64,000 nt of DNA from Norana najaformis (taxonomy: Eukaryota > Annelida > Clitellata > Crassiclitellata > Hormogastridae): contig OZ029919.1 in assembly GCA_964023275.1 (NCBI GenBank), forward strand, positions 13,204,254 to 13,268,253. Direction: 5' to 3'. Below, piece by piece: positions 1-64,000 of the stretch (within the stretch, counting starts at the first letter, position 1; each line of letters begins with the position of its first letter). The translations under genes were made by a program, and so were the position numbers. The notes below the pieces were generated by a model. The model searched no databases. It was not told the origin of the DNA and saw only the letters and a program-made list of their open reading frames with translations.

Positions 1-218
1 GGTACCGTGTTCTCGCATGTCTGCTTGGGTGGATCGCGCCTTCTCCACTGTGGGGCCATCTCTGTGGAACACTCTTCCACCAGACATCTGATCCCTTGCC
101 TGTTCAACAGCTCAGAAAACATTTTCTGCCCGTCTCAAAACGTTCCTATTTAGAGACCGATAGGTAGCTGTACTGCAGCTACTTTGTGAGTTACTTAAAA
201 GGCGCATTACAAATATAG
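1..218 (+). mobile_element. LINE 3' end (C-terminal RT remnant)
   Basis: The + strand reads RAFSTVGPSLWNTLPPDI, then a TGA stop, then RLKTFLFRDR. This is the usual C-terminal tail of CR1/L2-like non-LTR retrotransposon reverse transcriptases, which carry a W-N-x-L-P motif followed by a basic LKT-x-LF end. The tail AAAAGGCGCATTACAAATATAGCG resembles the GGCGCTATATAAAT ends seen elsewhere in the window. The in-frame stop shows it is inactive, and it is cut by the window start. Confidence 0.75.
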
Positions 219-226
219 CGACACAC

Positions 227-259
<33 letters not shown>

Positions 260-274
260 TACATACATACATAT
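219..274. repeat. (CA)n/(CATA)n microsatellite
   Basis: Alternating ACAC and ATACATAC runs directly follow the LINE tail. It is a simple repeat with no coding signal. Confidence 0.9.
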
Positions 275-2190
275 GGTATTCACAAAGAATTAAGTTCATA
301 TTCACAATCACATTAAGGCTACCTAATATTCCAGTTGAGGTGACCACCTTGAGGTCCCCTAGCAACGTCCAAAACCTTTTGCATTGAATGTAACATAGAT
401 TAATGTTAACTTTAAACTTTTTTATAAGAAATAAATTAGGCATGATAACAATAACGGCTCCAAGACCAGATACAATCATATATCCAAAAACAATCATAGA
501 TCTCACAAAGATCAATAATCTAAATGATCATGAATCAAGATAGGGTTATATACCCCAAGAGAATATTCAAACTCAGATGGATCATAGATAAATAACAGAA
601 TGGATCCCAGATCTGGGAAGGACCATACATAAGATGATTCTAGATAGGCAGAGCTTTAAATAAAATAACCAAGTCTTAACAACAGTCAACAGCCAGTAGC
701 AGCAGGGCCAGCAGCACTTTAGCCTGCAATGGCTACTCTTATGTGAACAGAAGGAGGTTGATGGTTCCAAAGCAATGACCAACCATTGTTAGACCGAGTG
801 TCACATCAAGTCAAATGTAGTAGTGTATCTCAAAATTTCCATAATAGTGCCTTTTAAGCATCTCACAAAAGCACTTACCATTATACAGTTTTATTTGGCC
901 ATTGACCTTTGAGGTGCTACATAAATGCTTGACTAATTTACATAGATTTAGCAAGTAACTTTAAGGACTCTAGCTGCTACTTACTGCATTATTCAAATTG
1001 TCTTTATTACAGAAAATTGAATTACTGTAAAAATTCTACACTGTGCAAAGTCGTCCCAAAGTGCATTATAAACATATGGTGAGTCATGAAATGGGGAAGA
1101 GGGCTAAGGAGATTATAACCGCTGATAACGTGATGCGTTGCCAGTAAGCAACAGAACCATGTTGGCCAGTTATTGTGTTGAAAGGCAGTCAGTGAATCTG
1201 ATTGTCTTCTAGAATCTTCTGTCAAAATTTATGACCAGTACGGCAAGAAGCGTAGAATGTCAGGGGAAGGAAGTTCAAATGTTTTAGCAAGAGAACAGTT
1301 TACTCTCTTGAAACCTGTGCACGGGCATTATTGAATAAAAAAAGCACCTAAACAATGACGAATATAGTAGATGGCAGTATTTTGCCAGCACTTTACACGA
1401 TACTGATAGCAAAGTCACGAAATTCGCATAATGTGCCTAGGTTACTAAGAGGCCTATCAATTAACGACAGAAGGCCTGCAACACGCGAACTGTTAAAAAT
1501 CCACCTACCTTTCCTGTATTTCAACGCTGGCGAATTCAGACTTGTGAAAGCCGACGAATATGCGAAAATTAAAACAAAGATTATTAAAGCCCAACGACAC
1601 ATCACGAAGCTAACAGTCAAGTTTCCACTTGGACGGTTTAACATGACGCCCCAACAGGTAGGCCAGACCAATACACGTACAAATCGGCCTACACTATTCG
1701 CAACCCAAACAGCAATAACCCACAAATCTGCCTTCTAAACTCTCGTTTAAACTCCTCTCTGAAACAGCCTGTCGACCAATACTAAAACGCTGATGTAGAC
1801 GGCAAACTTGCAGTCTGAACTGCTAATGCGTTGGAGTAACGTTTAGTTTAAAAAGTAAATAAACAATGACTAAAACGAACTTCGCACTACACCGACGAAC
1901 GCGTAACGCTTCTCTGAATCAGAGACACGGTACTAGTTCCACCTACAGTCATCAGGTGTCGCTTTCGACACCTGTGTTCACCATCTAGCGATTACAGTTC
2001 AATTGACAGGTTCTGATTTTGCTGATATAGCGCCATATGGTACTTTTATCATAATACTAGCGATGCGCACAGCTTTTTCAATGTGCAGACTTTACGTGAA
2101 GCAAGGCATGGTCGACCTCAACGGCGCTGGAAGCCACAAAATAATTTTAAGCATCGGATACTTTTCAACGGCTATTCAGTTGTTTTGAAA
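275..2190. other. No recognisable gene
   Basis: AT-rich sequence. Between about 1355 and 1738 both strands stay open (127 codons on +, 110 on minus), but neither product resembles a known family and no splice or promoter context supports either one. Nothing else in this stretch could be assigned. Confidence 0.5.
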
Positions 2191-2224
2191 TTCACTGCTA
2201 CAGTTCTGCCAGATCTATCCGTAA

Positions 2225-2330
2225 ATGTTATCTCCAGCTTTCTTCAACGCACAAAGAGCAAGTGGAGGGAATCAGCTTATTCACAGGCGCCGAGTCATGG
2301 CTAGCGGTAGGTTCACCAGAGAGTGAAGCA
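2225..2330 (+). repeat. Diverged copy of a SINE-like repeat
   Basis: Shares the core AGC-TATTCACAGGCGC-AGTCA and the following GGTTC segment with copies at 3411-3562 (minus strand) and 37196-37330 (plus strand). Three dispersed copies in both orientations indicate a short interspersed element. The ends are not well defined. Confidence 0.55.
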
Positions 2331-2465
2331 TTGTCTGCTATGAAAGGGGCGCTGAGGAATTCCAGATTAGGCCTAAATATGATTAGAGTTCAAAAACTGA
2401 TCGGGTCTATAATAATATTAATTTGTTTTCGATGCCACGCTTGATTTTGTTCTCTTTCCCTTATC

Positions 2466-3370
2466 TACTATCCTGAACCAAATGAGCCAAAGAACCAATT
2501 CCTAGGATCATCCGGATGGATGCTCAAGAGTTGGATTTCATCTAATCGACTTCGACTCAACCCGGTCAAAACCTTTGGATTGGCACGCGACATACGCGGA
2601 CCAAAGTTAATCAGCATGAGCTACTATCGACATTTCCGGAATGGTCCAACAACTTTTCCGTGATCTGGCGCGCGTACAGATGGTGAACTGAAAATGGCCG
2701 ATGACGTTAAGACGCTCTGTAGCCGAGGCGGTGCAACTATCAGCTTCGATAAATTCGTTCGATACGCCGAAATCTGTCGCTCAGTGTTGCTTTGAACAAC
2801 TCTACTCCATTCCTTCGTCCTGACGCAATTGGATTATTGCAATTCTGTTCTTGTGGGACTGCCAAATTTTCGTATCCGCCAGCTCCAGTCCGTATTGAAC
2901 TGCGCCGCTAGTCTAGTGGCCAACCTACATAAATTCTTTCGTATTAATTTTAAAAGTATATAAGAGATATCATTTCACTGGCTTCCTATCGAAGACAGGA
3001 TCAAATTTAAGGTCCTGCTCCAGCCAGGGCCGGTCAACAACAACTTGTCGGATCTGCTCCGGAGTATATACGAGAACTGTTCGTTCCTGTTGGTGCCTGG
3101 TCTGGTCGACAATCGCTTCGCTCGGCTTCTGGTCGTGATCTACCAATCCCTAGATGCTACCCATCTACACAACAACATCATACGCTGTCTTGCGTAGGTC
3201 CTTCTCTCCGGAACAGTCTTCCCATTAACATTCGTTAAGTTCCTACTTACTCTCAGCAGGCAACATTCTCTTCGCTTCTTAAGACTCGTTTCTTTAAATC
3301 CTCTGGGCAGCCATGTTCCCAGCGCCTTTGAGGGGTTCCTGAAATGCGCTCTATAAATTTCAGATACATA
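2466..3370 (+). mobile_element. CR1/L2-like LINE, degenerate RT C-terminal half
   Basis: Reading across frameshifts, the + strand gives the sequence of landmarks found after the LINE RT catalytic core. In order these are SSNRLRLNPVKT (about 2535-2570), LDYCNSVLVGLP (about 2829-2864), a following leucine/glutamine helix, and SLHWLPIEDRIKFK (about 2970-3010). The copy ends in GCGCTCTATAAATTTC, the 3' terminus typical of this LINE group. Several stops and frameshifts make it a dead copy. Confidence 0.8.
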
Positions 3371-3410
3371 TATACATATATACATACATATATACATCAT
3401 CCACCGTAGC

Positions 3411-3562
3411 CGTCTGCCTGACTCTTGGATCTTGACCTGAACCGAACCCTTCCTGTATACCGATTGTCTTGTTTTGACTGAGCACCTGTGAATAGGCTGG
3501 TTCCCGCAACTTACCTAATGTTGGGCGCCGTAAAAATCTCAAGCTTACGATTACGATTACGT
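3411..3562 (-). repeat. SINE-like repeat copy (minus)
   Basis: The reverse complement runs from repeated AATCG through GCGCCCAAC, TATTCACAGGTGCTCAGTC and AAGGGTTCGGTTCAGG. The copy at 37196-37330 on the + strand is nearly the same. There is no open frame. Confidence 0.7.
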
Positions 3563-3599
3563 TCAAACAATCAGGTTTCAACTTTATTTTATCTGAGCT

Positions 3600-4700
3600 A
3601 TTGTCGCAAAATTCGTAATCGTAATCTCGAGAATTTCTAAAACGCTACTTTAAAGCTAAGTGCAGGCACCAATTTATCTACGAGGGCTGCGTCAAGTAAG
3701 AGGGGTTGTCCAAAATATCATGCAAAGAACAAAGTCCGGTCGCCAGAAGACCAAAGAGAAGGGGACAGAGGAGCTGTTAGGGTGGGTTGTGTTTAGGTTG
3801 AGGGAAATGGGAAGGCGGCGGTTTTTGATGGATCAGGGTAAGAATTCTTGTAAAGTGAAACCCATTTCAATGGACTGTCTGAGGAGTAATAAATAGGGGG
3901 GGGGGGGGCTTGAGAGAGATGTTGGTGGGTGAACAACAGAATGAGCAGAGAAGGGAGAATTTGCGAAAATCAGAACGGAGATAGGCTATTTCCAGAATCG
4001 AGGTGCAGTGTGGTAGGGCTTATATATGCATCGATTAGAGAACTTAAGATGAGTAGTTAGAGAAGGACGGGCTAGAGTGAGGTAAGGGGATGAACGGGCA
4101 AACGAGGTGACTGGGTGGTAAAGAGTTTGCAAATATAAGTAGGTTGGGGGTATTACAGAGAGTTATAGGCTACAGAAAGAACATTGTAATGAAAGCATTC
4201 GGGGATTTTCAGCCAAAGTATGTGATTTCAGGAGTGATACGGTGATGCTTGAGTGTTCTCGTGACAGCTCGGGCAAGTAAATTTTGGAAGAGCTGAAGAT
4301 GCTTAATTTGAGTAAAATCAAGGTTAAGGGAAAAGGGAAATACAACAGTCAGGCTTGGACTGGACAGTAGAGATGGCGATGGTAGAGGCAGTTTTAAAAT
4401 CAAGCTTAGATCGAATAGGGCAAAGGTCGCGAATATGAAATACACGCGCGAGAGGTTGGAGATTTGATTTTAAAACGAGAGATGTAGGTCGAAGGTGATG
4501 TCAAGTTTGCGTACAGGCGAATTAGATGTGAAAGTGATAGTGAAGGAATTAGTGGATACGTGGATAGAAGAATCACGATTTTTTGCAAAGGAGGTAGAGG
4601 ACATCTATTTTGAGATTTGATTGACAACATCCAGCAACTGAGTCATCATCATCATCGTCCTCGTCGTCGTCGTAGTCGTCGTCGTCATCGTCATCATAAT
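3600..4700. other. No gene seen; G-tract and CAT/CGT repeats
   Basis: Purine-rich, low-complexity DNA with a 13-base G run near 3896-3908 and ATC/GTC trinucleotide repeats near 4645-4700. The leucine/serine/proline-rich minus-strand ORFs here reflect composition and are not annotated. Confidence 0.6.
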
Positions 4701-4750
4701 CACTAATGGCATTCCCCTTTCTTTAGCGTTGTCGTTTCCACAGTTTTTCG

Positions 4751-4817
4751 CCAACCGTCACGGTTCTGGGCTCGCCTCCATATAGCCTGGAGGCGAGCCC
4801 AGAACCGTGACGGTTGG
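4751..4817. repeat. Perfect 30-bp inverted repeat (hairpin)
   Basis: The arm at 4751-4780 (CCAACCGTCACGG...GCCTCCA) is exactly reverse-complementary to the arm at 4788-4817, separated by the 7-base loop TATAGCC. No mismatch is visible, so it is recent or conserved. It lies immediately before the Gypsy gag zinc-knuckle region. Confidence 0.95.
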
Positions 4818-6113
4818 CCGGGATCAGTACATCTGACGACCGAGGACAATGCTTCGAGTGTGATCAGCTGGGTTACAAGTGGCAGAACTGTCTTCCTCTC
4901 CAGCAGTCGGAAAACTGCCAGGGGTCGACGTCGGAGCCGAACGGTCGATCCATCTCCGTAACAATAGAGGCGTCAGCATGTGCCCGAAACCACGGACACG
5001 TAATTAATCTCCAGGGAGATGGAAATGGAAAACAGAGGGATTGTCTTTTGGACGTTGGAGCAGACGTCTGCCTCATCCCTGAAAGCAGGGTGGACGGATC
5101 GCGATTGTCTCAGATAACCACACAGTTACGTGCAGTGAATGGAACGAAGAATGAAGTCGCGTTCAGCTGCAGCAATCCGTGGACACAAACAATCACCAAA
5201 CCACCGCTACCTTCCTCGTCAGGCCAAACCTCAGGAAAGGTCTCTCCGGTATAGAATGGCTAAGCAGCGAACACATAACCTGGGTCTTCGGAGAGAACAT
5301 CCTCCTTCTGGGTCGACAACGCGTGTCAATACGATCGAAACTCGAAAGATCTAGTGTTTCGTCCGTTCTGATGTGACAGTACCACCGCAAAGCGAAGCCG
5401 TCCCCCACTGGTTCGCGTAATCTAGGGGAGCCTCCTTAAACCACCGGAGAAGCACCAACAACGCAGCACCGTTCTAGCCAAACAGGAAAAGGGGCTGTAG
5501 GTGGCACGAACCATCGCCGACCCAAAATCCAGAAATGCTGGCATCAGTTTCTGCAACTCCACCTGCAGGCCAATTCATCTTTCCGGAAGACAAATCATAA
5601 GTGGTCTTTAAGTCGTCGCAATGCTGCCAGCTATCGAGGACGTCAAGCCAAACGCTGAAGTAGATCATATAATGCCAATCTTTATCAGAATTGATGAATC
5701 GCTCCCCAATAAAGTGAACGACGCATAGAAACAATCCCAACGTTTTCACTGGTGATAAGTTCGACCTTGGATGCACTAGAATCGTCAGCCCTCTGATCGA
5801 TGCAGGAGACAGTTTACCGTATATCGGCAACCGATTAAACAGCAAGCGTGTGCTCATCCGCCCGATCTGGACAACCTGCTGACGGAGATGCAAAAGCAGG
5901 GAGTCATCGAGCCGTACCGGAGTGGGCGTCGAACATCGTGATGGCGAAGGAGAGCAGCATTCCATTCCGTGTTGGCTTCAGAGGCTGAATGACCTTACGA
6001 AGAAGTATGGATATCCTCAGCCTCGCATCGAAACTTGCCTCGACACGCTGTCTGGGTCTCTCTGGCTAAGCACCTTCGACCTTCGTTCGGGATTTCACCA
6101 TGTGGCCGTCAAT
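4818..6113 (+). mobile_element. Ty3/Gypsy retroelement: gag knuckle, protease, N-terminal RT (degenerate)
   Basis: The first frame shows a degenerate CCHC knuckle, C-FE-C-DQLGYKWQN-C, with tyrosine replacing the histidine. It is followed by an aspartic-protease motif LLDVGADVCLIP, where the usual DTG is DVG. After frameshifts, an RT N-terminal segment appears near 5870-6113: EMQKQGVIEPYRSG, then LNDLTKKYGYPQPRIETCLD and STFDLRSGFHHVAVN. The active-site change and frameshifts mean it is defective. The RT stops abruptly at GCCGTCAAT (6105-6113), where an inversion begins. Confidence 0.85.
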
Positions 6114-6234
6114 ATGCAGTGCAACACTATGATAATAGTTAGAATTGATTTTAAAGGAAGCAGGAGTAAATCCTCTCTTTACAGCTCACTGAAAGTTTCC
6201 CATGGCATTTGCTTGTTGTCTTTGCATCAGTGGA

Positions 6235-6654
6235 TCAAATACAAGCACATGAGAAATATTTTGTCCGATTAATAATTTTATTGCTGAAATTTCCTTGAAC
6301 GCCAAGACCATGCTTCCAGTATTGAGAAATAGCCACTGTAGAAATACTCCTTTTGATGAATGCCGCGCGGGTTTCCTCTCGACCACGCTCGATCAGCTTT
6401 TTTGTCTTTTCGTCCATCACAGCCACACCAACGGACTTGTGCCGGATCTCCTCCTTCATCGCCCGGAACTTTTCAACCTCGTCAAGGACCAGGTTGTATT
6501 CATCATCATTGATCATGGTGTCGTCCAACGCTTTCGAGATGTGACTGTGGACGGTGTGAAGGTCTCCGATTTTCTGTAGGAAGAATGTCTGTGGTGTGGA
6601 CGGCGTCACCTCAGTTGGAAAGGCAGGATCGGTGAGAGATGGATACAGTGGCAT
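6235..6654 (-). CDS. Unrecognised intronless ORF, about 139 aa, with an acidic helical segment
   Basis: An ATG-initiated frame starts 2 bases after the stop of the next ORF upstream. The middle contains DDTMINDDEYNLVLDEVEKF followed by a basic/acidic helix KEEIRHK, and the C-terminal half is basic. The spacing and lack of introns resemble a compact mobile-element or virus-derived gene pair. I do not recognise the family with certainty and assign no function. It sits at the 3' end of the inverted Gypsy segment. Confidence 0.4.
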   Translation of the reverse strand: MPLYPSLTDPAFPTEVTPSTPQTFFLQKIGDLHTVHSHISKALDDTMINDDEYNLVLDEVEKFRAMKEEIRHKSVGVAVMDEKTKKLIERGREETRAAFIKRSISTVAISQYWKHGLGVQGNFSNKIINRTKYFSCACI

Positions 6655-6656
6655 GG

Positions 6657-6975
6657 CTATAGTTTCTCTACCAGTAGAATAGCCCTGACATGAATATCAA
6701 AACGACCGCGCATCAAGCGCATCTTGACTTCAACATCTCGACAGGCCGACGTATAAAAAGTACGGTTAAAATCGAAACTTCCGCTGACTTTGACGGCTAA
6801 GGAACCGATATTATCTAGTCCTTCGGGAAAAATACTGAATCTAGCCTCGTTGAGATAATTGACATAATAACCAGATAAGCTGAATCTCCAGAAGCCAGGG
6901 CCCACTGAAACCTTGTTTGGTGGATTGAGAGTACTCACCCATGGGTACTTCAAATTAGTCAACGGAAATGTTACA
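6657..6975 (-). CDS. Unrecognised ORF fused in frame to Gypsy linker
   Basis: The open frame extends from the Gypsy RNase H-integrase linker (residues near 6976-7088, LKPRPEVVTALSSDLKSLCR) into a different sequence, with NLKYPWVSTLNPP, GPGFWRFSLSGYYVNYL, and a C-terminus RLMRGRFDIHVRAILLVEKL. The alternating hydrophobic pattern suggests a beta-rich domain. The boundary near 6975 is estimated from where Gypsy similarity stops. The only start in frame within the long ORF is a GTG at 7088, so an independent start is doubtful. Confidence 0.35.
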
Positions 6976-7909
6976 GGCGCATCCTGCCTGCACAGCGATT
7001 TCAAGTCCGAACTGAGGGCGGTGACGACCTCTGGCCGTGGCTTCAGTGACTGGTTCTTGAGCAGATTGCAGACAAACCCGACGTCCACATACCATCTTCC
7101 TGTAACTCTGCCCAGTTCAATGGCTTCATGATGTTGCTTGATTGTATGGCAGTCGCAGCGACGAAGGCTGTATTGTACTCGCTTGATGATCTCTGAGACA
7201 GGGCATTAGCGTTGGAGTGTTTATCACTTGGTCTATGCCGGACGTCGTAATCGAATTCTTCGAGGATTTCGAGTCCACAGGTTTGCTGATCGATTGGCTA
7301 GCGGGTCTGTTTTATCCATTGCAGAGCAGCATGGTCAGTTCTGATGGCGAAGGGTCTTCCCATCAGGTAGGCCTACTGCCTGAACTTCTTGACAAATGTG
7401 GCTAGCGCTAATTCCTCTCATAGAAAACAGGCACCTTTCTTGGTCAGTGCGTGTAGAGGGACAACAACGTCGCAGAACTTCGAGACGAAGCGTCTATAAT
7501 ACTGACAAAGACCGAAGAAGACCCTGCTTTTTCGAAAGTTCGCTGCTGTCAGTCAGTCTCGGATGGCGGCGATCTTGTCAGGGTCCGTCCGTACACCTTC
7601 GCTGACCGTGAATCTCAGACAGGACATATTCTGATAAAGTAGGTGACACTTCGACGGATTCCGCTTCAGGTCGGCTTCACGTAGACGCCCGATAAGTTTC
7701 TCTAGTCAATCCAGGTGACACTGGGTGCCCATGCTGAAGATGATGATATCATTCAATTAGAGGAAGCACGTCTTGTAGTTCAGACCGGTCATCACAAAGT
7801 TCATCAGCTTCTGGAAAGTAGCCTGATCGTTATGCAAACCAAACAGCTTCCTTAAGAAATGAAGTGTCACGCGATAGCAGATGAAGATGATCATGTTGAC
7901 GTCTCTTGG
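6976..7909 (-). mobile_element. Ty3/Gypsy RT C-terminus, RNase H and linker, inverted
   Basis: Minus-strand translation gives, in order, AVNPRDVN...FGLHNDQATFQKLMNFVMTGLNY (RT), a damaged YLDDIIIFS-type motif (LNDIIIFS), READLKRNPSKC, GVRTDPDKIAAIR, then RNase H FAIRTDHAALQWIK and EFDYDVRHRPSDKHSNANAL. The first residues continue exactly where the plus-strand fragment ends. Stops and frameshifts are frequent. The integrase was not found. Confidence 0.85.
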
Positions 7910-7919
7910 ATTGACGGCA

Positions 7920-7998
7920 CTACTACTACAACAACTACTACCACTACCACCACTACTACCACTGCTACCACCACCACCACCACCACTACTACTACTGG
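7920..7998. repeat. (ACT/ACC)n trinucleotide repeat
   Basis: Long run of ACT, ACC and ACA triplets that abuts the inversion breakpoint of the Gypsy element. Confidence 0.9.
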
Positions 7999-7999
7999 T

Positions 8000-9330
8000 T
8001 TATTGGTATTGTTATTGATGTTTATTAGGCCTATTATTATTTTACACAAGGTAGCTACGTTGCCTTTAGATTTTGAACTGACCGGAATTTAAAAAATTAC
8101 ACCTGTAACGACTAGTCCCAGTCACGTTGTGGAAAGCTTTGGATTGCTATTGCATTGAAAGAGAACTGCATGGTGTGTTTCACATCTCTTTGAACTTTGG
8201 GTCAGAGAAAGCCCCTATTATTAGTAGTGGTACTATTTTCTTAATTATTATTTTTCAATCATCTTATCAAAGCTGCAAAAATAATTGTGTTTGTTTATAT
8301 ACCCTTTCCTAAGCGACTGTGGTCAACTGTTTTAATAGGCCACCCGTTTCCTGGTTGGCTTAGATCATCTGTTGTAATGGTCTAACCTTCTGCAGATTCA
8401 CTTGGTTGTACCAGTTCTGCGTGTGTTTTTGTGCACTTCGTCTGTAGAGGATTTTAGGTTGAGTTCTGGATCTTAGCTCAGCACGTGGTCTTTCAGGGCT
8501 CCTAAGGAATCTTGTATTGGAGTAGGCCTACTAAGAGACAGACATCTCTTGTAATCCGTTATGGTGGAGTAAAATTGATATTGTTTGAATTGTTTCAATG
8601 TTGACCAATGAAAGCTGTTGACGTTTAGTGATGAACTTTTCCAGTTTTGCCGAGATTAGAATTATGTCTTAATAATTGCATTCATTATGTAGTTTTGCTG
8701 TTGAGCTCTTGTTTACAATTTCATCGCAACTGCCCCTTGGTTCGTAGTCGTAACCGAGTAATCTGTAATGCAACAGTAAAGCTGTTTATAGAATGGAATT
8801 GGCAGACTGCAAATCCAAATCTGAAACAAATCTAAGTTTGTCCGAGATTTAATAAATTTAATATCGTTACAGTAAACTGTTGCCACGTGGTTTCTTGAGT
8901 CGTTCCACTCACATCTCCTAATGAAAAATTCAACTTCTCACAATTGAGTGGATCGATGACTTGCCGTTCCTTCCTCCACAGACCTCTCAAACTTTTAACT
9001 AGACCCAGTCTTTGTTAATAAAGCACGCCTGCAAAAGATGACCTACTTTGGACAGCTCTTCCCCTTGCTCGCATATGGCATAACACTTCCCATCCCCTTT
9101 GCGGACAGCCGCACTCCAACGGAGTACTAATGCCTGGATTAGGCTCCCTTGTTGATCTATGGGGTGGGGTACTTCGATACTGCCGCGTTCAGGAAAGGGA
9201 CTAATTCGACCCAAAACAGTACAGACTGTCTTCTGTCTGGCTGAAGTTAGTGTTTAAGGCACAGACTGTACTGAGATAATCATGTATCAAATTTAGGTGC
9301 AGATGTCTGCATTGGGCATGACCCCTTGTC
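8000..9330. other. No gene seen
   Basis: AT-rich unique-looking sequence without convincing ORFs, splice-bounded exons or recognisable repeats. Confidence 0.5.
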
Positions 9331-9335
9331 CGCAC

Positions 9336-9384
9336 TTTTTAATTTCTGCATTTATTAGGTGCCATTATCTAATGACTTCAAACC
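9336..9384 (-). repeat. SINE 3' tail fragment
   Basis: Reverse complement AGTCATTAGATAATGGCACC followed by TAATAAATGC matches the tail of the tRNA-derived SINE at 43597-43756. Confidence 0.6.
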
Positions 9385-9399
9385 TGATGTTCGTGGCCT

Positions 9400-10350
9400 C
9401 TGCAGTTCTACAACTTATAAAATTAAATTATGTCGTCCACTCAACGACCTCGGCAATTCATCAACTCGGAGCTCTCGGCATCCATAAGCATACATATAAT
9501 TCCTTGCGTACATACTTACTGGACGTTATGGGCGAATGAGCGGCAAAATAGTCAACCGGAAAATCGAACGCATACTAGAACATGATTGGATGTGTCTTAC
9601 ACGTGATCTAAATCAATAACATGATTGGATAATGATAAATTACGTCAAACTATTGAACAAACACACACCTGATGACGTTAAACCGTTTGCCATAGTAACG
9701 CTTTTAGGTTTTGACAGTTGACATTTGAAAAGTTCTTCGACAATTTTAGATTTTCCATTGTTTCTGCAATTTTTTACTGAAAATTACGATCTCAAAGTTT
9801 AGAAATCTGAAGTTCGACCAGGTAAACGATATATCAAAATATTAGAACCGTTTCTTGCCGAAATATTGATGTCGAGTGATAGTGTTTAGCTATATCACAG
9901 ATTCTATTTATGTAGCATATGTGGCTATATCTTGATATAAAAGACCATAGAATTGTATCATGAATGACCCAGTTTATAAATTCTTAGAAAACTAAAGTAC
10001 TGATATCTGTAAATTTGCCCAACTGTTCGTTCAAGTAAACCAGAAATCGATATATTATTGTTAAAAGCGTGAAACGTAGCAGACAAAATAGTTCGAAATT
10101 CATGAACTTTATTCCCTTATCTCCAGGGTTATGCATAAGCAACTGATTCAAAGTAACCAATTAGTACTCGTTTTATGTGACTTCATGTCTAACTTTGGTA
10201 CCTGTTTAACTCCATTCATTGAATATCAGAAATGTGCAGACCAACGAAAAAGTAGCAGGGTTCTGGAAGAGCCTTTTTATGTGATAGAACTTTCAAATAT
10301 AGATTCCCTGTTTCATATCTTTTGTTATTCTAATGACTGAAACTTTCTCA
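9400..10350. other. AT-rich spacer before the exon-like array
   Basis: No coding signal seen. A transcript that includes the downstream array would need its promoter here, but no core promoter motif can be assigned with confidence. Confidence 0.4.
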
Positions 10351-10351
10351 G

Positions 10352-13300
10352 CAATAAAGAATACATTAACAACAAGAAAGCCAGATTTCAAGCAAGCCAG
10401 TATTAAAGCCAGCATCGAAACAAAGCAAAGCTAAGAGGTCCACAATAGAAAATCAAGAAGTTATTTTAGAAATATTTTTCCTCTGGTTCTTAACTTTATG
10501 TAATTTTAGCCTCTTAAGCCTTTTTCAGCAGATAAACAACACAAAACATAAAGAAAACTAAAAACAAAGCCAGCTTCAAAACAAAGCGAAGTCCAGAGAT
10601 CCAGAACAGAAGGCCTACAAGTTTTCAGCAGGTAAAAAACACTAACAAAAAGGAGAAACTAAAAGTAAAACAAAGTCAGCATTAAAGCTAAGTCATTATC
10701 TAAGTAAAAGTAAACATAAAAAACCCAGAGCTTGAGAACACAAGACCAACTGGTATTTTCAAGCTAAGGTACTCTGCTTCATACTTTTATGTCATTTTAT
10801 GGATTAGAACTTATTTTCAGCAGATGCGAATTAATAACTAAAAACAAGAAATGAAGAAATCCACCATCACTACAAAGCCCAGAAGACCAGGAGGTATTCA
10901 AATTTAATTTCCTCTGCTTCTTATCTTTAGTTGATAAAAATTATTTTCAGCAGCTAACTAAACAAAAATATACAGCCAAGCCTATATCGAAGCAAAATCA
11001 ACCACAGAAATGCCAAGAAGTCCAGAAGGCCAGGATGTATTTTCAAATTCAGATTCATCTGCTTCATATCTTTAGTTGATCAATATTATTTTAAAAATTT
11101 CTGCTCTAAATTTGTATAACAATTCAGGAGCTAAAGGTTGATTAAAGCAGCTAAACATACAAAGCACAACTGGTGTCATCATCAAAGCAAAGCCCAGAAG
11201 TCCAGACGAGAAGATCAACAGGTATTTTCAAATTCAGATTCCTCTGTTTTATATCATGCAATTTTAGGAGCTAACCTTATTTTCAGCAGATAACAAATTA
11301 AAAATATGAACAAATCCAGTCATCAAAATAAAGCCTGCATTAACGTGCAGGCATTTTCAAAGCAAAGCCATCGCCAAAGCGAAGAACAGAAGTCCAGACA
11401 AGAAGACCAACAGGTATTTACAAATTTAGATTCCTCTTTTTGATATTATTATGTTGTTTTAGGAGTTAACCTTGTTTTTAGCAGATCAAACATTAAAAAC
11501 ATGAAGAAATCCAGTCATCAAAATAAAGCCAGCATTAACGTGAAGGCATTTTCAAAGAAAAACTATTGGCAAAGTAAAGCCAAAGAGATCCAGAAGATGA
11601 GACCAACAGGTATTTTGAAATTAATTTTTACAGGTTCCTTTGTTTCATATCAGGATTCCATTTTAGTGGTCATTTTTCAGCAGATAAAAACATCAGTAAA
11701 GCCAGCATTATAGCAATGCCAACACAAACACCCATCAACAAAGAAAAGACCAGCAGGTATGTTTTCAAATTAAGTTTTCTCTGCTTCATGTCTGTATGTC
11801 ACGGTAGGGACAAGTTATTTATTTAGCTGATAAAACACAAAAGATCAAGAAAGACAGCATAAAAAGAATGCCATCATTAAAAGAAAGCCACAACTAGATT
11901 GAGCACCAAAACAAAGCCCAGAAGTCTGGAGCAGAGGACCATCAGGTATTCTCAAATTCAGATTTCTCTATTTCATTTCTTTACAAAAAGCAAGGAAATC
12001 AACATCAAAACAGCCATTTTCACAGGAAGGTGAACACGAACCAAAAGTCCAAGTTCAAAGGTCAAGAAACCACAGTTTAAGTGCAGAAGGTTAACAGTTG
12101 GGTTATTTTGTAAATTAAGACTTGTGTGTTATATATCTTTATGTCATTTTAGAGGCTAGAATGTCATTTCAGCAAGTAAAAAAAACAAAATACCAATAAA
12201 GCTGACATCAAAACAAAGAGAGAATCAAAGCAAAGCCCAGAGGTCGAAAACACAAGTTCAGATCGTATTTCAGACTAAGATTCTTCTGTTTCATATCTTG
12301 AAGTCGATTTAGGGGTGAAAGTTTTTTGCAGATAAAAACAAAAGAGACCAAGAAAAGTCAATATCAAAAGAAAGCCATCATCAAAGCCCAGAGAAGACCA
12401 GCAGGTACTTTTCAAATTACAATACTTTTGTTTCATATCTAGATGTCATTATAGTGATGAAAGTTTTCAGCAGATAAAAATACAAAATACCAAGAAAGCT
12501 GACCACAAGACCAAATCATCATCAAAGTCCAGAGAAGACCAGCAGGTATTTTTCAAATAAAAATACTTCTGTTTCATATCTGAATGTTGCTTTAGCGATG
12601 AAAGTTTTTCAGCAAATAAGTACAAAATGCTACAAAAGCCGACAACAGAACCAAACCATCATCAAAGTCCAGAAACGACTAGCAGGTATTTTTAAATTAA
12701 AATACTTCTGTTTCATATCTGAAAGTCATATTAATTTAACAATGAAATTTTTCAGCATATAAAAAGAACAAAATATGAAAGACAACATCAAAAGAAGACA
12801 TTAAAGCACAGAGAAGATTAGCAGGTACTTTTCAAATTAAAAAACTTCTGTTTCATATCTGAATGTCATATAAGCGATGAAAGTTTTTCTGCAGATAAAA
12901 AGTACCAAGTATTAAAGACCACATCAAAAGAAGACATTAAAGCAAAAGAGAAGACCAGCAGGTATTTTTCAAGTTAAGATTTAATTGTTTCATATCTTGA
13001 AGTCATTTAAGTATAAAGGTTTTTCAGCAGATAAAACCATCACAAAAGCAAATTTTAAAGCAAAGCCATGGAATATCCAAGCAAAGCTCAGAGAACACCA
13101 TGAAACAGGTAATTCCAAATTAAGCTTTCTCTGTTTCAGGTGTTTATGACACAGTAAGGGAGAAGTGTTTTCAGCAGTAAAATATACAAAATTTCCTTAA
13201 GAAAACTGGCACTGAAACAAAGCAATCATCAAAGCAAAGTGAATATCAAAGCCCATATTTCAAGAACAGAAAATCAACAGGTATTTTGAAATGAAGATTT

Positions 13301-14746
13301 ATATGTTTGACATCTTTGTAATTTTAGGGCAAGAATTTATTTGCCGCAGGTAAAATTCTAAACTACAAAGAAAGCTGGCATAATATAAAGCTCAGAAATC
13401 CAGAACAAAAATCAACAGGTATTTTCAAATTAATATTCTGTTGTTTTATGTCTGTATGATTTCATGGCAAAACATTTTTCAGCAGATAAATAACATCGAT
13501 AAAGCCAACACGGTGTCAAAAGCCATTGCCTTAACAGCCATCATGAAGGCCAGAGAAGACCAGCAAGTATTCTTCTAAATAAGATTTCTCTGTTTAATAT
13601 CTTTATGACACAATTAGTGCAAGTTTTTTCAGCAGAAGTTTTTCAGCATATAAGAACTATAAATAATCTAGAACGCCAGCATCAAAAGAAAACGAGCATC
13701 CTGAAAGCCTTCATTAAAGTGAGCACCTAAACAAAGCCTTGAAGTCCAGAGCAGAAGATCAACAGGTATTTCAAATTAATATTTTTCTGTTTCATGTTTT
13801 TGTCTAATTTTAGTGGTTGAAACTTAGTTTCAGGAGATGAGAGTTAAAACTGTAAAAAATTAAACACATACTGTAAGGCCAGCATCAAACACAATGCCAT
13901 CAGGCATTTTGCAATTAAGATAGATGACTAGTACATTTCATCAGTATATACAGTTTCAATTATTTAAGCTTGTTTTCAGCAGAGAAATTCAAAATAAAAA
14001 TCAAGAAAGCAAACATCAAAGCAAAATAAAAAGGTCCAGGACAACAAACAAGACAATGCAAGTATGCTAAATTAAGATACTTGACAGTATAGTGATACAT
14101 ACATCTGTTTCTGCTTCATGATTCACATATAAAACTTGTATTCAGGAGAAGGAATATCAAGAAGAAAGAAAGAAAAGCAAAACCAAACGAAGAGTACAGT
14201 AAGAATCTGGTGATTTAAATTTGAGACATAACTATTTCTGAACTCTTACAGTTTGTTATTATCATTTATGTTGTTTTGAGGATAAAGTTTGCTTTCAGAA
14301 GAAATAAACTAAAAAAATTAATGAAGAAACAATTCCACCATCAAGGAGAGAAACCAAAGCCAGAAGATCTTTAAGTCAGACTTGGTAGGTTCCATAATAA
14401 GGCTACTGTTTTGCATACTTGTTAAAAAGATGAGAATTTTTAAGCCATGCAGCAGATTTTAGGGGAAAGAGAAAACATCAAAGCAGACTTAAAGATTCAG
14501 ACGAGGCATGCACATGATGATCAAGGTATCCATATTTCTTTTCACTGGTTTCATGTCGTTTTGTGTGTTAATGCAGCATTCAGAAACAAAGAAATCAAGA
14601 GTAAAACGAGTGTCAACACACAATAAAGAAAATTACAAATTCATCTGTTCTTGTCTCAGTGTGTCCATGCATACATAAATTTGTATTCAGAGGTATAGGA
14701 AGAGAACTTGCAAAGCCAGAAGCTGCAGAACAACATAACAGAACAG
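10352..14746 (+). repeat. Tandem array of about 29 exon-like units with conserved splice-like borders
   Basis: Units of about 140-200 bp repeat head to tail. Each purine-rich segment (about 67-130 nt) begins after TTTTCAG, usually as CAGATAAAA, and contains variants of AAAGCCAGCATCAAAGC and CCAGAAG. It ends in GACCAGCAG or ACCAACAG and is followed by GTATTTTCAAATTAAGAT. The spacer is about 65-75 nt in the best-conserved part. It contains CTCTGTTTCATATCTT, then ATGTCATTTTAG, then a pyrimidine tract and CAG. Clear units include 10821-10893, 11287-11413, 11482-11609, 11681-11756, 12332-12404, 12471-12545, 12613-12685, 12756-12824, 12895-12961, 13028-13108, 13175-13280, 13483-13566, 13647-13765 and 14691-14746. 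Lengths are not multiples of three and many units contain stops in all frames, so it does not read as protein. Possible readings are a repetitive noncoding RNA gene, leader exons of the gene 2.4 kb downstream, or a decayed intragenic tandem duplication. Confidence 0.8.
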
Positions 14747-14790
14747 GTATTTTAACTTTTAGTCATGATTAAAATATCTGCATTTCTGTG

Positions 14791-14893
14791 TCATCACTTT
14801 TACGAGTTTGTTAAGCTTACGATCAACATTAAATAGTTAACTGTCATCGTTTTATGAGTTTGTTAAGCTTATGGTCAACATTAAATAATTAAG
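14791..14893. repeat. Tandem duplication of a 51-bp segment
   Basis: Two adjacent copies of a segment containing GAGTTTGTTAAGCTTA, then GATCAACATTAAATA or GGTCAACATTAAATA, differ at a few bases. It lies just after the last exon-like unit. Confidence 0.85.
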
Positions 14894-15332
14894 TTTACAA
14901 AGGATATCCAGTTACTAGACAAGCATGAATTACAAAAGCAGAGAAGAGTAGATGGGATGTTGCAGAATACAATGGCAAGTTCAAAGAAACGGAACACTGC
15001 AAATGACAGCGTCTGGAGTTTGGAACGGCAGTTTCTTATATTCCAATATTAAGGTGTTTATTTTTAGCTCTTCAAGGAACAAGTTGTTAAATTGCATTTA
15101 ATTCTACATGAGATCTGAACTGAGCAGTGACTGTATCTGTAAATGTACTAACACCCGTGTCAGATCTACAATGTTATACATGAATTTAAAAATTCAGAGT
15201 TCTATGCACATTCCTGAAAATTAGGGAAAGAAGTACTTAGCCCACAGAATGCAGAAAATTACTTGTCTACAAAGCAGCAGTGGGCATTGTTCACATATCT
15301 GCTATGGATTCCCAAACGTTGTTATATAAAGC

Positions 15333-15334
<2 letters not shown>

Positions 15335-15370
<36 letters not shown>

Positions 15371-15445
15371 GTTATTATTATATTACTGCTGCTACTACTA
15401 CTACTACCACTACTACTACTACCACCACCACCACCACTACTACAA
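15335..15445. repeat. (ATT)n and (ACT)n microsatellite
   Basis: A run of ATT triplets passes into CTGCT and then ACT/ACC triplets. The ORFs across it are low-complexity artefacts. Confidence 0.95.
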
Positions 15446-17100
15446 AACATTACGCTAAGAGCTGTTAACGGATATCTGGAAAATTCCCGCCATATTATTA
15501 TTTATCTAGAGGTTACCATAGGCCTACACATGATATAAAAGCGGCAGTCACATGGTAATTGTAAAAGTATATGATTTTGGTCACTATAGGTAAATGTGTA
15601 CATTTACATTGACTAATGACCATTTGAAAGAATGGAGGTAATTTATTAACACTAACTGCGACCAACTTTTATTCAGAGTTAATAATGATGATGGTGGTAA
15701 TGGTGATGATGATGATGATGATGATGAAAACCCAGAGCTTTTTGGGAAAGACTCTTTTTATCTAACGCTGTGCTGCAATAACCACTTATGTAGTTGCTGT
15801 TTAACGACACTGTCATAACAAAGATGATTAGCATTGCCCTTCTTTATCCAGGCTTGGGAAATAATCAACAAAGTTGACACTGGTATAACCCTGTAGGCTG
15901 GCTTTGAGACATTGTGCTTCTTGCATGCAGGCCACTTCTTCGGGCACTGGGCACTTTTTATGTTACACTTTTGTTCTTCTCGAGAGGCTTCGTGTGTTTG
16001 ATTCTTAAAATGACTGATTTTTCTGATTGTAAATTTCTTTGTTTAATAGCGCAATATTTCTTTTTGACGTGCCTGAGCCGGAGCGTGTTGAGTTTTAATT
16101 AGTTTTGCCATCGTTAGATAATTGAATCAGTTCGAGTGCAGTGCAGCTGTTTGTAGTAAATGAAGAAGAATGTCTTTATGTAAACAGACAAAGGAAGAGA
16201 TAGGCAGTATCATTTCAAGCTCTGGAAAACAAGTAGGTATGAAGCTATAGGCTTTGAAACGGAAATTGTATATATTCTTGTGAACTTGAATTAGTTGCAT
16301 AGTCCTCTGAATCTTTTAGCTTAAGACCAGACATCATAACAATTCTGCATTCTGATAACTTTCAGTGTTGTTACACAAAAACTGCCAGTGTTGACACCAT
16401 GTACAGCCCTTCTAAGCGCAGGTAACTAGTTGACAAGTTAAGAAGTGCAGCTCTATCTGACGGCCGCGATGCCAGTCGGATGAAGGATCAGAGTGGCAAT
16501 TTTCATTAGACACATGTTACTGATTGCAGGAATAGAGTAAGCCATTTGGTTAGATTTTTACTGCGAAGAAATTCTTAATCGTTGGGATGTTGTAGAGAAT
16601 AAATAATGTTCTGTTCTTTTTCATGCTGTTATTGAACCAAGCACTTGATATTTGATAACCTGTGCAAACTGTTTGCTCTGATTGAACTAAGAGACCAGTA
16701 AATTAAACATGACATTTAGTGATTTAGTAGGCATTGATATTGTCACTGATATTACAGCTGAAACAGTAGCACAGCAATAGCTGGTTCAAACGGTTCAATG
16801 AACTGGGGCCCTAGATAACTTAAGACCCTAGCAGGTGGCAGAGAATTATTGTTTGTTAGCGTGAAACTGCATTAAAATAACAGGTTCCACAGGACACAAG
16901 AATATTAGAGAGAGGGACCTGTGAAAAACCAGGGCTGGCAAATTCTTCAAATTCTGTGCTGTGCCTCTGAACTGTTATAAGTGCCATGCTCTTGCTTAAT
17001 GATGCTGAATTTTATAGGAAGAATGTTCAGCTTTCAGATCTGTTGTTAGACTGCCGAAACTGACAGGAAGTTTGTCTGCTTGAAGTTGTTTTCAAGTCTT
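15446..17100. other. Upstream region of the avidin-like gene
   Basis: AT-rich, with a short ATG/GAT repeat near 15686-15727. No coding exon was identified. A 5' untranslated exon and promoter of the downstream gene may lie here but cannot be pinned down. Confidence 0.4.
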
Positions 17101-17105
17101 GAGAA

Positions 17106-25369
<8,264 letters not shown>

Positions 25370-25419
25370 CTCAGACTGTATACTCCAAATGAATAAATGG
25401 CATGATGGATTTCTGTGAC

Positions 25420-26890
25420 TCTGATCTGTTAATTAATTATCTGTAGGCGGACCCACTTGTCCTATTGTAGATGGTAGTGTAGATGGAACTCAGGCCTTTT
25501 GCTGAACAAGGACTGAGTTCCGCCAACTTGTGCTATACAACTTTATATCACATTATTACAGGCCAAGATCAGTCAGTATTAGCAAAAGTCTTAAAGAACA
25601 CGAGTGTACTGTAACTGCATTTCCTTTTAATTACATGGTTTAATTGTGATGTGTGTTGCGTTTGCCTATTGTAAGGGATGCACGGGGAGTGATAGGTTAC
25701 ATTAAGGTTTCATCATTGCAGCATGATGATGCTCTAATGTAACCTTGTAAAGAACAAGGTGAAGAAATTGTGACTAATGTGATCAGGAAAGCCTGCTGTC
25801 CAACTGAGTGAATATGGAGTACTAACCTCTCTAGCACAGAGAAGCTGCACGATGATTCGGCAAAATGTCCCATTCTGGAAAATCCCCATTGCTCCCCCGC
25901 TACCTACAGACCATGAGAGCAATTACCAAAAATGTCCAGATTTTGAGAACTTTACCAATGCATACAGTACTGCCTTTTCTAATCAACCTTGTTTGTTCTT
26001 ATATCATTCGCCAGATAGCGCCATCATTCACCATCACATTCTGCCGGACCGCATATGAATCTACTAACGCTGTTGTTATGCAGATGAGAATCAGAATCAT
26101 GTCTCAGAATCAGACTGCCTTTTCTGCAGTTCCAGCGTTCTGCGAATGGCCTTTTCCCAGGACAGTGTTCATTCTTCAGTCGCCAAATTTAGTCATTCAA
26201 TTCTTGTGTGCCTTCTTTGCTACGGACTTGATATTCGCAACCATTCTACATCTCGTTACTTTTGGACTACCGCCATTTACCTCGGACACCTGGAGCAGGG
26301 AAGTTCTATATCTCTGCGTCCGTCTGCGCTAGAACACGCATGTATATAAAGCAATGCGTCTTCCCATGATAAAGGGTCTCCCACTCTAGTTCCGTGTGTA
26401 ATGTCTCTATATCTTCGCAAGCATATTGTCCTGCAACAGATTTCACTGAGTGAAGTAGTGTATTCAGTATTTGCGTAGGCCATTTTCAGCCAACACAGTT
26501 ATAACTCTGCTTCTAAAAACCGCATAGAATCTCCATGGGACTCTGTGATCAAGTTGCTCTTTCAGTCTACTCTGCCAGCATGCCCACACACATTTGATGG
26601 GATCCATACGGGCCCTCGATTGGTCCCCATATGGGCAAAACACTCGCTGCTGTCGCACAATACGTCCTTCAGCCACACTTGTGTAACGGGAGGACCGCCG
26701 TGGTAGGCCTACACTTATATTCTCTAACTGTATTTTGATCGTATTGACCGTATCAATTTCTGATGATATCTGAGTACCTATGACTGTATGGTTCTGCAAG
26801 TGTGTCTGTATTTCTGTCTCTTATCTGGTCAAATGATGTTTGTAGTTTCCCACATATATGCTATGCTTCGCCTTGAAACACGGACCCGTT
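25420..26890. other. Intergenic; no supported gene
   Basis: Contains a 155-codon + ORF at 25865-26332 and a minus ORF at 26464-26799. Neither resembles a known domain or shows splice context. The second has a run YTSVAEGRIVRQQRVFCPYG that could be a repeat-element fragment. Confidence 0.4.
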
Positions 26891-26906
26891 GTTATCTTCC
26901 CACTAT

Positions 26907-27015
26907 CCGAACTCAGACTGTCTCCGTGAACAGAGGGTCTGAGTTCGGACTGAAGTGGTACCGATTTCGGGGTTCAACCCCCTCCCAACAGAAGGGTCCG
27001 CACCCCGAAATCGGT
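26907..27015. repeat. Two adjacent palindromes
   Basis: CCGAACTCAGAC (26907-26918) pairs with GTCTGAGTTCGG (26937-26948). Directly after it, ACCGATTTCGGGGT (26960-26973) pairs with ACCCCGAAATCGGT (27002-27015). Both arms are perfect. It may be the core of a foldback element. Confidence 0.85.
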
Positions 27016-27099
27016 TTCATTTCAGACTCGGGACAGTGAAATTTGTGGGTATGTCCTTCCCTGAGTTTCATACAAATCTCTTATCTTCCCATCATCTGC

Positions 27100-30029
27100 A
27101 TTCAAAACGCCATGCTGACCTCGCAACAGAAAGGTCACTCTCTTAAATGGGCATCCGTTTGCAGGCCTCCGACTCGGATAGTAGATGTTGTGGCTTTCGA
27201 GAGAGCAAACTGATCAGTTTTGTCTTTCTGAACTTGGACGGCAACGGTTGGGTAAGCTTCCATAGCTTTATGCACGCTTCATACAGACCTATTTATTCTC
27301 TACGCATATCTGGACTCCGAGCATGGAGCAGGCTGACTCCCAACAATTTTTCACATTAATTTGTGCTACTTTTACAGCCACAGATGTGAGTTTACCCACT
27401 ATAATTATATTCAATAAAATTATTTTTAAATATTAATGTAAAACCCCAGTCTTATAACTGTATCAAATTCGATGTAGGCCTATACATTACGATTGTGATA
27501 TAGACTTAAATGCTCATGCATTCAAGACCAGTTAACATTATAAACGACAAGTAAACACAGAAATGCTACAATAAAAGATTGAAGTGAACGCGAAATTTTC
27601 ACCAGAATATCACCGATGCCATTTTTCAGCCGATGGCTTGAGGTTATCGTTATACTACTTGTCAGGCCTGAAAAAGTTTTGTAGCTTTAGGGTTGCCAGT
27701 CTCCCATTTCCGTCGCGAGTCTCCAGAAACCAGCTTTGATTTGCCTCCCGGATTGATGTTTTCTACCCTGGAGACAAATCTCCCCCGTTCTGCCTTTCCT
27801 GTGTTTTTATTACAATTTTTGGTAACTTTTTAATTTGAAAAGACGAAATCTATTAAAACTGTGGGAAAGTTTCAAGTTTATTTTGTCGGGTTTCTTCGTA
27901 TCACCAAAGAAACGAATCAAAACAATAAGCACTTGCCATTAAAAGAAGTGGAAAAGAAGTGCATCACCGCAGAAATTTCGTTTCATCTTCGATATATGCA
28001 ATCTTTATAAGACTTTCTTTATTCTCCAAAAAGCACAAGAACAGTTAACATCGTTGAATAACAGAGTTCATGTGAGGTAGTTGAAATATTTCTGTAGGGG
28101 AAGAGAAACAAGTGGAAAACAAATGCTGAGGTTAGTTTCGTGCTTTCAATTTTTGTTTTTCAATGCAGCTTGTGAGAGTTTTCGGCAGCGAGCAAAGGAA
28201 GAACTGAATGAATGAAAGTTGAATTGCAAATCATTAATAATTTCCAATTATCTAGTGATGAATTAAGTAAGTAGGCCTAAGTAAGTAAGTAAATAAGTAT
28301 AGTCTTTATTAGCCAATAGCTAATCGCACATCGACAATTTCACCTCTAGGCTGTCTTTAAATCCCCGAAACTGTTGGAGTCTGCCCAGCGGCAAGAAAAC
28401 AGTTTTAAAAATATTTCTAAAACCTTCTCCAAATATATAAGTTACAGGGTACTTGCTAAATTAATCTTAACTATATAGCCTTATTATAGCTTACTCTGAA
28501 AATACAAAAGTAACCTTTTGCGATAATTGAACCTCATACATTTTTACTAAAGTCTTATTTTAAAATTTTTTTCACACGCAGTTTAAATAGACGTTGCAAA
28601 TTTCAATACAATCGACCTTATTTAGGCGAATATTTGTAGGAGTAATCTAATCAAACAATTAACACCGTAATTTCTTTTGTTAGTATAAGTTTTGTTAAAT
28701 GGTGATAGTTTTTTTAGATTAGTATAATTTGAACAGTGTTTCATAATTGACTGTCGTGTGTTCACTATTGTCTGCTCTGGCATGAGGGAGAGACGAGTTT
28801 GATGTCATAAAGGAGAGTCAGTGTCCTGGCCCATTTCGTATCCTGTCAAACTGAAATCGTTGTCAGGGTTAGGGTTAGGGACCGAGTAGTGGGCTTCCTG
28901 ACCCATAGTTGGATTTCAAGGGTTTGGCTAGAATAGTGATTAGTAAAGTTTCTCCCGGAATTGAATTCTCAAAGAATTGGCAACCATATCCAACGCTGTA
29001 GCTCTCTTGAGATGATTTCACGGAGGTAAAAGGTTTTCAGATCATTAGCGCACTGTACGGAATGAAACTCACTAGGCTTTTAAACTATTAGAGAACTATG
29101 GCTGTAGAAGCTCGCAGAGCTCTGGTTTTCTGAGGACACAATCGAAAATAGCAACATCGTCTGCTACAATATTATGCCTATTCGATATTGTCCAGAACAG
29201 TAAGTAGGTCATCTTCAGTTTAGTCTTGTTCTCGATTAATATCGTTGCCCGTCTTGATCGATCTGCGTTCGCACAGAATGAATGGACCCTAGAGACCGGT
29301 AAGTTGAGAGAACAATCGACAAATCTGATAGATGCGTTCTAGGGGTAAGTGGGTAACAGACGTACTCCATTGGAACGTACTCCATGAATTAAGTGCAGCG
29401 ATGATTGGAGTGGCACTTACAAATGTCCACGGTGTCTCATGATGGATTGTATACTCGAAATGGTTTAGGAATTTACCAAAGACTGGATAATCTTCAAGCT
29501 TTGGTCAAAGTCGTCGTTGTCTGAAGGTCGTGTTTTCCAGGTCTGAAGTCGGTCGTGAGTCAGGGAGAATCCACTCCGGAATGAGTCTTCACTGGATCAG
29601 ATCCAGGCACAGGTCCTGCGTCAATGTCCCCTGTCGTTATAAAACAACACCAACTCATGTGCAGCTGATTATTATAAAATGCAAAATTCTATGGCCAAAA
29701 TAATCAAGTTTGCTAGCCTCCAACATAGAAACAATGCAATGAATGCAACTCCACTGAGTCCAATCCCTGACCTCCCCTGTCACTGAGCCCATGTTGGGCT
29801 CTCAGCTGGTCACCTGAGCTCTCAGCTGGTCACCAGCTGACACCAGCGGTACAATATTGGCCAGCTGTCGGCCCAGTGAGCATGGTTGTCTGAGTTAGAT
29901 CCGAAGTTATACATCATGGAATCAGAAGCCTGGTTGTCGCCAAATATGGCCTCAAAGGTTAACGTCACTGCCTGGGTAAAAGTAATAGCGCAGACTTCTC
30001 AACAATTTGACATAAGAAAGACATTTGAC

Positions 30030-30066
<37 letters not shown>

Positions 30067-32160
30067 GAGAAAGAGAGACAGCTGACCTTGTAGTGGACTT
30101 ATCCAACCTGCAAAGACAAATCAAATGGTCAGTATCTGTTAGTTTGAAGTGATTTTGTTTCAATTAGTAGGTCGAAACAACTTCCGCCTCAACGATAATA
30201 TGACAAGAATGAGTCTCATTGCATTATCCACCATTATCTTCAGCTTTCTCCTTCTTTTTTCTGTCTTCTTTCTCCTTTTAGTTATTTGGCCTGCTATCTT
30301 CTCATTTTCCTGTTTTCCCTCCTACTACTGTCCTTCTTCGATCGTCTTCACTCCCACTCCATCTTCTTGTTTCTTCCCAATTTCGTTTCCTCTATTTACT
30401 TTTACTGTCTCTGCTCCTCCTTGTCCCGTTCTTCTTCTTCCTACTCCTTTTTATCCATCTTGTTCTCCTCCTTCCTCACTTCCAACACCTACAATCTGAA
30501 GTGTTTAGTATGAAGTCGCTTGAGCCGTGGGAACAAGTAGGCTTCAAAGATTGTCCTAACGTTCGATAATTACGGAACACCTGTTGCTCACTGATGTGTA
30601 GCGAATGATGGCAAGCCTTTTGTCTGATGCACGCATACATTAGAAGAAGTCAGTCATCTAGGATGCAGTAGCAGATGCCAAGATAACGGAAGATGGGGCG
30701 ACACAAAGCGATGTAACATACACAAGCCTACACGAGACTTTCAATCTTGTAAATGTATATATGTTAGGCCCTGATGCAATATATCAGACAAATGTATGCA
30801 CGCAGATATGTGCTTGCACATAGCCTATATAATCAAATTGGGTGCATGGCCATTTTAACACCATGCTTTTCGTCCTTTTCTGTTAAGGCGACTGAAGGTG
30901 ATGACCGAGTGGCGCTGAACGCAGATGGAAATACGTTTGCAAAGTGAGTCTCGCGTCGATCTCCCGACATAGGTATAAGAAGCGATAGTTCTGCTCCAGG
31001 ACAAATTCTATTCCTTAGCTTCGATAGAGTTTTAAAAAGGAAAAGACAGAGACGGAGAAAGAAAGATAGGCAGAGAGAGAGAGAGCGAGAGTGAGAGAGA
31101 GAAGCAGCTAGTTTTAAGTTTACTAGCCTTCACTCAGATGGCCTCCAAGGTTACGTAGGACTACAGATCGATCTATGATCTCTTCTTCACATGTATGTCT
31201 GATGAATTTAATTATCCTTAAAATGCGGATGTAAAACTCTGCAAATATACAGGAGTCTGTATGATAATAGAGAGCACCAATTGTTACAAGGGTTGCCTGG
31301 TTATTTCTGCATGGTCTTGAACATTATAAAGTCGATTAAATTTATATGCTGGTATATCAATTTGAATCACACTCAGTGCTACAGTTGCCTATCAGTAGCA
31401 TAAGCGGCAACTTCCTATACTCTTCATTTCCACTTACCTTTTTCCGCCCTCTCTTTCCACAGGTGTTTATTGGTAACAAGGCATCCTTCCCACTCTCGAT
31501 TTATGTGAAACTTTGTTCGTCCTGTTAATATAATTATCATAGCAACGTTTTATTTGCAAAACTGATCGAATAAATAATACAGTCATTTCTCGTTATTTGT
31601 AAACTGTTAAATCTAGAACATCACTATAGAATAGGTATACATGATGACAGCGACCAATATCAGTCCTTTAAGATCAGTGTGCTTTGTGAACGTGAATTCA
31701 TTCTGATCCAGCGTAGAAATGATGAGTTAGCAAGTTTTTGGACAAGCCCAAGCATGCCTAAATATACGCGCGTCTATCACGTTATTTTACGCTAACTTTT
31801 TGCTATTAATCGCTGCGATTTACGCCCATTAAAGAATTTCCAATAACATTCCCTGTATTCTCTTGTGTTACGCTATTACTTTATCGTTGTTAGCCCGTGT
31901 TTCTTTATGACTGATTTCTACTTAGTTACCTACTAAAAATTTTTGCTCACTGGTGCATCGCTTGACTTAGGGCCTACCTACGCCGGTCTTGACTGTTCTT
32001 GTTACAGAGAATTTGAATAACAGTTTAGCTGGATCAACCGCAGATTCACGAGAAATGGTGCGACAAATTGATTTCAGCATCCAGCGAATAGCTAGTTGAG
32101 GCAATCCGACAGAATAATTTGAGCGCACGAGTCAGCAGCTCGTCGCAGTGAGAGGTGATA
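27100..32160. other. Intergenic between convergent genes; no gene seen
   Basis: Holds (GA)n tracts at 30033-30078 and 31072-31101, and two TTAGGG units near 28866. GGGTTGCCAG at 27691 and TTGGCAACCA near 28976 face each other and could be the ends of a degraded TIR element. A pyrimidine-rich tract at 30230-30500 gives false ORFs. Confidence 0.45.
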
Positions 32161-32168
32161 GTAGGCTA

Positions 32169-32389
32169 TTACCAGTACCAAAGAAACCTGTACAGAATCA
32201 AGTGGAGGATTTGTAGAAGCGGCTGACCCTGTGATGAAAGTGTTTCGCTGTTCTTTTTATTCGTTTTCGTCGAGTGGAGGTCGATGGTCGTCGTTGTATC
32301 TTCGTCCGATGAACTGTTCTGTTCTATGATCCGCTCGATCATGTCGCCCATGACTTGTAGGCTCGGATCCACGATGAAATCAATAAACC
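32169..32389 (-). CDS. PDE1: PDE1 last recognised exon
   Basis: Acceptor tatgtcttag. Encodes GFIDFIVDPSLQVMGDMIER, then a Ser/Asp/Thr-rich tail. It stays open to a TAA at 32169. Donor-like sites exist at TACAG|gtttct and TACTG|gtaata, so a further C-terminal exon may be used. Confidence 0.85.
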
Positions 32390-35300
32390 CTAAGACATAC
32401 ATAGTTATTGCATTCTGTCAATATTCATACACATATTGATACACATAATTCTCTATTCGTTCTTCAGTCCTCATATTTGCCAGGGTGTAAGAAAATGAAG
32501 CTGCCGGTTCCCGATTCCGTTTTAGAAACGAATTAAGAACCGGAGGATTATGTATGTTTTGATTCAAATGAAGTACTAAATTACTGGGACTTTATTTGTT
32601 AACCTTATTGTTTGTGCTTCTATATTCGTTTGCGGTCGAGTGTCAAATGCGTTTATACTCAAACCTCACGATGTGTGCTTCTGTATTGTTTACAGTCAAA
32701 CCTCAGTAATCTGCGCGCCATCGATATATTTGATTACATAGTCAACCTCATTTTATTGTGAATTGATGTCGCTAATGGCATAAACCTGTATATTGAAGCG
32801 GATAAGTTAGACTTCCTGCCCTTCCTGCTTCTTTGCCTATAAAGTTATGTAGATGTACTTGGAATTAGTTGATGACAAATTTTAACTGACTAACAGTAAA
32901 ATCTTGCTAGCCTAGCATTTAAACTACCGGTGAGTTCAGGTTCAAATAAGCGTATGGTCGTAAATTAGACGAAATACCGTTGGCCGAATGAGGGTCAGAC
33001 GCTAAGCTATTGAATGTTGTTGGACTTCTCTTTGGTTCGCCTTCAATTCAGAGATATCTCACTTAAGGACTTCTGTGGCACCAGTAACTAATGCACAAGG
33101 TCTCTACCAATGATATAAGGTTGAAGTCATTGCGCCTGCAACAAGCTCTTTCTTGTCGGCGAGACCCAGTGGGTTGTTGGAAGTTTCGTCGGAGGCTTAA
33201 AGAACAACCCAGTAAGGAGACAGCACGCGTGATGCAACTAAAGCTAAAGGTAACTTAGCTCAAGCTTTAAACTGTGCACTAGTAGATGCACATACATGTC
33301 TGACGTAAGAAACGCCTGTAAGCTGTATAAGTCTGTTGGCCTATAATTTCTGGTGCATTAGTTTCCGGTGTGGGATCCGTTGGCCTAGTCGTTTATTACC
33401 AATTTGAGATTCCGCAACGACGGTATTCTTTCGATCGCAGAGCGGAGATATCTGCAGACCAAGACTCGCTTCACGGTCTCCCTGTAATTTCAGCAAAAAC
33501 ATCCAAATCCTATTCATGTATAACGGATGAATGGACAAGGCGAGTTTCACAAATGCTTGTCCTCTTCTTCCTAATTTCGCAAACACATCGGCCTTGGTGT
33601 ATTATTGTATGTTTTGTTCTAGACCAATACACAGATTAAGTCAGGCCAGGCCATATAAAAGTAGGGATAGTGACATTTGTTCGTTTAGGGTATCACAGAT
33701 GGCACAAAGAATCCTAGGTTAAAGTCAAATTCTATGTAGAATTTAAATAAAACTTTAGGAATCTCATTGATCGCCCATGGTACAAGTGGCGCTTCAAACC
33801 CCTAAACACTTTCACAAGGGTTAACTGGTTATGCAGCAATGAAACATCAAATCGACGCGTGGTCAGTTGAAGTGGAAAGTATCTAATCGCCATATATAGG
33901 CCTATAGAGGTCACTGAAAGGACGACGGCTGAAAACAGTTACTGAAGGTTGTTGGATGGAAAATTGAAAGACCAAATTACAGCGGAGTTGCGTCGATAAT
34001 AACGTTAGAGAGCAAATCATTAACGATCATCAGTTCCGCATCCAGTTAATTCGATTGTCCCAGTCTACGTGAAAGGCGTTCGTTCACAGCCATCATCCGT
34101 GTCGCGGTTCTTAAACTTCACATCGACCACTGATTCTATTTTACAAGAGTTTTTGATTTCATTCTGGTCTTAACTTCTAATTAAGTTCCCTACGGCGCCG
34201 TTGTCTTTCAAGGCTTTCTCGGATCCACGGACCAATGATATATACTCTATAGATGGAGCGCAGCCGGCAAATAACGCTGCGCGTTGTGAAGCCACCGTCG
34301 CTACGCGACCTTGACCCACGGTTTAGACCTAGCCCACGTGTGTACAATGGGATGCCGCGTTAAACTAATGAAATGCTTTTGATTTATTCTGTTTCTTTGT
34401 CCGTATTTTTTCAAGTACAGAAAAGTAACAAATTTTCTTTGAAAGCGAGAAGAAAAAAATGCAAATTTTACTGTTTTATTTACGTTAGAAAATATTACTA
34501 GCCTACGAAGCCCTATGTATAAATGGCATTCGTAACCATTACATTTAGCAAGTGATGTGATGTACGTTTATGAATAAATACTGTATTGCTTTGGCATTGT
34601 GGCTAGACAAAATGACTGTTTGCCTGAAAATAGATATATGCTTCATTCTACCTTCACCAAACTCGTATATAACAGAGACATATCATTACTTGTCTTTAGG
34701 TAATCTTTATCAGAGCTGTAAATTGTACCATACAATACAACTAAAATTTGTTAATGCCCCCCTTACATAGTTCATAAGTGCACTTGAAGCAGGGTTATAT
34801 AAGAACAACACCGTTGCAACAAATGTCCTTTTGAATTAAGTTTTCAGGTTTGCCAAATATTTCCAGCCCAGAAATAAAAGTGTAATTTCTTTAAGCCAAC
34901 AAAAGAAATGCTGAAGAAAACAAAATCAGACAGTAGTAATCATGTCTCTGTTATTCATATAGCAGGCAGTTCTCAGCAGTTGTAAGTGCAAATATTTTTA
35001 TAGCACCTCTTTAAGAATTGTCAGAAGTGCTCCTGACCTGACAAGGCAGAACCAGAGAATTGACAAGCAGCTCAGTAGCATAAATTTTTCATCTGAATCA
35101 AAACTCCACACATGAAACTGCATTTGGGTTGCAGGATGCAAGAAAGCAAGTTCAGGTATGCAGCCACGGAGAAATATTTGTGAACCAAGGTGTTGATTAT
35201 ATACATATAACAAATCAATTTCACAAACTCTGATGAGCAATATTTATTTAAAATTCCACAAACTCAAATCATCAGTTTTTTCTAACTATAATTAAAATTT

Positions 35301-38300
35301 TTATATCAAACTCAGTTTGTTCATTAAGAAATTGTTCACACATGCAAAAATGAAAAAATAACAAAATGAGACCATTACTGAATGTGATTTATCACAACAC
35401 AAACGCCAATTGGCTGTAACATGGATGCTAAACAACTGTAATATAAATGCTAATTAATTGCAACATAGATGCTAAATAAACTGTAACATACTGCTAACCA
35501 GCTGTCACATTAACCTTACTTTGCTGCAACGTAAACTTTAATCAAGAGTAACATAAATGTTAATCTGCTGTACAATAGGTGCTAATCAACTGGAATATAA
35601 ATGTTAATCTGCTGTAACATCAGATAGTCAAATGAAGCTACAGACACAAGTAATAAAAGAAAACCAAACTCAGTACTGTATTCCTTTGGCACTGGGGTAG
35701 ACAAAATGACTATCTGCCTGGAAATAGAAGCATGCTGCATTCCACCCTCATTCTAGATGTATACAGTTCACATATCAAATTGAATCCAAAATGAAATTTG
35801 TAGTAAAACTGACAATTATGCAAGCAAAATAACTGGATCAAACAGTAACATTGTCACCAAATATTCATATCTTAAGTACTAAGTAACAGATCAGTGTATA
35901 TACCTGACACTCTACTGGCCACTAAAAATCACAGCTTTATTTAATTTGGACCGCTTGGTTTGTTCATGAATGTGTCTTGTGAAGCACTTGCCCTGGTGGT
36001 GCAGACGACAGCAAAGATATTCTTCAACAACTGTCTTCATCAGCAGAACTCGGTGATCCCTAATTGGCTCAGTCCCAGATGAATGGTCCATTAGTGCAGA
36101 AAAATGTTGCTCCCAATGAAGGATCGAAGTACACATGTCGTTAGAACAGTTTTCAGACTTGCAGCAATTACTGGTTTGTCTTGTGGACCCATCTTACTTC
36201 TGAAGTGTGACTCGCTAGCTTTGCAGAGCATTACATCATTTGAAGGTCGCAGGAGACCTCCACGGTCTTTGGTTTCCAGAAGTCCAAAACCACTAGGAAA
36301 TGGCTCATCACCACTTTTGTTCCAAAACAGGGCATCTCTACAATCGTTGCAAGCTAGACGTTTTCTTAACTTGCGAACAACGAAACCAGCAATATACACT
36401 ACCACATTTTCTACAAAGTTGGACAAAGTGCCAATTTCAATCTTTGGTCCCTAAGCAACACGGTGTTTCGCAATGGGTGATGTGCGTACCCATCGGACTG
36501 TATGTTTTTTTGGCTGCAAATGAGCTGGAAAGTTGAACAGCGTTGGTTCAGCCCCTTAAAAGAAGAACAAGAATATTGTGCAGGATCAACCAAAAAATAC
36601 TTTTAGCATTTATCTGTTACAGGTATAGATATCTGACTTATTATATCACACCATGTCACAACGTCGCAAACTTTGTCTCCTAGATTGACTTATTAAATGG
36701 ATACACCTCCAGAATTACAACCGGACCATTAATGCAAGATTTCACAAGATCTCACAGCCATCACATTGAGCTATATCGGGATGTTGTTGTAGTATTTTGG
36801 TGCAGTGTTGCGGTAGTTTATCTGAATTTTGACACTGCATAATTATTGATCGCAAGCTGGGCTGACATAATCTTAGTGCTAAAGCTTTAATGGGACTAAG
36901 TGAAAAAGCCACAAATTTCATATAGGATATTCACATATTATTAAAGTCATAGTAGACAGGCAAACCTGGTAATAGCCTCTTGCGTATGCCACTGTTGTAG
37001 AAACATCCATCTTCGAAATGAACGGAACAGATACGTGAGTAATCAGTTGGTTCCCAGTTGTCGCGGTGCACACGGACTGCCCATTTCTTTCTCGTTTTAA
37101 GATCCTTTGGAAACCTATAACAGATTGTGAAAACGTTATTCCCTTGCACCATGATTTGTTTGCTAGTAATAAATAGTCAGGCCCATGTTTGTTCCAAAAT
37201 CGTAATCGTAATCCCCAGATTTCTACAGCGCCCAACGAAAGCCATGTCACGGGGACCAGCTCATTCACAGGCGCTCAGTCAAAACAAAATCGATAGGCAA
37301 AAGGGTTCGGTTCCAGAAACAAAACATTGAAACACAAATATGGAACAAAAACACTTTCTAGAATTATTGTTTTATTTGTTCCAATAGAAAACATGACAGA
37401 CGTTGCATAAACGAGACTGGATTCCATTTCGAGGCTTATATGTTAAACAAAAGTACTAAAACACACAAATAAAATTTAAAATATATATCGCGGACGATAA
37501 AACGATAAATTTGCCAACATGCGACCGAACGACACACAGGCTTAAACGACTGTTTGCATTTCATTTCGAAGGTTACGCATTAAACAAAAGTACAAAAACA
37601 CAAAAAAATAAACAACTTACCGATGAAATGATATTCCGGCGACCTTGGTTTCGGGCATGAATAAATTGTTACATCCATATGCCACACAATTTAAAGTCGA
37701 TCGTTTCGACATTTTCACACAGCTATTCAGTCGTCTAAACGATCGGTCAAGGCCGTTTCATACGGCGGCTTCAAGCAAATGACGTCATACTCCCTCTAGA
37801 GTAAGTAGTATAACCTCTTTGCCACGGACTCACCTGCTTCTGAATACGACTGCATGCCTTCCTCTGGCTTTTGTGGACGTCACGATGACGTCATTAGTTA
37901 TACTTATGACGCATACGATGGGTGTCGGTGGGCGTCATGAGTTACATGGATACTTTCTGTATTGGGTGCTGACAATGTCGTGTCATCGAGTATATTGATA
38001 CCTACTTTATATTGGGTAATTAACACTGACAACCGTGATGCAGTATCGATGGAGTTTTAAATCATCATGACACGCAGGCATAAGCTAATAGTCCAAGCAG
38101 TTAACTCTAAAAATCCTTATTATTGTGCATTTAGATGCTACAAGCATAATTTTTTCTAGAATAAGTAGAGAAACTAATATAGAAGATAATCTGATATTGT
38201 GCCAGTTGAATATTTGGTCAGAAAATATTTTAAAAAGCACTTTTAAAATGTGCATAATTGGGCTAAGTTTGGGCTTGTTTTGACAAGTTCTGTTAACAAC

Positions 38301-41300
38301 GTGCGAGAGACGCGTATTTTTGTAATACTTTTAGGATTGTAAATACGAGTATATATGCTTATTTCTGATAAATAAATAAAAGATATTGTTTGTTAATGTA
38401 AAAATCTCTAAGAAAATGTTTTAACGGTTGACTGCAGGTTTAGAAATCAGGAATATTGAAAATTTTACTTTTATACTTTGTTTTTAGTTTTCTCTATTAT
38501 CGCACGTAACTTAGCCTATTTTTGCATCAATATCTGTGACAGATTGGTTTTAACTAATTTTATTGTAATGGCAGATGCTTTATCTAAAAGTGTTTTTGTT
38601 TGGGCAAAATGCATATTTTGTCAAAATGCATCCGAAAAGTTATTTGTCCTGCAAATTCGAAGAGGCTGGATGTTGGTTTTGGTTATGTAACATTGGCTGG
38701 TGACTTGCATGGCTTCAAAGAAATTGGCCAGCTACTCAGTCATTTGTCTGAATTTGATGAAGGTGATGGCATGGCTGCAACTTTAATAAGAAATAAAGAA
38801 TGCTGGCATAAAACCTGCAGAGATAGATTTAATCCCACTAAGCTGGAAAGGGCCAGAAAGCACTTGTATAAGGAAACTGAAGTTAATGTGGCGCAAAGTG
38901 ATATTGTAGATGACATTTCTTTTCATTCAAGCCCCACAAAATTGCAGTGCTTGACACGTTCATCTGATGTTAACTTGGACAGGTTTATGATTCTCTTTGT
39001 TTTTTTCCGTGACACGTTTACACAAGGCTCAGACAATTTTCGACAAGCTATGACTCTTGAAATTACTAAAAGAGTTCAGTCATGTGCTCGATTAATTCAT
39101 GATTATGCACTGCTTGCTTAGTTGAGTAGTGGTGACGTGGTTGCAATTGAAGCAAAATATCACCCCACTTGTTTGCTAGATCTATATCGCAAATCATCAC
39201 GTGTGGAAACATCACATGAGATTGCTGAAAGGAAAACCCAGTGTAGCATGCAAGTGGAATCTATTGCATTGCAGAAGTAATTTCTTATATTTAAGATGTT
39301 AGAGCTAGCAATGCAAGTACTCCAGTGTTTAAGTTTAGTGAAGTAACTGACATTTATATTTCTCAACTCAACTGCATATCTCCTGACCCTGATAGACAGA
39401 TACCACATGCAACTCGTTTCAAAGAGAGATTACTGTGCCATTTATCAGGTCTAACTGCTTTTAATCATGGTAGAGAAGTTTTATTGATTTATAATGTCAG
39501 GAGCAAGCCAAAAATGCTGATGCATATGCTATTCATTTAATGCACACAGCTAAACTAATTCATGGTTGTACCCCAGTCATTGCTTCATTGTTAAACATGA
39601 TTTTTGTCAGGGCCAGGTAATGCTTCATGTGATAGTAAAGTAATACTGTCTGTTTCTCAAATTAATTATGTTTAATGCAGTCAAACAAACACGTAAATGT
39701 GAACCAGGACAAACCATTTCTGTTAAGCATGTCACAAGCCAGGAAACACTTCTGCCTATTTATTTAGGTGTGAAGCTACTTTCTGTAACTCGTAAGTGCA
39801 AACTTATCGATAAATGTTTTGATCTTGGTTTGTGCATTTCATATTATCAAGTTATCCAACTTTCTTGCAAATTGGCAAACTGTGTTTGTGATTAGAAAAA
39901 ATTGACAATTAGTTTGTCCACCAGTTCTTTGCGGTAACCTTTTCACCTTTGCAGCTGCTGATAATACTGATCACAGTCCAAGCCATCTACTTCTAGATCT
40001 TCTTTTCATGGCATAGCGATATCTTTATTTCAGTTTCCAAGCCAAAACTTCAGTGGTTTGGAATGCAACGACTTCTCAATCCGTGAAGCATCCAGTAATT
40101 TATCAGATCCAACATTGCCATCTACCTACACAGAAGTGATGCAATACTGTTTTCCAGTTTCACACTGGTTAGGTGGCTCTGGCTGGGTTCAGGTCTTATT
40201 TCAAGCTGGCGCTGCAACTTCAGGCACAGCTGAATTATTCATACATGCATCTCATGTGAACCGCAGTAGGTATGCACATTCAGTTACTGCATGTGCTCTT
40301 TACATCTTACAGAAACGTGCCTATTTGGTTTCAAATGACGACTCACAACAGAATGAGATCCAGAGCTTTGCTACTTGGTGCCTGAAGAAAGTTTCAGTAT
40401 CAATCCAGTTTAAATACTAGAACAGTGTTTTAAAACTTGAATTACTGCTTCTTCGATTCATTCGGTCAATTAGGCAGGGCAATTTCTCAATGTTTGTGGA
40501 AGTTGTGCAAGATATTGTACCTCGGGTTTTTTTGCTTTGGACCATACTAATTATGCCAGATGGCGTTGGAAAAAATGTATGAGTAATTCCAGTCCATGAA
40601 GTTGCTGCATCACTTGGAGTCAACTAATCTAAATCACTACCAGTTTTTCATGCATTCACAGGTTGTGACACAGTTTCATCATTTGGAGGCAGAGGTAGAA
40701 AAACTGCTTGGGATGTCTGGACTTCTTATCCTGTTGTGACACAAGCATTTCTTAAACTGTGCAGCTTAGGTAATGATGAAATAGATGATCAAACATTTGC
40801 TGTCCTTGAACGTTTCACAGTTATTGTTTACCATAGGACCTGTGATGCAGTAGATGTGAATTCTGTTCGTAAACAATTGTTTACTAAGAAATCTCGAGCA
40901 TTTGAATCTCTTCCTCATACTAGAGATGCCCTTCATCAGCATATCAGAAGAGCTGTCCATCAGTGAGTTCATTTTTGGGGATAGTGTTGTAACAAACAAC
41001 CAGTTATACCTGATTCAGGTCAATGGGGTTGGGTTCGTGACACTGACAAGTGGGTTCCTATGTGATTGACAGTTCCTGAAGTTTCAAAGTTCTGTGCTGC
41101 TCTTACTGCAAATGCAAAAAGGTTGTCTAGTCAGCAGATGCAATTGTATAAAAGCAAACTTGCTCTGCACAGGATTGTGCCAGTGTAATTGAGAGTGTGA
41201 GCGAAATTAACTCGTATCTTTGCAGTTTTAACATTTGAGTTTTTGATTGTTGTGAGTGAATATCTGTTTGTTGCCTTTTGTCTGTTTTTTTTGGAATGCT

Positions 41301-44300
41301 AAAAGTTGTTATATAGTTATTCTTTGTTGGCATGAGAATGAGATAAGTGCAATGTTACCTGCCAAGATTTTTTAGTATTTCTTCATTTACTCTTGTTGAT
41401 TTTCCTGTTGTTCATTTACTCTGTGTGCTCCAGTCTGTTAATGCATTTATTGTTTATAAAATGTGAAATGTAAATAAAAATATAAATATATTGTTAAATA
41501 CGGCAGTTATATTAACCTTTTGGAATTACTGAGGTGACCAGGTGAGGATGTTGCTCAGCATTTGTTGAGTTTAGCTGGAATGACCCAATAACGTAAAAAA
41601 GTGGAAAAACTCGGAAAAATTTTTTTGTATTTTTTCAACTGGCACAATATTAGATTTTGTTCAGAATTTCATTCTGAACATAAAAATATAATTTTTTTGC
41701 TTGTAGCACCAAAATGCACAATTTTACGCTAACATATCTGACTATAAGAGATTCGTGTAAACTCGATTAAATATAAGAACCTAAAGAGGGAGAAACCAGC
41801 AGGGAGAACTGCATGCACTTGATCAGCTACGCCCTTAAAAGCGCTGTAAAAAGATCAGATCAGATCAACGGGCAAATAGGGTAAGTACAGACAATGAAAT
41901 ATACTGCTTTAAAGCCAATTTATGCAAGTTCTTGACAAATGCTTCAGGCTATTCCATCAATCTGAACAACTCTAGCATGGAATATGTTTGCTTGTTTCAA
42001 CAACAGTTATAAGTATGGCCTAGATTCGATCCTATTGTTCGTTTCTGATTGGACTATGGAAGAGATCGAACTGGACTGTAAAGCGACTGGATGATATATT
42101 GATTGGACAGGTCAAAGACCTGACAAGTTAAATGGAGTCTATTAGATTAGAACGCCACAGCCAAGAGTCGCATCCAGTGTCTAAAATCTGCAATGTAAGG
42201 ACATGTCCGTCGCCAGCACAATGTCAGTCACAAGACTACGAAACTCATTGTAGTCTGTAGCGTAGACCTAGAAGTTTGTAGCTTTAGCCGAGCACGGAGG
42301 ATGTAATGTGACGATACATATGGATACAGACCTGTCTGAAGAATTCCTCTATCAAGAGCTCAGTCCATCTGTGATGCAATTCCCACTTCTTAGCCGGATG
42401 ACTGATGTCAGCGCAGTGCACGATCAACGACAATGCCTTCGTCTTGTCAACGCTAGCAGACACCATAACAACAGCTAAGTCAGCGCAACAAACTGCGCTC
42501 ACATGCGCTCCAGAAAATCTTGAAAAAAATTGTTCCAATTCGACACAGAGTTTGGTTCTGAAAAGGAAACTATTAATCGCTTAATTAAATCATATTTCTT
42601 TGCGTTTCTGTCCCCATTCAACTTGGTCGTCAGATGCTGCGTCCTGCGATGCGGGGTCAACTCGTTGATCTCCTCTGCCACAAGCTGACATTCGGGCCTT
42701 CTCCTCCGTAGGACGGTCTTTCTGAAACAGTCTTCCCCCCCCCCCATTGAAATTTGCTCCGCTCCACCATTACACTTTCTCGAACATCAAAGACGTGTCT
42801 CTTTCTATCTGACTGATAACCACCGTCACAGTGCCTTTGAGAGGATCTTAACAGGCGCTAAACAAAAGTCCTGTAATAGGTAAAAGTAGAACCCTAGCGT
42901 TTGTCCTTATAAGGAAGATCACCTTCTGATAAGGAAGACCACCTTCTGATAAGGAAGACCACCTTCTGATAAGGAAGACCACCTTCTGATAAGGAAGACC
43001 ACCTTTTGATAAGGATGTCCACCGACATCAGATTCTTTACAGTATTCGGAAAGGTCTGCTCTCGCTACTTCATAGTTTGTTTTTTATCAGAGGCGTTACA
43101 CAAATTAGGATGTTTTATTATATGCCAAGATGCGGCAGTTCTAGGCTTAGAAAAGTAACAGTTGCATTGCATTAATAGTCTAAACGTCGCAAAACAACAA
43201 TTAAAAGCAATAAAGAAGTTTCGACGCACAGATTCTCTGTTGAAAAGCGTCGAGAAATGAACTGACCTTTCTCTTAAGCTGATCATGGCATTCATGTTTT
43301 TGATTTGTTGAAAATGAAAGGACATGTCCGTCGCTAGAACGATGTCAATCACAAGACTACGAAACTCCCTACAACACAACTTCCACAGATCATGATGCGT
43401 GCGAAATCCTATATGGTTACAGGCCCCGAATGCTGGCCAGTTATTAGGACAAAAGAGGTAAAGGTAACGCTTTTGTTACTTGCCCCTATGGACAATGCTG
43501 AGAAGCGTACGTAGTCCCGGAGTTGAAGGATCATTCGACTGAGGCGCAAACACGACCACAGCAGTGACAAGGCAACAGCATGAAGGTATTTTTTTATTTT
43601 TCGCATTTATTAGGCGCCAATATCTAATGACTTAGCAGCAATCGATGGCGCCGAGCAATTGGACTTGCTCGAGGCCCCTCCACAGTAACCGTCTCGGAGG
43701 AGGCCCGAACCCGTACACTCCGCGTTACAAGTCGAGCGCTCTATCCATTAACAGGTATTGGACTGAAGCAGGTATTGGAATGAAGCTGTTTCAGCGGACA
43801 TCATTCTTGTTGCTGTTATGGTTAATCCAGGGTCGCTCTAAGTCTTCAATTCTGAAAGGCAACTGAAGGCATTCGCTTGATTTGCGATGGAGAGACTTCG
43901 CCTTCTTAACAGTTGTTCAGTCGAGTTAAATCCATGCAATGCCGACAACTCCAGGTTCAGATGATCGTTCAAAGGCTAAGCCCCGGTGTAACTGACAGAC
44001 CCACACTGCATCGATGCGTAGTTAGTCTTGAGCTGCTGCACAGAAACAATTTCAATTTCGCTCTGCTTCGTCGAAAACGACTAAAGGATTGGAGTCAGTT
44101 AAAAGGTTTCCGGCCACTTTTCGTCTTTAGAGTTGCTTTGAAGAGTAGAGCTGAGCCGACGCAGCTGGTCGCAGGTCAGTCCGATTCCTCGGCTGAGTGA
44201 CATCTTCGTTCATCTGCTGTTCGCAGAGGGATAATGACTTGTCAGACCACATTAAGATTCTGGTAGACTTGGCCGCTGACGCTTTGAGTAGTAAGCGGCA

Positions 44301-47300
44301 CTCAGAATCAAACGAGATTTGACTCTTCTGACGGGGTAAACATTTTGCACCCCAGTTGGTTATTCACCCTTACACAGCACAGGGCTTTGCTGTGGTCGGG
44401 CAGTCATTGTGAAACCATCTTCCATCTGCTATTCAAACTATCCTACAGAATAGCAGTGCAGCTCACTGTCTTACGACTAAACTTCCCTCCATCGATGCCG
44501 GCATCGACTCTATGAGCAGTCATTGAAAGCGGCGCTATATAAATCCTAACAATGGCTTACAGCACATAATGCATTTTATACCTAAAGACCAACGTCTTTA
44601 ACAGGCGTATTTTTGTATGTATGTCAGAAAACAGGTCAGAGACTCAGAGTACGCAAAGTAAAGTGACAGGTAGATAGTTATTTTACCTGAAGTCGATACG
44701 AGAGTGATTGGCACAAACTGCAGGTAGGTCTTGTACCTGTATTCTTCGGTCTTTAGATTGGAGACGATGTTATATTCATCGTCCTTCAACAGTCGAAACG
44801 CCGCACTGACGTGATGATTCTCCAGCACGGCCTTGTCGTTGTAGACAAGAGCCATCTCAGAACTTTATGAAATCAAAGTCAACAGTCAACTGCATATACA
44901 ACGCTATTCACATAAGCCTCGATACAGTCATTCAATTTTACGTTGTGTCGTTTATGGGTGCAGAGAGAGACAGACAGAGAGACAGAGAAAGACAGAGACA
45001 GACAGAGAGAATAGAGAGAGAGACAGAGAGAGGGAGAGAAGGAGAGAATGTAGAAAGAGATGGAAAGAAGAGAGAGGGAGAGAAGAAGAAAGAAAGGGAT
45101 ATAGAAGAAGAGAGAGGGAGAGAGGGAGAGAGGAATCAAAAGCACAAAATAATCAATCAAGCAGTGGCACATACGAAATTATATATAACCCTAATTAGTG
45201 TGACTCTACGTATATGCAACCATGCATGAAAAACCCTCACAAAGTCGGAAAAAGCAAACCAGACTTTGATATTGAACTGGATTGGGCTGAAATTACTAAA
45301 TTAGGTTAAGACGTCATGTTTCTGTTACAAATAATGAAGAAGTTACATTTTTTAAAGATGTAGGCGGCTACTTTTGAGGAATCGCGAGTTAAAGTTAACC
45401 ATAACTTTGACTCAATCTAAGTCGCTGTTTCTAGAAATCGTTAATTTTATGAGTGGGGTTAACTGGAGGGGGTATTCGTAAGCCTCTGAGGCTGCCATCA
45501 GTAAAATCTTCTCGTTAAGAAAACTTGTAAATGACTTGTTTATCTGCATATTATCGATATAAACGACTTCAAATTATGGCCCCAAGGAACATGTTTAATT
45601 AAGTTTCTGTTGCACGGCATCATAACGAAATTAAAATTAAAATACTTAGACAGCGAAAGTCTACATAAGGACATACAGTCTGATGGCTAACACAGCAAGG
45701 AAGATAAGTGTATCCAAAGAATTCATTTGAACCATTTTATGCCTATTTGTCTTCTGAGAGCGTTTCTTACAATCACAAATAGGGTTTTCTAATGCAAGGT
45801 CACCCATAAACACACACACACACACCTACACACACATACACCTACACACACCTACACACACGCATACATATATATTTACACGATTCATAAACTTCACAAA
45901 TATATATTTAGTTATTTTATATGGGCCTCGAATTGCATAAGGTTTATGCTTATATCTATATACACTTATATAGCGCCTTTTAAGCTCTTGTCTTAAAGGC
46001 TATGAAACATGGCTATCTCACAATCTAAACAGGTGCGACTTAAGATAAGCTGTCAATTGCCTTGAGCTGCTGAAGACAGTGAAAGATTGTTCCACGACAA
46101 AGCACGATGCATATGTATGCAATGCAATACCATGCAATACAATACAATGCAGTGAAATACAACGCAACGCAACAAAATGCAATGCAATGCATAACATTCC
46201 AAAACAGTACAATACAACAGAAAATGATAAGATTCCACGCGACACTGTATCTTTAAGCTGACATGTGATCTGCTGTGTACAGGTGAATATGATTACCTGG
46301 TGTTGATGTGGAAAGTGTTAGTTGTACCCGTATGCTCAAAGTCGTGAATTAATGCAGCAACGATCGCCGCCAGAATGTCGATGTCAGTCAGCCAAACCTA
46401 CAAGCATTGCTTATTGTAGGCATCATTCATATTGCGCCATTCTATACTAATGTTCTAGAACCGAACCCGGTGTCTTTGCCAGACAAGCTATCGCTGGAAC
46501 CACCGCGCCATGCTCTAGTTCAAATGCCACAGTATGTATGAACATCAGCCAAACGGAAACCCGTCCCAAACCGAAGCACTAATTGGCTGAAGATCGGACT
46601 GAAACTGTGTGCAAGTGCTTCCTTCAGTAGACAGGTACACTCAGTGTGATTTTTGTTCATATATGTAGCCTTCTGTTGTTAGGCGTTGAGCACAAGAAAT
46701 CACTCAGTAGGCCTACTTGCATACGAAACATTTTAGCAGCACTGTCTCCTGTGACATCACAGTAAGCATATTTGACGACGAACACGATGATGCTTACAAG
46801 TATATGCTATTAGTAGCATCTGATTATAATTTTCTTTGTAAATTAATTTAGTGTGATATGGTCTGAGGCCTCAGATGTTCTGAAATGGACCAGATTGTTG
46901 CCTTGTAGAAATCTTGAGCCAGCCTTGATCTTGTGCCGATTGTCTTCTTGATATTATATACTGAATTTTGTCAGCTTGTCATAATCATCTGCACCTGACC
47001 CCACCCGACCTATGGCATAATCCTCAGAACTTAATCAGAACTGATCTGTACAGTTATGACAGAAACTTGAATGTACACAGCACTTTGAATCAACAGATTT
47101 CGGTTCATAGAACAAAGTTGGTCGAAAGAAGCGAGTCGAAAGAATTAGGTCGAAGAAAAGGGTCGAAAAACGTAGGTTGAAGAAGACGAGTCGAAAGATT
47201 TAGGTCAGAAGAATGGGTCGAAGGACATGCTTAGTCTGTTATTTGCCTACAGCTCTCTCGAACAGATCGATGTCTTAATACGTGAAAATGACGCAAAGCA

Positions 47301-50300
47301 ACTCGTTTGTAGTTGGATCTTTTATTGATCACTGCTGAGTCATCGGTGGCCTTCATGACGCAATAATGAGATACGAGAGTAAATCGGACGATATAGTCTA
47401 TAGAACCAACTTGCCTTACGGTGTTTATGAATGTATATTATAGGCCTTATAGCGTTTATAAATGTATAGTATAGGCGGCGGCCTACCGATAAGCCTGATC
47501 TGGAGATGACGTGGTGCATAGTTTGAGTGACGTCGGCCGCATGTATCATGTTGTGGTAGGGATTGGCATATTTGCTGTAGCCTTGTTCCAACCGCGCGAG
47601 TAAACAGTCTAAGGTCTGTGTGATCATCTGCAAAACACAAAGCCCAAAGCTAATAACAGCTTCACGTCCGTCGATAGACAGCATACCTTGATGACTGGCT
47701 GGCTGGAGGGATGGAGGGAGGGATGGAGGGATGGAGGGAGGAATGGAGGGATGGAAGGAGGAATGGATGGATGGATGGATGGAAGGAGAGATGGAGGGAT
47801 GACTGCTGGACAACTGACTACTGTCTCGGTGGTTCACTTGTTGGCTGGCTTTACGAATGAATGAATGAATGAATGAATGAACGAACGACTGTTAGACTGT
47901 CAGACCATTGGTCGACCGTTGGTCGGTCAGTCATTGAAGACAGTCAGTCAGTTTGCCCGTGGAGTGAGATCATTAGTAGAGCCTGAGTGCCAACACCACA
48001 GAAGCTCCAATGAGTACATTTTCATCTAATTCTGACTCCAGCTAATTAGAAACAGCTCGCTGCTCATTAAACAAATCTGTGAATTGATGGGTACTGTAAG
48101 TATGTAAGTAAGCAAGCAGTGCTTTAATTTCAATCTCATGTAACATCAGATGTACTGAAGAGGGATAAAGGGTGTGTGTGTGTGTCTGCGTGGGTGCGTT
48201 GCTTCGTGAAGTAGGCCTACTGCTTTCTCAAAGGAAACTATTATCCTGAGGTTGACAGGTTACGAACGAGTGTTACCGGCTTTACAATTGAAATGACTCA
48301 TGTAAAACAAAAGGAAATGACTGAAGTTGCGGTTCAAGGTTGATCCGCAGAAATCACGAGGCTCCCAGCTTAACGATTAGACATGGCTGCCTATAGCTTT
48401 TAAAGCCAATATGTTGACAATTTATAATTAAAAAGTTGACCATTAAAGTGTAATGTATGCGTAAACAATTGATGGTTAAACTAGACGGGGTCAAGCCCAA
48501 CATCCTGGACTTTTTGTTCGACACTGGAGAGTTGTACTTACATCACATCTGGGGATATGAACATTCCCAAGATTACGTTACGTGATTACATAACACCTGG
48601 AGCTATGAAGATTCCCGAGACGCCCTGCAAATCCAGACTTGCAGCCCTTTGTTCTTTGTGGATGATGCTGTGGGAGTTCATAGAACTGAAGGACTGTACG
48701 CATTGAATGAGGCATCTGTTGCAAGGTTATACTGAGCTGCACCAAACAAAACACTAAACTGAAACATCTGTATGTTACTCTCACCAGTCCCTTGGAACTT
48801 CGTCATACATCTGTGCATTTTCCACTCCAGAATGTGGACACGATTATAGTTAGTGGAACTAAATTTTAACGGTGGGATGGTGAAAAGGGTAAAACCGACC
48901 CCATGTAATTTTTTCATTATCGATGGGAGTTAGCTTTTGGCTTAGGGTGAACTCACGCATCGCTGCTATACCCAACCTCGGTTAATGTGAAGCCTGACAA
49001 TTTAAGTGTGACCTTGAACTTGTTGATGAGATCGTAGCGCTGAAGCAGGTCGTATCCGATGTATCTCAGGGCGTGTCCCTCCGACCCTTCGTCGAGAGCA
49101 AAGACATCGAAAGACCATGCGTCTGTGCTCTACAAACCAAGACCAACGGAGTTACATTAACAATTATTTAATATAATTTAACTAAAAGTTATTTAACATA
49201 TTCATTTCAACGTTATATGTAATTTAAGCAGTGCTTTTTTCAGACGGAATGCTCCGGAACGGCGTTCCGGCACCTTTTTTCGGCTAATAAAAAATAATTT
49301 AGTTTTAAATAAAAGAATTGTGTTACTAAGTTATTTTAATTATGTAATATAACGTAACTTTTTAAATTCAATTTCAGTGTTTACAACTTTACACTGTTTT
49401 CAGTGTTCATTGATTGATAAAAATAATGAAATTTTAGCACAAAATTCCATAATTGTTCAGTTCCGGAACCTTTTTGTCTAGAAAAAAGCACCAAATTTAA
49501 GCAAAAATTATTTGATACTGTCATTGGAAAGTTATACGCGTCCTGGATGCTTTACAAGGTCTTTTTCAGTCACAAACAGCGCAGAAGCCGTTAATAAATC
49601 CACAAGAGTTGTTGTACATGAACAATTATAGGCGGTGAGACGAATAACCAGAATCTGCCACTGAAAGCGAACGGCCAGTGAGCGATGCATTCTATGAAGT
49701 GACTGAGCTCAGTTGATTAAATACTTGTACGAGGAAACGTTAAGGCAACATGGCAAATGTCATCGCACCAGTCCGCCAACTATGTATGTATGTATGCATG
49801 TATGTGTGTATGTATGTAAGTACGTACATGATTAGGCTGCGTACGTACATACGTACGCACGTATGTATGTATGCATGCATGTATATATGTATGTATGTAT
49901 GTATGTATGTAAGGGCGCCACCCCATTTAGGTCCCTGTGTACGAATACAAATCCCTGAAATATGGTTACGGTTGATATGCCACCCGGCATCCTCTAGCAT
50001 AGACGATGTGACGTGCGGTTTTATCGAAGCAGGTGACCGGGAGAGTGTAAGTTAAAGTAATCGCTCATGCGCTAGAAATAGAAGAATTTATTAGACGCCT
50101 GTATCAACATGAGTGCTCAGAGGGGGCGTGGCTCTTGCGTTGAGGGATCTTTCGGCTGAAAAGCAAACGCGACAACAGTAATTCAACACAACAAGCGGAC
50201 AGCGTTTTCATTCAGATTACATGACTTGCATTGAGCCAAAGAGCCAAAGCTTAAACCAAGGGTTTAGTCCTCCACTGCGTCATCCAGTTTGGGTCTAATA

Positions 50301-53300
50301 TAAGCGAATACTAGTAAATCATCAGGAAAGACGGCTTATCAGTCGCTATCTTGCCTGACTGGCAGGGGATGAATTGAGGCGTCACATTATGTTCCAACGG
50401 CCATCTATTTATGGCCACCCATACACAGCTCCGACATAGATGGCACTACACAAGACAGCAAGCGATGCTGATTCAACAGAATGAATGAGCAGAAATGCGC
50501 CGCCGATGGCATCACCTGCAGAAACAGCGCTTACAACTTGCAACCCACGCCGTACTCTCTGTCATCACAAGGCGTAAAATTAAATATCATAGTCGAGCAT
50601 TTGCAGTTGTACACGATAAACCAGGTCGCTGCGTATGATTAGGCTGCGTATAAATAGTCTGCGTATGATTAGGCTGCGTATGATTAGTCTGCGTATGATT
50701 AGGCTGCGTATGATTAGGCTGCGTATGATTAGGCTGCGTATAAATAGTCTGCGTATGATTAGGCTGTGTATGATTAGGCTGCGTATGATTACGCTGCGTG
50801 TGATTACGCTGCGCTTGCTGGCTATTGAGCTGATCTTACACATACTAATGACTCAGTCACTTAACTTATCGCTCATTTGTGTCTCGTCTCTGAAACGCTC
50901 AATCGCTGAGACTCAGCATCTCTCATCTGCACCCAAACACATTGATGGAAATTGTTCTTATTTGTTACATGGCTGCTCAGTGATCGACCGACCGACAGAT
51001 CACCGACAGACCGAACAAGCGACCGACAGACCGAACAAGCGACCGACAGACCGAACAAGCGACCGACAGACCGAACAAACGACCGACAGACCGAACAAGC
51101 GACCGACAGACCGAACAAGCGACCGACAGACCGAACAAGCGACCGACAGACCGAACAAACGACCGACAGACCGAACAAGCGACCGACAGACCGAACAAGC
51201 GACCGACAGACCGAACAAGCGACCGACAGACCGAACAAGCGACCGACAGACCGAACAAACGACCGACAGACCGAACAAGCGACCGACAGACCGAACAAGC
51301 GACCGACAGACCGAACAAGCGACCGATAGACCGAACAAACGACCGACAGACCGAACAAGCGACCGACAGACCGAACAAGCGACCGACAGACCGAACAAGC
51401 GACCGACAGACCGAACAAAGCGACCGACAGACCGAACAAGCGACCGACAGACCGAACAAACGACCGACAGACCGAACAAGCGACCGACAGACCGAACAAG
51501 CGACCGACAGACCGAACAAGCGACCGACAGACCGAACAAGCGACCGACAGACCGACCAAGCGAGCGACAACTGAAGGAGACTTCCACAGAGTCTGTGTCG
51601 ATGATTATTCAAAGTGTTATTTTGTCAAGGGGTCCATAGGTCAGCTGGCCAGTCCGTCGGTCGGTCGGTCGGTCGGTCGGTCGGTCAGCTGCGACTATTT
51701 AAGCATCATATAAGATGAAAGAAATGAACTGATGAAACCCTTGTCCTCGATTGCCGTACAACAACGAAGTTACCTGATCTAAGACATCCATCATCATCAT
51801 GTATGCAAGGGGATGCAGCAGCAGCATCATTAACAACATCACCGTCATCACTCATATGGTCAAGTATGTGACAGACACGATGAAAATTAGAAAATGATAC
51901 GAAAGCGGCGGCATTTCCTGTATGCGAACCACAACACATCGTCCGGGACCTTGGTGTAGACTATTCTATATGTGGTTGACTATGCCAGCTCTTTCTGAAG
52001 CTCTGGCCCAGTTTAGGGTCATGCGACGAAATCTATCGTCTGACATCTCAGCTGAGATCCCCTTCAATTGTGTCATCTTGACTTGTTTGAGCTGCTGTGG
52101 CGCTGTCTTCGCAAGACCTGTCGAAAGTCTAGTTGCGTGTACAGTCTCTACTCAACTGTGGACCTGCTAAGTGGCAGCAGAGAGCCAGATTACAGCGCCT
52201 TCGACAGTCGCTATATAAATGTCTGGATACATACTTACATACAAATGTTCAAAAACTTACACCAACGTCGTCGTCGTCATCATCATCGTGATCATCACTT
52301 ATAGCAGCCACATAAAGAGGCACCAGGAATTATTCGAAAATACAAGATGAGATTCCGAACGAACCAATTTAAGAGCTAAGTGTTTGCGCCGCATCAGTTG
52401 AGTAAGAGAGGACGTCCAAAGTTCCATAGGAAATACAAAGTCAGGCGGCATATCAATGCAGAGCCAAAGATCAGTCTGCGATAGCAGTCGGTTACAAAAC
52501 CTTAGATGAGTAGGTGGAATAATTACAAAAGGCGGAGAATAACCGGCGAAAGCTGTTGGCAGTATGTTGGAAACAATGACAAAAGGGATAGTAATGACCT
52601 GAAGCCTCTCAGATGATGCATTTCACTCATTAAACTTCATAGAAAAGTGTATTTGAACTCGGCTAGTCATCAGTAGATCCGGTCTTCTTGTAGCTCTACA
52701 TGACCTGTACATAGCTAAGGCGCTTCCTTGTGAAGCCTGAACCCACCTTCAGTAAAGTCGCGATCTTTGCAGGAACGTGTCGACCAACGTAACTTGACAC
52801 TCGACGGTAAATCCTACATTTGCACAAAGGTAAAGAAGATTCGCTGAAGACGGCCATGACTTATCCGTTGAGTCAGGCGACTTCAGGCAGGCATACCTAG
52901 GCCTACGCCTATTAAATCAGTCGTTATGCATGACCTGACCCTTGATTTTTAATAGCATAGGTTAATTGTGCAGAAGGATGCAGTTGAATTCTATTTACGG
53001 CCAATAATTTGTAAAATTTCGAGCTAACATGAAGCATGATATCGCGTTATTATACTTTTAAAATTTTAAGACAAGGTTTAACACTACATGCAAATGAGGA
53101 ATTAGTATTTGGTTCAATAGAATTTCAACTCGAAATTTAGCAGTTTAACAGGAGTTGGAGTTTTGATGCAGACCTTTGCTCATTATAGTCTCTCTATATA
53201 TTTAGGTACACACATAATGATTTCTGTAAGAATTGAGATTTTGAAGAGGTCATCTGTGGCTTCTATACAGCACCGTCAAAAATTGTAAATCTCTTAAACA

Positions 53301-56129
53301 ACATGGCCAGTGGATACGCGTCTATGCAGCTGCCCTATACAACTGAGCTGTCAAGAGGCTAATAACAAGCGCTATATAAATGTTCAGACACACGAGCACA
53401 CACACACACGCTCATACCGATCGACGAGGATTCCGGCTCTGATTGCGTTGGCTACGCTGCGGAATTTCGGTTTGTCATTGACTCGTCGTTTGATGGCGCT
53501 GTGGTTTGACCTTGTAAAGGTCATCGCCAGCCATTCGCGTACTTCGTTCGGAACAGCTTCAGTCTCAACGCGATTCAGTTCCTCTTCCTCGTCGTCGTCG
53601 TCATCTACGTTACTTCTGCCATTATAATAAGTTGAAATGCATGGAAAGTATTAACGCCTCTAAACGCTGAATAAACGCTGTTTGATTAAAATTCTGCTCT
53701 GATACATACTTGCTTACTCTAGCTGGGAGGTCGGTGTCCGGCTAAGGTGCGGACTGTGTAAGAAAGAGACAGCGGGAGGAACGAATGACTGGAAACCCAT
53801 TGGCTTAACACACATTTCAGACAGCAGGCGATCGAATAATTCTAAAGCGAATGAAGGGATAGATATTTCTTGAACTGTAATGTGACTCGTGAATGAACCG
53901 AGCAACACTTTGTAAGTCACACTAACGATGGTTAGTCACACTAATTATGATTAAGGTGATTCTGTGCAGTTTGGGTAGAAAAAGCTCCCATATTATGCGT
54001 CTGGATTTGGCCTTGCACCGGTTTTATATGCAGCCACCGGTTTTATATGTAGCAACAGAGGCATAGCACTAGAATGTACAGGTTGTGCAAAGCACAATGG
54101 CCCACAAGGCCAGGGGCTGCCTGGGCCCCCAAAGGGCCAAGGCCCTTTTGCTCAATATCGTAAAGCAAAATATTAGCCAAGATTCAGTTTGCACAAGGGC
54201 CCTCGGAATGCTAGCTACGCCACCGAGTAGCAATGTCTAATGAGATATGGATGGTCGTTATCTAAGTGACGCTATAGAACTGACTAGACTGGAAGGACAA
54301 AAAGAAAATAATTTAGTACCAAATAGTGCCTTGTATAACGAGTACTTTGCGCAGCTGGAATTCGCTGCGGAAGGCAAACTGTACGTTGCCTACCGCTCTG
54401 AAACTGATTTTAGTCAATAATGTCCTATACTATAATATAATATCCAAGCAGTTTCAATAAGGTTGACTTGGAAATAATGTTGCGCCAACCACAAATGCAG
54501 CCCTACATAAAGGCTTCCTGCTTTCACCTCCTTTGCCTAAATTCTCATCAAGCAGTTTCTGCTGTAGATCTATATATGCGCCTGCTTTACCCTGTCTAGG
54601 CTGACGAAACGACGACTGAGAAACAAATCTTTGCGATTTGAGTATGAGTTAATCGCCTCTTTGATTTAGATTTTTTGCAAGTTGATGGTTGCATATGCCG
54701 ACAGATTGTATGACTACGATAAGTTTGTGTGACCTGATTTCTTCGGCGAAAGCCGAGTCAAGGAGGCGAATGACGTATTCAAGATTCTTAATGACGTCAT
54801 CTTTCTCCAGGTCATTTCGGTTCAGCTTGGCCAACAGATGTCGCAACCTACACAATACAAGTAAGTGAGTAAGTAAATTGGCATACAAATTACGGCCAGC
54901 GATTGCTAATGTCCTTGATGTGCAATGGAGAATATAAAAATTCGGTATCCAGACATCTCCGCGGGATATTTCCCTCTGGTCATTGCTCCAGGGCAATTCC
55001 TCTGCCTGTTTTTCCAAGACATTTTGGGTCGGCATAGTTCCTCTTGTCATGCGCGTGGCCTTTATAAACACGAGAAGACTATATTTCTTATAATAATTGT
55101 ATTGCTTAATTAGTAGAAAGACTGCAAAAAAATGAGTCTTAATAGCAAGTACAAGACTAATTCCAGACTTAGTGGTTCGGTTCATTAATTACGTGTTAGT
55201 TTTTTTTAGCAGTTTTTCATCTTTCTTGTTGTCTACAACCTTAAAGTATCACATTAGTTCACAGCTGCAAATGATGCGCTACATCCTGCAAATAATCCAG
55301 ATTCGACTGTTGCTCAAAATCGTAAACAATGTTCAGAATTCGCTCATTACAGTCTCTATAATTTTTTCGCTGCACAACATGACTACCAATCTGCTGGTCC
55401 AGAATGCTATTATTAAAATTGTTCTCGCTCGAGAATTGTCGGCAAACGCCCGGAATTTCGATGCTGTCCAGTTATGGCCGCCTGTAGTTTCCCATGTGAT
55501 TAAACTGTTCGTTTTAATTATAATTTCGAAAATCAAAGACGGTGCGTCTTTATCCTAGTTAACGCAACGCTACGAATCGAAAAGTCAACGGTTCGAAGCC
55601 CGATTATTCAGAACTACGAAAGATTATTTTTATTATTATAAAGGTTTTTAGCGCACGCTGACTCACGCGATGTGCCTCTGACATGGATTTCTCCTAACAT
55701 CCTACCTTTTGCTTCGTCCAATCTAGCTGTAAAAATTCCCACGGTTCTTGTAGAAATAGCTAAGCACACTTCTCGCTTAACCGAGACAACAAAGGTCTGC
55801 CACTAGAATCAAATTTAGAACATAAATGTCTACTTATCTGCAACACACGACCACTGTCATGCAACCTGAAGTATGTGTTCGGTGCTTGATGTCTCAGACA
55901 CCCTCAATTTTCATCTTGGTATCGTACCCTCTGGCTGGAAGACTCGCGTGCGCCACTAACTTTATTATTACTAGGCAGGTGCTTCATCGGCTGCTAATGT
56001 CATTAGGCGCCAAAAAGACGCAGTGTAACTCCTCGTGTACGCAGCTCCGGTCTATTCACCTCGACGCGAGGGTCTTAGATCATCTACCACATAAAGATGC
56101 ATGTCTCCGAAGATGGATTAGTCGGCATT

Positions 56130-56208
<79 letters not shown>

Positions 56209-59200
56209 TAATAGTAGTATAGTAGTAGTAATAATAATAATAGTAGTAGTAGTAGTAATAATAATGATAATAATAATAATAATAATAATATTAATAATAT
56301 AATAGTCAACCTACGGGTCTCTCTAGAACAGACGGCAAGAGACCGGATGGCCTTACCCTGATTCCTTGGCGTTCGGGGCGCAGCCTCCTATGGGATGTCA
56401 CCGTGATTGACACGCTTGCACATTCTTACTTACAGGCAACCTCTGTTACAGCAGGAGGCGCAGCTGAATTGGCGGCTGATAGAAAAACTTTGAAATATGA
56501 CCATCTCACTAATGCATACCACTTTGTCCCTCTGGCCTTTGAGACTTTAGGCCCTATCAATGGTTTGGGTATGACCTTTCTCACAGGCTTGGGGCGTATA
56601 TTGTCCCTCATATCCGGAGATGGTAGAGAAACAGGTTACCTTTTTCAACGTTTGTCTATAACATTACAGCGTTTCAATGCAGTCGCCTTCCACGGTGCAT
56701 TTGTGGTGCCGAATCCAGACGAGGATTAGCCGTTCCAGAATCCCTCTCTGTCTTTTTCTCCGGAAAATTTTGAACAACCAAGGGATTATACTTACCTTGG
56801 TAAAAAATATTAATAATAATAATAACTGGACTAACTTTTTCACCACCTGAAGGATTATACCTACCTCAGGTAAAAATAAAAAAAATAATAATAGTAATAA
56901 TAATAATAATAAGAGCCAGCGAGTCTTGTCAGGTCAGACGGGAAGCGTCCTGATGGGGCCGCTCTGATCCCGTGGGAGAGCGGAAAATGCCTGGCCTGGG
57001 ACGCCACTGTCATCGATACCTTGGCAGAATCCTATCTTACCAAGGCTGCCCAGATTGCGGGGACTGCCGCTGAGATAGCGGCCGAAAGAAAAACAGCTAA
57101 ATATTCTGCCATTTTACCCCCATACTGCTTTGTGCTCTTGACCTTCGAAACTCTCGGTCCAATAATAACAGCCTTGGCCATCGCCTTGCTCTTATTATTT
57201 TCTCTACCAACGTTTATCGATGGCCATCCAGCGTTTCAACGCAATCACTTTTTTCACAGCACTTTTGACACCGAGCACGACATCACAGATCACTTGTCAT
57301 CCTAGAACAACGCAATCCCTAATTTCTAAAATCCTGAGGGATCATAAGTACTTCAGGTAAAAATAATAATAATTATTATTGTTATGACGACGACGATGAT
57401 AATAATAATAATAATAACACTAATATTAATGAGTGGGCAGGTAGCTGAACTGAGACGAGATGGTTTCTTGCCTGAGTGAGCAGAGGTGCGGTACCAAAGT
57501 ATTGTCGACCGATGACAGCCTTTCCATGCCATCCAGTTCACGAGAAGTCGTCGTTCCAGGTGGAGCTGCCTTCTCACACTCTTTCTCGTCGTTGTACCAG
57601 CCCACTGACGGCGTCCTCCTGGTAGAGACGCCTCGAGGGCTCCTACCAGCGGCAGCCGCAGAGCGGGATCCGGTGGAGTTTGACCAAGGACGAGTCACTG
57701 GACAGACGGTGAAACCTGTTGTGGCGCTGTCTTCCCCGCCTATCGGGTCATCTGATTTGGTCTTCTTAAGCAGCGTCATGGAACCAGTCCCTGCATTTGT
57801 ACAACACACATGTAATATTATTCATCTGTATGTAAACTATGTGTACATTTATAGGTTATATATGCATATGTACTATAAGAAGAAGTCATTGAGAACAACG
57901 AGAGATGATAACTTAATTTCTGTGGATGATGTAGATCTCATAGATGGACTTTGTGGAGCATTGCAGAAAGGCATCCGTTTATTGCACAGGGCAGAGAAGG
58001 ATTCCAAGTTAAAGATGAATCTAGTAAAGACAAAATCATTGGTCACGGGAATAGAAAACACAGAGAACATGAAACATAACAAGAAACCAAAATAATTATA
58101 GAACCCGTAAAACTGTGTCCGTCTATGAAGCTTCACAACATGGAAGTGCGACTGGACAAATGACACACTGAGATCGGTAGCAAAATCAAAGACTGTGTGG
58201 CAAAGTGAAAGAATAAGGTAAGCAACTGAGTTGAACATAATTGAGAAACTGCGTCTTCGGCGAGCCTTTGTATGCCTGTGAAAGTGGACATTAAAGAACG
58301 TTAACAATGCAAAGATATAGGTGTTTGAACGTAGGCTACTACTATAGAAAGATACTATATCTAAACACAGAAAATGACGAACATCCAAATAAGGAGAAGG
58401 TTGAATATAACAGATGTTCGACTTAAAAATCAGATTGAATCTAGATCTCTTTGTTCAGACATGTTCCGGACGAATAACGACAGTTTCGTATTATTATTGA
58501 AGGGAAAACCAGTCGAGGAAGACCTGGCAGAGAATGGCTCAACGACATAGATGTCTAACGAATGCCAAAGAAATGTCCACAATTTGACACTTGCAGCGCG
58601 GGACAGAGAAGTGTGAAGGGAAACTATTAAAATTTAATAGTTCTCTGTCTCGTTTCATGTACAGTGAACACCTACAGACTTTCACTTCATTAATACAGAT
58701 GATGATGATGATATGATGACGACTACTGTAAAACGAATTTCACATCCAATCAGATCTAAGATCTGAAAGCGTCTTAAGTAATAACAACACTAAAGGCGCT
58801 GATCAAGAGCAAGAATTAAGATGCAAAGAATGAAACTTGTAGCTGAGAAAGTGTGACCGAATTTTATATCCGATATAAATCTGATTTCCATTCGACTGGA
58901 GCCGACTTTTATCCCAGCCTCAGAGCGACTTTGGAGAAGATTTCTCACGAAATTGTCTTGCTATTGCGCACAAAAGGCCAGTTGACAGCAAATAGGTCGC
59001 GTTGTGATTGATGGCAGTTATCGCTAAGGCGCTGAAAACGCAAGTGGATTGATTGCGGAAATCGGGTCGGAGGGTATGGGTTGTTAACGACGGTAATTAC
59101 GATGACTAGCGCGTGATGATAACGGCGATGATTGCGTTACTCAGATATGCTGCTGAAAGGTCAAAGGTCATTTAGATCGGCCATCTTACCTAAAGAAATA

Positions 59201-60344
59201 TTGATTTATCATGATGCAGCACAATAACCTTTAATATGTTATCCCAGCGGAGATATAAACAATTCCGAAGACGATGATGATGTTGCTGATCATGATGATG
59301 ACGCCGACGTCAACGAAGATGACGACGATGATTACGGAAACGAGGGTCATGATGAGCATGAATAGCATGATGAGCCTGATGATGCTGAGCCTGATGATGC
59401 TGACACCTGGTCTGCTGATGACCTAATTACGCTGACTAGATGTAACTATCATAAACATCTCCTTAAGTACTGTATAGTATGAACATCATGGTCATCGTGA
59501 TCGTCATCAACATCTTCACCATTGTCCTCATTGTCATCATCAGCAGCAGATTGAGTGCTATTCATGTGTTTGAAATGGTGGCAATTTTCGCCATCGCCAC
59601 AATAGCACTTAGCAGCGGATGATGATGGCCAGAGCGGGATTCAGAGGTTGGTCGGGCACTGGTCTGTGATGTGACGCTGCTCCATGTTACTTGTAGCGCC
59701 ATCGACGACTCTTGTAAATAGAATGTCGGTTGTGCCTTGGAAATTTTTGACCAAGATAAGCAAGGACTTTTGAAATAAAAGCAACTTAATTATAGCGAAA
59801 AGCACGTGATGAAGTGTTACAGGTATAACAACGAGTTGCGGCTTTGAAGAATGGCGACAGACAGACCAGTTGGACTCAAGTAAACAGCGAGGGAATTGCA
59901 TTTTAATAGCTGGGTTGTCTTCCTCTCTGGAACAGCCTGCACTGGTTTGACATTATAACCACGCGTGTGTTTTGCAGCCCACCTCAGTGCGACGCATTAG
60001 CCAGATTTCAATTACAACACAGTGAGCGTCCCAGTTGAGTCAAATCTCAAGGATTCGAACTCGAGGCGCAGTGTTGACAGCCTCTTAATCACTCGGCCAC
60101 GAAGACGATACCTGCCACAAACAGCAGAGTAGCAAACAACGCCACGACCACGGGATTAATCATCGCTGCGGCCAGACGCACATGTGACTGGAATTCAATA
60201 AGTAAGTAGGTAGGAGCTTACGTGGCAGCGCCTTGTATTTGGTGTTGTTGACTGACGTCGTCGTCATCGGCGTCATCATCGGCGTCGTCATCGGCGTCAT
60301 GTCGGTTCTTGCGTCGGTCGACGTCAGGTCAGGTGGACTGGCAA
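32169..60344 (-). CDS. PDE1: PDE1-type calmodulin-dependent 3',5'-cyclic nucleotide phosphodiesterase (12 exons found)
   Basis: This enzyme hydrolyses cAMP and cGMP in the cytosol under Ca2+/calmodulin control. Minus-strand exons in order: 60222-60344, 57472-57790, 54734-54847, 53418-53615, [one missing], 49013-49129, 47487-47627, 46297-46397, 44737-44862, 43267-43368, 42332-42452, 33400-33481, 32169-32389. Exon borders and phases follow the vertebrate PDE1 catalytic exons, and several are the same length in codons. All catalytic signatures are present: YHNMIHAADVTQT, the PDEase signature HDFEHTGTTNTF, NDKAVLENHH, ATDMSFHFQQIK, HCADISHP and SPLCDRK. The N-terminal block NLEYVIRLLDSAF and AVPNEVREWLAMTFTR matches the PDE1 regulatory region, which separates it from PDE4 and others. 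Translation could start at ATG 60298-60300 within the first listed exon, or further upstream. The stop at 32169-32171 gives a shorter C-terminus than mammalian PDE1C. Confidence 0.9.
33400..33481 (-). CDS. PDE1: PDE1 catalytic exon 7
   Basis: Acceptor aaattacag, donor AAATTG|gtaata. Encodes GDREASLGLQISPLCDRKNT then VVAESQI. An 8.9-kb intron full of transposons separates it from the previous exon. Confidence 0.93.
34572..34660 (+). repeat. First copy of a 90-bp duplicated segment
   Basis: Shares a GTATT-CTTTGGCA segment, GGCTAGACAAAATGACT (GGGTAGACAAAATGACT in the other copy), and TGCTTCATTCTACC-like sequence with 35671-35760. The pair flanks a tandem repeat and lies 3' of the THAP element remains. 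Confidence 0.7.
35395..35630. repeat. Degenerate 20-22 bp tandem repeat
   Basis: Successive variants of GCTAATCAACTGTAACATAAAT, roughly eleven units with point changes. Confidence 0.85.
35912..37720 (-). pseudogene. THAP/P-element-like transposase gene remains
   Basis: Exon 37621-37712 starts ATG and encodes the first THAP half with C-V-A-Y-G-C and ISFH. Its donor CATCG|gtaagt joins phase-correctly to 36966-37114, encoding RFPKDLKTRKKWAVRVHRDN, then W-E-P, ICSVHF and RKRLLPG. Together they form a complete C2CH THAP DNA-binding domain. Further downstream, 36091-36426 encodes VVVYIAGFVVRKL, CRDALF and DRGGLLRPSNDV, the C-terminal part of P-type/THAP9-like transposases. A frameshift near 36100 leads to DHRVLLMKTVVEEYLCCRLH and KLNKAVIF at 35912-36090. 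The catalytic centre is not recognisable, so the element is probably dead. It lies inside a PDE1 intron on the same strand. Confidence 0.8.
37196..37330 (+). repeat. SINE-like repeat copy (plus)
   Basis: Carries AATCGTAATCGTAATC, GCGCCCAAC, CATTCACAGGCGCTCAGTCA and GGGTTCGGTTCCAG. It matches the minus-strand copy at 3411-3562 and overlaps the start of the THAP second exon intron. Confidence 0.7.
38568..41190 (+). pseudogene. Broken copy of a multicopy animal repeat-gene family of unknown function
   Basis: Starts MADALSKSVFVWAKCIFCQN, a Cys-x2-Cys motif. Then, after frameshifts, it gives CPANSKRLDVGFGYVTLAGD, ATLIRNKECWHKTCRDRFN, SGDVVAIEAKYHPTCLLDLY, a LFTFAAADNTDHSPS segment, HAFTGCDTVSSFGGRGRKTA and RKQLFTKKSRAFESLP. 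This order is that of a protein repeated many times in fish and invertebrate genomes. It is best known as an unnamed repeat-associated ORF whose GCDTTSAF-type motif resembles a nuclease-like fold. Many stops and frameshifts make this copy inactive. It lies antisense to PDE1 within its longest intron. Confidence 0.7.
42195..42250 (-). pseudogene. PDE1: Duplicated fragment of PDE1 catalytic exon 5
   Basis: The minus strand reads NEFRSLVTDIVLATDMSLH, nearly identical to exon 43267-43368, and then diverges to a stop. It lies just downstream of exon 42332-42452, on the wrong side for normal exon order. It is preceded by ctacag and followed by TTGCAG. It cannot replace the true exon without the missing QQIK part. 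Confidence 0.8.
42332..42452 (-). CDS. PDE1: PDE1 catalytic exon 6 (ADISHP)
   Basis: Acceptor tctgctag, donor AGACAG|gtctgt. Encodes VDKTKALSLIVHCADISHPA and WTELLIEEFFRQ, with the metal-binding aspartate of ADISHP. Confidence 0.94.
42910..43015. repeat. 20-bp tandem repeat, about 5 units
   Basis: Unit GATAAGGAAGACCACCTTCT, almost identical between copies, in the intron between PDE1 exons at 42452 and 43267. Confidence 0.95.
43267..43368 (-). CDS. PDE1: PDE1 catalytic exon 5
   Basis: Acceptor tgttgtag, donor GAAAG|gtcagt. Encodes EFRSLVIDIVLATDMSFHFQ and QIKNMNAMISLRE. Confidence 0.93.
43597..43756 (-). mobile_element. tRNA-derived SINE
   Basis: The minus strand begins GGATAGAGCGCTCGACTTGT and has a B box GGGTTCGGGCC, as in a tRNA with a TGT (Thr-type) anticodon loop. 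It ends GTCATTAGATATTGGCGCC then TAATAAATGCG. The tail is shared with 9336-9384. Confidence 0.75.
43770..44560 (+). repeat. Degraded repeat ending GGCGCTATATAAAT
   Basis: No clean coding remains, but the 3' end AAAGCGGCGCTATATAAATC at 44526-44546 is the LINE-type tail seen elsewhere. The extent upstream is uncertain. Confidence 0.45.
44737..44862 (-). CDS. PDE1: PDE1 catalytic exon 4
   Basis: Acceptor ttcataaag, donor AATACAG|gtacaa. Encodes SEMALVYNDKAVLENHHVSA and AFRLLKDDEYNIVSNL. Confidence 0.92.
44965..45135. repeat. (GA)n/(CAGA)n low-complexity tract
   Basis: Purine-only run with GACAGA and GAGAGG units. The Arg/Glu and Ser/Leu ORFs on the two strands are artefacts. Confidence 0.95.
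45800..46015 (-). repeat. CACACA tract and LINE-like tail
   Basis: Runs of ACACAC and ACCTACACAC up to 45860, then TATATAGCGCCTTTTAAGCT at 45969-45988, the reverse complement of the GGCGCTATATA tail. Confidence 0.6.
46297..46397 (-). CDS. PDE1: PDE1 catalytic exon 3 (HD motif)
   Basis: Acceptor cttgtag, donor CACCAG|gtaatc. Encodes WLTDIDILAAIVAALIHDFE and HTGTTNTFHINT. H-D-F-E-H-T-G-T-T-N-T-F fits the PDEase family signature exactly. Confidence 0.94.
46463..46520 (-). repeat. tRNA-like SINE fragment
   Basis: Reverse complement GGCGCGGTGGTTCCAGCGAT is followed by CTGGCAA (Ala-like anticodon loop) and B box CGGGTTCGGTTC. It has no paired acceptor stem, so it is not a functional tRNA. Confidence 0.5.
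47487..47627 (-). CDS. PDE1: PDE1 catalytic exon 2 (HAADVTQT)
   Basis: Acceptor gttttgcag, donor TTATCG|gtaggc. Encodes EQGYSKYANPYHNMIHAADV, with the first histidine metal ligand region. It is 47 codons, the same as the vertebrate exon. Confidence 0.93.
47700..47885. repeat. (GGATGGA)n and (AATG)n simple repeats
   Basis: Variants of GGATGGAGGGAGGGATGGAG followed by GAATGAATGAATGAATGA, directly upstream (gene sense) of PDE1 exon 47487-47627. Confidence 0.95.
49013..49129 (-). CDS. PDE1: PDE1 catalytic exon 1
   Basis: Acceptor gtttgtag, donor TTCAAG|gtcaca. Encodes STDAWSFDVFALDEGSEG through YDLLQRYDLINKFK. It begins in phase 0, so a short exon with a length of 3n+1 must lie upstream. Confidence 0.93.
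49783..49912. repeat. (GTAT)n/(GTAC)n repeat
   Basis: GTATGTAT runs surround a small inner palindrome of GTACGTAC units near 49840-49860. The core ATTAGGCTGCGTA is shared with the 15-bp satellite at 50630. Confidence 0.85.
50625..50815. repeat. 15-bp satellite AGGCTGCGTATGATT
   Basis: About 13 tandem copies, with variants AGTCTGCGTATAAAT. The Met-Ile-Arg-Leu-Arg peptide repeat it encodes is a by-product of the period. Confidence 0.95.
50983..51560. repeat. 20-bp satellite GACCGACAGACCGAACAAGC
   Basis: About 28 near-perfect copies, with AAAC replacing AAGC in a regular subset and one extra base near 51419. No stop codon occurs in any frame of either strand, which creates false long ORFs of 195-334 codons. 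Confidence 0.97.
51657..51690. repeat. (CGGT)n tract
   Basis: Eight GGTC units. This is the reverse complement of the GACC core of the neighbouring 20-bp satellite. Confidence 0.95.
52100..52212 (+). repeat. LINE/SINE 3' end
   Basis: Ends CAGTCGCTATATAAATGTCT after a GC-richer stretch with ACAGCGCCTTCGACAG. This is the same tail class as 3345-3360 and 53367-53385. Confidence 0.55.
53285..53385 (+). repeat. LINE/SINE 3' end
   Basis: Ends ACAAGCGCTATATAAATGTT, followed by a CACACA run. It abuts the donor side of the PDE1 exon at 53418. Confidence 0.55.
53418..53615 (-). CDS. PDE1: PDE1 exon: acidic run and pre-catalytic segment
   Basis: Acceptor aatggcag, donor GATCG|gtatga. Encodes NVDDDDDEEEELNRVETEAV then PNEVREWLAMTFTR and KPKFRSVANAIRAGI. 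The acidic stretch is longer than in vertebrates. It ends in phase 2. Confidence 0.92.
54734..54847 (-). CDS. PDE1: PDE1 exon: regulatory helix
   Basis: Acceptor tattgtgtag, donor AATCAG|gtcaca. Encodes RLRHLLAKLNR and DVIKNLEYVIRLLDSAFAEE, equivalent to the conserved KNLEYAA segment upstream of the PDE1 catalytic domain. Confidence 0.88.
56130..56300. repeat. (ATA)n microsatellite
   Basis: About 170 bases of AAT/TAG triplets, immediately 5' of a LINE fragment. Confidence 0.97.
56310..56730 (+). mobile_element. LINE-like ORF C-terminal fragment, copy 1
   Basis: The + frame reads [20 protein letters not shown], then DVTVIDTLAHSYL, AAELAADRKTLKYDHL and FVPLAFETLGP, and later QRLSITLQRFNAVA. 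This is the tail of a widespread invertebrate reverse-transcriptase element that follows the RT domain. The frame is open to a TAG at 56727-56729. Confidence 0.75.
56920..57305 (+). mobile_element. LINE-like ORF C-terminal fragment, copy 2
   Basis: Repeats the order of copy 1 as GKRPDGAALIPWESGKCLAW, DATVIDTLAESYL, AAEIAAERKTAKYS and FVLLTFETLGP, then ends at 57303-57305. Both copies finish with TACCTC/TTCAGGTAAAAAT and AAT-rich DNA, which suggests two separate insertions with the same 3' terminus. Confidence 0.75.
57472..57790 (-). CDS. PDE1: PDE1 N-terminal Ser/Thr-rich exon with a likely GC donor
   Basis: Acceptor acaaatgcag. Starts GSMTLLKKTKSDDP and ends LVPHLCSLR. No GT donor fits, but CTCAG|gcaaga is a good GC-AG donor. 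It joins the next exon in phase to give SLRLRHLLAKLNR, as in PDE1 proteins. Confidence 0.65.
58100..60045. other. PDE1 intron; GAT/GAC repeats only
   Basis: GATGAT and GACGAC triplet runs near 58700 and 59270-59410, and CATCAT runs near 59500. No exon-like segment was recognised. Confidence 0.5.
60050..60110 (-). repeat. tRNA-like SINE fragment
   Basis: Reverse complement GTGGCCGAGTGATTAAGAGG followed by GAGTTCGAATCC gives an A box and B box of Ser/Leu tRNA type. The intervening arm is too short for a functional tRNA of that class. Confidence 0.55.
60222..60344 (-). CDS. PDE1: PDE1 N-terminal exon (Met/Thr/Pro-rich)
   Basis: Acceptor gttttcag, donor TGCCAC|gtaagc. Encodes repeated MTPMTT units then NNTKYKALP, in phase with the next exon through a split arginine. 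The repetitive part is low complexity and species-specific. Confidence 0.6.
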
Positions 60345-61320
60345 CTGAAAACAATCGACCGACTGCTGTAAACTTAAGACAATGATTGATATTCAGCTGT
60401 TTTCCCAGCTAATCTTCCACATTTTACTTGGCCTCTCCCTCTTCCCCTCCTCCTTCCCTATGTCTCTCTCTTTCTGTCTCTCTATCTACTTCTTTGCCTC
60501 TGTCTTTCTATCCGTGTGTCTTTGTGGTCATGTGCATTTGGGTGTCTGACCGATTAGAATCCGAGGCACTGGATCAAGGCTTAATGACCACAACATCAAT
60601 CCATCATCAGTAGGACTTGTAAACGCTGCTGCTTCTGGTGCTGTTACTTCATAATACAAGATCGGTCCGGCTGAGTATGGCCCTTGTCTTGTACTTTTCG
60701 TTATTTATGCACAGCACATAATATACAAAACATTATATGCGCTATATAATTTACTAGAGGCCTTCTAATATGTATGTAATAGGGTGGTTCGTGTTTATAT
60801 GGTAAAATGTTTCAGATTTTAAATAAGTCCATTATATGAAATAATAAATCAAATGCAATTTCATGTAAATCAGAGAATGATTAGAAGCTGGAAAGCCCTT
60901 TTATGTTTCACGTGTGTGTATTCTTCTTGGGTGTCTGACCGATTGGCAAATGAAAGTCTAATGTAAACGTAGCTCACTTGCTAATAAATATTGAATTTCT
61001 GTTGACTTACATATATGCTACGTTAATTTTTCAGTCATTATAATTAGGCCTATGCCATTTTGCCAAGTTACACTATTTTAACAGTTATTTAATAAAACTG
61101 CAGAAGGTATATTCAGGACTTGACATTGAGTAAAAGTTCCATTTGCCGACCCCGGATATTTGTTAGACTTTCTGAAATAAGATGCCTAGCAAACTATGAC
61201 GTGATTTCCTCGGTATTTTTGCTTATATTCCGTAGTGCCTCTCACGAGTTTCTTTTGAAAAGGCGTTGTAATCTTTGATAATTACAATTACAGATACAAT
61301 CAAGAAATATTTGCGAATAC

Positions 61321-61500
61321 CTGTTGGCGAAGAGCAGCAAGGGAACGCGAGAGGCGACTGGGTCGCGCCGAGAAGCTAAATCCATCCTCGGCAGTCGACA
61401 CAGTCAGCTCAAATTTACCAATAGCTATCAAGTTAGAGGCACGAGGACCCGAATGGAGTTGACCTAATGAAGACGCTCTTTCCCATGGAAGATGGGGCAT
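61321..61500 (-). CDS. Possible coding exon of unknown gene
   Basis: The minus-strand frame from ATG 61498-61500 (MPHLPWERASSLGQLHSG through SARPSRLSRSLAALRQQ) ends at a good donor CAACAG|gtattc in phase 0. The PDE1 exon at 60222-60344 needs phase 1 from its predecessor, so the two cannot be joined directly. It may be an alternative exon needing an intermediate, or chance. Confidence 0.25.
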
Positions 61501-61729
61501 TTTGGTATGTATTAGCTCCGAAATTACCGCAGTTACTCGAGTAGAAATGTACAATCTAGGAAATCTTGTATGGTCTGTTGAGATATACGCACAGCTAAAG
61601 CATATAAAGGTTTGCGCGAAAAGATAAGTAGATGCAAATAGATGCATCCTAGTTCAAGATGTTATGAGTAATTCATTAATAGTATTGTTATTTTTATTAT
61701 AATTATTACTACTATCATTGTTAGGGTTC

Positions 61730-62930
61730 AGGAAGGTCCAGCAGGAAAGTCTGCTGATTCAAATGCTCCACTGTATTATCCTTAATAATTCTTTTCATAA
61801 CCTTGCACACAACACTAGTTACACTGACTTGTCTTAAGTTACATGGTTCTCTTCTATTTCTCTTTTTTAAACAATGCCACTATAAATGCATCTCTTGATT
61901 CCCGTGGTAACCTACTTCTCCAGTTGAAGAAATGTGTTAATACCCCTCTGATTTCTTCTCTCACTTCATGTAAACGTTTGGAATGTAATTCATCTATCCC
62001 TGGGCTCTTCTCAATTTTCAACCTTTTCAGCTGTTCCACCACATTTTTCTTAGCAAACAATACGTAATACAATCCCTTCCAACTACTTACTGCCTACAAA
62101 TGTTTTCTAGTTCTTCCAAAGTAAACAAGGAGCTGAAATATTTACTAGGCACTTCGGCTGCTTCCAGGTCATCTATAATGACTTCTCCGTTTCTCTCTTA
62201 CCTTGTCAGTGGACCTACTCTTTCTTTCCGTTTCTGCCTGCTTCTGACATAGTTGTAAAAACTCTTGCTGTTCTGCTTTACATTCCTTGATGACTTCTGC
62301 TCAAATATTTTCTACTGCTTTTTTGTTTGCTTTATTGCATATCTCAGTTTCTCAAGTAAATAAATAAATAAATAAATAAGTCTTGCAGTGATCTAATAAC
62401 CCAGTCCAGTCTTATTTTTCTTTCTTTAACTTTTGAGAATTCCTCCATGTTTTGTTCTTTGCCTTCACTTTTTCGAAACTCTCATGTTACCCAAGGCCTC
62501 TTATTGGTTCTGTAATGCTTTTTGCTTAGTTTTGTGTTTTCTTCAGCAAGCCGCTCTCCTGACTTCTGTAAACTTTCTCCACACCTTATTCACTTCCATA
62601 TCTTTAATTTCACTGATCAAGTCCTTTTCCTTCAACCTTTTCCTTAGTAATTCTTAGTCTGCTTCAAAGAAGTTAGTGTCATTTCTCATGAGCATTGACT
62701 TCCTCGATCTGCTCAGCAACTATTTCCCATCTGACAACCTGATGTTCACTAGTACTAAAATGCTCTCCCATGCTCACATTCTCCACTCTATTTCTATTTT
62801 CATCAGATGTTATCACAAAGTCTAAAACGTTGTTCCTCCCTAGTGGCTTCCATGACTTGCTGCTGCATAAAGATGACATTGATGAGATCTAAAAATATCC
62901 TATCTTTTTCTTTCTCTCCGTCCCATTTTC
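61730..62930 (-). mobile_element. CR1-like LINE, endonuclease end and RT start (degenerate)
   Basis: The minus strand gives VLDFVITSDENRNRVENVSM and GEHFSTSEHQVVRWEI (62679-62860), the end of the AP endonuclease domain. Further on it gives VVEQLKRLKIEKSPGIDELH and FIVALFKKEK (61854-62045), the beginning of RT. Frameshifts separate them. A truncated LINE inserted upstream of PDE1. Confidence 0.8.
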
Positions 62931-62939
62931 CCCATTCAA

Positions 62940-63790
62940 TATGGTAGATGAAGTGTATAGCAACAACATCAACTCTATGAAACTATATGACGTTTATAGC
63001 AACATAAACAAGGCCTACATGAAGCCAGTAGGCTTATGATAGGCTACTGCAATCAAAATAACAAATGAATAGAGCACAACATTTATGTGGCGCCATTTTT
63101 GGAATTTCTAGGATGAGAGAACGGAGAGGAGACGCTCAGTCGAAGGAATTATAAAAATACCGCTGTCTTGAAAAGGAACAAATGTGTCCAGCACTGAAAT
63201 GGCAAAAGCAGTCAGTCACTGGGTCAGACATTCTTAAACGGGATTTATGAATGTGAAAGAGAAAAAACTAATTAAGATAATCTCTTGTGGACATTTGACG
63301 ATAAAATTCACTTAAATTATGCCAGTATACTGAAGGTTCCATAGAAATTTGAGACACATCTATAGAGGCAAGGGTCTTCTTACGGAGTTAGAAAAATACA
63401 GTAAAACAACAGAAAAAGAATTTAAAGAGGAACCAAACGTGTGACAATTAGGGATGAAGACTATTCTTCACTATAAAGATTAGTAAACGGTTGCGTATGA
63501 ATTGTCATATTTAGCAGCATTCGGAAGGCAGCACGAGTTTGATTTTCTACTATGGATCGCCGATAGAATCGTTTTTAGACTCTAAAGTAAAGACAGGGAA
63601 TTTGAAGACAATGTATTTAAATCTAAGCAGAAGGACTGTTTTCATATTTGCATAACCAAAAGCCCAGATCAGCCGCTGTCCATACATATTTGATTAGGGT
63701 CTGCCTTCGTCGATGCCTTCTTTCTTTCTTCGTTAAGCATGAGCGAACTACGTACTTCAACGGCATATGCTCTGTCACGCGATTAACCTG
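62940..63790. other. No gene seen
   Basis: AT-rich DNA without repeats or exon-like features that I could identify. Confidence 0.5.
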
Positions 63791-63794
63791 CGTT

Positions 63795-64000
63795 GGTCGA
63801 CCGGGGGATCGTTGTTGGTCAGTCGTTGTTGGTCGGTCGTTGTTGGTCGGTCGTTGTTGGTCGGTCGTTGTTGGTCAGTCGTTGTTGGTCAGTCGTTGTT
63901 GGTCAGTCGTTGCTGGTCAGTCGTTGTTGGTCAGTCGTTGCTGGTCAGTCGTTGTTGGTCAGTCGTTGCTGGTCAGTCGTTGCTGATCAGTCGTTGTTGG
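63795..64000. repeat. 14-bp satellite GTTGTTGGTCAGTC, cut by window end
   Basis: About 14 copies of TCGTTGTTGGTCGGTCG-like units. The first copies have GGTCGG and later ones GGTCAG, with TTG alternating with CTG. The array runs past the window end. Confidence 0.95.

Follow-up and report, generated by a model that had tools for sequence, protein, structure and literature searches.

A dispersed family of tandem exon-intron arrays in Norana najaformis, with a truncated copy of a putative noncoding RNA gene upstream of an avidin gene

The window analysed here, a stretch of 64,000 nucleotides (C7:13204254-13268253), probably carries a 3'-truncated and likely decaying copy belonging to a dispersed family of noncoding RNA genes transcribed by Pol II. 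Its array consists of 29 head-to-tail units and a 14-nt stub, as found by wraparound alignment of 10340-14760 against one unit, and every unit lies on the same strand, which confirms the original prediction of about 29 tandem exon-like units with splice borders. The predicted coordinates match the array, which in turn belongs to a larger feature, being the middle of a dispersed element (7919-15333) with relatives at at least 12 other genomic places. The following features, all on the plus strand, were assigned to the window copy.

7919..15333, window copy of the dispersed element, delimited by aligned ends in BLAST against other copies (75-89% identity to the better copies)
9556..9699, promoter-like block, from alignments of seven copies and of six copies plus P and Q, with the sites CCGGAA, ATTGG (9585-9589 and 9624-9628), CACGTG (9600-9605), CRE-like TTACGTCA (9640-9647) and TGACGTTA (9673-9680), and X-box-like TTGCCATAGTAAC (9687-9699)
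9720..9821, putative first exon ending in GTTCGACCAG, left end approximate, from copy alignments
9822..10351, putative intron 1, with donor GT in 7/7 copies and acceptor TTTCTCAG in 7/7 copies
10352..14746, tandem exon-intron array of 29 units, from wraparound alignment, a tandem-repeat finder and column conservation
12332..12961, regular central units, from the tandem-repeat finder and genome search, used as the query that found other copies
14747..15333, downstream part common to other copies, from aligned BLAST ends
15163/15164, acceptor-like site TGTACTAACACCCGTGTCAG/ATC within the downstream part

The array and the element around it

Each unit comprises a T-rich spacer, starting with GTATTT and ending with TTTCAG, and an A-rich exon-like segment that ends in CAG. 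The tandem-repeat finder returned periods of 140-195 nt with 72-82% matches (overlapping rows of period 140-317) and the greatest regularity at 12268-13036, and spacers delimited by hand measure 57-92 nt. Relative to the other copies, the window copy has lost the intron between the second and third units, and its first array donor is GTTATT, as against GTAA in 6/6 other copies. One unit carries a GC donor (GCATTT, 13904), which is the same in all six copies compared. A second odd donor near 14205 (unit at 14210), either GTAAGAATC or GTGATT, is kept in six copies. Array donors are mostly GTATTT, unlike the strong GTAAGT, and this counts against the reading that we favour.

Upstream of the array, seven copies share the promoter-like block and then a conserved stretch ending in GTTCGACCAG/GTAAAC. 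The sites in this block resemble an X-box, an E-box, CCAAT boxes and, at two positions, CREs. When P, an older relative, and Q are included, CACGTG is present in 8/9 copies, GCCATAGTAAC in 6/9, and a perfect TGACGTCA in 6/9 at the first position and 4/9 at the second; the window copy has no perfect CRE at either position. An ATG is found in the first exon of P and of six of the seven young copies (7/9 in all), and is absent from Q and from the window copy, which reads ATT (9783-9785). The exon usually ends in CAG/GTAAAC, with the donor at 9822 in the window and GT in 7/7 copies (GTGAAC in one); the corresponding end is GAG/GTAAGT in Q and AAG/GCGATC, not GT, in P, an argument against simple conservation of the donor in that copy.

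Downstream, similarity to the window copy stops at 15333 and the other copies run on into a shared terminal region, so that the window copy is devoid of the terminal block and exon found elsewhere. This block is present in six copies (on C3, C5, C9, two on C6, and P on C10), and its CTAAC motif, acceptor GGCCAG/GACCTTG, GTATTAAA and ATTAAA are found in 6/6. Among the matches listed in genome-wide searches, it occurs in family members only.

The genome (608 Mb, 17 contigs) was searched with parts of the element. Among the matches listed, the central units matched strongly on C3, C5 and C10 and at three places of C6, and less strongly on C2 and again on C10; queries from before and after the array added C16 (two places), C9 and a diverged C10 locus in which both parts lie 23 kb apart. 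These at least 12 places and the window are spread over eight contigs, including C7, and sequence was inspected at 11 of the 12 (C16:16.17 Mb was left out). Aligned over their full length, young copies are 75-89% identical, and six of them hold 29, 37, 35, 24, 49 and 27 array units, the range across the family being 24 to 98. The mean pairwise difference between young copies is 0.13 in intron 1, 0.10 in the array, 0.076 in exon 1 and 0.035-0.07 towards the end of the terminal region. The window copy is limited by an (ACT)n microsatellite on the left and by a (TTA)n/(ACT)n microsatellite on the right. The C2 copy (L021/L022) is split by a 751-aa frame on the opposite strand, presumably reverse-transcriptase-like.

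Conservation of splice borders and flanking blocks

The original prediction had turned in part on whether unit borders are better conserved than interiors. In 28 unit rows of the window array, compared with a consensus typed by hand from the array itself, agreement in the GT/AG columns averages 0.92 (donor GT 0.93/0.89, acceptor AG 0.89/0.96), versus 0.75 in intron columns and 0.70 in exon columns, and four random intron columns equal the GT/AG mean with p of about 0.002. An intron-internal block, TCTGTTTCATATC, reaches a mean of 0.79, almost equal to the borders, and conservation is consequently not limited to them. The 11 outermost rows retain AG throughout (11/11) and GT in 9/11 and 8/11.

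Summed over the unit rows of six copies, donor GT is present in 170/191 and acceptor AG in 173/193. With one base of slack, some loss of GT/AG was found at 4/23 splice sites versus 159/360 control GT/AG sites (p 0.009), and upon inspection of each border 7/136 splice cells had lost the dinucleotide versus 259/2052 cells for the same dinucleotides elsewhere. These loss counts refer to the two array ends only, the centre lying outside, and to 23 of 31 hand-listed sites, a list without the GC-donor site; at the remaining eight, either the alignment consensus differed from GT/AG or rows were too few for inclusion. A first column count with hand-set borders had been mixed, pairwise differences amounting to 25/122 (5' part) and 5/282 (3' part) for GT and to 4/112 and 58/300, respectively, for AG, with 0.09-0.10 in intron interiors; we attribute this, as a matter of judgement, to columns lying 1-3 off in T runs.

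The older relative P (C10:4.738-4.767 Mb, minus strand; 67-78% related at its ends) has a 164-bp unit repeated 98.5 times with 94% matches; within the unit, a GT..AG intron takes up 71 nt and an exon 93 nt. A short unrelated repeat is also found within P. Its 98 full units have AG in 98/98 and GT in 92/98 cases, but since 98 of the 164 columns show no substitution this array is too uniform to prove selection. Compared with shuffles, the P intron resembles the window-type intron (identity 0.79, z 7.5), and likewise the exon (0.73, z 3.9). A worn third locus, at C10:2.874 Mb, retains a promoter fragment and about nine old P-type units. In 60-nt windows, identity between P and the C3 copy is 0.48-0.74 over promoter and exon 1, mostly 0.2-0.47 over upstream DNA and intron 1 (one window at 0.66), mostly 0.5-0.7 in the few hundred bases 5' of the terminal block, and 0.80-0.88 in the block itself, with 0.65 and 0.57 in the adjoining windows. 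The stretch from promoter to exon 1, and above all the terminal block, thus appear alike between subfamilies, whereas upstream DNA and intron 1 do not.

The original prediction's interpretation is partly supported. Of the readings that it offered, a multi-exon noncoding RNA, of which the splicing is putative, agrees best with the data, and to it can now be added a promoter-like block and a first exon, as well as a terminal exon in other copies. A tandem duplication that preserves splice signals is part of the same picture.

Alternative readings

It is possible, if rather doubtful, that the family is a noncoding, transposon-like dispersed repeat, once a spliced gene and now inert or spreading, whose borders were inherited and are not maintained. 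Its copies do sit at unrelated places, the left ends of the window, C3 and C2 copies begin at (ACT)n microsatellites, and from the window copy one intron and the terminal block are missing, as are the start-codon position and any perfect CRE. Such a repeat fits poorly, however, with truncation that differs among copies, with the lack of an element-encoded ORF and with a promoter and terminal block that remain alike between subfamilies. Likewise, no target-site duplication of at least 9 bases was found at the six copies tested, whose element ends are uncertain, no terminal repeats common to copies were seen, and no inverted repeats were reported for positions 9000-16000 of the window. Viral contigs gave no exact match to the one pattern searched. 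An exon-exon junction pattern with up to two mismatches occurred at 530 places versus 209 for the reversed control. Spliced retrocopies were sought among the eight exact junction places and none was found, which counts against the reading that we favour: seven belong to one unrelated repeat family (88-98% alike), which we assume to be Ty3/gypsy-like, and the eighth is unrelated.

A decayed repeat-protein gene, or a short-peptide gene starting in exon 1 (MTISKFRNLKFDQ), is very unlikely. The ATG of 7/9 copies would suit a coding origin, as would stop triplets rarer than in mononucleotide shuffles in 6/6 copies; when dinucleotides are kept, the deficit is clear in C5 (0.0377 vs 0.0471, sd 0.0019; 19/1162 in frame 0), weak in C6m10 and absent in the other four. 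In 6/6 copies the longest frame after splicing (103-150 aa) is above the mean of the shuffles, yet all six fall below the shuffled maxima (162-215), and no continuous reading frame runs through the spliced exons of these copies. Furthermore, exon lengths in the window array are mixed (remainders 0, 1 and 2 on division by three in 7/29, 14/29 and 8/29), 97/99 P exons contain a stop in each of the three frames, neither the window copy nor Q retains the ATG, and in P and C9 a frame within the terminal block is interrupted by a deletion of one base. Phase-compatible open exons, as in a gene of tandem coding exons, were not found; the lack of a conserved reading frame is as expected of a lncRNA gene, with a reservation for C5. 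The earlier view that this is not a normal repeat-protein gene is therefore supported by the missing long frame and mixed phases, subject to the fewer stop triplets in C5. Exons and introns fold no better than shuffles (five pieces, z -1.22 to 0.59), which counts against the noncoding RNA reading. A snoRNA host with repeated units was considered and rejected on 0 Rfam matches in the window, L009-L014 and L014:3500-4700, and a tRNA search returned none.

The strictly 164-bp tandem organisation of the P array, together with an interior block conserved almost like the borders, could suggest a tandem satellite with chance splice-like motifs. We nevertheless consider this highly improbable, since near-complete copies always have the array between the same flanks, GT..AG is found at both unit borders in two diverged subfamilies, and composition changes at these borders, from T 0.45 and A 0.28 in the spacers to A 0.50 and T 0.14 in the exon-like parts (15 units).

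That the array supplies alternative leader exons to the avidin gene, as had been proposed, is not supported and has next to no likelihood: the array shares the avidin strand, with an avidin exon (Pfam PF01382, E 5.7e-8) following 2.4 kb after its end, and read-through from a copy without its own terminal block is conceivable, but the family recurs at at least 12 other places, and BLAST of window positions 15451-20000 against eight other copy regions found no avidin DNA nearby, the only four matches being short (56-88 nt), which indicates that avidin was not carried along with the element.

Other features of the window were noted. The avidin gene start (17107-18041) comprises a signal-peptide-like exon and the Pfam Avidin exon, and its intron contains a short repeat (17490-17590), presumably tRNA-like, of which 88 nt are found again close to the C6:23.67 Mb copy. 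On the minus strand, 42284-42580 and 47340-47891 are exons of a cyclic-nucleotide phosphodiesterase (Pfam PDEase_I, E 5.9e-12 for the first; the second, at E 1.8e-4, falls below the curated cut-off). Minisatellites occupy 50628-50813 (15-bp unit, 12 copies), 51002-51569 (20-bp unit, 28 copies, 97% matches) and 63809-64000 (14-bp unit, continuing past the window end).

Possible function and known systems

If the family does consist of noncoding RNA genes, transcription of the window copy would start at about 9.72 kb on the plus strand and, judging from the DNA alone, introns of 57-92 nt would be removed. The product would be a long A-rich RNA with many similar exon repeats of 50-130 nt, about 9.1 kb of exon in the case of P, and the array may expand and contract through unequal exchange, its unit being amplified time and again while remaining spliceable; splice sites would presumably be retained because an RNA with unspliced units in it would be defective. 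Repeated, weakly structured exons could then offer RNA-binding proteins a platform with many sites, as has been proposed for the repeat domains of Firre and Xist. More speculatively, and we consider this unlikely as a whole, the RNA may be assembled from noncoding mini-exons, nearly identical and up to about a hundred in number, a spliceosome-competent unit being what amplifies, and its introns may act as a sink for splicing factors or time its maturation, possibly in the germ line, a role suggested by the CRE- and X-box-like promoter sites.

Should transcription and splicing occur, this would be an extreme case of a noncoding RNA built from repeated exons, its copies ranging from 24 to 98 units in one genome. 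With such a naturally graded set one could ask how large a number of introns is tolerated in a noncoding RNA, how a unit is amplified without loss of splicing, and whether the number of exon repeats determines RNA function.

Dscam-type clusters consist of tandemly duplicated coding exons with splice signals kept. Duplicated exons with kept splice signals are common to both systems, but Dscam-type exons encode protein domains and those described here are noncoding. In the literature, subscription journals being scarcely covered, the same arrangement was not recognised. The SNORD116 host of mammals (IPW-A exons, SNHG14) is a single long transcript in which noncoding units of exon and intron are repeated in tandem (PMC9369261), similar to the repeated units reported here, for which a transcript is deduced from DNA; its introns, however, carry C/D snoRNAs, whereas those of the present family measure 57-92 nt, have no Rfam match in the sequences searched and occur in many dispersed copies. 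In Firre, local repeats (RRD) coincide with exons (7/13 in human, 11/23 in mouse; PMC4820808), as they do in this putative noncoding RNA, but Firre is a single locus with repeats interspersed in a long gene, in contrast to a compact head-to-tail array of up to 98 units. Gomafu/MIAT has tandem UACUAAC repeats that bind SF1, with titration of splicing factors proposed (PMC3116199), and from it the idea of a splicing-factor sink was taken over; both RNAs, ours being putative, are rich in splicing signals, but Gomafu repeats branch-site motifs inside an exon, whereas here entire introns with both borders are repeated. The IPW-A exons of the SNORD116 host and the exon repeats of Firre are the closest known systems, and the present family differs from both in intron size, compactness and dispersal.
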